NCBI GenBank assembly: GCA_026417115.1
Contig: JAOADW010000046.1
Location: 16,856-80,855, forward strand
Direction of reading: 5' to 3'
Length of the DNA stretch: 64,000 nucleotides
DNA from: Rhodocyclaceae bacterium
GTDB lineage: Bacteria; Pseudomonadota; Gammaproteobacteria; Burkholderiales; Rhodocyclaceae
The notes under the pieces are model-generated. The model had not been told where the DNA came from. It did not search any database and saw only the letters and a program-made list of their open reading frames with translations. This document shows, piece after piece, positions 1 through 64,000 of this stretch (the first letter of the stretch is position 1; each line of letters opens with the position of its first letter). The position numbers and the translations under genes are program-made.

Positions 1-167
1 GCACGCTTGCGCCAGAGCGGGCGTCCGAAACCGACCGAAAAGCGCAAGACTTTGACGCCCAGCCAGCGGGCCGCGAGGTAATGGCCGAATTCATGCACGG
101 TGATCAGCACTCCCAGCGCCACCACGAAAGCGCCGACCACCCAGGGCAAACCCGTTGCGCTCAGCAT
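1..167 (-). CDS. rseP: RIP metalloprotease RseP, N-terminal part (cut by window edge)
   Basis: The reading frame starts at an ATG ending at 167 and runs off the left edge, so only about 55 residues are visible. It begins [11 protein letters not shown], followed by a hydrophobic helix carrying HEFGHY, the HExxH zinc site of site-2 proteases, and then a conserved FSVGFG stretch. RseP is an inner-membrane intramembrane protease that cleaves anti-sigma factor RseA and remnant signal peptides. Its start overlaps the dxr stop in the sequence ATGCTGA, so the two are translationally coupled. The dxr-rseP order is typical of proteobacteria. The PDZ domains and the second active-site motif lie outside the window. 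Confidence 0.9.
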
Positions 168-1342
168 CGTCGGCGCTCCACGGCCGCCTGTGCGATGCTC
201 CTGGCCTCGGCGTCGACGGCCATGACATCTGCAAGATGTTTGACCGGGCGCCCCACCAGTGCGCCGAGGGTTTCTGCTATGACGTCATGAATGGCGAGAA
301 AAGGCAGGCGGCGCTCCAGGAAAGCGGCGACCGCGATCTCGTTCGCGGCGTTGAGGATGGCTGGCGCGCTCCCCCCCGCCTCCAAGGCCTGGTAGGCCAA
401 AGAAAGGCAAGGGAAACGCGCATAATCCGGCTCAGAGAATTCGAGGCTAGCCAAAGTGGGCAAATCGAGGGCCGTCACGCCGGCCTCGATGCGTTCGGGC
501 CAAGCCAGCGCATGGGCGATCGGCGTGCGCATGTCTGGATTGCTGAGCTGCGCCAATACCGAGCCATCGACATACTGCACGAGAGCATGGACCACGCTCT
601 GCGGGTGCACGACGACGCGTATCGCCTGGGCAGGCAGATTGAACAGCCAGTGCGCTTCGATGACTTCGAGCCCTTTGTTCATCAAGGTCGCTGAATCGAC
701 CGAAATCTTGCGCCCCATCGACCAGTTCGGATGGGCGCAAGCCTCCTCGGGGCTTACGCGTTGCAGCCGCTCACGCGGCGTCGTACGAAAGGGGCCGCCC
801 GAAGCAGTCAGCCAAATGTGCTGAATGCCGGCGCGCGTTGGATCGCTGGCATAATCCGGCGGCAAGGACTGAAAGACGGCATTGTGCTCGGAATCGATGG
901 GTAGCAGAATGGCACGATGCTTGCGCACCTCGGCCATGAAGAGCGCGCCCCCCATCACGAGCGCTTCCTTGTTGGCGAGAAGCACGCGCTTGCCCGCACA
1001 CACGGCAGCCAGTGTCGGCGCTAGCCCCGCGGCGCCGACGATGGCCGCCATCACCGTATCCACTTCCGGCAAGGAGGCAACCATTTCGAGCGCCGAGGCC
1101 CCGGCCAATACCTCGGTCGCAACTCCCGCCGCGCGCAGCTTTTCTTGAAGCGCCTTGGCCTGCGCTGGCTCGCCGATCACTGCATAGCGCGGCCTATGTC
1201 GGAGACATTGCTGAAAGAGAATGTCCGCCCGTTGGTTGCCGGTGATGGCGACGACCTCAAAGCGCTCCGGATGGCGTGCGACGACATCGAGCGTCGAGGC
1301 GCCGATCGAGCCGGTTGCGCCAAGGATCGCGAGCCGCTTCAT
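161..1342 (-). CDS. dxr: 1-deoxy-D-xylulose 5-phosphate reductoisomerase
   Basis: This 393-residue protein is the expected length for Dxr (IspC), which converts DXP to MEP with NADPH in the non-mevalonate isoprenoid pathway in the cytoplasm. The dinucleotide-binding motif GATGSIG is at residues 8-14. The conserved [19 protein letters not shown] and [20 protein letters not shown] blocks, which hold metal and substrate ligands, are intact. The gene starts directly at the cdsA stop and overlaps rseP by 7 nt, inside an operon that makes both the isoprenoid precursor and undecaprenyl diphosphate (uppS). Confidence 0.97.
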
Positions 1343-2121
1343 CAGCTCCCCCAGCGTAGCGCCAAGGCAGCCAGCGGCAAAAGCGCAGTCTGGCTGTCGA
1401 TGCGATCCAACACGCCGCCGTGCCCTGGCAACAGGGCGCTGCTATCCTTGACGCCTGCGGCGCGCTTGGCGAGCGATTCGAGAAGATCCCCGATGATCGC
1501 CAGCACCGTCGCCAGCATGAGTAGGATTGCGAATAGCCACGCCGGCATGACGGGCAAACCCGGCACATGTTCTTGGACGAGAAAACCATAGGCCATCACC
1601 GCGACCACCGCGCCGCCTGCTCCCTCCCAGGTCTTGCCCGGGCTGATTGCGTAAGCCAGCTTATGGCGTCCCCATCGTCGCCCCACGAAAAAAGCGCCGA
1701 TGTCGGCCACCCACGCGAGCGCCATCACCGCTATGAGCAACCAGGGGCTTTTCCCTAAGAGCTCGACGATGGCCGCCCAAGTGGGCACCAGCAACAAGAC
1801 GCCCAGCGTCGGGCAGACCGTGATCTGCCGCGCAAGCAGCATGCGCGGCGCAAAGAACAACCAGAAGAACGCAGACAACACCCAGAGAATCAAAAAGCCG
1901 TCTTGGGGCCGCGTCCAAAAGAGCACGCAGAGCGCAAATATGCCAAAAGCATAGACTTTGCGCCGCCCGGAAGATAGCCCCATCATCCCCGCCCATTCCC
2001 AGCCGGCAAGTGCTGCGACACCGGCGAAGACAATCGAGGCAAGCCAAGGCGGAAACAAGAAGAGGATGGCGCCAAAGCCGGCCAGCAAGACCGACGCGGT
2101 CGCCACGCGCGTCCTAAGCAT
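1342..2121 (-). CDS. cdsA: phosphatidate cytidylyltransferase (CDP-diglyceride synthase)
   Basis: CdsA makes CDP-diacylglycerol from phosphatidate and CTP in the inner membrane and is the entry point to phospholipid synthesis. The ORF track gives a longer frame, but its N-terminus overlaps uppS. I place the start at [13 protein letters not shown], whose ATG overlaps the uppS stop by 8 nt, giving 259 residues. The chain is a series of hydrophobic helices. It ends with the family signature: [10 protein letters not shown], then [14 protein letters not shown], which contains the HGGxxDRxD metal site. It is co-directional with uppS and dxr. Confidence 0.95.
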
Positions 2122-2917
2122 GGAGCGCTTCGCTCGCGGCAGCCGATGGGAACGACGTCTGTGCCATGGCCGCGTGGAGTTGTTCGCTGGTGCGGCCAAA
2201 ACGCCGTTCGCGGCGACGATAACTGGCGATCGCTTCGTCGAGCAGATGCTCATCGAAATCGGGCCAGAACTTGTCGGTGAAATAGAGTTCCGTATAGGCG
2301 AGATGCCAGAGCAGGAAATTGCTGATACGCTGCTCGCCGCCAGTGCGAATGAAGAGATCCGGCTCAGGAATGTCCCCGAGCGCCAAGAAAGGCTCGAGGT
2401 CCGTTTCGCGATAACACCCCCTCTTTTCAGGGTGTGCGAGCGTCATCGCGTTGATGGCCTGCATGAGGTCCCAGCGACCGCCGTAGTTGGCCGCAATGGT
2501 CAGCGTCAGGCGTTGGTTGCCCGCTGTCTTCTGCTCTGCTTGGCGGATCAAGTCGACGAGCCTCGTGTCGAAAGCGGAGACATCGCCAATCACTTTCAGG
2601 CGCACGCCATTTGCATGGAGCTTATCGACCTCGCGTTCGAGCGCGGCGACGAAAAGCCCCATCAAGAAGCTGACTTCCTCGGCCGGCCGCCGCCAATTCT
2701 CGGAACTGAAGGCAAACAGGGTCACGTATTCGACGCCGCGCTCGATGCTGGCTCGCACCACGCGCCGCACCGCCTCGACGCCCTCGCGATGGCCTGCCGC
2801 GCGCGGCAGCTTGCGCGTCTTGGCCCAGCGCCCATTGCCATCCATGATGATGGCGACATGGCGTGGAACCGGGCGCACCTCGGGAATCGCGCGCGTCGAG
2901 CTCGGCTGGATAGCCAT
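2114..2917 (-). CDS. uppS: (2Z,6E)-farnesyl-diphosphate-specific undecaprenyl diphosphate synthase
   Basis: This cis-prenyltransferase of 267 residues adds isopentenyl units to farnesyl diphosphate to make the C55 carrier for peptidoglycan and O-antigen. The catalytic aspartate motif [11 protein letters not shown] lies near residue 26. [11 protein letters not shown] and the C-terminal [16 protein letters not shown] block are also present. It is a little longer than the usual 240-250 residues because of extra residues at the N-terminus. It sits between frr and cdsA in the conserved translation-envelope operon, with about 15 nt to frr. Confidence 0.97.
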
Positions 2918-2932
2918 TCTTTCCCGCCTTCC

Positions 2933-3493
2933 TCACACCGCAAGCAGATCTTTTTCTTTTTCCGCGAGCAGCTTGTCGACCTCGGCCACGAAGCGATCGG
3001 TGAGCTTCTGGATCTCGTCTTGCGCGCGGCGCTCTTCATCTTCGGAAATCTCGTGCTTTTTCAGCGCATCCTTGAGGTGCTGGATGGCATCTCGCCGCAC
3101 GTTGCGAATCGCTACTTTGGCCGTTTCCCCCTCATGTCGCACCACCTTGATCAAGTCGCGGCGACGCTCTTCCGTCAGCGGGGGCATGGGAATCCGCAAG
3201 AGATCGCCTTGATTTGCAGGATTGAGCCCCAAGTCGGACTCTCGAATGGCCTTTTCGATCTTCGTCAGCATCCCCTTGTCCCAGGGCTGCACGCCGATCG
3301 TGCGGGCATCGAGCAACGTGACGTTGGCAACTTGGTTGATCGGCGTGGGCACGCCATAATAATCGACCATCACGTGATCGAGCAGCCCTGTATGCGCGCG
3401 GCCGGTGCGCACCTTGGCGAGATCGGCCTTCAAGGCTTCGAGGCTCTTGCCCATCTTCTGCTCGGTGACCTTCTTCAATTCGGAGATGATCAT
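2933..3493 (-). CDS. frr: ribosome recycling factor
   Basis: RRF splits post-termination ribosomes together with EF-G. The start is taken at [14 protein letters not shown] rather than the upstream in-frame extension. This gives 186 residues (E. coli 185), and the ATG then overlaps the pyrH stop in ATGA, a typical coupling. The conserved [10 protein letters not shown] and [15 protein letters not shown] segments are present. It follows rpsB-tsf-pyrH, its normal neighbours. Confidence 0.97.
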
Positions 3494-4242
3494 GACATGA
3501 CTCCTGCATGAGCGTCGCTCGAGCAATAGACGAGAGTGCCCTCGTCCTCTCCGAGCACGACGCGCTTCAAAGCTTCCGGCTTGAAAATGGAGAAAACATT
3601 GATGGGCAACCGCTGATCGCGGCAAAGGGCGAACGCCGTCGCATCCATGACGGCGAGATTGCGCTGGATCGCCTCATCGAAACTGATGCGCGCATAGCGC
3701 ACGGCGTTGGCGTCTTTTTTGGGATCGGCGCTATAGACGCCATCGACCTTGGTCGCCTTGAGGACGATCTCGGCGCCGATCTCGGAACCCCGCAAGGCGG
3801 CTGCCGTATCGGTCGTAAAGAAAGGATTGCCGGTGCCGCCGGCAAAGATCACTACCTTGCCTTCTTCGAGATAGCGAATCGCCTTGCCCCGGATATAGGG
3901 TTCGACCACCTGCTCGATGGTCAGCGCCGATTGCACCCGCGCATTGACGCCCATCTGGCGCATCGCGTCGGCCAGCGCCATGGCGTTCATGACCGTCGCC
4001 AGCATCCCCATGTAATCGGCAGTGGCGCGATCCATGCCGAATGCAGCGCCACTGACGCCGCGAAAGATATTGCCGCCGCCGATGACGATACCCACCTCCA
4101 CGCCCATCTCGACGATGGCCTTGATCTCGCCAACGATGCGGGTGAGCGTTTCGCGCTCGATGCCATAGTTTTGCGCGCCCATCAGGGCCTCGCCCGAGAG
4201 CTTGAGCAAAATACGGCGATAGCGGGGCGCGAGCTCGCTCAT
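3490..4242 (-). CDS. pyrH: UMP kinase
   Basis: PyrH phosphorylates UMP to UDP and belongs to the amino-acid-kinase fold. The start at [22 protein letters not shown] gives 250 residues. The longer track frame would run back into tsf and is rejected. Visible motifs are the glycine-rich KLSGEAL at the N-terminus, GGGNIFRG, the [13 protein letters not shown] nucleotide-binding segment and the lysine in [11 protein letters not shown]. It lies 1 nt downstream of tsf and overlaps frr by 4 nt. Confidence 0.97.
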
Positions 4243-4243
4243 C

Positions 4244-5140
4244 TCACTTCTTGGCGGCGGCTGCAGCCTGAGCGGCCACTTCGGCGGCGAAATCCGTTTG
4301 TTTCTTCTCGATGCCCTCGCCCACGATAAAGAGCGCAAAGGCATTGACCGTCGCTCCCTTCGCCTTTAGCAGATCTCCGACCGTTTGTTTGCCGTCTTCT
4401 GCCTTGACGAAGACTTGCCCGAGCAGCGTCACTTCTTTGAGGAATTTGCCCACCGTGCCTTCGGCGATCTTTTCCAGCATGTTTTCCGGCTTGCCCGCCT
4501 CACGGGCTTTCTCGATCGCGATGCGCCGCTCGCTCTCAATGAGCTCTTGCGGCACGCCAGAAGGGTCGAGCGCCTTGGGCTTCGCGGCTGCAATATGCAT
4601 GGCCAGGTCTTTACCCAATTGCTCGTCGCCGCCCGAGAGATCGACAAGGGTCGCGATTTTCGCGCCGCCATGGACATAGGCGAAGAGCCTGCCTTTCGCT
4701 TCCAGCCGCACGAAGCGGCGAATAGTCATGTTCTCGCCAATCTTGCCGACAAGCGCCGTGCGCGCGCTCTCCACCGTGCCCTCGCCATAGGGAAGAGCCG
4801 ACAATGCCGCGACATCGGCCGGATTCTTGGTCACCACGAGTTCGGCACAGGCCTTGGCGAGCGCAATGAACTCTTCGTTTTTGGCGACGAAATCGGTCTC
4901 CGAATTGAGCTCGACCAGCGCGCCGACCTTGCCGTCGCCCGAGAGAAACATGCCAATCACGCCCTCGGCGGCGATGCGAGTCGCCGCCTTGGTTGCACGA
5001 TTTCCCAGCTTGACGCGCAAGATCTCTTCGGCCTTGGCCATGTCGCCGCCCGCCTCGGCAAGCGCCTTTTTGCATTCCATCATCGGCGCGTCGGTTTTCT
5101 CGCGCAACTCCTTGACCATGCTTGCGGTAATTTCCGCCAT
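4244..5140 (-). CDS. tsf: elongation factor Ts
   Basis: EF-Ts exchanges GDP on EF-Tu. I chose the ATG at 5140 ([16 protein letters not shown]), 298 residues. The track uses a GTG two codons earlier, but the GGAG ribosome-binding site is about 8 nt from the ATG and only 2 nt from the GTG. The signatures [12 protein letters not shown] (UBA-like N-domain) and [12 protein letters not shown] (EF-Tu contact) are both present. About 70 nt separate it from rpsB, with no clear terminator. Confidence 0.97.
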
Positions 5141-5209
5141 GCTCACGACTCCAGCTTCAAACGTTGTGTTTGCGGGACATCATCCCTCCCGCTATTCCTG
5201 GAAAACCGA

Positions 5210-5965
5210 TCACTCGGCTTGTGCTTCTTCTTCGACCTCGACGAATTCCTCGTCGCCGGCAAGCTGCTGCACCACCTCGTTGATCGCCTGGTTCTTGCCT
5301 TCGAGCACCGCATCGGCAACAGCGCGCGCATAGAGACGAATCGCGCGCGAAGAGTCGTCGTTGCCCGGAATCACATAGTCGATGCCCAGCGGGCTATGAT
5401 TGGTATCGACGACGCCGACGACGGGAATACCGAGCTTGTTGGCCTCATTGACCGCGATCTTATGAAAGCCCACGTCGATCACGAACAGCGCATCAGGCAA
5501 GGCATCCATTTCTTTGATGCCATCGAGGCTCTTTTGCAGCTTGACCAGCTCACGGCTCATCATCAGCGCTTCCTTTTTCGACATCTTCTCGAGCGCGCCG
5601 TCAGCAACCATTTGCTCCATGTCCTTCAGGCGCTTGATGGATTGCTTGACGGTCTTGAAATTGGTGAGCATGCCGCCGAGCCAGCGTTCATCAACATAGG
5701 GCATGCCACAACGCTGGGCTTCTTCAGCGATGATCTCGCGAGCTTGACGCTTGGTGCCGACAAAGAGGATCACGCCTTTCTTAGCCGCAAGCTTGCGCAC
5801 GAAGCCCATCGCTTCATTGAATTTGACGAGGGTCTTTTCGAGGTTGATGATGTGGATTTTGTTGCGATGGCCGAAAATATAGGGGGCCATACGCGGGTTC
5901 CAAAAGCGCGTCTGATGGCCGAAATGGACACCGGCCTCGAGCATTTGACGCATCGTGACGTTCAT
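5210..5965 (-). CDS. rpsB: 30S ribosomal protein S2
   Basis: At 251 residues this is the normal length for S2. The protein starts [24 protein letters not shown], and the ribosomal S2 signatures ([41 protein letters not shown]) are easy to see. The C-terminus is acidic ([13 protein letters not shown]), as is common in the family. An AGGAG site precedes the ATG. It is the first gene of the rpsB-tsf-pyrH-frr-uppS-cdsA-dxr-rseP operon, and the promoter is placed about 160 nt upstream. Confidence 0.98.
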
Positions 5966-6121
5966 CGATCATTCTCCTCATGGGTTGAACCTCCATCCGG
6001 CCGGAAACCTTCACACGCACCCCTCGGGTAACAAAGGAAGCCGCGCATCGCTAAGGCACCCATCAGAGGCCGGATGTGCGAATTTCGTTTTACCGGCGAT
6101 CCCAGGCAAAACAAGTCTTGC

Positions 6122-6151
6122 ATTATAGCGAGGCAGCATCTTCCTCGGCAA
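6122..6151 (-). promoter_or_regulatory. predicted sigma70 promoter of the rpsB operon
   Basis: On the minus strand, TTGCCG (6151-6146) and a perfect TATAAT (6127-6122) are separated by 18 bp. Transcription would start near 6115, leaving a leader of about 150 nt before rpsB. A long rpsB leader is known to mediate S2 autoregulation in enterobacteria. Whether this leader does the same is inference. Confidence 0.65.
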
Positions 6152-6222
6152 GGCCACCTCGAAAATCATGGAAGCCGCATTAGAATCCTTCTCACCCACA
6201 GAGACAGACAAACCACGCCATC

Positions 6223-7032
6223 ATGGGCATCATCCGCAAGACCCCAGAAGAAATCGAGCAAATGCGCATTGCCGGGCGCCTCGCGGGCGAGGTGCTGGAC
6301 TACATCACGCCTTTCGTGCAACCCGGTGTGACCACAGCCGAGCTGGACCGGCTTTGCCATGACTATATGGTCAATGTCCAAGGCTGTATTCCGGCCCCGC
6401 TCAATTACGCCCCGCCGGGCTATCCCCCCTATCCCAAATCGATCTGTGCGTCCGTCAATCATCAGGTCTGTCATGGCGTGCCGAATGATCGTCCATTGAA
6501 GAAGGGAGACATCGTCAATCTCGACATCACGACCATCAAAAACGGCTGGCATGGCGACACCAGCCGGATGTTCATCGTGGGGGGCGAGGCCTCTCTGCTT
6601 GCCAAGCGCCTCGTGCGCGTCTGCCACGAATGCCTTTGGCTGGGTATCGCCGCCGTGCGGCCTGGCGCATATCTCGGCGACATCGGTTGGGCCATCCAAC
6701 GCCATGCCGAAAAGCACGGCTTCTCTGTCGTGCGAGAGTTCTGTGGTCATGGCATCGGCCGCCATTTCCACGAAGAACCGCAGGTGCTCCACTATGGCAA
6801 ACGTGGCGATGGCATACGCCTCGAACCCGGCATGGTCTTTACCATCGAGCCGATGATCAATGCCGGCAAGGCGGCGATCTCGGAATTGCCGGACGGGTGG
6901 ACCATCGTGACCAAGGATCGCAGTCTCTCGGCTCAATGGGAGCATACGGTCGCCGTCACGGAGACGGGCGTCGAGGTGCTGACGTTGTCGGCGGGATCCC
7001 CGCCCAATCCTTTCGCCGAAGACCATGGTTGA
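6223..7032 (+). CDS. map: type I methionine aminopeptidase
   Basis: MetAP removes the N-terminal methionine from nascent proteins. The 269-residue protein carries the five metal ligands in family context: NLDITTIKNGWHGDTS (two Asp), GHGIGRHFHEEP (His), FTIEPMIN (Glu) and WEHTVAVTE (Glu). The substrate-contacting histidine lies in NHQVCHGVP. A short tail follows the last conserved Glu. It is divergent from rpsB, as in many proteobacteria, and overlaps glnD by 8 nt. Confidence 0.97.
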   Translation: MGIIRKTPEEIEQMRIAGRLAGEVLDYITPFVQPGVTTAELDRLCHDYMVNVQGCIPAPLNYAPPGYPPYPKSICASVNHQVCHGVPNDRPLKKGDIVNLDITTIKNGWHGDTSRMFIVGGEASLLAKRLVRVCHECLWLGIAAVRPGAYLGDIGWAIQRHAEKHGFSVVREFCGHGIGRHFHEEPQVLHYGKRGDGIRLEPGMVFTIEPMINAGKAAISELPDGWTIVTKDRSLSAQWEHTVAVTETGVEVLTLSAGSPPNPFAEDHG

Positions 7033-9595
7033 GGCGCGCAACGAACTGCTTTCCCGACATCGCCAACGCCTCGAGTCCGGACGCGCACAACTCGCGCACG
7101 ATTACCAACACCGCCCCTTGCCGAAACGTTATCTAAGGGGACTCGCGCAGCTCGTCGACGAGGTCTTGGTTAGCCTCTGGCATAGCCTCGAGCCCAACCC
7201 TAGCGCCTCATTGCTCGCGGTGGGTGGCTATGGGCGCGGCGAGCTGTTTCCGTCTTCCGACGTCGATCTTTTGATCCTCACACCGACCACTGCAGCTGCA
7301 CAGGCATGCGAAGACAAGCTCTCGGCATTGATCGGTTTGTGCTGGGATTGCGGGCTTGCCATCGGCCATAGCGTGCGCACCATCGACGCCTGCCTGGAAG
7401 AAAGCCAGCGGGACATCACCGTCGCCACTGCGCTCCTCGAGGCTCGTTATCTCGCCGGCAGCCGCACGCTCGCCCAAGCCTTTTTCGGCGCCTATCAGGC
7501 GTCATTGGACCCCTTCGCCTTTTTCACCGCGAAGCGTCTCGAACAAGAAGGGCGTCATAGCCGCTACAACGACTCGGCGTTCAACCTCGAACCCAACTGC
7601 AAGGAAGCCCCAGGCGGCCTGCGTGATCTGCACGTGCTGCGTTGGATCGCGCGCGCAGCCGGCTGGGGGAATGGCTGGTCAGCGCTTGCCCGGCGTGGCA
7701 TCGTCTCTCGCCAAGAGGCCAGAGAACTCCGCCATTGCGAAGATTTTCTCGCCCGCCTGCGCATCGCTTTGCATCTCGTCGCCCAACGACGAGAAGACCG
7801 TCTGCTCTTCGACTACCAGGAAACCATCGCCCGTTTTCTCGGCATCGAGGCTTCACTGCATCAGCGCGCCGCCGAGCGGCTTATGCGGCGCTATTACCGC
7901 AATGCCAAACGCATTACCCAGCTCAACACCCTCTTGATGCTCGACTTCGCCGCGCGCTTGGAAGCCGCACCCTCCCACGAGCCGGTCCCGCTCGACGAGG
8001 ACTTCCAAATCGAACGGGATTTGCTCGATTTGCGCACTCCCGATCTTTTTCAACAGCGGCCGTCGGCCATCTTGAAAAGCTTCTCCCTGCTTTCCGCACA
8101 TCCCGAACTCAAGGGGATGACGCCGCGCACCCTGCGCGCATTGTGGCATGCGCGTCACCTGATCGACGCCAACTTTCGGCGCGACCCCGCCAATCAACGC
8201 AATTTTCTCGCCTTGTTCTCGGCGCCGCGGGGGCTTACTCATCAACTACGCCGCATGAACCAGTTCGATCTCTTGGGCGCCTACCTTCCCGCCTTTGCAC
8301 GCATCGTCGGTCAATTGCAACACGACCTCTTCCATATCTATACCGTCGACCAACACATTCTCCAAGTCGTGCGCAACTTGCGTCGGCTCGCGCTGCCCGA
8401 ATTCGCCCACGAGTTCCCTTTTTGTTCGCGGCTCATGGCCGCGCAGCCGAAACCATGGCGCATTTATCTCGCCGCCCTTTTCCATGACATCGCCAAAGGC
8501 CGCGGCGGCGATCACTCCCAGCTGGGGGCGCGCGATGTGCGGCGCTTTTGCCGCCTACACGCAATCGAAAAAGAAGATGCCGAATTCATCGCCTTCCTGG
8601 TCGCCCATCATTTGACCATGTCGCGCGTCGCCCAGCACGAAGACCTGGGCGACCCTGCCGTGATACGCCGCTTCGCACGTCTCGTGGAAACGAATGAGCG
8701 GCTCTCGGCGCTTTATCTGCTCACCGTCTGCGACATCCGCGGCACCAGTCCAAAGGTCTGGAACGCCTGGAAAGCCAAGCTGCTCGAGGATCTCTATCGC
8801 GTGACGGCGCGCGTGCTCGCGGGAGAGGACGTCGAAAAGCTTGCGGGCATCGAAGCGCGCCAAGAAGAGGCGCGCCGCCTGCTTCGACTCAAGGGTCTGC
8901 GCCCAGGCGTCGAAGCCGCGTTTTGGCGCCAGCTCGACACTGGATATTTCATGCGCCACGACAGCGAAAAGATCGCTTGGCACACACAGACGCTCTACCA
9001 TCGGCCAGCGCCCGAAAGGCCCGTGGTGCGCGCGCGCCTGAACCCGGCAGGCGCTGGCCTGCAGGTCATGATCTACACGCATGACCAGCCTGAGCTTTTT
9101 GCGCGGCTCTGTGGTTTCTTCGCGCGTTTGGGCTATACCATCGTCGACGCCAAGATCCACACCACGAAGCATGGCTATGCATTGGACAGCTTCAGCCTGC
9201 TCGAGGCCGAGCCCATGGCTCCCTACCGGGACATGATCGGCTTCATCGAACACGAGCTCGCTGCCGAGCTCATCCAACAGCCTCCGCTATCGCCACCGCC
9301 AGCGCGCCGGCTTTCGCGACAGGCGCGTTGCCAGCCCTTTACCCCGGAAGTCTCCTTCCGCCCCGACGAATCGGGTCGCTATTACATCCTCTCCTTAGGA
9401 GCAATCGACCGCGCCGGTCTGCTTTATGATGTCGCGCGCCTTCTGTCCCGCTTCGGCGTCGAGGTTCATGCCGCAAAAATCTCGACGCTCGGCGAACGGG
9501 TCGAAGACACTTTTCTCGCAAGCGGCGCAGCGCTGGCCGACCCCCCCACGCTCCTGCGCCTGGAACAAGAGCTCATCGAGATTTTGCGTATCTGA
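7025..9595 (+). CDS. glnD: bifunctional PII uridylyltransferase / uridylyl-removing enzyme
   Basis: GlnD senses glutamine and uridylylates or deuridylylates PII. It has 856 residues with the full domain order: nucleotidyltransferase with GGYGRGELFPSSDVDLLIL (about residues 67-85), a helical linker, an HD domain with FHDIAKGRGGDHSQLGA (about 485-500), and two ACT domains starting near residues 670 and 785. The catalytic GG...DxD and the HD pair are intact, so both activities are expected. The ATG lies inside the end of map, so translation is probably coupled. Confidence 0.97.
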   Translation: MVEARNELLSRHRQRLESGRAQLAHDYQHRPLPKRYLRGLAQLVDEVLVSLWHSLEPNPSASLLAVGGYGRGELFPSSDVDLLILTPTTAAAQACEDKLSALIGLCWDCGLAIGHSVRTIDACLEESQRDITVATALLEARYLAGSRTLAQAFFGAYQASLDPFAFFTAKRLEQEGRHSRYNDSAFNLEPNCKEAPGGLRDLHVLRWIARAAGWGNGWSALARRGIVSRQEARELRHCEDFLARLRIALHLVAQRREDRLLFDYQETIARFLGIEASLHQRAAERLMRRYYRNAKRITQLNTLLMLDFAARLEAAPSHEPVPLDEDFQIERDLLDLRTPDLFQQRPSAILKSFSLLSAHPELKGMTPRTLRALWHARHLIDANFRRDPANQRNFLALFSAPRGLTHQLRRMNQFDLLGAYLPAFARIVGQLQHDLFHIYTVDQHILQVVRNLRRLALPEFAHEFPFCSRLMAAQPKPWRIYLAALFHDIAKGRGGDHSQLGARDVRRFCRLHAIEKEDAEFIAFLVAHHLTMSRVAQHEDLGDPAVIRRFARLVETNERLSALYLLTVCDIRGTSPKVWNAWKAKLLEDLYRVTARVLAGEDVEKLAGIEARQEEARRLLRLKGLRPGVEAAFWRQLDTGYFMRHDSEKIAWHTQTLYHRPAPERPVVRARLNPAGAGLQVMIYTHDQPELFARLCGFFARLGYTIVDAKIHTTKHGYALDSFSLLEAEPMAPYRDMIGFIEHELAAELIQQPPLSPPPARRLSRQARCQPFTPEVSFRPDESGRYYILSLGAIDRAGLLYDVARLLSRFGVEVHAAKISTLGERVEDTFLASGAALADPPTLLRLEQELIEILRI

Positions 9596-9625
9596 ATCGC
9601 CCAGGCCTCTTGGCCTCCTGTTCTC

Positions 9626-10372
9626 TCAGAGCTCCTCCTCGCAAAAATGCTCGATGATCCGCCGCGCCTTGGCCATGCCTTCTTGCAGCACGCCTTCGAT
9701 CGTCTCGAGGGGGATCGTATGCTGGGCGTCGCCGCGTCCCGCCGCCCAATTGGCCACCACGCAAAGCGCCGCATAGGGCGTCGCCAGCTCACGCGCCAGG
9801 GCCGCCTCCGGCATACCGGTCATGCCGACGATGTCGCAGCCATCTCGCGCCATGCGCTCGATCTCGGCGGCCGTCTCCAGCCGCGGCCCCTGCGTTGCGC
9901 CATAGACGGCCCTACCTGCGACGGTGAGGCCTGCTCTGTCGGCAGCGCACAACAAACGCTGGCGTAACAACTCGTCATAGGGCTCGGTAAAGTCGACATG
10001 CACGACCGGCCGGTCGATGACATCGAAGAAAGTCTGCGCGCGCCCCCAGGTGTAGTCGATGATTTGATGAGGAACGACCAAGGTCCCAGGTGCCAGGTCC
10101 GCGCGGATGCCGCCGACGGAGGCCACGGAGACGATGGCCTGAGCGCCCGCGCCTTTGATGAGCGCCCAGACATTGGCACGGTAATTGACGCGATGAGGGG
10201 GAATGGTATGGCCATGCCCATGGCGCGCCAAAAACACGACCTCTTGTTTGCCGACGCGCCCAAAAGTAAGCATGCCCGAGGGCTCGCCATACGGTGTGCG
10301 CACGACTTCACGCCGCGCCACTTCGAGCGAAGACAGCTGCGTGAGTCCACTGCCGCCGATAACCGCCAACAT
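9626..10372 (-). CDS. S-methyl-5'-thioinosine phosphorylase-like purine nucleoside phosphorylase
   Basis: This 248-residue protein is a PNP/MTAP family member, with the phosphate-binding GGSGL at the N-terminus, RHGHGHTIPPHRVNYRAN and GMTGMPEAALARELATPYA. The start MLAVIGGSGL has an AAGGA site 8 nt upstream, while the track frame is longer. Adenine-specific MTAPs carry an aspartate pair near the C-terminus; here the region reads CVVANWAAGRGD. An Asn at this point fits 6-oxopurine preference, as in methylthioinosine phosphorylase. The enzyme would then salvage methylthioinosine from polyamine synthesis. The specificity is inference. It converges on glnD with 30 nt between the stops. Confidence 0.8.
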   Translation of the reverse strand: MLAVIGGSGLTQLSSLEVARREVVRTPYGEPSGMLTFGRVGKQEVVFLARHGHGHTIPPHRVNYRANVWALIKGAGAQAIVSVASVGGIRADLAPGTLVVPHQIIDYTWGRAQTFFDVIDRPVVHVDFTEPYDELLRQRLLCAADRAGLTVAGRAVYGATQGPRLETAAEIERMARDGCDIVGMTGMPEAALARELATPYAALCVVANWAAGRGDAQHTIPLETIEGVLQEGMAKARRIIEHFCEEEL

Positions 10373-10688
10373 CGTTCGATTCCTTTCGTATTGCGACGAA
10401 TCCGTTTGCTTCTGAGAGCGGGCTTTGACGCGCCTCGGCATCTGAAGCCTTGCGGCATGCCGAAAACCTCACGCCAAGCTCGCCGACGCAAAAAGCCGGC
10501 CACCCATCGCAGAGGCCGAGCCCTAGAGCCCTGCCGTCAGGCGCTGGAATACTCTCCGAGTGGCACCAATGCCTTGCCTATCTTAGCCGATGCTCCCTCT
10601 GCGCACACTCCGCCCGCCATCCCGGCACGAAAAAGAAAAGCGCTTTATTATCGTCATCGAACAGGAAATCGTTCCCCTCTCACCGCTC

Positions 10689-10844
10689 ATGCATCGACTT
10701 CCGCCAGCCCTGAACGAGCTGCTGCGCTCCCCCATTTGGCGACGCTGGCTGCCACGCCTGCTCTGGGCCGCTTTAATCCTTTCGCTCATCGGCTATTTTT
10801 CTCATCCCAGTGTAAGCCCTTTGCTCTGCAAGATCTACGGTTGA
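10689..10844 (+). CDS. possible small single-span membrane protein
   Basis: This 51-residue ORF starts MHRLPPALNELLRSP, has a basic segment (WRRWLPR), one hydrophobic helix (LLWAALILSLIGYF) and a short tail. The positive-inside layout would put the N-terminus in the cytoplasm. No good ribosome-binding site precedes the ATG, and a longer 84-residue frame opens upstream. I do not recognise a family. It could be a chance ORF. Confidence 0.25.
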   Translation: MHRLPPALNELLRSPIWRRWLPRLLWAALILSLIGYFSHPSVSPLLCKIYG

Positions 10845-10921
10845 GGGATGCGCAAGAGCCCCCAAGATGGCTCGGCCGGAAGAAATCTCCTCGCTAAAAC
10901 ACGAAGACGAAAAAAGAAGCG

Positions 10922-10950
10922 TTGAAACTTGTGGATTCATCGGCTAGTCT
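10922..10950 (+). promoter_or_regulatory. possible sigma70 promoter for the YccA-like gene
   Basis: TTGAAA (10922-10927), 17 bp, then TAGTCT (10945-10950). The -35 box is good, but the -10 box matches consensus at only three positions. It lies 32 nt upstream of the start codon. Confidence 0.35.
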
Positions 10951-10981
10951 AATACGCGAATCTGTAGAGGAGGGTCACGAG

Positions 10982-11671
10982 ATGTCTGACGTCACCACCG
11001 ATCGCCTGGTTCCGGCCGTAGCGGTTGCGCGCAGTAACCGCGTATTGCGCAACACCTATGCCCTGCTTGCGCTTTCGCTGCTGCCGACGGTCGTGGGAGC
11101 CTGGCTGGGCGTTGCCATGCATTTTTCACTCTTCGCCGAGAGTCCCCTCCTTGCCTTCATGCTTTTCTTGGGGGGCGCCTTCGCCTTCATGTGGGGGATC
11201 GAAAAAAACAAGCACAGCGGCCTCGGCGTCGTTTTGCTGCTCGCCTTTACCTTTTTCATGGGATTGATGCTGTCTCGCCTCTTGCAGATCGCGTTGGGCC
11301 TTGCGCAAGGCGGACAAATCATCGCCCTCGCCTTTGGCGGCACGAGCCTCATCTTCTTTGCTCTGGCTGGCATTGCCACCCACGCGCGCAGGGACTTCTC
11401 GAACCTCGGTAAATTTCTCTTCGCAGGCGTGCTCGTGTTGTTGCTCGCGGGCTTCGCCAATCTGTTCTTCCAAATCCCTGCCGTGGCATTGGCAATCGCC
11501 GCCGTCGCCGTGCTGCTCTTTTCCGCCTATCTGATCTACGACATCAACCGCATCGTCCAGGGTGGCGAGGATAACTACATCACCGCTACGCTCTCGATCT
11601 ATCTCGACCTTTACAACGTCTTCGTCGGCCTCGTGCAATTGCTGATGGCCTTCTCCGGCGAAAAGGACTGA
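10982..11671 (+). CDS. Bax inhibitor-1 / YccA family inner-membrane protein
   Basis: The protein has 229 residues counted from MSDVTTDRLVPAVAV, whose ATG is preceded by GGAGGG at proper spacing. The longer track start lacks this site. Seven hydrophobic helices are visible, with the family-typical RVLRNTYALLALSLLPT entry, LFSAYLIYDINRIVQGGEDNYI and a final NVFVGLVQLL helix. In E. coli YccA modulates the FtsH protease. Other BI-1 relatives are pH-sensitive calcium leak channels. Which role applies here is unknown. It is a single-gene unit with tRNA-Thr convergent on its 3' side. Confidence 0.88.
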   Translation: MSDVTTDRLVPAVAVARSNRVLRNTYALLALSLLPTVVGAWLGVAMHFSLFAESPLLAFMLFLGGAFAFMWGIEKNKHSGLGVVLLLAFTFFMGLMLSRLLQIALGLAQGGQIIALAFGGTSLIFFALAGIATHARRDFSNLGKFLFAGVLVLLLAGFANLFFQIPAVALAIAAVAVLLFSAYLIYDINRIVQGGEDNYITATLSIYLDLYNVFVGLVQLLMAFSGEKD

Positions 11672-11726
11672 CGACGGCCGCAGCCGGCCTGTCGCAGGCG
11701 GCGTTTCGAGGCCGCTTCGCTGACAT

Positions 11727-11802
11727 TGGTGCCGACAGTCCGACTCGAACGGACGACCTACCGCTTACAAGGCGGTTGCTCTACCGGCTGAGCTATGTCG
11801 GC
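11727..11802 (-). tRNA. tRNA-Thr (anticodon UGU)
   Basis: The reverse strand folds as a complete 76-nt cloverleaf including an encoded CCA. The acceptor stem is GCCGACA / TGTCGGC, the D arm AGCTCAGCCGGTAGAGC, the anticodon stem ACCGC/GCGGT with loop CTTGTAA, and the T loop TTCGAGT. The anticodon TGT reads ACA threonine codons. The sequence closely resembles enterobacterial tRNA-Thr(UGU). No other tRNA is adjacent. Confidence 0.95.
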
Positions 11803-11816
11803 AGGCAGGTGGTGAA

Positions 11817-11822
11817 ATTATA
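11817..11822 (-). promoter_or_regulatory. -10 box of the tRNA-Thr promoter
   Basis: A perfect TATAAT on the minus strand lies 15 nt upstream of the tRNA 5' end, placing transcription start near 11810. I found no clear -35 hexamer at the right distance. Confidence 0.5.
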
Positions 11823-11884
11823 ACCCGGCGCGCTGGCATGCGAGCCTCATCTTAGAATTTCAGGCACTCCTAGCCGCGAACCTT

Positions 11885-13402
11885 GTGTCCGACATGTCGT
11901 CCGCTACGCCTTTTTCGCTGTTGGCCGTGGTCCATTCCCAGGCCGCGGTCGTGCGCCTTCTGGACGAATGGAGCAAGACCTCCCTGCCTCTGCCGCACAT
12001 CGAAACCGCCGCCAACGTCTCCACGCTCCGCAGCCTGCTCCGCAAAGGCGGCTGGGATGCCGTCCTGCATTGGCATCTCGATGCTGGCTGCACGGCGCAA
12101 ACGACCCTCAAGCATTTGCGTGAGCGTCAGCCGGATACGCCTTTGATCCTGATCGCTCCATTGGAAGCTCAGGATGAGGCGTATCGTCTGCTGGCCGCAG
12201 GCGTGCGCGATGTGATCTTCGCCGATCATCTGCGCCAGCTGCCTTTCGTGATCGCCCGTGAAAAGCGCGAGGCCAGCCAGCAAGCGGAACATCGGGCCGC
12301 GCTGGCGATGCTGCACGAAAGCGAAGCGCGCTTTCGCGCTCTGGCGTCCAACTTGCCTGGGCTCGTCTTCAATCTGGAGCGCAAACCCGAAGGCAAGTTT
12401 CGCTTCCTTTATGTCAGCGAAGGAGCTTTGCGCCTCTTTGGCCTCAAGCAGCATGAGTTACGCAATGCTCCCCAACGTTTTTTCGCCATTTTCGCCGCCG
12501 AGGATCGCGCGCGTTTGCTCGACGCGCTGCAGCGCTCGGGCGAAGAAGGACAGGCATTGCTCTGGGAAGGGAAGCTCGCCACTGCCGAGCGTTGGATCGA
12601 AATCCGCGCCCAGCCTCATCGCTTTGACAATGGCGCCGTGCAATGGACCGGGATTGCGAGCGACATCTCCCTCAGCAAGGCGACCGAAGCGGAGCTCAGA
12701 GAATCCCGACGGCAGTTGGCCGATCTCTCCTTCCATATCGAAGCCGTGCGTGAAGAAGAAAGGGAGCGGATCGCCCGCGACATCCACGATGAGCTCGGCA
12801 GTCTGCTCGTGCGCACGAAGATCGAAGCCTCCCTCTTGGCCGGCAAGTTGCCTCCTGAGCTCGCCGAAAAAGCGCGCTCGATCGAAAAGTTGCTCGACCA
12901 AGCCATGGCCACCGCGAGCCGGGTTGCACGCCAGCTGCGTCCCGGCATTCTCAAGGAATTTGGCCTCGCCGCTGCGATCGAATGCCAAGCAGAGGATTTC
13001 GCCCATAGCACCGGCATCGCTTGTAAGGCGCAATGTGACGAGGGCATCGAACTCGAGCCGGACACAGCGCTCGCGCTCTTTCGCATCGTGCAAGAAGCCC
13101 TGACCAACGTCGCCAAGCATGCGCATGCCTCACTCGCGGTCGTGCGTCTGAGGCGGGAAAACGGTAACATCGTGCTCGAAATTCGCGACAATGGTCGCGG
13201 CATTCGTGAATCGGACATGGACAAGGCGCGCTCCTACGGGCTGCGCGGCATCCGAGAACGCATCGAGCGTCTCAAGGGCAGCTTCCAGATCATGGCCGGC
13301 GAGCAAGGAGGCACCCTCTTGTTGCTGCGTGTGCCGGCGCAAGCGGTCAGCGAGGCGCCTGTCCAGGAACAGGAAGAAACGGTGCAGCAGGATTTGTTTT
13401 AG
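11885..13402 (+). CDS. cytoplasmic PAS-domain histidine kinase with N-terminal pseudo-receiver domain
   Basis: This 505-residue protein has no membrane helices. Residues 10-125 look like a receiver domain, but the phosphoacceptor position (VLHWHLDAG) lacks the usual aspartate. A PAS domain follows (about 145-260). Next is a NarL-type dimerisation domain with the phosphorylatable histidine in ARDIHDELG (about 300) and a HATPase_c domain with RDNGRGI and YGLRGIRER. The C-terminus is a Glu/Gln-rich tail. The start is either GTG 11885 or ATG 11894, and neither has a clear ribosome-binding site. Its partner is the regulator 2 nt downstream. The signal sensed is unknown. Confidence 0.88.
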   Translation: MSDMSSATPFSLLAVVHSQAAVVRLLDEWSKTSLPLPHIETAANVSTLRSLLRKGGWDAVLHWHLDAGCTAQTTLKHLRERQPDTPLILIAPLEAQDEAYRLLAAGVRDVIFADHLRQLPFVIAREKREASQQAEHRAALAMLHESEARFRALASNLPGLVFNLERKPEGKFRFLYVSEGALRLFGLKQHELRNAPQRFFAIFAAEDRARLLDALQRSGEEGQALLWEGKLATAERWIEIRAQPHRFDNGAVQWTGIASDISLSKATEAELRESRRQLADLSFHIEAVREEERERIARDIHDELGSLLVRTKIEASLLAGKLPPELAEKARSIEKLLDQAMATASRVARQLRPGILKEFGLAAAIECQAEDFAHSTGIACKAQCDEGIELEPDTALALFRIVQEALTNVAKHAHASLAVVRLRRENGNIVLEIRDNGRGIRESDMDKARSYGLRGIRERIERLKGSFQIMAGEQGGTLLLLRVPAQAVSEAPVQEQEETVQQDLF

Positions 13403-13404
13403 CC

Positions 13405-14046
13405 ATGGGGGAGAAGATCCGCGTTTTGATCGCCGACGATCACGCGATCGTGCGGCAGGGCTTCCGGCAAATCTTTTCGGAAACCGAAGATCTCGTCGTC
13501 GCGGGAGAAGCCGACGATGGCGCCGAAGCCCTTCAGCTCGCCAGACAAATCGAATGGGATGTCTTCTTGCTCGATGTGACGATGCCCAACCGCAACGGCA
13601 TCGACACCTTGAAGCAGCTGAAAAAGGAATTTCCGCGGCTGCCGGTGCTGATCCTCTCCATGCACCCCGAAGAGCAATACGCGGTACGCGCGATCAAGGC
13701 GGGGGCTTCCGGCTACCTGACTAAGCAGAGCGCGCCCGAACAACTGGTCACCGCCATTCGCCAGGTCGCACGCGGCAAGAAATATGTGAGCCCTGCGGTG
13801 GCTGAACAGCTCGCGAACGCCATTTCTACCGACACCGAGAAATTGCCGCATGAGTTGCTGACCGATCGCGAATTCCAGGTGTTTCGCATGATCGCAGCCG
13901 GCAAGCCGCTCACCCAGATCGCCGAGGAGCTCAACCTCGCGGTTGCGACGATCAGCACCTTCCGGACACGCATCCTCGAGAAAACGGGGCTCAAGAGCAA
14001 TGCCGAAATCATCCGCTATGGCATCGAGCACGGGCTGGTAGAATGA
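13405..14046 (+). CDS. NarL/FixJ-family response regulator
   Basis: The protein has 213 residues. The receiver domain carries the DD pair (IADDH), phosphoacceptor Asp57 in LLDVTMP, and the switch Thr/Ser and Lys in LSMH and YLTKQ. The C-terminal LuxR-type helix-turn-helix is seen as LTDREFQVFRMIAAGKPLTQIAEELNLAVATISTFRTRILEKTG. It is the cognate output of the kinase upstream and is joined to the GGDEF gene by an ATGA overlap. It presumably regulates this operon, exopolysaccharide functions, or both, but no binding site could be identified. Confidence 0.93.
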   Translation: MGEKIRVLIADDHAIVRQGFRQIFSETEDLVVAGEADDGAEALQLARQIEWDVFLLDVTMPNRNGIDTLKQLKKEFPRLPVLILSMHPEEQYAVRAIKAGASGYLTKQSAPEQLVTAIRQVARGKKYVSPAVAEQLANAISTDTEKLPHELLTDREFQVFRMIAAGKPLTQIAEELNLAVATISTFRTRILEKTGLKSNAEIIRYGIEHGLVE

Positions 14047-15779
14047 GCGAAAAATCCTTGTCTCCTTCGGAGATCGCACGCGAGGCGCTCAGGCAATTGG
14101 CTTTGCGTCGCATTCCGCCGACGCCCAACAATTTCCGCGCGCTCTACCACGAGATCGCCGGCTCCCCCGTCAGCGAAGCTTTCCCTGAAAAATCGCTGAA
14201 ATCCCTGCTCGCGGCATTACCCCGCAAAACGCCCGAACAATTGCGCTTTGCCCGGCAGCTGGAAAAAGCGATTCAAGACAACAGCTGGTCGTTGCTCCAG
14301 ACTGCCCTGACCGAGCTCATCGAGCATGCCGCGGCGCCCGAACCGTCTTGGGGAGGGCTGATGCGGGAATTGCTGACGCGCCTGGAAACCCCCCAGGCAG
14401 AACTGCCCGTGGCGCGCAAACGCGAGGCGCTCGACTTCGTGCTCGCCAGCGCCGGTTCCAATGAGGCGTTGTATGCGCGTTTGCAGAGCCTGATCAAAAG
14501 TTGGGCGCAAACGGCGGACCATGAAGAGAGCCTTGATGGCCACCGAGAATCCTCTCTTTCACCCTCTGCCGCGCCTTCCCAGCCCATCGATGAATGGCTC
14601 GAGCTCGCAGCCCAATTGCTCGACGCCATCGCCGACATGCTTGTCGATGATCAAGCGCGTTTGGCTCAGGAAGCGCGCGCGCTCGCCGAGAAGGCCCGCA
14701 AGGCAGACGCAAATCAGAGCAGCCAGTCGTTTCTCGACGATCTCAAGCGATTCGCCTATCGACTGCATTTCGGCGCCGAAGATCACCATGAATTGCGCGC
14801 CGGCATTGCACACCTTTTGCGCCTTGTCGTCGAAAACATCCAGGAGCTTACGCTCGACGACCAGTGGCTACATGGCCAAATCGCCGCCGTCATGGATTTG
14901 CTCAATCAGCCTCTGGATCTTCGCCGCATCGACGATATCGAGCGGCGCCTCAAGGATGTCATCGTCAAACAGAGCACGCTGAAGAAAAATCTGCTCGATG
15001 CGCAGCAGCGCATCAAGACGATGCTAGCCACCTTCATCGATCGTCTTGCCGATTTCACCGCCTCGACGGGCGAATACCATGACAAATTGGAACGCTGCGC
15101 CGAACGCATTGGCGCGGCGAAAGACATCGCGGAGATCACGAGCGTGCTCGATGAAGCGATGCGCGAAACCCGCGCCATGCAGCATACGGTGCAGCGCTCA
15201 CAGGCGGAGCTCGCGGAAATGCGCGAAAAAGTCGCGCAGGCGGAAAAAGAAATTGCGCGCTTGCGCGCAGAGCTTGCGCAAGCGAGCGAACTCGTCCGCC
15301 ATGATCCGCTCACGGGTGTTCTGAATCGCAAAGGCCTCGCTGAAGCCGTGGAAACGGAGATGGCGCGCATGCGGCGCCATGGCCTTCCCCTCTGCCTTGC
15401 GCTGCTCGACGTCGACAATTTCAAGAAACTCAACGATAGCCTCGGCCATGCCGCAGGAGATGCTGCGCTCGTTCATCTCGCACAAGTTGCCAGCAAGGCC
15501 ATTCGTCCGGAAGACCGCCTCGCGCGTTACGGCGGCGAAGAATTCGTCGTCGTGCTCCCGAATACACGACTCGAAGATGCGGTCAAGGTCATGACGCGCG
15601 TACAGCGCGAATTGACCAAGCATTTCTTTTTACATGAAAACCAAAAGATTCTCATCACATTCAGCTGCGGCGTCGCCGAGCTCGGCGCAGACGAATCCTT
15701 CGAAGCTGCGCTTGCGCGCGCCGATGGCGCCATGTATTTGGCCAAGCGCGCGGGCAAGAACCGCGTCATGGCCGCGTAG
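14043..15779 (+). CDS. diguanylate cyclase (GGDEF domain) with long helical N-terminus
   Basis: The protein has 578 residues and no membrane segments. The first ~380 residues are helical and unassigned. A heptad-rich coiled coil (about 385-425) leads into a GGDEF domain with HDPLTGVLNRKGL and the active-site motif RYGGEEF near 495. The inhibitory I-site RPED lies five residues before the GGEEF, so product inhibition by c-di-GMP is likely. No EAL domain is present. The ATG overlaps the regulator stop (ATGA), so it belongs to the same signalling operon. The dTDP-rhamnose genes follow after 15 nt. Confidence 0.92.
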   Translation: MSEKSLSPSEIAREALRQLALRRIPPTPNNFRALYHEIAGSPVSEAFPEKSLKSLLAALPRKTPEQLRFARQLEKAIQDNSWSLLQTALTELIEHAAAPEPSWGGLMRELLTRLETPQAELPVARKREALDFVLASAGSNEALYARLQSLIKSWAQTADHEESLDGHRESSLSPSAAPSQPIDEWLELAAQLLDAIADMLVDDQARLAQEARALAEKARKADANQSSQSFLDDLKRFAYRLHFGAEDHHELRAGIAHLLRLVVENIQELTLDDQWLHGQIAAVMDLLNQPLDLRRIDDIERRLKDVIVKQSTLKKNLLDAQQRIKTMLATFIDRLADFTASTGEYHDKLERCAERIGAAKDIAEITSVLDEAMRETRAMQHTVQRSQAELAEMREKVAQAEKEIARLRAELAQASELVRHDPLTGVLNRKGLAEAVETEMARMRRHGLPLCLALLDVDNFKKLNDSLGHAAGDAALVHLAQVASKAIRPEDRLARYGGEEFVVVLPNTRLEDAVKVMTRVQRELTKHFFLHENQKILITFSCGVAELGADESFEAALARADGAMYLAKRAGKNRVMAA

Positions 15780-15794
15780 TCAGGGAGATGTCCG

Positions 15795-16862
15795 TTGCAC
15801 ACCATATTCATCACTGGCGGCGCGGGATTCATTGGCTCTGCGCTTGTGCGCCTGTTGGTGCAAGAAACCGACTGGCGCATCGTCAACATCGACAAGCTCA
15901 CCTATGCCGGCAATCTCGAGTCGCTTGCAGAAGCCCGCACGCATCCTCGGCACTGTTTCGCGCGCGTCGATATTTGCGACCGGCCAGCGCTCGAGCGTCT
16001 CTTCACCGAATTCCGTCCCTCTGGCGTCATCCATCTCGCCGCCGAAACCCATGTCGACCGTTCGATCCTAGGCCCTGCTGAATTCATCAAAACCAACATC
16101 GAAGGCACTTACGTGCTCCTCGAGGCCGCCTTGGACTATTGGCGCACCCTCGACGATTCCGCGCGGCGCGACTTTCGCTTCCACCACGTCTCCACCGATG
16201 AAGTCTTTGGCAGCCTGGGACCGCAGGGTTTCTTCACGGAAACGACCGCCTACGATCCACGTTCGCCTTATTCGGCCTCGAAGGCCGCCTCCGACCACCT
16301 CGTCCGGGCCTGGCACCATACCTATGGGCTGCCGATCTTGATCACCAACTGCTCGAATAACTATGGGCCCTATCAGTTTCCGGAAAAGCTGATCCCTCTG
16401 ATGATCCTCAACGCCCTTGCCGACAAACCTTTGCCAATCTATGGACGCGGAGACAACGTGCGCGACTGGCTCTACGTCGAAGACCATGCGCGCGCCTTGA
16501 AACTCGTCTTCGAACGAGGCCAGCCGGGCGCAACCTATTGCATCGGCGGCCACAACGAAAAGACCAATCTCGAAGTCGTCGACGCCATCTGCGCCCTCCT
16601 CGACCGCCTGCGGCCGCGCGCGGATGGCCGTTCTCATGCGCATCTCAAGACCTTCGTCGCGGACCGTCCCGGGCATGACAAACGCTATGCGATCGACGCC
16701 AGCAAGATTCGGCGCGAACTCGGCTGGCAACCATTGGAAACGTTCGCAACCGGCCTCGAAAAGACCGTGCGTTGGTATCTCGACAACGCCCAATGGGTTG
16801 AGCATGTGCAAACCGGAGAATACCGACAATGGATAGAAAAGAACTATGGGTCGCGATCATGA
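15795..16862 (+). CDS. rfbB: dTDP-glucose 4,6-dehydratase
   Basis: RfbB/RmlB catalyses the second step of dTDP-L-rhamnose synthesis. The start codon is TTG: an AGGGAGA site ends 6 nt before it, and the encoded protein begins directly with [14 protein letters not shown], the NAD-binding GxxGxxG. There is no in-frame ATG that would keep this motif. The active-site [10 protein letters not shown] (YxxxK), STDEVFG and [14 protein letters not shown] blocks are present. Length is 355 residues, normal for the family. It overlaps rfbA by 4 nt. Confidence 0.96.
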
Positions 16863-17740
16863 AACGCAAGGGCATCATCCTCGCCGGCGGCGCCGGCACG
16901 CGCCTGCACCCGGCTACCTTGGCCGTCTCCAAGCAGCTGCTGCCGATCTACGACAAGCCGATGATCTATTACCCGCTCTCGACGCTGATGCTGGCGGGCA
17001 TGCGCGACATCCTCATCATTTCGACCCCGGAAGACACGCCGCGTTTCGCCAAGCTCTTGGGCGACGGCCAGCAATGGGGCATTGCGCTTTCCTATGCGGT
17101 GCAGAAAGCGCCGGAAGGCATCGCACAGGCGTTTTTGATCGGCCGCGAATTCCTTGCCGGCGCCCCTTCCGCCTTGATTCTCGGCGACAACGTCTTCTAC
17201 GGCCACGACCTCGCCCACCTGCTGCGCCGCGCCGCCGCCCAAACGCGCGGCGCCACCGTCTTCGCCTACCCGGTCCATGACCCCGAACGCTATGGCGTCG
17301 TCGAGTTCGACGCCAACCGGCGCGCAGTGAGCATCGAGGAAAAGCCCTCGCGCCCACGCTCGCGCTATGCAGTCACCGGCCTCTATTTCTATGACGAGCA
17401 GGTCGTCGAGATCGCCGCCTCTCTTACGCCATCGAGGCGCGGAGAACTCGAGATCACGGACGTCAACCGCCGCTATCTGGAGAAGGGGCAGCTCGAAGTC
17501 GAGATCATGGGACGAGGCATGGCGTGGCTGGATACCGGCACCCATGATTCCCTCCTCGAAGCAGGGCAATTCATCGCCACCTTGGAAAAGCGGCAAGGAC
17601 TCAAAGTCGCCTGTCCCGAGGAAATCGCTTGGCGGCAGGGCTGGATCGACGACGCCGCGCTCGAAAGCCTCGCTACGCCGCTGGCCAAGAACGGCTACGG
17701 CGCCTATCTCTTGAGCCTCTTGCGCGAGCGGGTGTTTTGA
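16859..17740 (+). CDS. rfbA: glucose-1-phosphate thymidylyltransferase
   Basis: RfbA/RmlA joins dTTP and glucose 1-phosphate to give dTDP-glucose, the first step of the pathway. The start is at [16 protein letters not shown], overlapping the rfbB stop in ATGA, and gives 293 residues. The nucleotidyltransferase motif [37 protein letters not shown] and EKP (IEEKPSRP) are all intact. It is a tight operon member. Confidence 0.97.
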
Positions 17741-18288
17741 TGAGAGTCATCGAGACCCCCTTGCGCGACGTCCTGATTCTCGAGCCGCAGGTCTATGGCG
17801 ATGCGCGGGGTTTCTTTTTCGAAAGCTGGAATCGAAAAACCTTTCGGAACCTGGGTCTCGACGTCGATTTCGTCCAGGACAACCACTCGCGCTCGCAGCG
17901 CGGCGTCTTGCGCGGCCTGCACTATCAAATCCAACAGCCTCAAGGCAAGCTCGTGCGCGTCGCAAGTGGGGAAGTTTTCGACGTCGCCGTCGATCTACGC
18001 CGTTCCTCTCCGAGCTTCGGCCAATGGACGGGCGTTCTGCTGTCGGCCGAGAATCATCGCATGCTTTGGATTCCGCCGGGTTTCGCCCATGGCTTCCTCG
18101 TGCTCTCCGAATATGCCGATTTCCTCTATAAGGCGAGCGATTACTATGCGTCCGAGCATGAGCGAGCAATCCGCTGGAACGACCCCGATCTCGCCATCGC
18201 TTGGCCGCTTGCGGGCGCCAGCGCCCCGATCCTCTCGAACAAAGACGCCACTGCCCCTTTTTTTCGCGACGCAGAGACCTTTCCATGA
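17740..18288 (+). CDS. rfbC: dTDP-4-dehydrorhamnose 3,5-epimerase
   Basis: RfbC/RmlC epimerises the keto sugar at C3 and C5. The start at [16 protein letters not shown] (ATG sharing one base with the rfbA TGA) gives 182 residues, as expected. The cupin core includes DARGFFFESWN, FVQDNHSRSQRGVLRGLHYQ with the catalytic His, and WIPPGFAHGFLVLSE. The longer frame in the track reads back into rfbA and is not real. Confidence 0.97.
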   Translation: MRVIETPLRDVLILEPQVYGDARGFFFESWNRKTFRNLGLDVDFVQDNHSRSQRGVLRGLHYQIQQPQGKLVRVASGEVFDVAVDLRRSSPSFGQWTGVLLSAENHRMLWIPPGFAHGFLVLSEYADFLYKASDYYASEHERAIRWNDPDLAIAWPLAGASAPILSNKDATAPFFRDAETFP

Positions 18289-19178
18289 AGATCCTTCTCA
18301 CGGGCGCGAATGGTCAAGTCGGTTGGGAGCTCGTGCGCACACTTGCTTGCCTAGGCGAAGTAGTCGCATTCGACCGGCAAGGGCTCGATCTCGCGCAGCC
18401 AGACGGCATTCGCAACACATTGCGCACAATCCGCCCGCAGGTGATCGTCAATGCCGCCGCCTATACCGCTGTCGATGCCGCAGAACGCGAAAAATCCCTG
18501 GCCTTCGCCATCAATGGCGATGCCCCTGGCATCCTAGCGGAAGAGGCCCGCAGACTCGACGCCCTGCTCATCCACTATTCGACCGACTATGTCTTCGACG
18601 GCAAGAAAAGCGCTCCTTACCGCGAAGAGGACCCCACCCACCCTTTGTCGGTCTATGGACAAAGCAAACAGGCGGGAGAAGCCGCGATCGCCGCATCGGG
18701 CTGCCGCCATTTGATTTTCCGCGTCTCATGGGTCTATGGACGCCGTGGCCGCAACTTTTTTCTCACCATACTGCGGCTTGCGCGTGAAAAAGAAGAGCTC
18801 AAGGTGGTCGCGGATCAAATCGGCGCTCCCACCTGGTCTCGCATGATCGCTGAAGCCACAGCGCTCGCGCTCGCGCGCTACCACGGGCAAACCGGCCTCT
18901 ATCACCTGTGCGCAAGCGGCGAAACGAGCTGGCACGGTTTCGCAGCCCGTATCATAGAGCGCGCGCACGCCCAGGGACTGCTGGGAAAGCTTCTCCCCGT
19001 GCGCCCCATCACGAGCGCGGAATACCCCGCCGCCGCGCCGCGCCCTGCTAATTCGCGCCTCGATTGCACGCACCTGCGGCAAGATTTCGCTTTGACCTTG
19101 CCCGACTGGGAAACCCAGCTTGCGCTGTGCCTCGAGGAAATGCAGCAAAGCCTTATCGAGGCAACGCAGAAAGTTTAG
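18285..19178 (+). CDS. rfbD: dTDP-4-dehydrorhamnose reductase
   Basis: RfbD/RmlD performs the final NADPH-dependent reduction to dTDP-L-rhamnose. The start at MKILLTGANGQVGWEL overlaps rfbC by 4 nt, giving 297 residues. The Rossmann motif GANGQVG, STDYVFDG, YGQSKQAGE (YxxxK) and RVSWVYG are visible. This completes rfbBACD, so the cell can supply rhamnose for O-antigen or exopolysaccharide. No glycosyltransferase follows; the operon ends at a transposase remnant. Confidence 0.96.
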   Translation: MKILLTGANGQVGWELVRTLACLGEVVAFDRQGLDLAQPDGIRNTLRTIRPQVIVNAAAYTAVDAAEREKSLAFAINGDAPGILAEEARRLDALLIHYSTDYVFDGKKSAPYREEDPTHPLSVYGQSKQAGEAAIAASGCRHLIFRVSWVYGRRGRNFFLTILRLAREKEELKVVADQIGAPTWSRMIAEATALALARYHGQTGLYHLCASGETSWHGFAARIIERAHAQGLLGKLLPVRPITSAEYPAAAPRPANSRLDCTHLRQDFALTLPDWETQLALCLEEMQQSLIEATQKV

Positions 19179-19229
19179 CCACAGAAAGGCTTTGCCTCTC
19201 CGGGGGTAAACCAGCAGCCACCTTTGAAG

Positions 19230-19357
19230 GGTGCAGCGAAAAATCTGTTACAGATCTGCTGCGGGCGCTGTGCGTCGAAACCCACGAGACCTGGCTGGAG
19301 GACAACCGTTACCTGAACATGATGCTCCTTCCGGAGCAAAAGAAGGGGAGGTGCTGA
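19230..19357 (+). pseudogene. C-terminal remnant of a probable IS256-like (mutator) transposase
   Basis: One frame reads SVTDLLRALCVETHETW followed by LEDNRYLNMMLLPEQKKG and a stop. The E-x-H-x-x-W...RYL pattern resembles the extreme C-terminus of mutator-type transposases. The rest of the enzyme, including any DDE residues, is absent, because rfbD runs to 19178. A terminal-repeat-like sequence follows about 100 nt further on. The family assignment is by eye and tentative. Confidence 0.4.
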
Positions 19358-19580
19358 GACGGGCCGCCGGATGCGGCCGCGCGCTGTCGGCGCCGCCTCG
19401 GGCTGCGCCCTGCGCGCCACCGACAGCGCAAACAGAATCAACCCATTACCCGATCACCCATTTGCACAACTTGACACACAACGCTTCCAAACCATCCTCC
19501 GCTTTCGAGAACCTCAAGCGGACCGCCCCCTTGCGGGAGGTAAACTTCAGGGCTCCGCATCGATAGCCACCTGCGGTTGT

Positions 19581-19608
19581 TTGACGCGCCGCGAAAATAT
19601 CTTATAAT
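19581..19608 (+). promoter_or_regulatory. strong sigma70 promoter of the initiator tRNA
   Basis: TTGACG (19581-19586), 16 bp, then perfect TATAAT (19603-19608). The start would fall near 19615, five bases before the tRNA 5' end. Confidence 0.8.
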
Positions 19609-19619
19609 GGAAGTCTTGA

Positions 19620-19696
19620 CGCGGGGTGGAGCAGTCTGGCAGCTCGTCGGGCTCATAACCCGAAGGTCGAAGGTTCAAATCCTTCCCCCGCAACCA
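19620..19696 (+). tRNA. initiator tRNA-fMet (anticodon CAU)
   Basis: A 77-nt cloverleaf with encoded CCA. Initiator hallmarks are present: an unpaired C1-A72 end (CGCGGGG ... CCCCGCAACCA), three G-C pairs in the anticodon stem (CGGG/CCCG) around CTCATAA, and the D-arm GAGCAGTCTGGCAGCTC. It differs from the E. coli initiator only at a few stem positions. It is transcribed as a single gene from its own promoter and ends at a strong terminator. Confidence 0.97.
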
Positions 19697-19702
19697 TTGT
19701 CG

Positions 19703-19732
19703 AAAGCCGCCCCTTACTGGCGGCTTTTTTCT
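19703..19732 (+). terminator. intrinsic terminator after tRNA-fMet
   Basis: AAAGCCGCC, a 7-nt loop and GGCGGC, followed by a run of six T. This is a classic rho-independent terminator six bases downstream of the tRNA CCA. Confidence 0.9.
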
Positions 19733-19754
19733 TTGCGCCTAAAGCTTAGCGCAG

Positions 19755-20228
19755 TCATTGACCGCGAGGCGCCTTTTCCAAGCCCTGGATACGGTCTCCG
19801 GCGGCCAGACTTCGGCGGGCAAACCAGCCAAGATTCATCTCGAGCGCAAAACGCACCGGCGATCTAGCGCAATGATTGGCTTCCGAAAACGGCTGCATGT
19901 CCGCGATATTGACGATCGTTCCATCGTCCTCGAGGAAGGCCACGGACAAGGGGATAGCGGTGTTTTTCATCCACATGCAATGGCGCGCCTTTTCCGGAAA
20001 GACGAAGAGCATCCCGCGCTGCGGCGGCAACTGTTGGCGGAACATCAGGCCATTGACGCGGCTTGCCATCGTCGCCGCAACTTCTGCTTCGATGCGATGA
20101 ATGCCTGCGGCAAGCTCGAGGGTCGGCAGCGCCGTCCCTTGCGCTCGGGCGACGAGCGAAACGGCGTAAAGGACGAAGAGCATCGCTCTTCGAGGGCGAA
20201 TGAGTTTGCGTATCACCTGCTTCATCAT
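19755..20228 (-). CDS. DUF192 family exported protein
   Basis: The protein has 157 residues counted from the ATG at 20228, which has GGAG 8 nt upstream. The N-terminus (MMKQVIRKLIRPRRAMLFVLYAVSLVARAQG) is a basic stretch plus hydrophobic core, probably a signal peptide cut near ARA-QG. The DUF192 core is clear: VNGLMFRQQLPPQRGMLFVF, CMWMKNTAIPLSVAFLE, and IVNIADMQPFS. The molecular function of this small family is unknown. It is a single gene. Confidence 0.85.
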   Translation of the reverse strand: MMKQVIRKLIRPRRAMLFVLYAVSLVARAQGTALPTLELAAGIHRIEAEVAATMASRVNGLMFRQQLPPQRGMLFVFPEKARHCMWMKNTAIPLSVAFLEDDGTIVNIADMQPFSEANHCARSPVRFALEMNLGWFARRSLAAGDRIQGLEKAPRGQ

Positions 20229-20724
20229 CTGAAAAGCTCCACACACGTCGGCTCGGTCAGCCGCACTCGCCAAGCGTTTGCGTAACCCCTCCAAGCGAGG
20301 AGGGGCAATGGCCAGGCGTATCAGGGGTCGTCGCGGCTAGCCGATTCTCCTTGACGGATTTCGAAGCGACCAGTTCTTGCCCGCATGGATTTCGGCTTCC
20401 GGCCACCCCGCGGTATTTTCGTGCGAAAACGAATCGGCGCGCGCAGCCTGCAAAGTTTGTGCTTGGTCAAAAGAAAAAAATTGCCGGATCGATGCCATCA
20501 TCATGCCGCGCTCTGACAGACTCGCCTGGGTTTTTCTCCACCTGCGTCCATAGCGCCTTGGCATGCCGAGGGCGCAGGCGGCGATTCTCGCTGCCAGACA
20601 TCGACGGCTTTCGGCTACGGCAGGCCTCATTTGTCGGGCGCATGCATGCTGCATGCAGCTCCTGATGCGCGCCGAGGAACTCGACACGCAGAGACTTGTA
20701 GCTCCCAGGGCCTGTCTCAAGGAG
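20229..20724. other. non-coding gap between the DUF192 gene and aceK
   Basis: About 500 nt. The only frame of note is a minus-strand ORF (20337-20504, 55 codons starting with three consecutive ATGs, MMMASIRQFFSFDQAQ), without a good ribosome-binding site and with no family I know. No terminator for aceK and no RNA gene was seen. Confidence 0.4.
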
Positions 20725-22521
20725 TCAGCCCGAAACGCCAGAGCCATACCGCCTGCAGAACCGTATTTCTTCGGGATAGGGAAAGAAGTCGCGCATCATG
20801 CCGCGCCGGATGTCCTCTTGGGCCTGTTGCCAGAATGCGACGTCGAGCAAGTCGGCATGATGCTTCATGAAGTAGTGGCGGATCTTTGGCGAGGCAAGCA
20901 AAAAGGTGGCGAACTCCTCGGGGAAAACATCGTTTTTCCCCACCGAGTACCAGGGTTCTCCCGCAAGCTCGGCATCGGGATATGGCGGCGGCGGAATGCG
21001 CCGGAAATTGCAGTCGGTCATGAACTCGATTTCGTCATAATCATAGAAGACGACACGGCCATAGCGGGTGACGCCGAAATTCTTCCAGAGCATGTCGCCA
21101 GGAAAGATATTGGCGCTCGCCAGTTCGCGAATCGCATTCCCATATTCGATGACGGCTTGTTCGACGAGATCGTCGCGCCCTTTCTTTTCCATGCGCTCCA
21201 GATAGAGATTGAGCGGCTCCATGCGCCGCTCGATGTAGAGATGTTGGATGACGAGATCGCGGCCATCTTCTTCGAGTTGCGAGGGAATCTCGCGTCGCAA
21301 TTCGGCCACAAGCTCCGGCGCAAAGCGATCCTTTGGCAGCGCAACCTGGGAAAACTCCAGCGTATCCGCGAGTCTGCCCACGCGATCGATCTGCTTGACG
21401 AGTTGATACTTGCGCCTCACCGTCGCATGATCGACCTCTTTCGAAGCGCCGAAACGATCCTTGATGACCTTGAAGACATAGGGATAGGACGGCAAAGTAA
21501 ACACTAGCATCACGAGCCCTTTGATGCCCGGCGCAAGCACGAAGCGATCGGCCGAATGGTGCAGATGTGAGATCAAGCCGCGATAAAACGAGGTTTTTCC
21601 TTGCTTGCCAAGTCCCAAGATCGTATAGAGCTCGGCGCGCGGCTTGTGCGGCATCAACGAGCGCAAGAATTGCACATAGTTGGCCGGCACCGGCATGTCG
21701 ACCATGAAGTATGCCCGCGAGAGCGAGAACAAGAGACTGATCCAGCCAGGATCCAGCAACAGGCAATCGAGCGTCAGTTTTCCCTCTCGGTCATGCAGGA
21801 CGGGCACGACGAAAGGAAATTCTTGTGCGCCATTGACGACCTTACCGACGACATAGGCCGCCTTGTTGCGATAGAACGCGGAATTGAGCACCTGGATCTG
21901 AAGGTTTTCCTCCGCTTCGGGAAGGTCCTCGAAATGCTCGGCGATGGCGCGCAACACGAAGCCAATGTCGCGCTCGAGATCCGCGAAGGGACGCCGCCAG
22001 CCGAAATCGAGAAAAAGCCGTTTCAGCACCTCGCGCACCTCGCCGCTTTGGGGGTAGTAGCAGCGGTAGGCAGGGGGATCGGATTCGATGTATTCAGTGG
22101 AAATCGCCGGTCGCACGAAGATGAAATCGTTATGGAAATAGGTGCGATGCAAAATGCGGCAAAAGACCGAGTTGAAAAAGGTTTCGGCCAGCTCGGGCTG
22201 CTTATGATCCGTCAATAGCCCAATGTAATAGAGCTTCGCTTGCTGCCAGACGGCGTCGTCGATGGTTTCTGCGGCGAAGTCGCGATGCAAACGGGTCACC
22301 GTCTCGGCAACGCGCTCGTCGTAGAATTGGATGCGCTCGCGCACCGCCTGCTGGAGGGCAACCCAGTCGCCACGCTCGAAAAATACCTTGGCTTGCGCCG
22401 AGGCGGCGCGAAACAGTCGGTAGTGCTTGTCAAAGCCCTCCAATAAGGTCGTCGCGATGCGATAAGCTTGTCGCAAAGCATCTTTTCCGATGCCATCGAT
22501 GAGCCGCACCGACATGTCCAT
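20725..22521 (-). CDS. aceK: isocitrate dehydrogenase kinase/phosphatase
   Basis: AceK phosphorylates and dephosphorylates isocitrate dehydrogenase to split carbon between the TCA cycle and the glyoxylate shunt. The start at MDMSVRLIDGIGKDA (AGGA five bases upstream) gives 598 residues, slightly above the E. coli length. The kinase-like domain is recognisable by PSYPYVFKVIKDRFGASKEV (ATP-binding lysine), NIFPGDMLWKNFGVT and VVFYDYDEIEFM (metal-binding Asp). In enterobacteria aceK follows aceBA. Here it is alone and divergent from its substrate gene icd, an arrangement that pairs enzyme and modifier. Confidence 0.95.
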   Translation of the reverse strand: MDMSVRLIDGIGKDALRQAYRIATTLLEGFDKHYRLFRAASAQAKVFFERGDWVALQQAVRERIQFYDERVAETVTRLHRDFAAETIDDAVWQQAKLYYIGLLTDHKQPELAETFFNSVFCRILHRTYFHNDFIFVRPAISTEYIESDPPAYRCYYPQSGEVREVLKRLFLDFGWRRPFADLERDIGFVLRAIAEHFEDLPEAEENLQIQVLNSAFYRNKAAYVVGKVVNGAQEFPFVVPVLHDREGKLTLDCLLLDPGWISLLFSLSRAYFMVDMPVPANYVQFLRSLMPHKPRAELYTILGLGKQGKTSFYRGLISHLHHSADRFVLAPGIKGLVMLVFTLPSYPYVFKVIKDRFGASKEVDHATVRRKYQLVKQIDRVGRLADTLEFSQVALPKDRFAPELVAELRREIPSQLEEDGRDLVIQHLYIERRMEPLNLYLERMEKKGRDDLVEQAVIEYGNAIRELASANIFPGDMLWKNFGVTRYGRVVFYDYDEIEFMTDCNFRRIPPPPYPDAELAGEPWYSVGKNDVFPEEFATFLLASPKIRHYFMKHHADLLDVAFWQQAQEDIRRGMMRDFFPYPEEIRFCRRYGSGVSG

Positions 22522-22563
22522 TTGGTTCCTCACCCCTCGTTTTTCGCACGATCATAGCATCCG

Positions 22564-22581
22564 AACCCCTCGGCAGGGGTT
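22564..22581. repeat. 7-bp inverted repeat in the aceK/icd intergenic region
   Basis: AACCCCT-CGGC-AGGGGTT is a perfect 7-bp inverted repeat with a 4-nt centre. It lies just upstream of the icd -35 box and upstream of aceK on the other strand. It could be an operator for both genes or a hairpin. No family can be assigned. Confidence 0.4.
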
Positions 22582-22584
22582 TGG

Positions 22585-22612
22585 TTGATAAAATCGATTT
22601 CATGGGTAATAA
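22585..22612 (+). promoter_or_regulatory. predicted sigma70 promoter of icd
   Basis: TTGATA (22585-22590), 16 bp, TAATAA (22607-22612), placing the start about 30 nt before the icd ATG. Confidence 0.5.
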
Positions 22613-22648
22613 AAATCTCGTCAACCACTCAACACGCTTGGAGCAGGC

Positions 22649-23893
22649 ATGAGCACGTCCCACATCAAAGTACCGGTCACGGGCGAAAAGATCATCCATG
22701 GCCAGCCCACCCCCGATAACCCCATCATTCCCTACATCGAGGGCGATGGCATCGGCGTCGACATCACGCCGGTGATGATCAAGGTGGTCGATGCCGCCGT
22801 CGCCAAGGCCTATGGCGGCAAACGCAAGATTGCTTGGATGGAAGTCTATGCCGGCGAGAAAGCCACGCGCCTCTATGGCCCCGATGTGTGGCTGCCCGAG
22901 GAAACGCTCGCGGCGCTCAAAGAATATTCGGTCGCGATCAAGGGCCCCATGACCACGCCGGTCGGCGGCGGCATCCGCTCGCTCAACGTCGCGTTGCGGC
23001 AAGAGCTCGATCTTTATCAATGCGTGCGGCCCGTGCGTTACTTCAAGGGAGTGCCCTCGCCCTTGAAGGATCCCACGAAAACCGACATGGTGATCTTCCG
23101 CGAAAACACCGAAGATATCTATGCCGGCATCGAATGGCCCGCCCAATCGGAAGGCGCGAAAAAGGTGATCGATTTCCTGCAAAAGGAAATGGGGGTGAAA
23201 AAAATCCGCTTTCCGTCCACCTCCGGCATCGGCGTCAAGCCCGTCTCTCAGGAAGGGACGGAGCGGCTCGTGCGCGCCGCGATCAAATACGCGATCGCCA
23301 ACGACAGAAAGAGCATCACCCTCGTCCATAAGGGCAACATCATGAAATTCACCGAGGGCGCCTTTCGCGACTGGGGCTATGCGCTCGCGCGCAACGAATT
23401 CGGTGCGAAGCCGATCGATGGCGGCCCGTGGTGCTCCTTCAAGAATCCGCAAACCGGCCGCGAAATCGTGATCAAGGACGTGATCGCGGACGCCTTCTTG
23501 CAGCAAATCCTGCTCCGCCCGGAAGATTACGACGTCATCGCCACGCTCAACCTCAACGGCGACTACATTTCCGATGCGCTCGCCGCGCAAGTGGGAGGAA
23601 TCGGCATCGCTCCTGGCGCCAATATTTCGGATCATTACGCCGTGTTCGAAGCCACGCATGGGACGGCACCCAAATATGCGGGCCTCGACAAGGTCAATCC
23701 CGGTTCGCTGATTCTTTCGGCCGAGATGATGCTGCGCCATCTGGGCTGGCGCGAGGCCGCCGATCTGATCATCAAAAGCATGGAGGCAACGATCCAGGAC
23801 AAGATCGTGACCTACGACTTCGCGCGCCTCATGGAGGGCGCCAAAGAAGTCAAGTGCTCGGAGTTCGGGCAGGCAATGATCGAAAGGATGTAA
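22649..23893 (+). CDS. icd: NADP-dependent isocitrate dehydrogenase
   Basis: This 414-residue Icd of the E. coli type makes 2-oxoglutarate, CO2 and NADPH from isocitrate. The substrate loop [17 protein letters not shown] contains Ser111, equivalent to the serine that AceK phosphorylates. [15 protein letters not shown] and the NADP-binding [20 protein letters not shown] are intact. GGAG lies five bases before the ATG. The presence of the serine and of aceK next door argues that phospho-control operates. A strong terminator follows. Confidence 0.97.
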
Positions 23894-23912
23894 GCCGTCC
23901 TACCCCAAAACG

Positions 23913-23942
23913 AAAGCCCCGCGCATGCGCGGGGCTTTTTTT
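23913..23942 (+). terminator. intrinsic terminator after icd
   Basis: AAAGCCCCGCGC-ATGC-type palindrome (AAAGCCCCGCGCATGCGCGGGGC) followed by seven T. It lies between the convergent icd and cold-shock genes and could act on both strands, although the T-run is stronger in the icd direction. Confidence 0.9.
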
Positions 23943-23977
23943 GGCAGCTGCGGTGTCATGCCGCACGCCAAGAATCC

Positions 23978-24181
23978 TCAAAGGCGCTGGATGTTGGAAG
24001 CCTGCTTGCCCTTTGGCCCTTGCACGACTTCGAAACTCACTTTTTCGCCTTCCTTCAGGGTCTTGAATCCCTGCATGTTGATGGCGGAAAAATGCGCGAA
24101 CAAATCCTCCGATCCATCATCTGGCGTGATGAAACCAAAGCCCTTCGCATCGTTGAACCATTTGACGGTACCCGTTGCCAT
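23978..24181 (-). CDS. CspA-family cold-shock protein
   Basis: This 67-residue single cold-shock domain binds single-stranded RNA and DNA and melts mRNA structure. RNP1 (KGFGFI) and RNP2 (DLFAHF) are present, as are the starting [16 protein letters not shown] and the ending [21 protein letters not shown] precedes the ATG. A promoter about 165 nt upstream implies a long 5' leader, as in cold-inducible csp genes. Confidence 0.96.
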
Positions 24182-24352
24182 AACACCTCTACCTCAAAGA
24201 ATGATGTGACACATACCCGGGCGCGCGCATCAGCCCGTCCGGCGACATGTTTGCGTTGCAAGTTCCGGACAACGGCTGCGCCCAAACGGTCGTAGAGGTT
24301 TCCGCTGCCGTTCGGGGGGTCGCTGGGCGAAGCTTGAACCAAACACGCATGC

Positions 24353-24381
24353 CTTTTACGCAGTTTCCCCAAACTCGTCAA
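24353..24381 (-). promoter_or_regulatory. predicted sigma70 promoter of the cold-shock gene
   Basis: On the minus strand, TTGACG (24381-24376), 17 bp, TAAAAG (24358-24353). The start near 24346 gives a leader of about 165 nt, close to the length known for E. coli cspA. Confidence 0.6.
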
Positions 24382-24391
24382 CCCATTTTTT

Positions 24392-24406
24392 TATTGCGAC
24401 GCAATA
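24392..24406. repeat. perfect palindrome upstream of the cspA promoter
   Basis: TATTGCG-A-CGCAATA, 7-bp arms around one base, begins 11 bp upstream of the cspA -35 box. It could be an operator or an up-element-like structure. No regulator is assigned. Confidence 0.35.
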
Positions 24407-24674
24407 TCAGAAAAGGCTTGCGCCAGCCAGGGAGGACGGCCCCGTGCACCCGAGAAAACGTTGTTCAATTCTCTCTACGACGGACGCGCGTGAAGTCCTG
24501 GACGATCGTCACGTCTGTCCAGGGGCTGTCCTCTGATCCCTCGCGTTTCCCGAAGCGCAACGGAGCTCGCCCGGTAAGGCGCCCTCTTCTTTGCCGCGCC
24601 CTCGCGTGCGAAGCAGCCTTCGGCCAGCCAAGAACGAGGAAGATTCCCTCTTTTTTTGTCGGCTGGCGAAACCA

Positions 24675-24702
24675 TTGCCTGCTTCAGGATTCGCATTACA
24701 AT
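24675..24702 (+). promoter_or_regulatory. predicted sigma70 promoter of clpS-clpA
   Basis: TTGCCT (24675-24680), 16 bp, TACAAT (24697-24702). The -10 box ends only six bases before the clpS ATG, so transcription would start at or beside the start codon. Confidence 0.5.
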
Positions 24703-24708
24703 CAAATC

Positions 24709-25029
24709 ATGGTGAGTCCGAAACATGCGCCCACCCACCCCAGCACGACGCTCGTGCCGGAACGCGAGCGTCTCGAGCCGCCTCGTCTTTACAAGGTCGT
24801 CTTGCTCAACGATGACTACACGCCGATGGATTTCGTCGTCGTCGTGTTGCAGAAGTTTTTTCATATGAGCCGCGAACGCGCCACCAAGATCATGCTCAAC
24901 GTCCATCACCACGGGCGGGGCGTCTGTGGCGTCTATCCGCGCGATTTGGCCGCCACCAAGGTTGAACAAGTGACGGCGTTCGCCCGTCAACATCAGCATC
25001 CGCTCGCTTGCGTGATGGAAGAAAACTGA
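24709..25029 (+). CDS. clpS: ATP-dependent Clp protease adaptor ClpS
   Basis: ClpS delivers N-degron substrates to ClpAP. The 106-residue protein starts [11 protein letters not shown]. It contains the hallmark [21 protein letters not shown] (N-degron pocket Asp-Asp) and [22 protein letters not shown]. Many ClpS proteins are the same length. There is no ribosome-binding site close to the ATG; the nearest AGGA is about 20 nt away and overlaps the promoter spacer. clpA follows after 11 nt. Confidence 0.95.
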
Positions 25030-25040
25030 AAGGGAAAGCA

Positions 25041-27320
25041 ATGATCGCCCAGGAACTCGAAGTCAGTCTGCACATGGCCTTCGTCGAGGCGCGTCAGAAG
25101 CGCCACGAGTTCATCACGGTCGAGCATTTGCTTTTGGCGTTGCTCGACAACCCTACGGCCGCCGAGGTGCTGCGCGCCTGTGGCGCCAACCTCGAAGAGC
25201 TACGCCGAGAAATCACGCAATTCATCGAACAACACACCCCCATCGTCCCCGGCCATGGCGAGATCGACACGCAGCCGACTCTTGGTTTTCAGCGCGTGAT
25301 CCAGCGCGCGATCCTGCACGTCCAGTCATCGGGCAAAAAAGAAGTCACGGGCGCCAACGTGCTCGTCGCCATCTTTGGCGAAAAGGACTCGCACGCCGTC
25401 TTTTTCCTTCACAAGCAAGGCATTACTCGCCTCGACGTCGTCAATTACATTTCCCACGGGGTGACGAAGACGCCGCAATCGACGGGCAAGTCCGAAGAGC
25501 AGCAAGAACAGGAAAGCGAGGCGGCAAACACCCATAGCGCGCTCGATGCATTCACGCAAAACCTCAACCAACTCGCCTTGACGGGCAAGATCGACCCCCT
25601 GATCGGCCGCGAAAAAGAAATCGAACGCGTGATCCAAACGCTCTGTCGCCGGCGCAAAAACAACCCTCTGCTGGTGGGGGAAGCCGGCGTGGGCAAGACC
25701 GCGATCGCCGAAGGGCTGGCGCGCCGCATCGTCGAAGGACGCGTGCCCGAGATACTTGCCCATGCCACCGTCTACTCGCTCGACATGGGGGCTTTGCTTG
25801 CCGGCACGAAGTATCGGGGGGATTTCGAGCAGCGTTTGAAAGCCGTGATCAAGCAATTGGCCGACGATGCCGGCGCGATCCTGTTCATCGATGAGATCCA
25901 TACCTTGATCGGCGCGGGTGCGGCCTCCGGCGGCACCCTTGACGCCTCGAATTTGCTGAAACCGGCGTTGGCTTCTGGCGCCCTCCGCTGCATTGGCGCG
26001 ACCACCTACCACGAATTTCGCGGCGTTTTCGAAAAGGATCATGCGCTCTCGCGTCGCTTTCAAAAGATCGATGTCGAGGAACCCACGGTCGAGGAGACGA
26101 TTTCGATCCTGAAGGGACTCAAAAGCCGTTTCGAAGAGCATCATGGCATCAAGTATTCAAACGCGGCGATCATCAACGCTGCCGAATTGGCAGCCAAATA
26201 CATCACCGATCGCCATCTCCCCGACAAAGCGATCGACGTCCTCGACGAGGCAGGCGCAGCACAACGGATATTGCCCAAATCGAAGCAGAAAAAAGTCATT
26301 GGCAAGCACGAGGTGGAAGAGGTCGTCGCCAAAATGGCGCGCATTCCGCCACGGCACGTGTCGGCCGACGATCGCACCGCGCTCAAGAATCTCGAGCGTG
26401 ATCTCAAGAGCGTGGTCTTTGGCCAAGATGCGGCGATCGAGGCGCTCGCCCGCGCCATCAAAATGTCCCGCGCCGGTTTGGGCAACCCTGGCAAGCCCAT
26501 CGGCAGCTTCTTGTTCTCTGGGCCCACGGGCGTAGGTAAAACGGAAGTTGCCCGCCAGCTCGCTTATTGCCTGGGTATCGAGCTCATCCGCTTCGACATG
26601 TCCGAATACATGGAGCGCCATGCCGTCTCCCGGCTCATCGGCGCGCCCCCGGGCTACGTCGGTTTCGATCAAGGCGGATTGTTGACCGAAGCCGTGACGA
26701 AAAAACCGCACGCGGTATTGCTGCTCGACGAGATCGAAAAAGCCCATCCCGACATCTTCAACATCCTGCTGCAGGTCATGGATCATGGCACCCTGACCGA
26801 CAACAATGGACGCAAGGCCGATTTCCGCAACGTCATCATCATCATGACGACAAACGCCGGCGCCGAGGCCATGCAGAAGACGAGCATCGGCTTTACGACG
26901 AGCAAGGCCCCTGGCGATGAGATGGCGGACATCAAACGCATGTTCTCGCCGGAATTCCGCAATCGCCTGGATGCCGTGATTTCGTTCAAGCCCCTTGATA
27001 CCGAAATCATCTTGCGCGTCGTCGACAAGTTCCTCATGCAACTCGAAGCACAGCTCCATGAGAAGAAGGTCGATGCCCTCTTCACCGACCGGCTGCGCGC
27101 TTGGCTCGCAGAAAAAGGCTTCGATCCTTTGATGGGGGCACGGCCGATGGCGCGGCTGATCCAAGACACGATCCGTGCCGCCTTGGCCGACGAGCTCCTC
27201 TTCGGACGCCTGCAAAACGGCGGGCGGGTCACGATCGACCTTTCCGAGGACGAGCGCATCAGCCTTTCCTTCCCCGACGAAGAAAAAGCGTCGGCATCCC
27301 TCGATGCCGCGACGGAGTAA
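25041..27320 (+). CDS. clpA: ATP-dependent Clp protease ATP-binding subunit ClpA
   Basis: ClpA unfolds proteins and feeds them to ClpP. The start at [14 protein letters not shown] (AAGGGAAAG upstream) gives 759 residues. The N-domain repeats are followed by AAA+ module 1 with GEAGVGKT (about 213) and module 2 with GPTGVGKT (about 493). Walker B sites are ILFIDEIHT and [11 protein letters not shown]. The IGL-type ClpP-docking loop reads SIGF in [10 protein letters not shown]. It is co-transcribed with its adaptor clpS. Confidence 0.97.
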
Positions 27321-27392
27321 ACCGCGCCTCCTGGAGGGCCGACAGACTCGTCCGGTTCGATCGCCCAACCCTCTGCCCAGAAGCACGCACCC

Positions 27393-27881
27393 ATGACGGA
27401 ATTTTCTACCTGCGAGCTTTCCGATGCGCATGGCGACGCGGTGCGCATCGCTGCCCCGATCTTTCGCTCCTTTGGCGGACTCAGCCGTTTCTGGGGCGAG
27501 ATCGCGACCCTCAAGCTCTACGAGGACAATGGGCTCGTGCGCGAAATGCTTGCCGAAAACGGGAACGGACGCGTGCTGGTCGTCGATGGAGGCGGCAGCC
27601 TGCGCTGTGCGCTTTTAGGAGATCGCCTTGCGCAAATGGCCGTGGATAATGGGTGGGCGGGTGTCGTCGTCTGGGGCTGCATACGTGACGTCGAAGCCAT
27701 CGCGCGCCTGCCCTTGGGTGTGCTGGCGCTCGCGCCTCACCCGCGGAGGACGGTCAAGAAGAGCCTCGGCGAACGCCAAATTCCCGTCGAATTCGCCGGC
27801 ATCGTTTTCCGCCCCGGCGAATGGCTCTATGCCGATGCCGACGGCCTCCTCGTTTCCTCGCAACGCCTGACCTCGAAATGA
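27393..27881 (+). CDS. rraA: RraA-family protein (RNase E inhibitor / HMG aldolase-like)
   Basis: The 162-residue protein matches the short RraA type: [14 protein letters not shown] at the N-terminus, [39 protein letters not shown] in the middle. E. coli RraA binds and inhibits RNase E. Closely related proteins are class II 4-hydroxy-4-methyl-2-oxoglutarate aldolases, and the G-x-x-R-D site needed for aldolase metal binding (GCIRD) is present, so both readings are open. It lies 72 nt after clpA. Confidence 0.87.
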
Positions 27882-28105
27882 GGCCGATGCCTGGCTAGGC
27901 GGCGTCATCGGCAGCCTTGGCGGGCGGCAATCCTTCCCCCCGATTCCGCTACGCGTGAGAGATCCCTCGACAGCGTTCGGGTTCCCCAGGGATCTTTTCC
28001 GTTTTGCAGCGAGTGGCCATCCCCTTTTGTCCGAGGCCACTTTTGCCTTCCTGCAGCGAAAGCCGCGAGCGCCGGCCCGTTCAATAAAAAGATTCTATCT
28101 TATGT

Positions 28106-28117
28106 CTTATATAAGAT
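28106..28117. promoter_or_regulatory. palindromic operator candidate upstream of aceA
   Basis: TCTTATATAAGA is a perfect 12-bp palindrome directly upstream of the aceA -35 box. A partial copy (ATCTTATG) is adjacent on its left. A version with one mismatch, TCTTCTATAAGA, lies upstream of aceB at 33001-33012. Confidence 0.55.
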
Positions 28118-28120
28118 ACT

Positions 28121-28148
28121 TGTTGCTGCGCAAAAGTATGCCTATACT
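28121..28148 (+). promoter_or_regulatory. predicted sigma70 promoter of aceA
   Basis: TTGTTG (28121-28126), 16 bp, TATACT (28143-28148), giving a start about 25 nt upstream of the ATG. Confidence 0.5.
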
Positions 28149-28179
28149 TGCGCTACCTCTACTTCACGGAGCTGAAGCC

Positions 28180-29490
28180 ATGAACTCTCGTCAAGAACAA
28201 ATCGCCGCGATCGAAAAAGACTGGGCCGAAAATCCCCGCTGGCGGGGCGTCAAGCGCCCCTATAGCGCAGCAGACGTCGTCAGGCTGCGCGGCTCATTGC
28301 AAATCGAATACACGCTAGCCCGCCGAGGCGCCGAAAAGCTTTGGCGCCTCCTGAATGGGGAAGCGAAAAAGGGGTATGTCAACGCCTTTGGCGCCATCAC
28401 TGCGGGCCAGGCCATGCAACAAGCAAAAGCCGGCCTCGAAGCAGTCTATCTTTCTGGCTGGCAGGTCGCCGCCGACGGCAATACCTCGGAGACGATGTAT
28501 CCCGACCAGTCGCTTTATGCCTATGACTCGGTGCCGACCATGGTGCGCCGCATCAACAACACATTCAAACGCGCCGACGAAATCCAATGGGCGCGCGGCA
28601 TCAACCCGGGTGACGAGAAGTTCATCGATTATTTCCTTCCCATCGTCGCTGATGCCGAAGCGGGTTTTGGCGGTGTCCTCAACGCGTTCGAATTGATGAA
28701 GAACATGATTGCGGCGGGCGCCGCGGGTGTCCATTTCGAAGACCAGTTGGCTGCGGTCAAGAAATGCGGCCACATGGGAGGCAAGGTATTGGTGCCGACG
28801 CAGGAGGCGATCGAAAAACTCGTCGCAGCGCGTTTGGCCGCCGATGTGATGGGCGTTCCCACGATCGTGTTGGCGCGCACCGACGCCGAGGCCGCGAATC
28901 TGCTGACCTCTGATCACGACGAGCGCGATCGGCCATTTCTCACCGGCGAACGCACGCAAGAGGGCTTTTTCCGCGTCAAGAACGGTCTGGAACAGGCGAT
29001 CAGCCGCGGCGTTTCTTATGCTCCCTACGCCGATTTGGTCTGGTGCGAAACGGGCACGCCCGACCTGGGCTTTGCGCGCGAATTCGCCCAAGCCGTGCAT
29101 GAAAAATACCCCGGCAAGCTGTTGGCCTACAACTGCTCGCCGTCCTTCAACTGGAAGAAAAACCTCGACATGAAGACCATTGCCGAGTTCCAAGATCGGC
29201 TCTCGGAAATGGGCTATAAGTATCAGTTCATCACGCTCGCCGGCATCCATATCAACTGGTACAACACGTTCATGTTTGCCTATCGGTATGCGCGGGGAGA
29301 AGGCATGAAGCATTACGTCGAGATGGTGCAAGAACCGGAGTTCGCCGCGCGCGAACTCGGGTATACCTTCGTCTCCCACCAGCAAGAAGTAGGCGCCGGC
29401 TACTTCGATGACGTCACCACCGTGATCCAGGGCGGAAGCTCGAACGTCAAGGCGCTCACGGGGTCGACCGAAGAAGCCCAGTTCCACTGA
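28180..29490 (+). CDS. aceA: isocitrate lyase
   Basis: AceA cleaves isocitrate to glyoxylate and succinate, the first step of the glyoxylate shunt. The start at [18 protein letters not shown] (GGAG upstream) gives 436 residues, similar to E. coli. The catalytic [14 protein letters not shown] loop (Cys base), [14 protein letters not shown] and [13 protein letters not shown] are intact. The track frame begins much earlier, but that stretch contains the promoter. It is monocistronic, with a terminator after the stop. Confidence 0.97.
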
Positions 29491-29520
29491 AGCAACGATA
29501 ACCCTCGCCCACGAGGGAGT

Positions 29521-29566
29521 GGAGAAAGCCAAGGCCGCCCTGCCCTGCGGTCTTGGCTTCTCTTTT
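29521..29566 (+). terminator. probable terminator after aceA
   Basis: GAGAAAGCCAAGGCCGC ... GCGGTCTTGGCTTCTC forms a long stem with one or two internal mismatches, followed by TTTTC. The T-run is short. Confidence 0.65.
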
Positions 29567-29730
29567 CGCCCAGCGCAGGGGCAAGCCCGAAACGAAGAAG
29601 CGGCGCATGCCCCCCAAAAACCGAGCCCTGTCTCTCCGGGCACCGTTGCCCCTGCCGTGCTCTGGTGAAAAAGCGTTGCCCGCATCCGCACGCCAGGGCT
29701 TTGCGCCGGCGTTTTGTGGGCCGCTATGGC

Positions 29731-30630
29731 TTACTCGCGGTGATCCCAATAGTCGGGGCGCGCATAATGGGCGCGCAAGTGCTCCACAAACAGGCGTACC
29801 CGCAAGGGAAGGTGGCGACGCTGCGGCAACAAGGCGCTGATGGCGACGGCCGGCGCGGCCAATTCGGGCAAGACCGAGACCAAACGTCCCCAGCGAAGAT
29901 CTTCTCCGACTTCCCACCACGAGCGCCACGCAAGCCCCATCCCTGCGAGGGCCCACTCGCGCAACACGGCGCCATCGTTGCAAACGAAGCGCCCTTGAGG
30001 TTTGAACAACACGGGTTTGCCATTCACATACAGATCCCAGCCATCCTGAGTCGCCAATTGCAGGCACTCATGATGCGCCAGATCGTCGAGGGAACGCGGC
30101 ACGCCATGTTGCGCCAGATACGCGGGCGAGGCAACGATCACGCGCCGGATCTGCCCGAGCCGAATCGCCACCAGACTCGAATCGACGAGGCCACCGATGC
30201 GGATCGCACAATCGAAACCTTCGGCGACCAAATCGACGATGCGATCAGACAAATCGAGCGTGGCGGAAATCTCGGGCCGGGCGCGCAAAAAATCGAGCAA
30301 CAAAGGCGCCACATGGCGTCGTCCGAAACCGGCCGGAGCCGTGATGCGCAAATGGCCACGCACTTTTCCGCTGCCCTGGACGACCTCGGCCTCCGCTTCT
30401 TCCCATTCGCGCAGCAGGCGCTGGCAGTCTTCGAAGAACGAAAGCCCTTCGGTGGTCGGCACGATGCGCCGCGTCGTGCGAATAAGCAGGCGTACGCCGA
30501 GCCGATCTTCGAGCGCATCCAAGCGCCGGCTGATCACCGCGGGTGCTACGCCTTCGGCGCGTGCTGCCGCGGTAAGGCTTCCTTTTTGCAAGACCGCAAC
30601 AAAGGTTTCGATTTGCTTGAGTTTGTCCAT
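29731..30630 (-). CDS. LysR-family transcriptional regulator
   Basis: The protein has 299 residues. The winged helix-turn-helix is at the N-terminus (MDKLKQIETFVAVLQKGSLTAAARAEGVAPAVISRRLDALEDRLGVRLL), followed by a linker helix and a LysR substrate-binding domain. It is divergent from hyi-glycerate kinase, the usual place for a LysR activator, and a candidate operator (30661-30680) lies between them. The effector is likely a small acid of glyoxylate or glycerate metabolism, but this is inference from position. Confidence 0.9.
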   Translation of the reverse strand: MDKLKQIETFVAVLQKGSLTAAARAEGVAPAVISRRLDALEDRLGVRLLIRTTRRIVPTTEGLSFFEDCQRLLREWEEAEAEVVQGSGKVRGHLRITAPAGFGRRHVAPLLLDFLRARPEISATLDLSDRIVDLVAEGFDCAIRIGGLVDSSLVAIRLGQIRRVIVASPAYLAQHGVPRSLDDLAHHECLQLATQDGWDLYVNGKPVLFKPQGRFVCNDGAVLREWALAGMGLAWRSWWEVGEDLRWGRLVSVLPELAAPAVAISALLPQRRHLPLRVRLFVEHLRAHYARPDYWDHRE

Positions 30631-30660
30631 CGAGAATCATTCGCTTTCGTCTTTGCGTGA

Positions 30661-30680
30661 AATGCAATTATGAAGGCATT
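30661..30680. promoter_or_regulatory. candidate LysR-type operator
   Basis: AATGC-N10-GCATT is a perfect inverted repeat 31 nt upstream of the LysR start and 118 nt upstream of hyi, a position expected for the regulator's recognition site. It is not a strict T-N11-A box. Confidence 0.4.
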
Positions 30681-30797
30681 TAGACTGCGTTTTATGCGCC
30701 AAAAGAGCCATGATCATCACACGATATCAACCCAACGCGACCAGGCCAGCTGCGTGCGAGAATTTGCGCCTCCTGCCCTGACGCCTCGAGAAAGACG

Positions 30798-31631
30798 ATG
30801 CCGAAATTTGCCGCCAACTTGAGCCTGTTGTTTTCCGAGGTCCCCTTCCTCGACCGTTTCGAAGCTGCGCAAGCCGCTGGTTTCTCTGCCGTCGAAATTC
30901 AATTTCCCTACGAGCATGCCGTGGGGGAAATCAAGAAGCGGCTCAAGCAACATCGCCTCGAACTCGTGTTGCACAACCTGCCGGCAGGCGACTGGGCAGC
31001 GGGCGAGCGAGGAATTGCTTGCCATCCCGGCCGCCGCGATGAGTTTCGCAAATCCGTCGCCATGGCGGTCGCTTATGCGCGCGAGCTGGGCGTGCGCCAG
31101 CTCAATTGCCTGGCCGGCATTCCGCCAGAGGATGTCGCTGTGGATACAGCCTATGCAGTTTTGCGAGAGAATCTCCGTCATGCCGCGGATATCCTTTCGG
31201 CAGACGGGATACGGCTACTCATCGAGCCGATCAACACTCACGATGTGCCGGGATTTTTCTTGTGTCATAGCGCGCAAGCCGTCGCCCTGATCAAGGCCTG
31301 TGAGCATGACAACATCTTTCTGCAATACGATGTCTATCACATGCAACGCATGGAAGGAGACCTCGCCAATACGCTGAGCCGTCATCTTCCCTACCTCGGC
31401 CACATCCAGATCGCGGACAATCCGGGCCGGCATGAACCCGGCAGCGGTGAAATCAATTATCCCTTTTTATTCGCCCATCTCGATCGCATCGGCTATCAGG
31501 GATGGATTGGCTGCGAATACCTGCCCAAGGTGACGACCCTCGCAAGCCTTGACTGGTTTGCACCTTATTGCCGCCCGCATTCTGCGGGCAATCACGAGGC
31601 CACAGGCGGCGCTCGGAGGATGCCGTCATGA
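30798..31631 (+). CDS. hyi: hydroxypyruvate isomerase
   Basis: Hyi is a TIM-barrel xylose-isomerase-like enzyme that interconverts hydroxypyruvate and tartronate semialdehyde. Seen: MPKFAANLSLLFSEVPFLDRF, LLIEPINTHDVPGFFL (metal-ligand Glu), FLQYDVYHMQRMEGD (Asp, His) and HIQIADNPGRHEPGSGEINY. The protein has 277 residues, with a short extra C-terminal tail (about 15 residues) that overlaps the next gene. It is joined to the glycerate kinase by ATGA. Confidence 0.92.
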   Translation: MPKFAANLSLLFSEVPFLDRFEAAQAAGFSAVEIQFPYEHAVGEIKKRLKQHRLELVLHNLPAGDWAAGERGIACHPGRRDEFRKSVAMAVAYARELGVRQLNCLAGIPPEDVAVDTAYAVLRENLRHAADILSADGIRLLIEPINTHDVPGFFLCHSAQAVALIKACEHDNIFLQYDVYHMQRMEGDLANTLSRHLPYLGHIQIADNPGRHEPGSGEINYPFLFAHLDRIGYQGWIGCEYLPKVTTLASLDWFAPYCRPHSAGNHEATGGARRMPS

Positions 31632-32896
31632 CAATGGCCGATCCACGCGCCTTGCTCTTCGATCTTTTCTCCACTGCACTCGCGGCAGTCTCGCCTCAGA
31701 AATGCCTGCCGGCACATCTTCCTTCTCCACCGCAGGGGCGCACGATCGTCATCGGCGCCGGCAAAGCCGCGGCAGCCATGGCGGCCGTGGTCGAAGCGCA
31801 TTGGCCAAGAGAGGCGCCGCTTTCCGGCTTGGTGGTGACGCGTTATGGACACGGCGTACCCACGCGCCGCATTCACGTCGTCGAAGCAGCCCATCCCGTC
31901 CCCGACGAAGCGGGGGTGGCGGCAGCCGCCGCGATCCTCGAACGTGTCCAAGGCCTCCAACCAGACGATTTGGTGCTTTGTCTGCTTTCTGGCGGAGGCT
32001 CCGCGCTCTTGGCTTTACCAGCGCCGGGCATCACCTTGGCCGACAAGCAGGCGCTCAGCAAGGCATTGCTCACGTGCGGCGCGACGATCCAGGAAATCAA
32101 TTGCGTGCGCAAGCACCTTTCTGCGATCAAAGGTGGGCGTCTTGCGCTCGCAGCCCGGCCTGCACGCGTCATCACGCTGGCAATCTCGGACATCCCGGGG
32201 GACGAACCTTCCGCGCTGGCCTCGGGCCCGACGATCGCCGACCCCACGAGCCGCGAAGAAGCCTTGTCGATTCTAGAAAAATATGGGATCGAAATCCCCC
32301 CCGCCGTCTTAGCGCATCTGACTTCGCCCAACGCAGAGACCCCCAAGCCCGGAGATCCCCGGCTGGCCCACTCTGAGATGCGCATCATCGCGACGGCGCA
32401 TGACGCCCTTTCTGCCGCCGCACGCTACGCGCGCGCACGCGGCATCGAGCCGCTCGTCTTGGGTGACAGCCTCGAAGGCGAAGCCCGTGACGTCGCCTTT
32501 GTCCATGCCGGAATCGCTCGCTCGATCCGCCGCCATCAAGAACCCCTCGCCCCGCCCTGCGTGATCCTCTCCGGGGGCGAGACCACCGTCACGGTACGTG
32601 GCGACGGGCGAGGCGGACGCAATACCGAATTTTTGCTCGCCCTGCTCACCCGCCTCGATTTCCCTGCGTGGGCCTTGGCCTGCGACACGGACGGCATCGA
32701 TGGCAGCGAAGACAATGCGGGGGCTTGGTTTGGCCCCGACATCATCGCAGATGTCAAAGAAGGCCGACTCCAGCCTCACGCGTATCTGCAACGGAACGAC
32801 GCCTATGGATTCTTTTCCGCACTCGACCGGCTCGTGATCACCGGGCCTACGCGCACCAACGTCAATGATTTCCGCGCCCTCTTGCTCACCCCGTGA
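31628..32896 (+). CDS. glycerate 2-kinase (TtuD/GckA, MOFRL family)
   Basis: The enzyme phosphorylates D-glycerate to 2-phosphoglycerate. The start at MTMADPRALLFDLF overlaps hyi by 4 nt, giving 422 residues. A second ATG two codons later is also possible. The DUF4147 domain shows TIVIGAGKAAAAMA and LCLLSGGGSALL, and the C-terminal MOFRL domain shows GRGGRNTEFLLALL and DTDGIDGSEDNAGAW. Together with hyi it would move C3 acids into lower glycolysis. The carboligase and reductase usually found with them are not in the window. Confidence 0.93.
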   Translation: MTMADPRALLFDLFSTALAAVSPQKCLPAHLPSPPQGRTIVIGAGKAAAAMAAVVEAHWPREAPLSGLVVTRYGHGVPTRRIHVVEAAHPVPDEAGVAAAAAILERVQGLQPDDLVLCLLSGGGSALLALPAPGITLADKQALSKALLTCGATIQEINCVRKHLSAIKGGRLALAARPARVITLAISDIPGDEPSALASGPTIADPTSREEALSILEKYGIEIPPAVLAHLTSPNAETPKPGDPRLAHSEMRIIATAHDALSAAARYARARGIEPLVLGDSLEGEARDVAFVHAGIARSIRRHQEPLAPPCVILSGGETTVTVRGDGRGGRNTEFLLALLTRLDFPAWALACDTDGIDGSEDNAGAWFGPDIIADVKEGRLQPHAYLQRNDAYGFFSALDRLVITGPTRTNVNDFRALLLTP

Positions 32897-33000
32897 AGCA
32901 CTTGGGGCGTCTTGCAGTGGACGCCTTGACGCCGCTCGGTCAATAGACCTTTGACTTTTCGATCATGAATCCACGGCCTGATCGCTTGCGTTGCCCAATC

Positions 33001-33012
33001 TCTTCTATAAGA
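33001..33012. promoter_or_regulatory. aceB copy of the aceA palindrome
   Basis: TCTTCTATAAGA differs from the aceA palindrome TCTTATATAAGA at one position, and the match extends on both sides as AT-x-TCTT-x-TATAAGAT. It lies 35 nt upstream of the aceB ATG and could overlap a -10 box (TATAAG). Confidence 0.5.
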
Positions 33013-33046
33013 TGTCGTGATTTTTCATCGACAGGAGTTGGAGAAA

Positions 33047-34648
33047 ATGACCACCCTCAGACTACCCGAAGGCGTGCAGATCCATGCACCGATCCATCCG
33101 CGTTTCGAGGAAATCCTGAGCTTTGAAGCGCTTGCTTTCTTGGCCAAGCTGCATCGCACCTTCGAGCCTCGCCGTCAAGAGCTCCTCCGCTTGCGGCGAG
33201 AGCGCCAGGCGCGCATCGATGCCGGTGAAATGCCGGATTTTCTCCCTGAGACGCGACACATCCGCGAAGGGGATTGGAAGATCGCGCCCTTGCCCAAGGC
33301 GTTGACATGCCGACGCGTCGAAATCACGGGCCCCGTCGAACGCAAGATGATCATCAACGCCTTGAACTCGGGCGCCGACTCTTACATGACCGATTTCGAG
33401 GATTCGAATAGCCCGAACTGGTACAACCAGGTTCAAGGTCAAGTCAACCTCTACGATGCCGTGCGCCGCACCATCACATTTACCAATGAGGCAGGGAAGG
33501 AATATCGCCTCAACGAAAAAACGGCCGTCTTGCAGATTCGTCCGCGCGGCTGGCATCTCGACGAGAAACACGTCACCATCGACGGCCAGCGGGTCTCTGG
33601 GGGCATTTTCGACTTCGCACTCGCCTTCTTTCACAACGCCAAAGAGCAAGTCGCGCGCGGCGCGGGCCCTTTCTATTACCTCCCGAAAATGGAATCCCAT
33701 CTCGAAGCGCGCCTATGGAATGACATCTTCATCATGGCGCAAGACCATCTGGGGCTGCCGCGTGGCACCATCAAGGCCACGGTGCTGATCGAGACTATTC
33801 TCGCGACGTTCGAAATGGAAGAAATCCTCTGGGAGCTGCGTGAGCATTCGGCAGGCCTGAACGCCGGGCGCTGGGACTATATTTTCTCGTGTATCAAAAA
33901 GTTCAAAAACAAGCCCGATTTTTGTCTCGCCGATCGCGCGCGCATCACGATGGAAGTGCCTTTCATGCGTGCCTATGCGCTGGCCTTGGTGCAAGCCTGC
34001 CACAAACGCGGCGCCCCGGCGATCGGCGGCATGAGCGCCCTGATTCCGATCAAGAACGATCCCATCGCCAACGAAAAAGCGCTGGCAGGCGTACGCGCCG
34101 ACAAGGCGCGGGATGCACGCGATGGCTTCGATGGCGGCTGGGTGGCTCACCCAGGTCTCGTCGCGCTCGCCATGGAAGAATTCGTGCGCGTGCTGGGCGA
34201 TCGCCCCCATCAGATCGACAAGCAGATCGAGGGCTCCTTTGGACCGAAGGAATGGCTCGATTTTCGTCCGGAGCAACCCATTACCGAAGCCGGTCTGCGC
34301 AACAACATCAACGTCGGCATCCACTATCTGGGCGCCTGGCTTGCAGGCAATGGCTGCGTTCCGATCCACAATCTGATGGAAGACGCCGCGACGGCCGAAA
34401 TCTCTCGCTCCCAGGTCTGGCAATGGGTGCGCTCGCCCAAGGGCGTGCTTGAGGACGGCCGCAAGGTGACCGCCGAAATGGTCAAGGCGATGATTCCCGA
34501 AGAGCTCGCCAAGGTCAAAGCCGTCGTCTCCGCACAAGGCGAGAAAACGGAAACCTATGAGCAGGCTGCAAAAATTTTCGAGCAAATGTCTTTGGCCGAG
34601 GAATTCCCGGAATTTTTGACTCTGCCTCTCTACGAAGCCATGGCCTGA
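33047..34648 (+). CDS. aceB: malate synthase A
   Basis: AceB condenses glyoxylate with acetyl-CoA to malate. The start at MTTLRLPEGVQIHAP (AGGAG upstream) gives 533 residues, the same as E. coli AceB. TDFEDSNSPNW, KMESHLEARLWNDIF, ATVLIETILATFEMEEIL and the catalytic-Asp region NLMEDAATAEISRSQVWQW are present. With aceA it completes the shunt. The two genes are separated by the LysR/hyi block. Confidence 0.97.
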   Translation: MTTLRLPEGVQIHAPIHPRFEEILSFEALAFLAKLHRTFEPRRQELLRLRRERQARIDAGEMPDFLPETRHIREGDWKIAPLPKALTCRRVEITGPVERKMIINALNSGADSYMTDFEDSNSPNWYNQVQGQVNLYDAVRRTITFTNEAGKEYRLNEKTAVLQIRPRGWHLDEKHVTIDGQRVSGGIFDFALAFFHNAKEQVARGAGPFYYLPKMESHLEARLWNDIFIMAQDHLGLPRGTIKATVLIETILATFEMEEILWELREHSAGLNAGRWDYIFSCIKKFKNKPDFCLADRARITMEVPFMRAYALALVQACHKRGAPAIGGMSALIPIKNDPIANEKALAGVRADKARDARDGFDGGWVAHPGLVALAMEEFVRVLGDRPHQIDKQIEGSFGPKEWLDFRPEQPITEAGLRNNINVGIHYLGAWLAGNGCVPIHNLMEDAATAEISRSQVWQWVRSPKGVLEDGRKVTAEMVKAMIPEELAKVKAVVSAQGEKTETYEQAAKIFEQMSLAEEFPEFLTLPLYEAMA

Positions 34649-34661
34649 GCCGTGTGGACGC

Positions 34662-34691
34662 AAGGCGGCGCCTCTCGGGAGGTGCCGCCTT
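34662..34691 (+). terminator. hairpin after aceB (weak terminator)
   Basis: AAGGCGGCGCCTC-TCGG-GAGGTGCCGCCTT is a 13-bp stem with one G-T pair and a tetraloop. No T-run follows, so it may be an mRNA-stabilising hairpin instead of a true terminator. Confidence 0.5.
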
Positions 34692-34763
34692 GGCATATTA
34701 GAAAAGCCGAATACATGTTTTTTTGAATAAAAAGAACACTGATCGCGCGATACAAACAAACTC

Positions 34764-34792
34764 TTGTCGCGCTACGAAAGCCTTGCCATAAT
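34764..34792 (+). promoter_or_regulatory. predicted promoter of the cytochrome cluster
   Basis: TTGTCG (34764-34769), 17 bp, CATAAT (34787-34792). A start near 34799 gives a leader of about 115 nt containing a 7-bp hairpin (CCGTTTT/AAAACGG, 34802-34821). A palindrome ATCGCGCGAT (34742-34751) lies just upstream of the -35 box. Confidence 0.5.
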
Positions 34793-34912
34793 CGATAGCC
34801 GCCGTTTTCCCACGAAAACGGTGAAAACCATAAGGAGGGGGAATCCGCCAGCCCATCTTTCCGATAGGGGGGCGTTGTTTCGCCCACGAAGATTGTTCGT
34901 TGCGAGGACCAC

Positions 34913-35533
34913 ATGGGAGACAGCGAAAAGAAAGGACTTTGGCAGCGTCTGAAGAGCCCACCGAATTGCTCGATGCTGCGCATGATCGTCATTGGCGTCT
35001 TGGGCGGCATCATCATCTGGGGCGGCCTCAATACGGCGATGGAGTATACGAACCGCTCCGAGTTCTGCACCTCCTGCCATGAGATGACCATTCCCTACGA
35101 AGAACTCAAGAAAACCGCGCATTACAAGAACCGGAGCGGGGCTGCCGCCCAATGCGCCGATTGCCACGTCGCGAGCAGCAAAACGCCGACCGATTACATG
35201 TACAAGGCGTTTCAAAAGCTCCTGGCCGCGCGTGACATCATCGGCCACATTCGTGGCACGATCGACACGCCCGAAAAATACGAAGCGCATCGCTATACGA
35301 TGGCGCAGCGCGTCTGGGAGCGTATGAAGGAGCGCGACTCGAAAGAATGCCGTAATTGCCACGATTTCAAATACATGGATGCCGACAAACAAAAGGATCG
35401 CGCAGCCGTCAAGCACGAAGGCGCGGTCGAAGACGGGAAGACCTGCATCGAATGCCACAAGGGCGTTTCCCACAAATTGCCGAAAGAATATCTCGAGCAA
35501 TTGCAACAAAGTGGCGAAGGCAAAGAAAGCTGA
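34913..35533 (+). CDS. membrane-anchored tetrahaem cytochrome c, NapC/NirT family
   Basis: The protein has 206 residues. One transmembrane helix (about 22-40, VIGVLGGIIIWGGLN) anchors a periplasmic domain with exactly four CxxCH sites: 52-56, 81-85, 146-150 and 178-182. NapC/NirT proteins pass electrons between the quinol pool and periplasmic redox enzymes. The first residues SPPNCSMLRMI and the spacing match the family, but the specific partner is not fixed by sequence. Since it begins the operon with an ethylbenzene-dehydrogenase-like haem protein and fccAB, it may connect them to quinone. Confidence 0.9.
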   Translation: MGDSEKKGLWQRLKSPPNCSMLRMIVIGVLGGIIIWGGLNTAMEYTNRSEFCTSCHEMTIPYEELKKTAHYKNRSGAAAQCADCHVASSKTPTDYMYKAFQKLLAARDIIGHIRGTIDTPEKYEAHRYTMAQRVWERMKERDSKECRNCHDFKYMDADKQKDRAAVKHEGAVEDGKTCIECHKGVSHKLPKEYLEQLQQSGEGKES

Positions 35534-35575
35534 TAACATTGACTTGTCCATCGATAAAACGAACTGGAGTTTTCT

Positions 35576-36499
35576 ATGAAGAAAATCGCATTCGCCGTGA
35601 TGGGCGCTTTTTTCGCAAGCCATGGTTTCACGGCTGAGCCGGATTGGAGCAAAGTCACCGAACGCAAGATCAAGCTGTTCTATCCCGGCCAATCTGGCCT
35701 CGAATGGGTCATGAACAAAGCCGACCATTCGGCAGTGCCCGACATCGTCGACAAGAAACGGGCGTGCTCGAGATGCCATGAGGGCGACGCCAACGAAGTC
35801 GGCGACAAGATCATCGCGGGCAAGGCCGTAGGCAATTCGAAGGCGCCGCTCGAGCCCAAACCCATCGCCGACCGTGCGGGTTGGGTGCCTGCCGTGTTCA
35901 AGATGGCCCACGACGGACAAAACCTCTACGTGCGCCTTGAGTGGGAGCAGCCCAAAGGCGGCAGTTTTGGCATGGACAAGAAAAACGAGGTCAAAGTGGC
36001 CATGATGTTCGACGGTGGCTTCGCCGAGGGCGCAGAGCCTGCCATGGAGCTCGCCGAGCGCGCTGGCTGCTGGATCACCTGCCACAATGACCTGCGCTCG
36101 ATGAAGGACGCCAAGGACGACAAGAAGACCAAATACATCAAAGGCGCCGCCCTCGATGGCGGCAAATTCATGGACCTCATCCAGTGGCGCAGCGGCAAAG
36201 GCGAAAAGCCCGTCGACGGCTACGTCACCGACAAGCGTGTGATGGAAGGCGGCAAGGCCCTGGTGAAGGCGGAAGGCAAAAAGGACGGCAACAAATGGGT
36301 CGTGACCTTCACCCGTGCGCTCGCGGGAGGCGGCACGGGCGATCACAAGATCGAGCCGGGCAAAATCTACAACTTTGGTTTCGCGCTCCACGACGGCGGC
36401 TCAGAGGCCCGCTATCACTATGTTTCGCTCAATTACCAGTTCGGGCTCGACAAAACCGTCGAGGGCGTCAAGTATTATTACAATGTCGTCAAACATTGA
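35576..36499 (+). CDS. periplasmic c-type cytochrome with ethylbenzene-dehydrogenase-like haem-binding domain
   Basis: The protein has 307 residues. A Sec signal peptide (MKKIAFAVMGAFFASHGFTA) is followed by CSRCH (64-68) and a beta-rich region beginning WVPAVFKMAHDGQNLYVRLEWEQPKGGSF, as in the gamma-subunit-like domain of DMSO-reductase-type dehydrogenases. A second site, CWITCH (165-170), has three residues between the cysteines. I recognise the fold class, not a defined function. It lies 42 nt after the tetrahaem gene and 40 nt before fccA, so it is probably an electron-transfer partner of one or both. Confidence 0.75.
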   Translation: MKKIAFAVMGAFFASHGFTAEPDWSKVTERKIKLFYPGQSGLEWVMNKADHSAVPDIVDKKRACSRCHEGDANEVGDKIIAGKAVGNSKAPLEPKPIADRAGWVPAVFKMAHDGQNLYVRLEWEQPKGGSFGMDKKNEVKVAMMFDGGFAEGAEPAMELAERAGCWITCHNDLRSMKDAKDDKKTKYIKGAALDGGKFMDLIQWRSGKGEKPVDGYVTDKRVMEGGKALVKAEGKKDGNKWVVTFTRALAGGGTGDHKIEPGKIYNFGFALHDGGSEARYHYVSLNYQFGLDKTVEGVKYYYNVVKH

Positions 36500-36539
36500 G
36501 GGGTAGCAGCACTTTGTCCACTGATCGGAGGAGACCACG

Positions 36540-37118
36540 ATGAAACACAGATGGAAGTATGCGGTCGCGGCCTACGCCATCACCATCTCGGCAGCCGCCC
36601 TGGCCGTGGAGCCCGATGCGGCGATGCTGTCTAACGCCTGTGCGGGCTGCCATGGCACCTATGGCGGCAGCGCCGGCCCATCGATGCCAAGCCTCGCCGG
36701 CCATTCGAAGACCGCCATCGTCGAGGCAATGAAGAAATTCAAAAGCGGCGAGCGGCCATCGAGCATTATGGGGCGCCTGGCCAAAGGCTACACCGATCAG
36801 CAAATCGAACTGATGGGCGAATATTTCTCGAAGCAAAAAATCCATTTCACGAACCAGAAAGTCGATCTCGCCAAGGCCAAGCGGGGCGCTGAGCTCCAGG
36901 AAGAACACTGCTCGCGCTGCCACCTCGACGACGGCAAAGAGGGCAAAGACGATACCCCCGTCATGGCCAGCCAATGGCTGCCCTATCTGCAGATGCAGAT
37001 GGAGCTCTATCAGACGGGCAAGCGCAAGATGCCGGAGAGGATGGCGGAGAAGGTGAAGCCCCTCTCCCCAGCCGACATCGAGGCACTGTTGCATTTCTAT
37101 GCTGGCGTGAACAAATAA
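36540..37118 (+). CDS. fccA: flavocytochrome c sulfide dehydrogenase, dihaem cytochrome subunit
   Basis: The protein has 192 residues with a signal peptide (cut near ALA-VE) and two c-type haem sites, CAGCH (34-38) and CSRCH (124-128), in a duplicated c4-like fold (SMPSLAGHSKTAIVEAMKKFKSGERPS). As the cytochrome subunit of FccAB it accepts electrons from the flavin subunit in the periplasm. The identity rests on direct adjacency to fccB, 13 nt downstream. Alone it would be called a c4-like cytochrome. Confidence 0.88.
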   Translation: MKHRWKYAVAAYAITISAAALAVEPDAAMLSNACAGCHGTYGGSAGPSMPSLAGHSKTAIVEAMKKFKSGERPSSIMGRLAKGYTDQQIELMGEYFSKQKIHFTNQKVDLAKAKRGAELQEEHCSRCHLDDGKEGKDDTPVMASQWLPYLQMQMELYQTGKRKMPERMAEKVKPLSPADIEALLHFYAGVNK

Positions 37119-37131
37119 AGGAGGGGACGAC

Positions 37132-38436
37132 ATGACACTCAACCGTAGGGATTTCCTCAAAGTCGTCGGCGGCGCATCGAGCCTGGCCTTGGCAGGGTGC
37201 GCGGCGCAAGCGCCGGCCGTCTCCTCTGGGTCCGCTGCCGAAATCATGCCCAAGACCGGCCGGCGCGTCGTGGTCGTCGGCGGCGGCTATGGCGGGACTA
37301 TCGCCGCCAAATACGTGCGCATGATGGACAAGAGCATCGAGGTCGTGCTCATCGAGCGCAACGATCATTTCGTCTCGTGCCCATTCTCCAACCTCTACTT
37401 GGGCGGCTTACTGCCAGATTTGTCTTCGCTCACCATCAAATATGACAAATTAATCGCCAATCATGGCATCAAATTCGTGCAGGCCGAAGTCACCGGCATC
37501 GATCCCGCCGCCCATGTCGTCATTACCGACAAGGGCAGGCTCAAGTACGATCGCCTGATCATCTCGCCGGGCATCGATTTCCGCACCGAGGAAATCAAGG
37601 GATATGACGCTAAAACGCCTGAAATCATGCCGCATGCCTGGAAGGCTGGCCCGCAGACCGTTTTGCTGCGCAAGCAACTGGAAGCCATGAAGGATGGCGG
37701 CACGGTCGTGATTTCCGTGCCGCTCGCACCCTTCCGTTGCCCGCCTGGGCCTTATGAGCGCGCCAGCATGATCGCGTGGTACCTCAAGCACAACAAGCCC
37801 AATTCCAAGGTGATCATCCTCGACGCCAACCCTGACCTGGTCTCGAAGGGAGCGCTATTCCGGAAGGGTTGGGACATGCACTACAAGAACATCATCGACT
37901 ATCGGAAGGCTGCCAAGGTCACCGAAATCGATGTAGGCAAGAAAGCCGTGCTCATCGAAGGTCTCGACGAAGTCAGGGGTGACGTCGTGAATCTGATCCC
38001 GCCCCAGCGCGCCGCCGACATCGCCGTCAAGGCCGATCTCGTGGGCGATGACAAGCGGTGGTGTCCAATCGACGCCAACACCTTCGAATCGAAAAAGCAC
38101 AAAGACATCCATGTGATCGGGGATGCCTCGATCGCAGGCGCGATGCCCAAGTCCGGCTATTCCGCCAACTCCGAAGCCAAGGTGTGCGCGACCAACGTCG
38201 TGCGTCTGATGAATGGGCAGCCCGTGATGTCACTGTCCGGCATCAATACTTGCTACAGCTACATCGCCAAAGGCGAGGCGATCAGCGTGGCCGCCGTCTA
38301 TGCCGTCAAAGACGGTGCGATCATCGCTGTGCCCAATTCGGGAGGGGTCTCCCCTGCCGACTGGTCCCAGGCGAAGACCGAGGCGATCTATGCCGAAAGC
38401 TGGCTCAAAAACATCCTTACCGAGATGTCTTCGTAA
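37132..38436 (+). CDS. fccB: flavocytochrome c sulfide dehydrogenase, flavoprotein subunit
   Basis: FccB oxidises sulfide to sulfur or polysulfide. The protein has 434 residues. A Tat signal (RRDFLK) and hydrophobic stretch ending in AGC suggest export of the folded flavoprotein. The FAD-binding GGGYGGTIAAKYVR is followed by FVSCPFSNLYLGG. The two cysteines expected to form the redox-active disulfide, Cys203 (FRCPPGPYERA) and Cys374 (INTCYSYI), are both present. GDASIAGAMPKSGYSANSEA is the C-terminal FAD site. It is the last gene before a strong terminator. Confidence 0.94.
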   Translation: MTLNRRDFLKVVGGASSLALAGCAAQAPAVSSGSAAEIMPKTGRRVVVVGGGYGGTIAAKYVRMMDKSIEVVLIERNDHFVSCPFSNLYLGGLLPDLSSLTIKYDKLIANHGIKFVQAEVTGIDPAAHVVITDKGRLKYDRLIISPGIDFRTEEIKGYDAKTPEIMPHAWKAGPQTVLLRKQLEAMKDGGTVVISVPLAPFRCPPGPYERASMIAWYLKHNKPNSKVIILDANPDLVSKGALFRKGWDMHYKNIIDYRKAAKVTEIDVGKKAVLIEGLDEVRGDVVNLIPPQRAADIAVKADLVGDDKRWCPIDANTFESKKHKDIHVIGDASIAGAMPKSGYSANSEAKVCATNVVRLMNGQPVMSLSGINTCYSYIAKGEAISVAAVYAVKDGAIIAVPNSGGVSPADWSQAKTEAIYAESWLKNILTEMSS

Positions 38437-38455
38437 GCCCCTTTTTCGGCAATGC

Positions 38456-38483
38456 AAAAACCCCGCACTCGCGGGGTTTTTTT
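38456..38483. terminator. bidirectional terminator between fccB and the cytochrome c4 gene
   Basis: AAAAACCCCGC-ACTC-GCGGGGTTTTTTT has an A-run on one side and a T-run on the other, so it can end transcription of the two convergent genes. Confidence 0.9.
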
Positions 38484-38530
38484 CTTTCATGCTCGATTCA
38501 GCATCCGCCTCTGTCGGGCGCGCGTGTTGT

Positions 38531-39139
38531 CTATTTCAGGCCGCCAAGATAAGCCGCCACCGCATGGGTTTCCAGCGCCGTGAGCTTCGCAGCGATCGTA
38601 TGCATGACGGCATTATCGTTATTCCGTAGGCGCTTATTGAACTCCAAAAGTTGCGTTTCGATATAGCGGGGATGCTGACCGGCCAGGCGAGGCAGCTGCG
38701 CCGTTCCCTCGCCTTTCTCACCGTGGCAGCTCGCACAGGCCGGCACGCCCGAAAAGGCGTTCCCTTTATGATAAATGTATTTACCGACGGCCGCCAAGTC
38801 GGCGTCAAGAACTCTGCTCGCCAAGGCGGGCTTGCTGGCGTAGTAGTCGGCAAGCTCGGCAATGACGGCATCGTCGAGGTCCTTGGCCATTTCATTCATC
38901 GTGTCGCTCTGGCGGCGCCCCTCGCGAAAGTCGATGAGCTGCTTGCGCAAATATTCACGATGTTGAGCAGCCAACCTGGGATAGATGGCGGTCGCGCTCT
39001 CTCCTTCCAAACCATGACACAAGGCGCACCGCATCGTCAACACCTCTTTCGCCTTGGCGCTCAGCTTGTTCGCATAGGCTGGCGTCGCCAGGGTGAGACA
39101 CGCCATCCACAGGACTAGGCGATTCATCATGCGCCTCAT
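38531..39139 (-). CDS. dihaem cytochrome c4
   Basis: The protein has 202 residues with a signal peptide ([19 protein letters not shown]) and two haem sites, CALCH and CASCH, each followed by the c4 pattern [21 protein letters not shown] or [18 protein letters not shown]. It is a periplasmic electron carrier to terminal oxidases. The ATG at 39139 overlaps the dut stop (ATGA). Internal ATGs at 39130 and 39127 are alternatives. It may accept electrons from the neighbouring sulfide dehydrogenase, which is inference. Confidence 0.92.
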
Positions 39140-39597
39140 TGTCGGCCCGTACTGCCAAAGCCTCCTTCGCCGCGCTGGGACGCGGAGAAGGTTTCCACGA
39201 CGTTGAATTCGACGCGCATCACGGGCACCACGACGAGCTGAGCGATGCGGTCGAGAGGGTTGAGCAGAAAGTCTTCCTGCCCACGATTCCAGAGCGATAC
39301 GAAGATTTCGCCCTGATAGTCGGAATCGATCAAACCGACGAGATTGCCGAGCACGATGCCATGCTTGTGACCTAGACCAGAGCGCGGCAGGATCAAGGCG
39401 GCAAGCCCGGGATCGGCGAGGTGGATGGCAATACCGGTGGGCGTCAGATGGGTCTGCCCCGGATGGATCCGCACGGGCGCATCGATCGCCGCCCGCAAAT
39501 CCATCCCGGCCGCCCCCGGCGTCGCGTAATGGGGCGCATAGGCCCCTTGCGCATCTAAAAGCCGCGCATCAAGGATGCGCACATCAATTTTGACCAT
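39136..39597 (-). CDS. dut: deoxyuridine 5'-triphosphate nucleotidohydrolase
   Basis: Dut hydrolyses dUTP to dUMP. The start at [13 protein letters not shown] gives 153 residues and overlaps the end of coaBC by 14 nt. The five dUTPase motifs are visible: [47 protein letters not shown] and the C-terminal [10 protein letters not shown] arm. The coaBC-dut order is common in proteobacteria. Confidence 0.97.
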
Positions 39598-40786
39598 GGT
39601 CGTACAACTCTGCGATATGAGCAACGATGCGCCTTGCCAAGGTTTGCTTGTCGGCGGTCGGCAGCGGGTGGCGTCCTCGATCGTCGTAGAGGATCACGGA
39701 ATTGACGTCCGTACCCAGGCCGTCCTCGATCAGGTTGCCGACCACGAGCGGCAATCCCTTCGCCTTTCGCTTTTTTTCCGCATACTCGTCAAGCATTTGA
39801 CTTTCGGCGGCAAAGCCCACGCAGAAGGGCGCTTGCGGCAAGGCGGCGACTTCCGCCAGAATGTCTGGGTTCGCCACCAAGGAAAGCGTGAGTGTTTCGC
39901 CTTTCTTGATCTTGTGCGGCAGGCTCCGCTCTGGACGATAGTCGGCGACGGCCGCCACCGAGATGAATATGTCCGCCGGCAGATGCGCAAGAACCGCCGC
40001 GCGCATCTGCGCAGCCGTGAGCACGTCGACCCGCCGCACGCCATAGGGGGTAGTCAAGCAGACGGGGCCCGCGATCAAGGTGACGTCCGCTCCCGCTTCG
40101 CGACAGGCGTTCGCCAAGGCAAAACCCATCTTGCCCGAGCTGCGGTTGGTCAGACCCCGAACGGGATCCAGCGGCTCATATGTCGGACCGGCAGTGACGA
40201 TGACGCGGCGGCCGGCAAGCGGCTTGGGCTGCAGCAGCGCGACGAGCTCGGCGAAAAGCTCCTCGGGCTCGAGGAGTCTGCCCGCACCGATTTCGCCGCA
40301 AGCCTGCTCGCCAAACGCTGGGCCTGCGATGGCGACGCCGTCTCGGCGAAGGGTTTCGAGGTTGCGTTGCGTCGCCCGATTTTCCCACATCGCCCGATTC
40401 ATCGCCGGCGCGACCAAGAGAGGACAACTACGCGCAAGGCAGAGGGCCGTGAGCAGATCGTGCGCGCAGCCGTTGGCGACGTTGGCAAGAAAATCCGCGC
40501 TGGCAGGCACGATCACGATCGCGGCTGCATTGCGCGAGAGCTGGATGTGCGCCATGCCGTCACTCGAACCATCCTGCCATAGCGAATGCGCCACAGGCCG
40601 CCCCGACAGGGCCTGAAACGTAAGCGGCGTCACGAAACGCGTCGCCGCCTCGCTCATCGCCACGTCGACCTCGGCGCCCGCCTTCAGCAACAAGCGCACG
40701 AACTCGCACGCTTTATAGGCAGCAATCCCGCCGGTGACGCCAACGACGAAGCGTTTGCCGCGCAGATCCTCACACGCAGTGTTCAT
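39584..40786 (-). CDS. coaBC: bifunctional phosphopantothenoylcysteine decarboxylase/synthetase
   Basis: This 400-residue fusion carries out two steps of coenzyme A synthesis. CoaC domain: [12 protein letters not shown], the FMN-binding [29 protein letters not shown] (catalytic Asn) and [13 protein letters not shown]. CoaB domain: [31 protein letters not shown]. No clear ribosome-binding site is seen. A TACAAT -10 box (40824-40819) lies about 33 nt upstream. Divergent from radC. Confidence 0.96.
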
Positions 40787-40828
40787 GACGAATAAAATGG
40801 TGCGGACTCATGGGAAGGATTGTAACCG

Positions 40829-41506
40829 ATGGCGATCAGCGACTGGCCGCATGAGGAGAGGCCGCGCGAACGCTTGTGTCGATATGGCGCACCGGCTTTG
40901 TCCGATGCCGAGCTGCTCGCGATTTTTTTGCGGGTGGGAGTGGCCGGCCGTTCGGCGGTGGACTTGGCGCGTGACTTACTCGCTCACTTCGGTTCCCTGC
41001 CGCGCCTGATCGCGGCAAGCCCCCAAGAGCTCACGCGCATCAAAGGCATGGGGCTTGCCAAGGCCACGCAGTTATGCGCGATCATCGAGCTTGCACGGCG
41101 GGGGCTGGCCGGGCAAATGCGCGAGCGCCCGGCCTTCGAGTCCCCGACCGTGGTGCGCGATTTCCTCGGCATGACGCTCGCGCATGCCCAGGAAGAGCGC
41201 TTCATCGCCCTATGGCTCGACGCCCAACATCGCTTGATTGCCGAAGAGACGCTCTGTCAGGGCACCCTCACGCGCGCCTCGGTCTATCCTCGCGAAGTCG
41301 TCAAAAAAGCGCTCGCACACAATGCGGCCGCCGTGATCTTCGCACATAACCATCCCTCGGGCGCCACTGAGCCTTCTTTGGCCGACCGCACGCTGACACA
41401 TCAACTCAAAGAGGCGCTCGCGCTCATCGAAGTGAGGTTGTTGGATCATTTCATCGTCGCCCCAGGCGCCGCGCCTTTTTCTTTCGCCGAACGGGGCTGG
41501 ATCTGA
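40829..41506 (+). CDS. radC: RadC-family JAB-domain protein
   Basis: This 225-residue protein combines an N-terminal helix-hairpin-helix region ([16 protein letters not shown]) with a C-terminal MPN/JAB metalloprotease-like domain containing the complete [14 protein letters not shown] motif (HxH-x7-S-x2-D). Despite the name, a role in DNA repair is not established. A GGAAGGA site precedes the ATG. It is divergent from coaBC and upstream of rpmB-rpmG, a conserved proteobacterial order. Confidence 0.95.
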
Positions 41507-41531
41507 TCTCGTAGATTTTTCTTCTTTGGGA

Positions 41532-41537
41532 TATAAT
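41532..41537 (+). promoter_or_regulatory. -10 box of the rpmB-rpmG promoter
   Basis: Perfect TATAAT 53 nt upstream of the rpmB ATG. No good -35 box is present at 16-18 bp. Confidence 0.5.
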
Positions 41538-41589
41538 GACGCGCTTTCAGGATCATCCCCTCTTACTCAATTTGCCTGGAGCAAACACT

Positions 41590-41826
41590 ATGTCCCGCGT
41601 CTGTCAAGTGACGGGCAAGGCCCCTATGGTTGGGAACCATGTTTCCCATGCCAACAACAAGACCAAGCGTCGGTATCTGCCCAACCTCCACACACGGCGT
41701 TTTTGGGTCGAATCGGAAAATCGCTGGGTGCGCCTGCGCGTATCCAACGCCGGTTTGCGCACGATCGACAAGAAAGGCATCGACGTCGTGTTGGCCGAGC
41801 TACGCGCGCGTGGCGAAGACGTCTAA
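41590..41826 (+). CDS. rpmB: 50S ribosomal protein L28
   Basis: The start at [20 protein letters not shown] gives 78 residues, the usual L28 length. The track start upstream overlaps the promoter. [34 protein letters not shown] is typical. It forms an operon with rpmG. Confidence 0.97.
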
Positions 41827-41841
41827 AAGGAGAGGCAAACC

Positions 41842-42012
41842 ATGGCAGCAAAAGGCGGTCGCGAAAAGATCAAGCTCGAATCGACGGCTGGAACCGGACA
41901 TTTCTACACCACCACCAAGAACAAGCGCACGACGCCGGAAAAGCTCGAATTCATGAAATACGACCCGAAGGCGCGTAAGCACGTGCTCTACAAAGAGACG
42001 AAACTCAAATAA
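41842..42012 (+). CDS. rpmG: 50S ribosomal protein L33
   Basis: This 56-codon gene is too short for the ORF track. It reads [19 protein letters not shown], then [20 protein letters not shown], then [17 protein letters not shown]. It is the zinc-free L33 type (no CxxC pairs). AAAGGAGAGG lies upstream with good spacing, 15 nt after rpmB. Confidence 0.97.
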
Positions 42013-42035
42013 GTGCCAGGTTTCGTCGCGCATGC

Positions 42036-42067
42036 AAAACGCCAGCCGGGTGCTGGCGTTTTTTTTG
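42036..42067 (+). terminator. intrinsic terminator after rpmG
   Basis: AACGCCAGC-CGGGT-GCTGGCG followed by eight T. Confidence 0.92.
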
Positions 42068-42415
42068 CCTTCGCAGGGCGCTAAGACCCATGCACCGCGC
42101 ATCCGTCTCCGCCCCTCCTCCCTCAAAAAAAAAGAAGCGGTGCAGATCACCACGTCGCAATTTGCCGAGCGAACCTGGGGGAGGATCTCGCCGGCTACGG
42201 AGGAGGTCGTTGAACGCCCAATCAGGGGGAAACAGGCGTTTGCGTGGCAACCTTTCGCAGCACCGCTCCACGGAGGATATAGCAAAAGGTTTGCCAGCTC
42301 ATGGATTATTTTCTTTCACGCCTTCAATCAAATACTTGGCATATCTGCCGCGCAAAAGACGAATCGCCTAACTGACATTTATGTCAGACAGTGACAGACC
42401 AATACTGCCAGAATG
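42068..42415. other. gap between rpmG terminator and the sigma54 activator
   Basis: About 350 nt without a supported gene. The ORFs at 42032 and 42090 have no family resemblance. The right end holds a cluster of TGACA/TGTCA half-sites, including the palindrome listed next. A loose -24/-12-like GG-N10-GC (42338-42351) also occurs. Confidence 0.45.
42372..42387. repeat. TGACAT palindrome and half-site cluster
   Basis: CTGACAT-TT-ATGTCAG has perfect 7-bp arms. Within the next 50 nt TGACA/TGTCA recurs (GTGACAG, AATGTCATGA), running into the last codons of the activator gene. It could be an enhancer-like binding site for that activator. Confidence 0.45.
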
Positions 42416-43753
42416 TCATGACTGTCTGAGGGCTTTGAGACGGCGGTAGAGCGTGCGCTCACTGATGCCCAGTTCTGCGGCCAACGCTTTCCGACTGCCC
42501 CGATGGCGCGCCAATTTTTGTTCGAGGAGGATGCGCTCGAGGGCGGAAGGGTCCTGTGTCACAGCCTGGGCGGGGTTCGTGGCGGAGGGCTGGCCCGTGG
42601 ATCGGACGCGACAGGCCGCTTGAACTTCTTCGGGTAAATGCCGGGGCTCGATGATTTCCCCATCCACCAACAACGAAGCGCGCTCGATCACATTGCGTAG
42701 CTCGCGCACGTTGCCAGGATAATCATAGGCCATCAAACAGGCCAAAGAGGCATCAGAGAGCGAAAGTTGCCGTCCGGGCGCGAGTCGAGCAAGGAATGCT
42801 TGCGCCAAAAGCGGAATGTCCTCACGACGCGAGCGCAACGGCGGGACGGTGATCGGGAAAGTATTGAGGCGGTAATAGAGATCTTGCCTGAACTGCCCTT
42901 CCTGGATCATGCGTCGCAAGTCCCGATGGGTGGCCGAGATCAACCGCACGTCCGCCTTCAAGTATTCATTGCCGCCCACCCGACGAAACACGCCGGCCTC
43001 GATGAGCCGCAAAAGCTTTACCTGCATGCCCAGGGGAATGTCGCCGAGTTCATCGAGGAACAGCGTGCCGCCGGCGGCCGCTTCCACGAGCCCGATGCGA
43101 CGCGTGACGGCGCCGGTGAAGGCGCCTTTTTCGTGGCCGAACAACTCGCTTTCGAACAGCGTCTCGGTCAGCCCAGAGCAATCGACGGCAATGAACGGGC
43201 GCTCGGCGCGGCGGCTACCGGCATGGATCGCATGGGCGACGACTTCTTTCCCGACGCCCGATTCGCCGAGCAACATCACCGTGACGTCGGTGGGCGCAAC
43301 GCGCGCGATCATTTCCAGCATGTGTTGAAAAACCGGCGCCCTGCCAAGCAACGCGTGCCCGCCTTGGGCGGCCCGCCCAATCGGCTCCATTTTTTCGACG
43401 AACCAACGGATGCGCCCCTCTTCATCCCTGAGCGGCGTGAGCTCGATGCTCACATAGGTCTCGCCCTGTGGCGTGTGGTGCAAATGTAAGACGCGTTCGC
43501 GCTGTCCTGACGACAGACTCCGTTGCAACGGACAAGTCTCCCCTGCCGCATCGCATGGATGAGAATAGCGATGCGAGACCGCATAACAGGTTTTGCCGAG
43601 AACGTCTTCGGCGTTCAGTTGACGACGATAGGCACGATTCGCAGCCAAAATGCGATATTGAGCATCGCACACGATGTGGGGCTCGGACAGGGCATCGAGA
43701 TAGGCGCAGAGCGCTTTTAGCGACGTCGGGAGTTCCGGTCTCTCGGATGGCAT
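42416..43753 (-). CDS. PAS-domain sigma54-dependent transcriptional activator
   Basis: The protein has 445 residues counted from MPSERPELPTSLKALC. An N-terminal PAS domain contains a cysteine-rich loop (CYAVSHRYSHPCDAAGETCPL). Next is an AAA+ domain with LLGESGVGKE (Walker A), the sigma54-contact loop GAFTGA and GGTLFLDELGDIP (Walker B). A Fis-type helix-turn-helix ends the protein (SRKALAAELGISERTLYRRLKAL). The cysteine loop may sense redox state or bind a metal. The target genes are not evident nearby. It is the last gene of the long minus-strand run, 40 nt after mscS. Confidence 0.93.
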   Translation of the reverse strand: MPSERPELPTSLKALCAYLDALSEPHIVCDAQYRILAANRAYRRQLNAEDVLGKTCYAVSHRYSHPCDAAGETCPLQRSLSSGQRERVLHLHHTPQGETYVSIELTPLRDEEGRIRWFVEKMEPIGRAAQGGHALLGRAPVFQHMLEMIARVAPTDVTVMLLGESGVGKEVVAHAIHAGSRRAERPFIAVDCSGLTETLFESELFGHEKGAFTGAVTRRIGLVEAAAGGTLFLDELGDIPLGMQVKLLRLIEAGVFRRVGGNEYLKADVRLISATHRDLRRMIQEGQFRQDLYYRLNTFPITVPPLRSRREDIPLLAQAFLARLAPGRQLSLSDASLACLMAYDYPGNVRELRNVIERASLLVDGEIIEPRHLPEEVQAACRVRSTGQPSATNPAQAVTQDPSALERILLEQKLARHRGSRKALAAELGISERTLYRRLKALRQS

Positions 43754-43793
43754 GGCGGCTTCATGGAGGCGGCGTGTCGCGAAGGAAGGCGCA

Positions 43794-45137
43794 TCAAGAA
43801 GGCCTCTTTCGGGCATGGCTCTGTTCGAGGAGATCCTCTGTCGGCACGAATTGCTCTTTTCCCGTGATGAGGCGCACATCACGCTGGGGATAGGGAATCA
43901 CGATGCCTGCTTCTTGGAAGGCCTGCCAAATGGAAAGCAGGAGATCAGAACGCAAAGGCGCCGTGCCTTCCTCCGGATCGGCGATCCAAAAGGCGAGCTC
44001 GAGCGTGATGCCGGAATCGGCGAATTCTGCCAGGAAAGCCTTGGGCGGGGGATCGGCAAGCACCCGCGGCTGTCGCCTCGCTGCCTCGACGAGCAGGGCC
44101 AAGGCGCGCGCCAGATCCGTCCCATAGGCGACGCTGACACGCACGGTGTGTCGCACTTTGGGATCGGAGAAGGTTTCATTCGCGATCACTGAGGACACGA
44201 GCATTTCATTGGGCACGATCCACTCCACCCCCGCCTGCCCACGCAAGACGGTATAGCGCGTGGTGATCTGCTCGACGATGCCACGATGCCCGCCCACCTC
44301 GATCAGATTGCCGGGCCTGAGCGAGCGATCCAGCAGGATGATGAATCCCGAGACGTAGTTGGCCGCGATCTTCTGTAGGCCGAAACCCAGACCCACGCCA
44401 AGCGCGCCGCCAAACACCGAGAGCATCGTGAGATCGATACCCACTGCGGGCAGCCCAATCAGCATCGCGATCAGAAGCAACCCGACGCGGATCAATCGAC
44501 CGAGCACCAGCCGGATATTGACGTCGAGGGCATTGAGGCCCATGACTCTGGCTTCGAGGAGGCTACCCGCCCAAAGGGCGATGAGCAGGGTCACCAAAAC
44601 CGCCGCCACACCCTGCAGCAGCAACCAGAGATCGAGACGCTGCCGCCCCACCGTGAAATGCACGCTTTCGAGAAACACGATGAGATCCGGCAACACGCCC
44701 AAGATGTGCAGCGCCACCACGGCCCAGGCGGTGAAGGCGAAGAAACGCTCGAATGCCGCGAGCCAGGGCGCCTTTTCGGAAAAAGTCTGGCGCACGACAA
44801 ACACCACGGCCCGAATCACGAGCAAAGCGCCGATCAGGGGTACCGCCAGGTTCAAGAGATTGACGGCCACCCATTGTTCTAGCAGGGGGCGCAAGGACAA
44901 CACGAGCGCCAAGCTGGCCAGCGGCGGCACGAGGCGCTTGAGCCCTCGCCGCCCGAAGGTCGTGAAACGATTCTCGTCAGCTGCAGGCACGAGACGACGC
45001 TCGAGCCAATAGGCAGTCACCCAGCCAATGGCGAGACACAGGCCCAATGCCCCCATTTGCCAGAGAATGGAGGGATCATGCAGATCCCGCCAGAGCTCAT
45101 GCAATAGTCCGCCTTCGCGAAAGGTTTTCATCGTCAT
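43794..45137 (-). CDS. MscS-family mechanosensitive channel
   Basis: The protein has 447 residues with about six hydrophobic helices before the MscS core. The pore helix is seen as LSVFGGALGVGLGFGLQKIAANYVSGFIILLDRSLRPGNLI. The beta domain follows with GIVEQITTRYTVLRGQAGVEWIVPNEML, then the alpha-beta C-terminus. The extra N-terminal helices place it with the larger members of the family. It releases solutes on hypo-osmotic shock. The ATG overlaps the PLD stop by 4 nt. Confidence 0.92.
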   Translation of the reverse strand: MTMKTFREGGLLHELWRDLHDPSILWQMGALGLCLAIGWVTAYWLERRLVPAADENRFTTFGRRGLKRLVPPLASLALVLSLRPLLEQWVAVNLLNLAVPLIGALLVIRAVVFVVRQTFSEKAPWLAAFERFFAFTAWAVVALHILGVLPDLIVFLESVHFTVGRQRLDLWLLLQGVAAVLVTLLIALWAGSLLEARVMGLNALDVNIRLVLGRLIRVGLLLIAMLIGLPAVGIDLTMLSVFGGALGVGLGFGLQKIAANYVSGFIILLDRSLRPGNLIEVGGHRGIVEQITTRYTVLRGQAGVEWIVPNEMLVSSVIANETFSDPKVRHTVRVSVAYGTDLARALALLVEAARRQPRVLADPPPKAFLAEFADSGITLELAFWIADPEEGTAPLRSDLLLSIWQAFQEAGIVIPYPQRDVRLITGKEQFVPTEDLLEQSHARKRPS

Positions 45138-45670
45138 TCCTGAAGGAGACGCGCTTGGCTTCGATGGCGCAGCCAGTTTGCGTAATAGGCTCGCGCTAGA
45201 TCGCGGTTGCCGCGCAAGATCAAGAGGTTTTCGGCGTTGCGGGTTTGCGCGGATGAGGAGAAATTGTAGCTGCCGGTGATGATCACGGGCTCTTCGCTTT
45301 CGGCATCGATGAGGATGATTTTATTGTGGGCGGCGGCAAAACGCGTTTCCAGCCAAACCGGAATACCCGCCGCGGCAAGCGAGAAAACCCAACTTGCCTC
45401 GCGTTGCGCCCGCTCCTGGTCGACGAGCAACGCCACACGCACGCCGCGCCTATGCGCGGTGTGTAAAGCGCGTGCGATGTTGCGGCTGGTCAGCACATAG
45501 GCCTGGACATGGATCGTATTGCGCGCGGCCTCGATCGCGCGCAGAATCGCTCCTTCGGCATCGTCCCAGGGCACGAAATAGGCTTCGATGCGTCCGACGG
45601 CCGGCCCTTCATGGGCGCCCTGAGCGATCGCCGCAAAGAAGAGAAGGCAGCATGCGAAAAAGCGTTTCAT
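45134..45670 (-). CDS. exported phospholipase D-like (Nuc-type) protein
   Basis: The protein has 178 residues with a signal peptide (MKRFFACCLLFFAAIAQGAH). A single HKD motif, HNKIILIDAESEEPVIITGSYNFS (HxKx4D), is present. Proteins of this size with one HKD motif (for example the plasmid nuclease Nuc) dimerise to form one active site. It could be a periplasmic nuclease or phosphodiesterase. It overlaps both the rsmB-like gene and mscS in ATGA. Confidence 0.88.
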   Translation of the reverse strand: MKRFFACCLLFFAAIAQGAHEGPAVGRIEAYFVPWDDAEGAILRAIEAARNTIHVQAYVLTSRNIARALHTAHRRGVRVALLVDQERAQREASWVFSLAAAGIPVWLETRFAAAHNKIILIDAESEEPVIITGSYNFSSSAQTRNAENLLILRGNRDLARAYYANWLRHRSQARLLQE

Positions 45671-46932
45671 CGCCGCTCCATCACGGCGGCATAGAAGCCA
45701 TCGGTGGCATGGCGATGGGGCGTCAAAAAGAGATCGTCTTCGATGGCGGGGACGAAGATGCCCTGCGCGGCGAGAATCTCACGCGCAGAGCGCCGCTCGA
45801 ATTCGGGGTGAGCGGAGAGGAAAGCGGCGACGACGCCCTCGTTTTCTTCGGCAAGGAGGCTGCACGTCGCATAAACGAGACGCCCCCCGCTCTTGAGAAG
45901 GCGCGCGGCCGCCGACAGGATCGCCTTCTGCTTGGCGACGAGCGCCTCGATGTCCGTGGGCATGATGCGCCATTTGAGATCCGGGTTGCGCCGCAACGTG
46001 CCCAGCCCCGAACAGGGGGCATCGACCAGCACGCGATCGATTTTCCCCCGGAGGCGCTTGACAGGCATGTCGTTTTCGCTGGCGAGCACGAGCGGATAGA
46101 CATTGGTCAGTCCTGCTCGCGCCAGACGGGGCTTGAGCTTGCTCAGGCGTTTCGCGGAAACGTCGAATGCATAGAGTCTCCCCGTGCCGCGCATGAGCGC
46201 GCCCAGCGCCAGGGTTTTTCCGCCAGCGCCGGCGCAGAAATCGACCACCATTTCGCCCCGCCGAGGAGCCACGAGGTGGGCGATCAACTGGCTGCCTTCG
46301 TCTTGTACCTCGACCGCGCCGGAAAGAAACAAGGAATGTTTTTCCAAAACCGGCTTTTCTGCGAGGCGCACCCCCCACGGCGCATAGGGACAGGGTTGTG
46401 CGACGATGCCATCCGCCTCCAGACTGGCCAGCACGGCTTCGCGCGTCGCCTTCAGGGCATTGACGCGCAGATCGAGGGGCGCCGGCTGATTGAGCGCGCG
46501 CGCCAAAGCGGCAAGCGCCTCTTCCCCAAAGAGAGCCTGCCAGCGCGCATAGAGCCAATCGGGCAAATCACAACGCTCGGCAGGCGAGAGGATGGGATCG
46601 CCTTCGCCGCGCCGCCTGCTCAACCATTGTCGTTCTTCGGCATCCAGTGCGCCCGCCAAAGCCTGGACGCTCATCCCCCAATGGCGTATCAGCGCAGCAA
46701 GCACCAGCAGGCGCGGCTCCCTTTTCCCACACCAGCAAGACAAACTGCGCAGCCGACGCAAGATCGTATAGGACACCTCGGCGATGAATGCGCGCTCGCG
46801 CGGACCTTGCCGGCCTTGCCGAAAAAACGCCGAAAGCTTGGCGTCGGCGGGAGCGTCGAAGCGCAAAAGCTGGGAAACCGCCTCGCTCGTCTGCTCAATC
46901 AGGGCGCGATTCGGAGCCAGGGGCAGGCGCAT
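45667..46932 (-). CDS. RsmB/NOP-family RNA (cytosine-5) methyltransferase
   Basis: This 421-residue SAM-dependent enzyme has an N-terminal NusB-like helical region and a Rossmann methyltransferase domain. The SAM site VVDFCAGAGGKTLALGALM, the motif IV cysteine VDAPCSGLGTLRRNPD and the catalytic motif VI YATCSLLAEENE are intact. RsmB methylates C967 of 16S rRNA. The exact target here could also be another m5C site. Its start lies inside the DUF3108 gene (38-nt overlap). Confidence 0.88.
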   Translation of the reverse strand: MRLPLAPNRALIEQTSEAVSQLLRFDAPADAKLSAFFRQGRQGPRERAFIAEVSYTILRRLRSLSCWCGKREPRLLVLAALIRHWGMSVQALAGALDAEERQWLSRRRGEGDPILSPAERCDLPDWLYARWQALFGEEALAALARALNQPAPLDLRVNALKATREAVLASLEADGIVAQPCPYAPWGVRLAEKPVLEKHSLFLSGAVEVQDEGSQLIAHLVAPRRGEMVVDFCAGAGGKTLALGALMRGTGRLYAFDVSAKRLSKLKPRLARAGLTNVYPLVLASENDMPVKRLRGKIDRVLVDAPCSGLGTLRRNPDLKWRIMPTDIEALVAKQKAILSAAARLLKSGGRLVYATCSLLAEENEGVVAAFLSAHPEFERRSAREILAAQGIFVPAIEDDLFLTPHRHATDGFYAAVMERR

Positions 46933-47917
46933 GATCCAGAGTCATCAACCGTTGTTCATAAAGATCGCCTTTCCGGTCTCGATGACGAATCAATACCGGC
47001 AAGCGCGTCTTTTCGTCGAGCCAAACCTCGGTATATTCTCCCGTCGCACCCTCGCCCACCCGGTATCGTCGAGCGCGCCATGCGCCGGCCTCGCTCTCGA
47101 CGAGAGACGCTTCGGCGTCGATCTCGATGCGATAAGGAGCCAGCTTGCGGCCACTCGCCACGACGAGTTGCGTCGGCGTTCTCGCCACATCAAGCCAGGC
47201 CAGCTGGTAAAACCAAGAGATGAGATCCTGGCTGGCCATGAACGGTTGCGATGCGCCATCGGCGAGGATGATCCGCCCTTCCTCGCGCGAAAAGAGCAGC
47301 GCCTCCCGTGGCCGCCCTTCCCTGATCACGCGGTATTCCTCGGGTTGCAAGCCGCCCGCAACGATGCCGCGGCTTTCCTGCCGCAAATCGACAGGCCTCA
47401 CCCAGGCCGCCAAGCCGGTGGTGCGGGCTTCCACGACGAGGCGGTAGCCATGTCCATCTGTCTCCCAGAGATGGCGACTTTCGCCGATCAGAAAACCGTT
47501 GCGGGAAACGGCAAAGCCCAAGGCAGCGCGCAGCGGCCATGGCGCTGGTCGAGTAGGCAAGTTTTCCTCCTCGTTCGCCACAGACGTTTCTGCAAAAACT
47601 GGCTCGCCGGCGCCGACAGTCGTTTTTCCATTGGGTGTGCTTTCGGAAACTGCACTTTCCGCCATGGGCTGGGCAAGGGGAAGCGCCTGCTCTGTCTGGT
47701 CACTCGACGTCCTCGCCGGCGCCGCCGGCGCTGCGCGTCGATGCGGAAAGGGGGCTGGCGCCTTTTTCTTTTCCACCGCAACGGGAGGGGCAGGGGGGCT
47801 TAGCCGTACCGCCATCTGCGGCGGAGGGTCTTCCTCGAGGGGCAATTGCCAAGCAGGAATCAGCAAGGCGACGAGATGCGCCGCGATCGAGGCAGCAAAG
47901 GCGATCCACAACGGCAT
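46895..47917 (-). CDS. DUF3108 protein with TonB-like N-terminus
   Basis: About 340 residues counted from MPLWIAFAASIAAHLVALL; a TTG a few codons upstream is an alternative. One N-terminal membrane helix is followed by a Pro/Ala-rich linker (PPAPPVAVEKKKAPAPFPH), like TonB, and then a beta-rich DUF3108 domain (GFLIGESRHLWETDGHGYRLVVEART ... PVDLRQESRGIV, FSREEGRIILADG). It is probably periplasmic and membrane-tethered. The purN-DUF3108-rsmB order suggests conservation, but its function is unknown. Confidence 0.82.
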   Translation of the reverse strand: MPLWIAFAASIAAHLVALLIPAWQLPLEEDPPPQMAVRLSPPAPPVAVEKKKAPAPFPHRRAAPAAPARTSSDQTEQALPLAQPMAESAVSESTPNGKTTVGAGEPVFAETSVANEEENLPTRPAPWPLRAALGFAVSRNGFLIGESRHLWETDGHGYRLVVEARTTGLAAWVRPVDLRQESRGIVAGGLQPEEYRVIREGRPREALLFSREEGRIILADGASQPFMASQDLISWFYQLAWLDVARTPTQLVVASGRKLAPYRIEIDAEASLVESEAGAWRARRYRVGEGATGEYTEVWLDEKTRLPVLIRHRDRKGDLYEQRLMTLDHAPAPGSESRPD

Positions 47918-47934
47918 CGTGAAACGAGAGGCAA

Positions 47935-48570
47935 TCAAGGGCCGGGTACACGCAAGGCCGCCTGCGCCGAGCATTGGCCATCCTGCCAGACGACTCGCCC
48001 ATCGACGAGCCGGCAGCGCCCTTCGAGCAAGGCGCGCGCCGCATAGGGATAGATGCGATGCTCTTGCGCCAAGACGCGCGCAGCAAGTCGCTCGGCGTCA
48101 TCGTCCGGCAGCACCGGCACGGCGGCTTGCACGATGATGGGGCCTGCATCGACCGCCGCGGTCACGAAATGCACGGTGCAACCATGGATGCGCACCCCGG
48201 CAGCCAGCGCAGCCGCATGGGTATGCAAACCCGGGAATGCCGGCAACAACGAAGGATGGATATTGATCAGCCGTCCAGAAAAACGCGCGACGAACGCTTC
48301 CCCCAGCACCCGCATGAACCCCGCGAGAAAGACCCATTGTGCGCCACGTCGCTCGAGTTCTTCCGCCAACGCCTGATCGAAGGCGGCGCGCTCGGAAAAC
48401 TGCTTGTGATCGATGACGGCCACTGGAATGCCCTGCGCTGCCGCCCAGCAAAGACCTGCGGCCTCGGGGCGATTGCTGAGCACGCCGACACAACGCCCGG
48501 GCAAGGCGGCGGAAACCAACGCCTGCATATTGCTGCCCCGGCCAGAAATCAGGATTGCGTAATCGCTCAT
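47935..48570 (-). CDS. purN: phosphoribosylglycinamide formyltransferase
   Basis: PurN transfers a formyl group from 10-formyl-THF to GAR in purine synthesis. The start at MSDYAILISGRGSNMQALV gives 211 residues and overlaps the preceding lipoprotein gene by 4 nt. The GRGSNMQAL phosphate site, FMRVLGEAFV, NIHPSLLPAFPGLHTH (catalytic His in the INIHPSLLP block) and GCTVHFVTAAVDAGPII (catalytic Asp) are intact. Confidence 0.97.
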   Translation of the reverse strand: MSDYAILISGRGSNMQALVSAALPGRCVGVLSNRPEAAGLCWAAAQGIPVAVIDHKQFSERAAFDQALAEELERRGAQWVFLAGFMRVLGEAFVARFSGRLINIHPSLLPAFPGLHTHAAALAAGVRIHGCTVHFVTAAVDAGPIIVQAAVPVLPDDDAERLAARVLAQEHRIYPYAARALLEGRCRLVDGRVVWQDGQCSAQAALRVPGP

Positions 48571-49244
48571 TTGACGGGCAAGAAAACGGCGGTGGCGAGG
48601 CCTTGCGCCACTTTCGCAACGGTGCGGTTCTGGCGATCGGCCACGGTTTGGGACAACAAATCCATGCTCATGATCAGTTTGCCGAATTCGCGCTCGAAAG
48701 AAAGATTGACCACCTCGCCCATTTCGTTCGCAAAAAGTAGCGGGGAGCCTGGCGGCAAATCGTCTTCTTGCACGCTTCGCTTGGCCTCGCGCAGCTTCCA
48801 TGCTGCGATCTCGAGGTTGCGAGCCGCATTGTAAAGCCGTTGGGCATCGAGATCGTCGGTCAGAAAGAATTCCTCTTTGCGATCGAAGGCGTCATCGAGC
48901 ATCTCCATGAGTCCCCCGATGAAACCCGCGACCCGATCGCCGCTATACCGTTCGGAAAGGGCGACGAGCACGCGTTCCGTGCCACGCAGATTGCCCGCAC
49001 GTGGCCAGGCGCCCAGCGCCAACTTTTCCAGCGCCGCTTCACGGCTTGCATACCCGCTTTTCTTCCATTCCCGTGGATTGCGGCGATAGAGCTTGTCGGC
49101 AAGGCGTAAGAGCCCTTGGCGGGTTTCTTTGCGCACGAGGTCGGCCAGGCGATCGACATCCCCCTTCGCGAGCTGCTTCGGATGCGTGACACAGCCTATC
49201 AACGCCAGGGAGGCGATGCCCACAAGCCAATGGCGGCGCTTCAT
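48567..49244 (-). CDS. predicted lipoprotein of unknown function
   Basis: The protein has 225 residues counted from MKRRHWLVGIASLALIGC, a lipoprotein signal with the lipobox LIGC at residues 15-18. The mature part is mostly helical (KGDVDRLADLVRKETRQGLLRLADKLYRRNPREW; GGLMEMLDDAFDRKEEF). No family is recognised. It starts inside the dedA 3' end and is coupled to purN, so it is expressed with them. The track extension upstream is dedA in another frame. Confidence 0.8.
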   Translation of the reverse strand: MKRRHWLVGIASLALIGCVTHPKQLAKGDVDRLADLVRKETRQGLLRLADKLYRRNPREWKKSGYASREAALEKLALGAWPRAGNLRGTERVLVALSERYSGDRVAGFIGGLMEMLDDAFDRKEEFFLTDDLDAQRLYNAARNLEIAAWKLREAKRSVQEDDLPPGSPLLFANEMGEVVNLSFEREFGKLIMSMDLLSQTVADRQNRTVAKVAQGLATAVFLPVK

Positions 49245-49891
49245 GGCGACGAACGCGCGCGCCGTTCGCGCAGCCAAGCCAACGCAAGGGGTGTCACCGA
49301 CGCCCCGATGATGGCGAGGATCACCCAGGAAAAATTGTTTTTGACGAGCGGAAGATTGCCAAACCAATAGCCGGCCAGCGTGAGCGAAAACACCCAGAGA
49401 ATGGCGCCCAACAAATCGAAAACGAAGAAACGGGGATATCTCATCGCGGCAAACCCGGCGACGAAGGGCGCGAAGGTGCGCACGAGCGGTATGAAGCGCG
49501 CGATGGTCATGGTAAAGGGCCCATGACGCTCATAGAAAGCGTGCGTTTTGTCGAAAGCGGCGCGGTTGAAATAACGCGAGCCCTCCCCCCACGCCAGCAC
49601 CTTGCGGCCAAACCAGCGCCCGATCGCATAGTTCGTGTTGTCGCCGATCACCGCTGCTCCCAGCAAGACGGCAATCAAAGCGGTGATATCCATGCCGCCC
49701 GCCGCTGCAAGGGCGCCCGCGACGAAAAGCAACGAGTCGCCCGGCAAGAAAGGAGTCACCACGAGGCCCGTCTCACAAAAGACGATCAAAAACAGGATGG
49801 CATAGATCCAGATTCCATACTGCGCCACCAGCATCGCCAGGTGGCGATCCAGATGCAAGACGAGATCGATGAATTGAACAAGGAACTCCAT
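49241..49891 (-). CDS. DedA-family membrane protein
   Basis: The protein has 216 residues counted from MEFLVQFIDLVLHLD. The DedA/SNARE-associated core is plain: FCETGLVVTPFLPGDSLLFVAGALAA, GDNTNYAIGRWFGRKVL, FTMTIARFIPLVRTFAPFVAGFAAMRY. DedA proteins flip undecaprenyl phosphate or phospholipids and support proton-motive force. The much longer track ORF reads antisense through mutL. It is divergent from mutL with only 36 nt between start codons. Confidence 0.93.
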   Translation of the reverse strand: MEFLVQFIDLVLHLDRHLAMLVAQYGIWIYAILFLIVFCETGLVVTPFLPGDSLLFVAGALAAAGGMDITALIAVLLGAAVIGDNTNYAIGRWFGRKVLAWGEGSRYFNRAAFDKTHAFYERHGPFTMTIARFIPLVRTFAPFVAGFAAMRYPRFFVFDLLGAILWVFSLTLAGYWFGNLPLVKNNFSWVILAIIGASVTPLALAWLRERRARSSP

Positions 49892-49915
49892 GAGCGCGAG
49901 TATATCCCCTCGCCC

Positions 49916-49921
49916 TATAAT
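49916..49921 (+). promoter_or_regulatory. -10 box directly upstream of mutL
   Basis: Perfect TATAAT ending six bases before the mutL ATG. There is no convincing -35 box and no ribosome-binding site, the same layout as clpS. Confidence 0.45.
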
Positions 49922-49927
49922 CGTCAG

Positions 49928-51688
49928 ATGGGGCGGATCCGGTTGTTGCCCGATTTGTTGATCAGCCAGATCGCCGCTGGCGAGGCCATCGAACGGCCCG
50001 CCTCGGCGCTCAAGGAACTCGTCGAAAACAGCCTCGATGCAGGCAGCCGGCACATCGAGGTTTCTCTCGAAGAAGGCGGTGTCAAGCGTTTGGCGGTCAA
50101 CGACGACGGCGCCGGCATCGCCAAGGAAGATCTCCCGCTGGCGGCGACCCGTCACGCGACGAGCAAGATTGCCTCGCTGGCAGACCTCGAGCGCGTCGAA
50201 AGCTTTGGCTTCCGTGGCGAGGCGCTGGCGTCGCTCGCCGCCGTCGCGCGCCTGACCTTGATCAGTCGGACGGCCGACAGCCCCCATGCCTGGCGCTTCG
50301 AGGTCGAAAAGGGGCGCATCGAGCCCGCGGCCGGCAAATTCGGCACCACCGTGATCGTCGAAGAGCTCTTTTATCGCACGCCTGCACGGCGCAAATTCCT
50401 CAAAAGCAGCGCCACCGAATTCGCCCACTGTGACGAAGCCTTGCTGCGCATCGCGCTCGCGCGGCCCGACGTCGCGTTCGTCTTGCGGCACCACGATAGG
50501 GAAAAACGTCGTCTGCCTGCGGCGGATTTCTTCGCGCGCGCCCAAGCAGTTCTGGGAGAGACGGTGATGCAAGCCTCCCGCGAGATCGATGTGCGTGCCG
50601 GTAGTTTCCGACTCCGTGGCCTTTTGGGATTGCCCACCCTTTCGGCGCGCGGACGCGCGCCGCAATACTGGTTCGTCAACGGCCGCATCGTCCGCGACAG
50701 GGTTCTCGCGCACGCAACGCGCGAGGCCTATGCCGATGTTCTACACAGCGCGGCTTCTCCCGCCTGGGCGCTGTTTCTCGAACTCCCCCCCGATCTCGTC
50801 GACGTCAACGTTCATCCAACCAAGGCGGAGGTTCGCTTTCGTGACGCTCATAGCGTCCACCGCTTCGTCTTCTCTTCCCTCGAACGAGCCTTGGCGAAGC
50901 CCATGAGGGCGCCGCAGAGATCAGCGGTCGAGGCGGTCTCTGCCATCCCGCCCGCCCTTGAAAAGGGGCACTTCCCGCCCCCGACTTACGCCCAAGCCCT
51001 AGAGCCCCCCCCGCTTGCCCTTGGGGAACCCTCTGTGCGCGACTATTTGGCTTTCGTGGAAGGCGCCTTTCCACAGGCAAAGACAGATCATTCGCCATGC
51101 TTGGAGGAAAGGCCGCTGGGGGAAGCCCTCGCGCAGCTCGCTGGCGTCTATATCCTTGCTCAAAACGCCCAGGGACTCGTGATCGTCGACATGCATGCAG
51201 CGCACGAGCGCATCCTCTACGAAAAGCTCAAGCGCGCTGCCGAGACAAGGCTCGAAAGTCAAAGGCTTCTCGTGCCCGTGGTGTTTGCCGCCAGCGAACT
51301 GGAGCTATCGCTGTGCGTAGAGCATAACGAAGAGCTCGCCGCGCTCGGCTTCGAGATCGTCCAAATCGGACCGCGCGAACTCGCCGTGAAAAGCGTGCCC
51401 GCCCTTCTCGCCGGCGCCGATGTCGAACGCCTCGTGCGCGCGCTCTTCGCCGAGCTCGGCGAACAACCCGAAACTCGCCTCGTCGCCATCCGACGCAACG
51501 AAGTGCTCGCGCGGCTTGCTTGTCACGGCGCCGTACGCGCTCACCGCACGCTGAGCCTCATAGAGATGAACGCGCTGCTCCGCCAGCTGGAAAGCGCTTT
51601 GCGCGCCGATCAATGCAACCACGGCCGGCCGACATGGAAGCAGCTGACCCTGGCTGAACTCGATGCGCTGTTCATGAGGGGACGATGA
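49928..51688 (+). CDS. mutL: DNA mismatch repair protein MutL (endonuclease-competent type)
   Basis: The start at MGRIRLLPDLLISQIAAGEAIERP gives 586 residues; the track start is further upstream inside antisense dedA. The GHKL ATPase domain has ELVENSLDAGS, DDGAGI and GFRGEALASLAAV. The C-terminal domain contains DMHAAHERILYE, matching the endonuclease motif DQHA(x)2E(x)4E with Met in place of Gln. ACHGAVRAH, CNHGRPTW and a final FMR also match the accessory endonuclease motifs. E. coli MutL lacks these and relies on MutH. It is joined to miaA by ATGA. Confidence 0.96.
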   Translation: MGRIRLLPDLLISQIAAGEAIERPASALKELVENSLDAGSRHIEVSLEEGGVKRLAVNDDGAGIAKEDLPLAATRHATSKIASLADLERVESFGFRGEALASLAAVARLTLISRTADSPHAWRFEVEKGRIEPAAGKFGTTVIVEELFYRTPARRKFLKSSATEFAHCDEALLRIALARPDVAFVLRHHDREKRRLPAADFFARAQAVLGETVMQASREIDVRAGSFRLRGLLGLPTLSARGRAPQYWFVNGRIVRDRVLAHATREAYADVLHSAASPAWALFLELPPDLVDVNVHPTKAEVRFRDAHSVHRFVFSSLERALAKPMRAPQRSAVEAVSAIPPALEKGHFPPPTYAQALEPPPLALGEPSVRDYLAFVEGAFPQAKTDHSPCLEERPLGEALAQLAGVYILAQNAQGLVIVDMHAAHERILYEKLKRAAETRLESQRLLVPVVFAASELELSLCVEHNEELAALGFEIVQIGPRELAVKSVPALLAGADVERLVRALFAELGEQPETRLVAIRRNEVLARLACHGAVRAHRTLSLIEMNALLRQLESALRADQCNHGRPTWKQLTLAELDALFMRGR

Positions 51689-52644
51689 AGTCGCCGCCTC
51701 CTCTCATCGCCTTGATCGGCCCCACCGCGAGCGGCAAGAGCGATTTGGCGGCAGCCATCGCGGCGCGTTTTCCGGTCGAAATCATCAGTCTCGATTCGGC
51801 GCAAGTCTACCTCGGCATGGACATCGGCACCGCAAAGCCCGATGCGCAGACGCGTCGCGCCATTCCCCATCACCTGATCGACATCCTAGCGCCCACCGAA
51901 AGCTATTCCGCGGGCCGCTTTCGGGAAGATGCGCTCACCGTCAGTGAAGCGATCATTGCGCGCGGCCATATCCCGTTGCTCGTCGGCGGCACCATGCTCT
52001 ATTACCAGACGCTCGTGGCCGGCCTGGCGCGCCTGCCAAGCGCGCACGCCGACATACGCGCGGAAATCGACAGAGCAGCCGCCCAGCACGGTTGGCCAGC
52101 CCTGCATGCCGAACTCGCGCGCGTCGATCCGCAAACGGCCGCTCGCCTTTCGCCCACCGACGGCCAACGCATCCAGCGCGCCCTCGAAGTCTATCGGGCA
52201 ACCGGCCAGCCGCTCTCTCTGTGGCTCGCGCGCCAGACGACGACGCCTTTTCCCTATCGGCGCCTCACCCTAGCGCTCGACGTCGACGACCGAATGCTGC
52301 TCGCCGCACGGATCGCCGAGCGCTTTCAGCGCATGCTCGCCCAGGGCCTTGTGAGCGAAGTCGAAGCGCTGCGCGAGCGCTATCCGCTCACCGCCGCACA
52401 CCCTTCGATGCGATGCGTCGGCTACCGACAAGTCTGGCAGATGCTGGAGGGGGAATTCCCTCGCTCAGCGCTCGCCGAGCGAGGCATCGCCGCCACCCGG
52501 CAACTCGCCAAGAGACAGCTTACCTGGCTGCGCAGTTTTCGAGAAAAAGGCTTGATCGATCATTTGTTCGCCTTCTCCGAAGCCTCTCTCGAAGCGAAAA
52601 TAACGGCTGTCATCGCGCGCTTTCTCGATGCAGTCGCATCATGA
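51685..52644 (+). CDS. miaA: tRNA dimethylallyltransferase
   Basis: MiaA prenylates A37 of tRNAs that read UNN codons. The 319-residue protein has the P-loop GPTASGKS, the substrate motif SLDSAQVYLGMDIGTAKP and the DILAPTESYSAGRF and GGTMLYYQTLVAGLA blocks. mutL-miaA is a classic pair, seen here with overlapping codons. The PilZ gene is coupled at its 3' end. Confidence 0.97.
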   Translation: MKSPPPLIALIGPTASGKSDLAAAIAARFPVEIISLDSAQVYLGMDIGTAKPDAQTRRAIPHHLIDILAPTESYSAGRFREDALTVSEAIIARGHIPLLVGGTMLYYQTLVAGLARLPSAHADIRAEIDRAAAQHGWPALHAELARVDPQTAARLSPTDGQRIQRALEVYRATGQPLSLWLARQTTTPFPYRRLTLALDVDDRMLLAARIAERFQRMLAQGLVSEVEALRERYPLTAAHPSMRCVGYRQVWQMLEGEFPRSALAERGIAATRQLAKRQLTWLRSFREKGLIDHLFAFSEASLEAKITAVIARFLDAVAS

Positions 52645-53378
52645 GCCAAGACACCGTCACCGCCGAAGAGCTCGAACATTTCACCACCGACAATCGGCGC
52701 GAAATCATATTCTATTTGCATCAACTGATCCACGATGGGGAACGCGTCAGCGTGATCTTCGACGAAGGCCGCGAAAGCCTGCTCACGATACTGCTCGCAC
52801 TCGACGAGGAAGCCGGGTTGCTCTATTTCGACTGGGGCGGCTCCGAGACCACACGGCGCAAATTGCTCGCTTCGCATCACGTGATCTTCGTCTGCGCCCC
52901 GCATGGGGTGAGAAACCAGTTCGTCACCCATGCCGTACACACGGCGACCCATCAAGGGCGTCCCGCCTACGTGACGGAAATCCCTGAACGGTATACCCGC
53001 TTACAGCGGCGTGAATTCTTTCGCCTCGTGTTGCCCATCAGCCGCCGGCCCGAAATCGTCCTCAAACTCAAGGATGGCCAGGAAGCCCGCTTCTCGGTCA
53101 CCGACATCAGCATCGGCGGACTCGCCCTCGAGCGACCCGGAGATTTACCCCCTGATCTCGTGCCCGGCGATGTCTGGCCAAACGTGCGCCTCGATTTGCG
53201 CGGCGTAGGCACCCTCACCGTCACCCTCGAGCTGCGCAACCAAGCCCTCGTCGAGCGTGGCGGCAAGCATTTTTCCCGCTTGGGTTTTCGTTTCCTCAAC
53301 CTCCCGCACGCCTTGGAGCGCGACCTTCAGCGCTTCATCACCGAAGTGCAGCGCGAAGAGCGGGCAAGGCTCGCGTAA
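52641..53378 (+). CDS. YcgR-type PilZ-domain c-di-GMP effector
   Basis: The protein has 245 residues counted from MSQDTVTAEELEHF (ATGA overlap with miaA); the longer track frame is antisense-like read-through of miaA. The N-terminal half is a YcgR/PilZN-like beta domain. The PilZ domain carries both c-di-GMP motifs, RLQRREFFR (RxxxR) and DISIGGLAL (D/NxSxxG), so binding is expected. YcgR slows flagella in enterobacteria. No flagellar gene is in the window, so its target here is open. Confidence 0.87.
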   Translation: MSQDTVTAEELEHFTTDNRREIIFYLHQLIHDGERVSVIFDEGRESLLTILLALDEEAGLLYFDWGGSETTRRKLLASHHVIFVCAPHGVRNQFVTHAVHTATHQGRPAYVTEIPERYTRLQRREFFRLVLPISRRPEIVLKLKDGQEARFSVTDISIGGLALERPGDLPPDLVPGDVWPNVRLDLRGVGTLTVTLELRNQALVERGGKHFSRLGFRFLNLPHALERDLQRFITEVQREERARLA

Positions 53379-53388
53379 GCCGACGACA

Positions 53389-54429
53389 TCATGCCGTCAG
53401 CAAGACTGCCGGCTCATCCTCGGCATGGGGCGCAATGACGCCGATGCGATAGACCGTTTCGCCCGCTGCCTGCAACATTTCCGAGGCAAGGCGCGCATGC
53501 TCGGGGGCAACGATCACGACCATGCCGATGCCGCAATTGAAGACACGGTACATCTCGTCATCGGCGACATCCCCGGCCCGTTGCAACCAAGCGAACAGAG
53601 GCGGCAAGGGCCATGCCTTGCGCTCGATGATCGCAGCCATCCTGCGCGGAAGTATGCGCGGAACGTTGCCGACGAGCCCCCCGCCAGTGATATGGGCCAG
53701 TCCTTTGACCGGTATGGCCTGAATCAGGGCACGTATCGATTTGACATAGATGCGCGTAGGTTCCATGAGCACGTCGGCGAGACGGCGTCCCTGGAAATCG
53801 GCGTCGAGATCCGGCTTCTCGCGCGCAAGAATGCGGCGAATCAGCGAATAGCCATTCGAGTGGGCGCCCGATGAAGCCAGTCCCAGGATCACGTCGCCAG
53901 GCACGATCGTGTGGCCATCGATGATGGCGTCTTTTTCGACGACCCCCACCGCAAAACCGGCAAGGTCGTATTCGCCCACCGGATACATGTCCGGCATCTC
54001 CGCCGTCTCGCCGCCGATCAAGGCGCAGCCCGCCATCTCACAGCCCCTGGCGATGCCTGCGATGACGGTTGCGGCTTTCTCCACCTCGAGCCGGCCGCAG
54101 GCGAAATAATCGAGGAAAAACAGTGGTTCGGCGCCAGAAACGAGGATGTCATTGACGCTCATGGCCACCAGATCTTGCCCCACGGTATCGTGACGATCGA
54201 GCTCAAAGGCGAGCTTGAGCTTGGTGCCCACGCCATCGGTGCCGGAAACCAAGACCGGGTGGCGATAAGTACGGCCGATCTCGAACAAGGCGCCGAATCC
54301 TCCAATCCCTGCCAGCACCTCGGGCCTCAAGGTGCGCTTTGCAGCGGGTCGAATGCGCTCGACGAGCGCGTCGCCGGCGTCGATATCGACGCCAGCATCA
54401 CGATACGTCAAAGAAGAGGGCTTGCTCAT
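53389..54429 (-). CDS. purM: phosphoribosylformylglycinamidine cyclo-ligase
   Basis: PurM (AIR synthetase) closes the imidazole ring in purine synthesis. The start at [23 protein letters not shown] gives 346 residues. [65 protein letters not shown] and [17 protein letters not shown] are intact. It is divergent from hda, a conserved betaproteobacterial order. Confidence 0.97.
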
Positions 54430-54517
54430 GGCGGCGAGGGGATGCGAGCGAAGGAGATTTACGGCGATAATTCGCATTTTCAATGCTTACCGAGATTCTA
54501 CCGGACGGATTCGGCCC

Positions 54518-55198
54518 TTGACGCAACTGTTGCTCGATCTAAAGCCCGCCCAACCCCCCTCGTTCGACAATTTCGTCGTCGGAGAAAACCGCGAATTGCT
54601 CGCTCGGCTCAGCGCCCTCGCAAGCCGGGGAGATTTCGATGCGCTCTATCTTTGGGGACCTTCTGGCAGTGGCAAGACGCATTTGCTTACTGCGACCGCG
54701 CACGCATCGCTTTGCCGCCGCCCGGTGCTTTTCCTGTCAGCCCCTTGTGAGGCGAGCCACCTCGTCGCCCCTTCGGGGGGGCTTTTGATCATCGACGACG
54801 TGAATCGGCTCGACGAAAGCGCGCAGATTGCGCTCTTCCGCATTTTCAACACTGCCCGCCTGATCGGAGTCGGCATGTTGCTCTCGGGCCCTTGCGCGCC
54901 GGGACGATTGCGGCTACGCCCGGATCTCAAAAGCCGCATCGAGCAAATGCTCGTCTATGAAGTGCGCACGCTCAATGACGAAGAAAAGGCGGCCGCCTTG
55001 CGCCGCCATGCCTTAGAGCGGGGCTTGCGGCTCGATGACGGCCTCGTCAATTATTTGCTTTCCCATGGGCGTCGCGACTTGCCCTCCTTGATGGCGGTGC
55101 TCGATCAACTCGATCGCGCCACCCTCGAGCGCAAACGCCAGGCCACGCTTCCCTTGCTCAAGGAAATCCTGCAACCTCCGCTTTTACCCGGACAATGA
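54518..55198 (+). CDS. hda: Hda-type regulator of DnaA
   Basis: Hda promotes ATP hydrolysis by DnaA and so prevents re-initiation. No ATG exists near the conserved N-terminus. A TTG at 54518 gives a protein starting with the clamp-binding peptide TQLLLDLKP, and GGACGGA lies upstream. The track start is upstream inside antisense purM. The 226-residue protein has the Walker A LWGPSGSGKTHLL and Walker B LLIIDDVNRL. It is joined by ATGA to the HAD gene. Confidence 0.92.
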   Translation: MTQLLLDLKPAQPPSFDNFVVGENRELLARLSALASRGDFDALYLWGPSGSGKTHLLTATAHASLCRRPVLFLSAPCEASHLVAPSGGLLIIDDVNRLDESAQIALFRIFNTARLIGVGMLLSGPCAPGRLRLRPDLKSRIEQMLVYEVRTLNDEEKAAALRRHALERGLRLDDGLVNYLLSHGRRDLPSLMAVLDQLDRATLERKRQATLPLLKEILQPPLLPGQ

Positions 55199-55890
55199 TG
55201 CGACTTGCACTGTTCGATCTCGACAACACCCTGTTAGCCGGCGATTCGGATTTCGCATGGGCCCAGTTCTTGATCGCCAAGGGCGTTCTCGACCGCGAAG
55301 TCCATGCCGCCAAGAATCAAGCGTTCTATGACGATTACAAAGCCGGCGTGCTCGACATCGAGGCCTTTCTTGCATTCCAGCTCGCCCCTCTCTCCCGCCA
55401 TACGAGAAGCGAGCTCGACGCCTGGCATCGCGAATTCATGGCCACCTACATCGCGCCCATGATGACCCCTGCTGCGCGCACGCTCGTTGCACGCCATCGC
55501 GACGCCGGGGATTTGTGCGCAGTGGTCACCGCGACGAACAGCTTCGTCACGGGACCCATCGCGCGCGCATTTGGCATCGAACATCTGATCGCCACCATTC
55601 CGGCCTGTGAAAACGGCCACTTCACTGGCAAGGTGCGCGGCATCCCCGCTTTCCGGGAGGGCAAGATCGCGCGCGTCGAGGCCTGGCTCGAAACCCTCGG
55701 CCTGTGGTGGGGGTCTTTCGCAGAAACTTGGTTTTACAGCGATTCCCTGAACGATCTGCCTTTGCTGCAACGGGTCAGCCATCCCGTGGCGGTCGATCCC
55801 GATGACACGCTGCGCCGAGAGGCCGCGAGTCGTGGCTGGCCCATCATGAGCTTGCGCACATCGACGCACACAACCCCCCATGATGCGTAA
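55195..55890 (+). CDS. HAD-superfamily IB hydrolase (SerB/CicA-like)
   Basis: The 231-residue phosphatase shows motif I LALFDLDNTLL (DxDxT), motif II VVTATNSF and motif III/IV YSDSLNDLPLL. The helical cap (AGDSDFAWAQFLIAKGVLD) matches the IB subfamily found beside hda and pcnB in betaproteobacteria. The substrate is unknown. Starts at 55195 or 55198 are equally likely. It overlaps pcnB by 11 nt. Confidence 0.9.
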   Translation: MMRLALFDLDNTLLAGDSDFAWAQFLIAKGVLDREVHAAKNQAFYDDYKAGVLDIEAFLAFQLAPLSRHTRSELDAWHREFMATYIAPMMTPAARTLVARHRDAGDLCAVVTATNSFVTGPIARAFGIEHLIATIPACENGHFTGKVRGIPAFREGKIARVEAWLETLGLWWGSFAETWFYSDSLNDLPLLQRVSHPVAVDPDDTLRREAASRGWPIMSLRTSTHTTPHDA

Positions 55891-57232
55891 ACTCCTCCGT
55901 CGTGTTTTCCTCCGCGGCAAACCCAAACAAGGGGAAGCCGAGAAGATTCCAGCCGCGCGTCACGGCATTCGTCCCGAACACATCTCGGCTGGCGCGCGCC
56001 ACGTCTGCGATGTGCTGCAGGGCGCAGGATTTTCGGCCTTCATCGTGGGCGGCGCCGTGCGCGACCTGATTGCCGGCATCCCCCCGAAAGACTTCGATGT
56101 CGCCACGAACGCCACGCCTAGCGAGGTGCGCGCACTCTTCCGCCGCTCCCGCATCATTGGTCGCCGCTTTCAAATCGTGCACGTCCTCGTCGGCCCCGAA
56201 ACCATCGAAGTCTCCACCTTTCGCGCGCTCCACGACGACGCCACGATCAAAGACGAACACGGCCGCATCTTGCGCGACAATGTCTGGGGGACGATGGAAG
56301 AGGACGCAGCGCGACGCGACTTCACCATCAACGCCCTTTATTACGACCCGAATACGGGTCTTGTGCATGACTTTCATCATGGCGTGCAAGATCTCGAACG
56401 GCGCACCCTGCGCATGATCGGCGACGCGCGCGCGCGTTACCGCGAAGATCCGGTGCGCATGCTGCGCGCCGTGCGACTTTCCGCCAAGCTCGGCCTACGC
56501 ATGGATGCGGCGGTGGAAGCACCGATCGCCGAGATGGCGCATCTGATCGAAAACGTCCCTGCGGCGCGCCTCTTCGACGAGATGTTGAAAATCCTCTTTT
56601 CCGGACATGCCCTCGAATGCGTGCACGCCTTGCGCGCCGAAGGACTGCATCATGGTCTGTTGCCCTTGCTCGATGTGATCCTCGATGAGCCGCAGGGCGA
56701 AAAATTTGTACGGCTTGCGCTGACCGACACCGACCGTCGTGTGCGCGAAGGGAAACGCACCTCACCAGGCTTCCTGTTCGCGGCTTTGCTTTGGCATCAA
56801 GTGCTCTCCAATTGGGAAAGTAAAAAAGCAAGCGGGCGGCCCGCGATTTTGGCGCTCCATGACGCAATGGAGGAAGTGCTGGCCGTGCAAAGCGAAAAGC
56901 TCGCGATTGCGCGCCGCATTCTCGGCGACATCAAGGAGATTTGGCTGATGCAACCGCGCTTCGAAAAACGCAGCGGGCGTGCGCCATTCCGCCTCATCGA
57001 ACAGCCACGCTTCCGCGCTGCCTGGGATTTTCTACGCCTGCGCGCAGAAAGCGGCGAAGCGCCCAGCGAACTCGTCGAATGGTGGCGCCAATTCGCCGAA
57101 AGCGATTCGGCAACGCGAGAAGCCATGCTCAAGCCCGAAAGCAGCAAAACGAAAAAGCGCCGTCGCCGAGGGCGGAGAAAAACCGCCCTGGACGCAGAAA
57201 GCGCCTCTCTCGACGCCAGGGAGGCGCAATGA
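55880..57232 (+). CDS. pcnB: poly(A) polymerase I
   Basis: PcnB adds poly(A) tails that mark RNA for decay. The protein has 450 residues. The class II nucleotidyltransferase signature is FIVGGAVRDLIAG and DFDVATNATP; RRDFTINALYYDP and DPVRMLRAVRLSAKLGL also fit. The basic C-terminus (KTKKRRRRGRRKT) is typical for PcnB and separates it from CCA-adding enzymes. Genes on both sides overlap it. Confidence 0.95.
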   Translation: MMRKLLRRVFLRGKPKQGEAEKIPAARHGIRPEHISAGARHVCDVLQGAGFSAFIVGGAVRDLIAGIPPKDFDVATNATPSEVRALFRRSRIIGRRFQIVHVLVGPETIEVSTFRALHDDATIKDEHGRILRDNVWGTMEEDAARRDFTINALYYDPNTGLVHDFHHGVQDLERRTLRMIGDARARYREDPVRMLRAVRLSAKLGLRMDAAVEAPIAEMAHLIENVPAARLFDEMLKILFSGHALECVHALRAEGLHHGLLPLLDVILDEPQGEKFVRLALTDTDRRVREGKRTSPGFLFAALLWHQVLSNWESKKASGRPAILALHDAMEEVLAVQSEKLAIARRILGDIKEIWLMQPRFEKRSGRAPFRLIEQPRFRAAWDFLRLRAESGEAPSELVEWWRQFAESDSATREAMLKPESSKTKKRRRRGRRKTALDAESASLDAREAQ

Positions 57233-57723
57233 AGGACACTCTCGCCTACGTCGCATTGGGCGCGAACCTTGGCGACCCCATCGCGACGGTGATGAGTGCC
57301 GTCGAACGACTTGCCGCCCTTCCCCACGCCGAAATGATTGCGGCTTCCTCGCTCTACCGCACCGCACCCCTGGGGCTCAAAAATCAGCCCGATTTCATCA
57401 ATGCGGTCGCCCTGCTCCGCGTCGATAGCAGCCGCCTGCCAGCGCCGGCGCTGCTCGCCGCGCTCTTTGCCATCGAAACCGAATTCGGTCGCGTGCGCAG
57501 CATCAAAAACGCGCCGCGCACTCTCGATCTCGACCTCTTGCTCTACGGCGAAGAACAGTGGCGGACCCCGACGCTCACCCTGCCGCACCCACGCATGGCG
57601 GAGCGCGCCTTCGTGCTCGCCCCGCTCGCCGAAATCGCCCCCCACTTGTCGATCCCAGACCATGGCTCCGTCAGCGAGCTCCTACCCACCCTTGCCCACC
57701 AGCGCGTCGAGAAGCTCACATGA
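57229..57723 (+). CDS. folK: 2-amino-4-hydroxy-6-hydroxymethyldihydropteridine pyrophosphokinase
   Basis: FolK is the pyrophosphokinase of folate synthesis. The start at MKDTLAYVALGANLGDP overlaps pcnB in ATGA and gives 164 residues. ALGANLGDP, SLYRTAPLG, QPDFINAVALL and the signature RTLDLDLLLYGE are present. The pcnB-folK-panB-panC order is widespread in proteobacteria. Confidence 0.97.
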   Translation: MKDTLAYVALGANLGDPIATVMSAVERLAALPHAEMIAASSLYRTAPLGLKNQPDFINAVALLRVDSSRLPAPALLAALFAIETEFGRVRSIKNAPRTLDLDLLLYGEEQWRTPTLTLPHPRMAERAFVLAPLAEIAPHLSIPDHGSVSELLPTLAHQRVEKLT

Positions 57724-58078
57724 ATCTCTCCCTGCAAATCCCCGTTGTCTGGCAAACCGTCGCATTGCTGACGCTCTCCAACGTATTTATGACTTTTGCA
57801 TGGTATGCGCACCTCAAGAATCTCAATGACCGCCCTTGGTGGGTCGCCGCACTTGCTTCCTGGGGCATCGCCCTGTTCGAATATCTGTTGCAGGTGCCCG
57901 CCAACCGCATCGGTCATCAAGAGTTGTCGGTGGCGCAGCTGAAGATCATCCAGGAAGCGATCGCGCTCGCCGTCTTCGCGCCCTTCGTCGTCTTCTATCT
58001 GCATGAGCCGCTCAAACTCGATTATCTCTGGGCGGCTTTGTGTATCCTAGGCGCGGTGTATTTCATCTTTCGTCAGCC

Positions 58079-58082
<4 letters not shown>
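57720..58082 (+). CDS. DUF486 family small membrane protein
   Basis: The protein has 120 residues and four hydrophobic helices, in the DMT-like DUF486 family (TLSNVFMTFAWYAHLKNLNDRPWWVAALASWGIALFEYLLQVPANRIG). It probably resembles small multidrug-resistance-type folds, but no substrate is known. It is tied to folK and panB by ATGA overlaps on both sides, an unusual insertion between these two genes that suggests tight co-expression. Confidence 0.88.
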
Positions 58083-59750
<1,668 letters not shown>

Positions 59751-59780
59751 CGCCCCAGGGAAGCCCACGCGTTCCCGCGA

Positions 59781-59822
59781 TTGATCATCATCAAGGAATC
59801 ACCGCGGATGCTCTCGTAGAGT
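59781..59822 (+). promoter_or_regulatory. FNR/DNR-type box and -10 element of norCB
   Basis: TTGAT-CATC-ATCAA (59781-59794) is a perfect FNR-family palindrome. A -10-like TAGAGT lies at 59817-59822. A start at about 59829 would put the box centre exactly at -41.5, the classic class II activation position. The binding protein could be FNR/ANR or an NO-sensing DNR; the sequence cannot tell them apart. Confidence 0.85.
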
Positions 59823-59866
59823 CCCCCCACGCCGCACGTCGCGGCTCAACGAATAGGGGGGTTTCT

Positions 59867-60301
59867 ATGAGTGAAGCATTTACCACATCGACCGCCCGCA
59901 ACATCTTTTACGGCGGCACGATGTTTTTTCTCCTGCTGTTTTTGGCTCTCACATACCAAACGGAGCAAGTGCTCCCGCAACGCGACAAGCGTGAGCTGCT
60001 CGCTGATCCGAAAGTCGTCGCGGGCAAAAAGATCTGGGAGGAAAACAATTGCATCGGCTGCCATACGCTGCTCGGCGAAGGCGCTTATTTCGCGCCCGAG
60101 CTCGGCAATGTCGTCGCGCGGCTAGGCGGTAAAGAGGCAGTCAAGGCTTTCATTCAGTCGCGACCGAAAGAAGGCGTGCCGGGGCGGCGCAGCATGCCGC
60201 AATTCAATTTTACCGATCAACAGCTCGAGGAAATCGCATCCTTCCTCGAATATGTCGGTCAAATCAATACCGCCAAATGGCCGCCCAATATCCAGGGTTG
60301 A
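59867..60301 (+). CDS. norC: nitric oxide reductase subunit C (cytochrome c)
   Basis: The protein has 144 residues with an N-terminal membrane anchor (NIFYGGTMFFLLLFLALTYQT) and one c-type haem site CIGCH (62-66), plus the family segments GEGAYFAPELGNV and RRSMPQFNF (axial Met). It passes electrons to NorB. It is controlled by the FNR/DNR box upstream. Confidence 0.96.
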   Translation: MSEAFTTSTARNIFYGGTMFFLLLFLALTYQTEQVLPQRDKRELLADPKVVAGKKIWEENNCIGCHTLLGEGAYFAPELGNVVARLGGKEAVKAFIQSRPKEGVPGRRSMPQFNFTDQQLEEIASFLEYVGQINTAKWPPNIQG

Positions 60302-61708
<1,407 letters not shown>

Positions 61709-61730
61709 ATGATTCGCCTCCTCCTCCGGC

Positions 61731-61758
61731 CGGCGCCGCACTGCGGCGCCGTTTTTTT
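61731..61758 (+). terminator. intrinsic terminator after norB
   Basis: CGGCGCCG-CACTG-(C)GGCGCCG stem followed by seven T, so the nor transcript ends before trxA. Confidence 0.9.
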
Positions 61759-61825
61759 GCCCCTGCTCAGAGGTATGGATTTTTGCTAATATTTTCTTTT
61801 CGGATTTTTGGCCTCGAGGCATTCC

Positions 61826-62152
61826 ATGAGCGAACACATTCTTTACGTCACCGACGCCAACTTCAAAAGCGAAGTGCTCGATTCCGTGCTACCCGTGCTC
61901 GTCGACTACTGGGCGGAATGGTGTGGCCCCTGCAAAATGATCGCGCCCCTTTTGGACGAAGTGGCGCGCGAGTATGCTGGCCGACTGAAAGTGGCGAAGA
62001 TGAACATCGACGAAAACCCTAAAACCCCTGCCGAATACGGCATTCGCGGCATTCCCACGCTGATGCTGTTCAAAAACGGCAACATCGAGGCCACGAAAGT
62101 CGGCGCGCTCACGAAATCCCAGCTCATCGCCTTCATTGACAGCAACCTCTAA
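61826..62152 (+). CDS. trxA: thioredoxin 1
   Basis: The start at [17 protein letters not shown] gives 108 residues, the classic length. The active site is [15 protein letters not shown], with the cis-proline in [12 protein letters not shown]. trxA-rho is a common betaproteobacterial order. An A/T-rich stretch (GCTAATATT) about 40 nt upstream may hold its promoter. Confidence 0.97.
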
Positions 62153-62441
62153 TCCCGTTTACACTCCGCGCTGATCGCCTCTTTCCTGCGCGCCCTTCAC
62201 GATCAGGCCTCTGCATAACGCCGCGAACGGGATGAGGCGTGCAACACATGCCGCACAGAAAGCAAGACACGCGGGTGTGGATGAGGCGAGCATTTGGGTA
62301 GCGCATCGCATAAGCCCCGCCCGCTGCAAGTCAGACAGAGGTTTCACGATCACAGCGGATGCGCTTTTTTTCCATCGCATTCATGGCGCATGCGCCTGTC
62401 ACTACCCATTCCTTTCCTAGCTCATACGCGTTTTACTCGTC
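62153..62441 (+). other. trxA-rho intergenic region, possible rho leader
   Basis: About 290 nt with no gene. In E. coli rho has a long leader used for autoregulation. A similar role here is possible, but no conserved element was recognised. No ribosome-binding site is visible before the rho ATG. Confidence 0.35.
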
Positions 62442-63704
62442 ATGCAGATTTCCGAACTGAAGAACTATCATGTCAGCCAATTGATCGAGATGGCCGACGC
62501 CCTTGGCATCGAGGGCGCCAACCGCCTGCGCAAGCAAGAACTGATCTATGCGATTCTGAAGAGCAAGGCCAAGCGTGGCGAAACGATCTATGGCGATGGC
62601 GTGCTCGAAGTCATGAGCGACGGCTATGGCTTTTTGCGCAGCGCTGACACGTCATACCTCGCCAATCCCGATGACATCTACGTCTCGCCTTCGCAAATCC
62701 GACGTTTCAATCTGCGCACCGGCGACACCATCGAGGGTGAAATCAGGACGCCCAAGGACGGCGAGCGCTATTTCGCCCTGGTCAAGCTCGACAAAGTCAA
62801 TGGCGACTCACCCGAAGTCTGCAAGAACAAAATCCTTTTCGAGAACCTAACGCCCTTGCACCCGACGGTGCATTTGAAGCTCGAGCGCGACATTCGCGCC
62901 GAAGAAAACATCACGGGTCGCGTCATCGACATCATCGCGCCGATTGGCAAGGGCCAGCGTGGTCTTCTGGTGGCGCCGCCGAAGTCGGGCAAGACGGTGA
63001 TGCTCCAGCACATCGCGCATGCCATCGCCGCCAACCATCCCGAAGCGGTTTTGATCGTGTTGTTGATCGACGAGCGTCCCGAGGAAGTGACGGAAATGCA
63101 GCGCACGGTACGCGGCGAGGTCGTCGCCTCCACCTTCGACGAGCCCGCGACGCGGCACGTTCAAGTCGCCGAGATGGTGATCGAAAAAGCAAAGAGGCTG
63201 ACCGAGCACAAAAAAGACGTCGTCATCCTACTGGACTCGATCACGCGTCTTGCGCGCGCCTACAACACGGTGCAGCCTGCTTCCGGCAAAGTGCTCACGG
63301 GTGGAGTGGATGCCAATGCCTTGCAAAAGCCCAAGCGCTTCTTTGGCGCGGCGCGCAACATCGAAGAAGGGGGCAGCCTGACGATCATCGCCACCGCCTT
63401 GATCGACACCGGCAGCCGCATGGACGAGGTGATCTACGAAGAATTCAAGGGCACCGGCAACATGGAAATCCACCTCGACCGGCGCATGGCGGAAAAACGC
63501 GTCTATCCCGCGATCAATGTCAACCGTTCCGGCACGCGTCGGGAAGAGCTGCTGTTGAAGCCGGACGTGTTGCAAAAGGTTTGGATCTTGCGCAAGCTGC
63601 TCTATGGCCTCGATGACGTCGAAGCCATGGAATTTTTGCTCGACAAGATCAAGGCAACCAAAAACAACGCCGAGTTTTTCGAAGCGATGCGCCGCGGCGG
63701 CTGA
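62442..63704 (+). CDS. rho: transcription termination factor Rho
   Basis: Rho is the hexameric RNA helicase that ends many transcripts. The 420-residue protein has the N-terminal helix bundle, an RNA-binding fold with [23 protein letters not shown] and [18 protein letters not shown], the Walker [14 protein letters not shown] and Walker [17 protein letters not shown]. It contains no inserted loops. An apparent IS starts about 110 nt downstream, where rpmE is often found in relatives. Confidence 0.98.
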
Positions 63705-63814
63705 ACGCATATGCCTCCGACATCGAGAGCCTGAAAGAGTCACGGAGCCCTCATCGCGCGCAGGCGCATCCTCGGATGCCTCACCAGCCAGCCCATCCGC
63801 ACTCACTATGAGTA

Positions 63815-64000
63815 TCAATCCAAAATAGAAATGTCCCCATTTGTCCAAGATAGAGATGCCCCCTTGTCATGCTGAGCGGTTAGGGTGATGGGGATGCGCC
63901 CAGGCCGGGCGGCCTGGGCGGAGGCGGCGGATTTCGGGTTGAACAGCCGGCGCCAGCGATGGCTGGCGGGAGGAGGCGGGCACGGTGGGCTCTGGCGCCG
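63815..64000 (-). CDS. probable transposase C-terminus (cut by window edge)
   Basis: The minus-strand frame is open from the edge to TGA at 63817-63815 (61 codons, no start inside). It reads ASHRWRRLFNP and ends KGASLSWTNGDISILD. Proline-rich tails with an HxWR motif and short G-x-x-S-x-L repeats at the end occur in some DDE transposases whose coding region reaches the IS end. The two direct repeats in the same stretch support an IS boundary. The family is not determined. Confidence 0.4.
   Translation of the reverse strand, partial: RRQSPPCPPPPASHRWRRLFNPKSAASAQAARPGRIPITLTAQHDKGASLSWTNGDISILD
63819..63863. mobile_element. putative IS terminus with tandem 20-bp repeats
   Basis: TCCAAAATAGAAATGTCCCC (63819) and TCCAAGATAGAGATGCCCCC (63844) match at 17 of 20 positions and are 25 bp apart. 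Multiple terminal repeats of this kind are typical of transposase binding sites (for example in IS21-like elements). A perfect 10-bp hairpin (CGCCCAGGCC / GGCCTGGGCG, 63897-63920) follows. The element continues beyond the window. Confidence 0.45.

Follow-up and report, generated by a model that had tools for sequence, protein, structure and literature searches.

What do a NapC/NirT-type cytochrome and a second cytochrome with an ethylbenzene dehydrogenase-like (EB_dh) domain contribute when they are encoded directly upstream of a sulfide dehydrogenase? Our study addressed this question for a four-gene cluster of a Rhodocyclaceae bacterium, within a contig stretch of 64 000 nucleotides (hereafter, the window). 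Flavocytochrome c (FCC) is conventionally presented as an enzyme that reduces cytochrome c, the ordinary form delivering its electrons at that level alone, and its added role beside SQR (sulfide:quinone oxidoreductase) is a standing question.

Organization of the cluster

By sequence, the gene order is nirT-nirB-fccA-fccB. Reading the ORFs from the sequence placed on the forward strand a nirT-like gene for a NapC/NirT tetrahaem cytochrome (gene 1, 34913–35533), a nirB-like gene for an EB_dh-fold dihaem cytochrome (gene 2, 35576–36499), fccA for the dihaem cytochrome subunit of flavocytochrome c sulfide dehydrogenase (gene 3, 36540–37118) and fccB for its flavin subunit (gene 4, 37132–38436). 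Pfam matches were to Cytochrom_NNT (NapC/NirT, 8.2e-66), EB_dh (3e-32), two cytochrome c domains, and FCSD_central (2e-44) with FCSD-flav_bind (2e-18), respectively. Gaps of 42, 40 and 13 nt separate the genes and a Shine–Dalgarno-like sequence was read 5′ of each start. The coordinates and 13–42 nt spacing of the co-directional genes agree with a first-pass annotation of this DNA. Since the four-gene order is kept in all 68 homologous loci wherever the contig is long enough (see below), the cluster is not a chance arrangement.

The genes, their order and the single terminator of that annotation stood, whereas its promoter and its haem count did not. A strong intrinsic terminator at 38456–38481 (no strand assigned; 11-pair stem with six G-C pairs, loop of 4, T run) sits between fccB and a convergent c4-type gene. 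The candidate sigma-70-like promoter, TTGTCG-17-CATAAT at 34764–34792 on the forward strand, is a single 9/12 match; three sites of this quality turned up in the scan, where chance alone predicts 1.9 ± 1.5, and the candidate is thus not above chance. Counting motifs gave eight covalent haem c sites rather than nine: gene 1 has four CxxCH, gene 2 has one CxxCH and one CX3CH, and gene 3 has two CxxCH.

Identity of the four products

The gene 1 product has the single N-terminal membrane helix and the four CxxCH sites of Cytochrom_NNT (35066, 35153, 35348 and 35444) that define the NapC/NirT family, and it is 49 % identical to a nirS-linked NirT (locus L153). The gene 2 product is likewise 49 % identical to the NirB of that locus. 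Its haem sites, CSRCH at 35765–35779 and CWITCH (CX3CH) at 36068–36085, both on the forward strand, correspond to residues 64–68 and 165–170 and are invariant in 47 aligned proteins, one nirS-linked protein among them. Also invariant across these 47 homologues are His51, Met176, His272 and His281, which are candidate distal haem ligands. The predicted fold matches EbdC (2ivf_C, 1.9e-9) and NXR-C; the AlphaFold2 model is moderate (pLDDT 74, pTM 0.80) and serves for the fold only.

By sequence, the gene 2 product is homologous to NirB, the dihaem cytochrome encoded after nirT in the operons of nirS (cd1 nitrite reductase); these relatives were missed by the first-pass annotation, which had given the second gene no assigned substrate. 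In the published arrangement nirT (tetrahaem) and nirB (dihaem) come directly after nirS, the two are fused as NirTB in Halomonas, and nitrite reduction requires NirT (PMC13086519). Psest_0817 of P. stutzeri RCH2 lies two genes after nirS under the annotation ethylbenzene dehydrogenase, and its fitness under chromate follows a pattern resembling those of nirS and nirF (PMC5554334); its identification as nirB rests on combining these two papers. The nirS-linked relatives, the published arrangement and the RCH2 fitness data together led us to assign gene 1 as NirT-like and gene 2 as NirB-like. Gene 2 does lie immediately downstream of a nirT-like gene and does encode the EB_dh fold and a conserved pair of c-haem sites, but the module contains no nirS, and it was therefore filed as NirB-like rather than NirB. 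A role as the gamma subunit of a molybdoenzyme, as in EbdC and NXR-C, was also considered and rejected because no molybdoenzyme genes are nearby: no alpha or beta gene was present among the window ORFs of 32000–42000, and the neighbours of gene 2 across the 68 loci are NirT, FccA and FccB.

By sequence, genes 3 and 4 encode the dihaem FccA and the FccB of flavocytochrome c sulfide dehydrogenase, and both retain the haem sites and cysteines that typify their families. For the gene 3 product the match is to the Allochromatium dihaem FccA (1fcd_C, 3.4e-41; also 3vrd_A, 2.1e-41), with CxxCH sites at 36639 and 36909, and its gene ends 13 nt upstream of fccB. FccB is homologous over its full length (5n1t_A, 1.7e-119; 1fcd_A, 6.9e-111), with conserved Cys83, Cys203 and Cys374 at 37378, 37738 and 38251. 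It also carries a Tat-type signal with a lipobox, LAGC, at 37189–37200 on the forward strand. We considered a lipid anchor on FccB as a module-specific trait and rejected it, as FccB proteins of other Burkholderiales commonly have one as well.

Linkage and distribution

With the gene 2 product as query, GTDB genome contigs yielded 68 loci at 51–90 % identity, nearly all titled Betaproteobacteria, and each was searched with the four window proteins. Where the contig had room, NirT was found upstream in 65/65 loci, FccA in 64/64 and FccB in 62/62, and every exception to the full set was a contig end. NirT was separate in 45 of the 65 loci and fused in frame with the gene 2 homologue in the other 20. 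In the window, as in about 14 of the 68 loci, a c4-type gene is convergent with the cluster and adjacent to it.

Because this approach is limited to close relatives, 399 Burkholderiales genomes were sampled in addition and searched once with a gene 2 profile and once for FCSD_central. An EB_dh protein of the fcc type was present in nine genomes, with fccB directly after it in all nine. FCSD_central was found in 185 of the 399, and the module is therefore a minority form, carried by about 5 % of fccB-bearing Burkholderiales. Most other Burkholderiales FccA that we examined are monohaem and without NirTB.

More distant gene 2 relatives (about 50 % identity and below) were collected from 40 loci of beta- and gammaproteobacteria. 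Here nirS was adjacent in 32, a contig end cut two, and six were without nirS; fccB stood beside the gene in 0/40. The usual order in the nirS-linked loci is nirS, NapC/NirT and EB_dh protein, the last two being a single fused protein in most gammaproteobacteria seen with nirS. The host genome also has one EB_dh copy after nirS (L093). A Rhodocyclus NirB that has been described without a NirS partner (PMC8954225) was considered as a possible member of this module; in the sole phototrophic member of the family that we found (G023) there was no EB_dh protein. The first-pass annotation had proposed counting how often fccAB follows the pair, and had held that a functional link would fail if the two rarely occurred together. 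The family as a whole is mostly found with nirS, whereas the sub-clade of the window is found only with fccAB, in every locus with room and in all nine Burkholderiales genomes.

Phylogeny and origin

In trees that were not rooted by an outgroup, 42 fcc-linked EB_dh (NirB) proteins formed one group against 36 others (99/97), as did the fcc-linked NirT (100/98), and the FccB tree held one clade of 68 rows comprising 66 module and two non-module proteins (100/100), outside which fell the FccB with monohaem partners. The gene 2 group of the module is the sister group to the nirS-linked proteins, and sequence comparison demonstrates a shared ancestry of the two NirTB pairs. Fusions of NirT and NirB in the module cluster together in the NirB tree and apart from the nirS-linked fusions, so that fusion probably arose at least twice independently.

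The NirT of the module is also marked by a five-residue insertion after haem 2, ASSKT in the window (35171–35185, forward strand). It was present in 70/70 module NirT, a set that includes six from contigs ending short of fccB, and in 0/31 nir-linked NirT; the spacing of haems 2 and 3 was 65 residues in the former set and 60 in all of the latter. The insertion adjoins the region that we take to hold the quinone site in NrfH. The NrfH-aligned region of the gene 1 product retains one Lys and one Asp, which is suggestive only of the predicted quinone/quinol reactivity. The trees and the insertion fit a single capture of nirTB by a dihaem FccAB, after which the module spread vertically and, to some extent, laterally.

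A lipobox was found in the FccB of 40 unfused loci and of 0/18 loci with fused NirT-NirB (Fisher P=1e-11, ignoring kinship among loci). Among the other unfused loci, three have lost the lipobox cysteine by substitution, two are without a lipobox and three were not scorable. This distribution hints that one membrane tether replaces another.

A probable route for sulfide electrons to quinone

Our preferred reading, to which we give a probability of roughly two in three, is that a dihaem FccAB acquired a nirTB pair in a single event within Betaproteobacteria, yielding a membrane-tethered FccB-FccA-NirB-NirT chain that carries sulfide electrons to ubiquinone. FccB, with its FAD, would oxidize sulfide in the periplasm and pass electrons to dihaem FccA and from there to the dihaem NirB-like protein, which would dock on the membrane-anchored tetrahaem NirT-like protein, the presumed reductant of ubiquinone. 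Sulfide electrons entering the quinone pool could then serve the bc1 complex, NADH formation and a quinol-dependent nitrate reductase. The functional link between NirTB and FccAB is strongly supported; the physical complex of four proteins, the electron path and the direction of flow are what we infer. On the claim that FccAB, as an enzyme of a multi-haem sulfide:quinone oxidoreductase (FccAB-NirBT), has taken the place of NirS on a chain run backwards, we are evenly divided.

The first-pass annotation suggested that the first two proteins may connect FccAB with the quinone pool, in one direction or the other, and this is well supported by the complete linkage within the clade, the 20 fused loci and the precedent of NirT-NirB serving NirS. 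That same precedent could instead mean that the two pairs merely share a transcript, with NirTB serving another enzyme, as the annotation had also allowed. We regard such a separate enzyme as improbable because the pair has co-evolved with a distinct FccB clade; linkage is complete, and there is no fcc-type NirTB locus without fccAB where the contig has room. As to direction, NirT-family proteins commonly oxidize quinol, and older literature describes sulfur reduction by flavocytochrome c with strong reductants, so that quinol electrons might pass through NirT-NirB to FccAB and reduce sulfur or polysulfide to sulfide. This is very improbable by established potentials, ubiquinol being far too oxidizing to reduce sulfur. 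The host genome moreover carries the sulfur-oxidation genes dsrA and soxB (DsrA being assigned without oxidative or reductive type), from which the bacterium is likely a sulfur oxidizer. Both points favour a flow toward quinone.

Some evidence counts against the quinone-reducing chain. In nirS systems, by family precedent, electrons run outward from quinol, opposite to the proposed flow, and the AlphaFold2 model of a natural NirT-NirB fusion (pLDDT 54, pTM 0.47) is too poor for an interface. Another NapC/NirT protein, ImoA, had been put forward as a quinone reductase and was shown to be able to oxidize quinol (PMC9600427). 'Ca. Desulfobacillus denitrificans' has the module (L043), and its metatranscriptomic values for fccB (1.1) and fccA (0.0) are too low to show co-expression (PMC8402940). 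The outward direction of the family underlies a further reading, in which the NirB-like protein is a periplasmic junction fed by both FccAB and NirT and sends electrons to soluble cytochromes, NirS or an oxidase, and not back to quinone. It would suit the convergent c4-type neighbour of the window and of those loci that share it, and the second, nir-linked-type EB_dh protein carried by seven of the nine module genomes in the Burkholderiales sample, a count that ignores kinship. The other two (G002 and G228) show no nir-type NirB, and the module keeps its own NirT with the clade-specific insertion in every locus; we therefore consider a junction rather unlikely, if worth keeping in mind beside the chain to ubiquinone.

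Significance

The permanent partnership of NirTB and FccAB suggests a second entry for sulfide electrons into the quinone pool. If FccAB is wired to that pool, energy-yield estimates for sulfide oxidation would change in freshwater and groundwater betaproteobacteria such as Sulfuritalea, Thiobacillus and the Rhodocyclaceae of anammox reactors, and the wiring would explain how periplasmic sulfide oxidation could feed quinol-dependent nitrate reduction. The NirTB pair appears as an interchangeable part, and a nirT or nirB gene without nirS is therefore worth checking for fccAB. The labels 'NapC/NirT family cytochrome c' and 'ethylbenzene dehydrogenase' mask the module in annotations. Searches of open-licence papers turned up no account that links FCC with NapC, NirT or ethylbenzene dehydrogenase, although subscription journals may differ; the paper on the L043 genome lists fccAB and is silent on the two upstream genes (PMC8402940).

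Comparison with known systems

The gamma-type subunits of ethylbenzene dehydrogenase (EbdC) and nitrite oxidoreductase (NXR-C) share the fold of the gene 2 product, but they belong to molybdoenzymes and bind one haem b through Met/Lys (PMC8387239), whereas gene 2 encodes two c-type sites with no molybdoenzyme; the alignments were too short to place the Met/Lys ligands on gene 2. FccAB of the Allochromatium vinosum type (1FCD, 3VRD) has the same dihaem FccA and FAD-binding FccB with conserved cysteines, although the type in the window is always linked to NirTB and its FccB forms a clade of its own. With SQR the module would share the outcome, sulfide electrons reaching quinone, but SQR, a membrane-associated flavoprotein, passes its electrons straight to quinone, whereas the module comprises four proteins with eight haem sites. 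The nearest counterpart of the pair is nirSTB of Stutzerimonas/Pseudomonas stutzeri, which has the same nirT-then-nirB order, haem motifs and, in some lineages, fusion, at about 49 % identity to the one nirS-linked pair compared (L153). The module differs from it in having FccAB in place of NirS, NirT and NirB clades of its own with the five-residue insertion in NirT, and an electron flow that is presumed to be the reverse.

Downstream of the nirT-nirB-fccA-fccB module, a c4-type dihaem cytochrome gene (window 38531-39139, minus strand) converges on fccB, with which it has a terminator in common, and in approximately 14 of the 68 loci compared the module is likewise followed by a convergent gene of this kind. 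This cytochrome may serve as an electron acceptor. The N-terminus of the module FccB carried a lipobox in 40 loci where NirT and NirB are separate genes, whereas none of the 18 loci encoding a NirT-NirB fusion had one. A diverged second fccAB was seen in one Rhodocyclaceae genome (L026:2859-4869, minus strand), oriented divergently from the module.

The genome carrying the window encodes a second EB_dh dihaem protein (contig C45, L093:7084-7989, minus strand), directly after nirS (L093:8100-9836, minus strand). Unlike in most relatives, this pair has no adjoining NirT, and the EB_dh protein may use the fcc module's NirT as well. On contig C7 of this genome, the gene for a distant FccB-like flavoprotein that has no cytochrome partner (L092:994-2262, plus strand) lies immediately downstream of one for an ankyrin-repeat-like protein.

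Distant EB_dh dihaem proteins were also found without nirS at three loci (L146, L148 and L149), close to decahaem cytochromes, which in L146 and L148 belong to the DmsE family; these neighbours suggest another partner. In some gammaproteobacteria, NirT-EB_dh-EB_dh triple fusions of 920-1000 aa, with six CxxCH and two CX3CH haem motifs, are encoded downstream of nirS (L133:4318-7314, L138:114-2888 and L142:4771-7569). At three further loci, a c4/FccA-like dihaem cytochrome lies within or adjoining the nirS-nirT-EB_dh cluster (L156:6814-7524, L161:4391-5104 and L164:3332-4027), a possible intermediate linking the nir layout with that of fcc.
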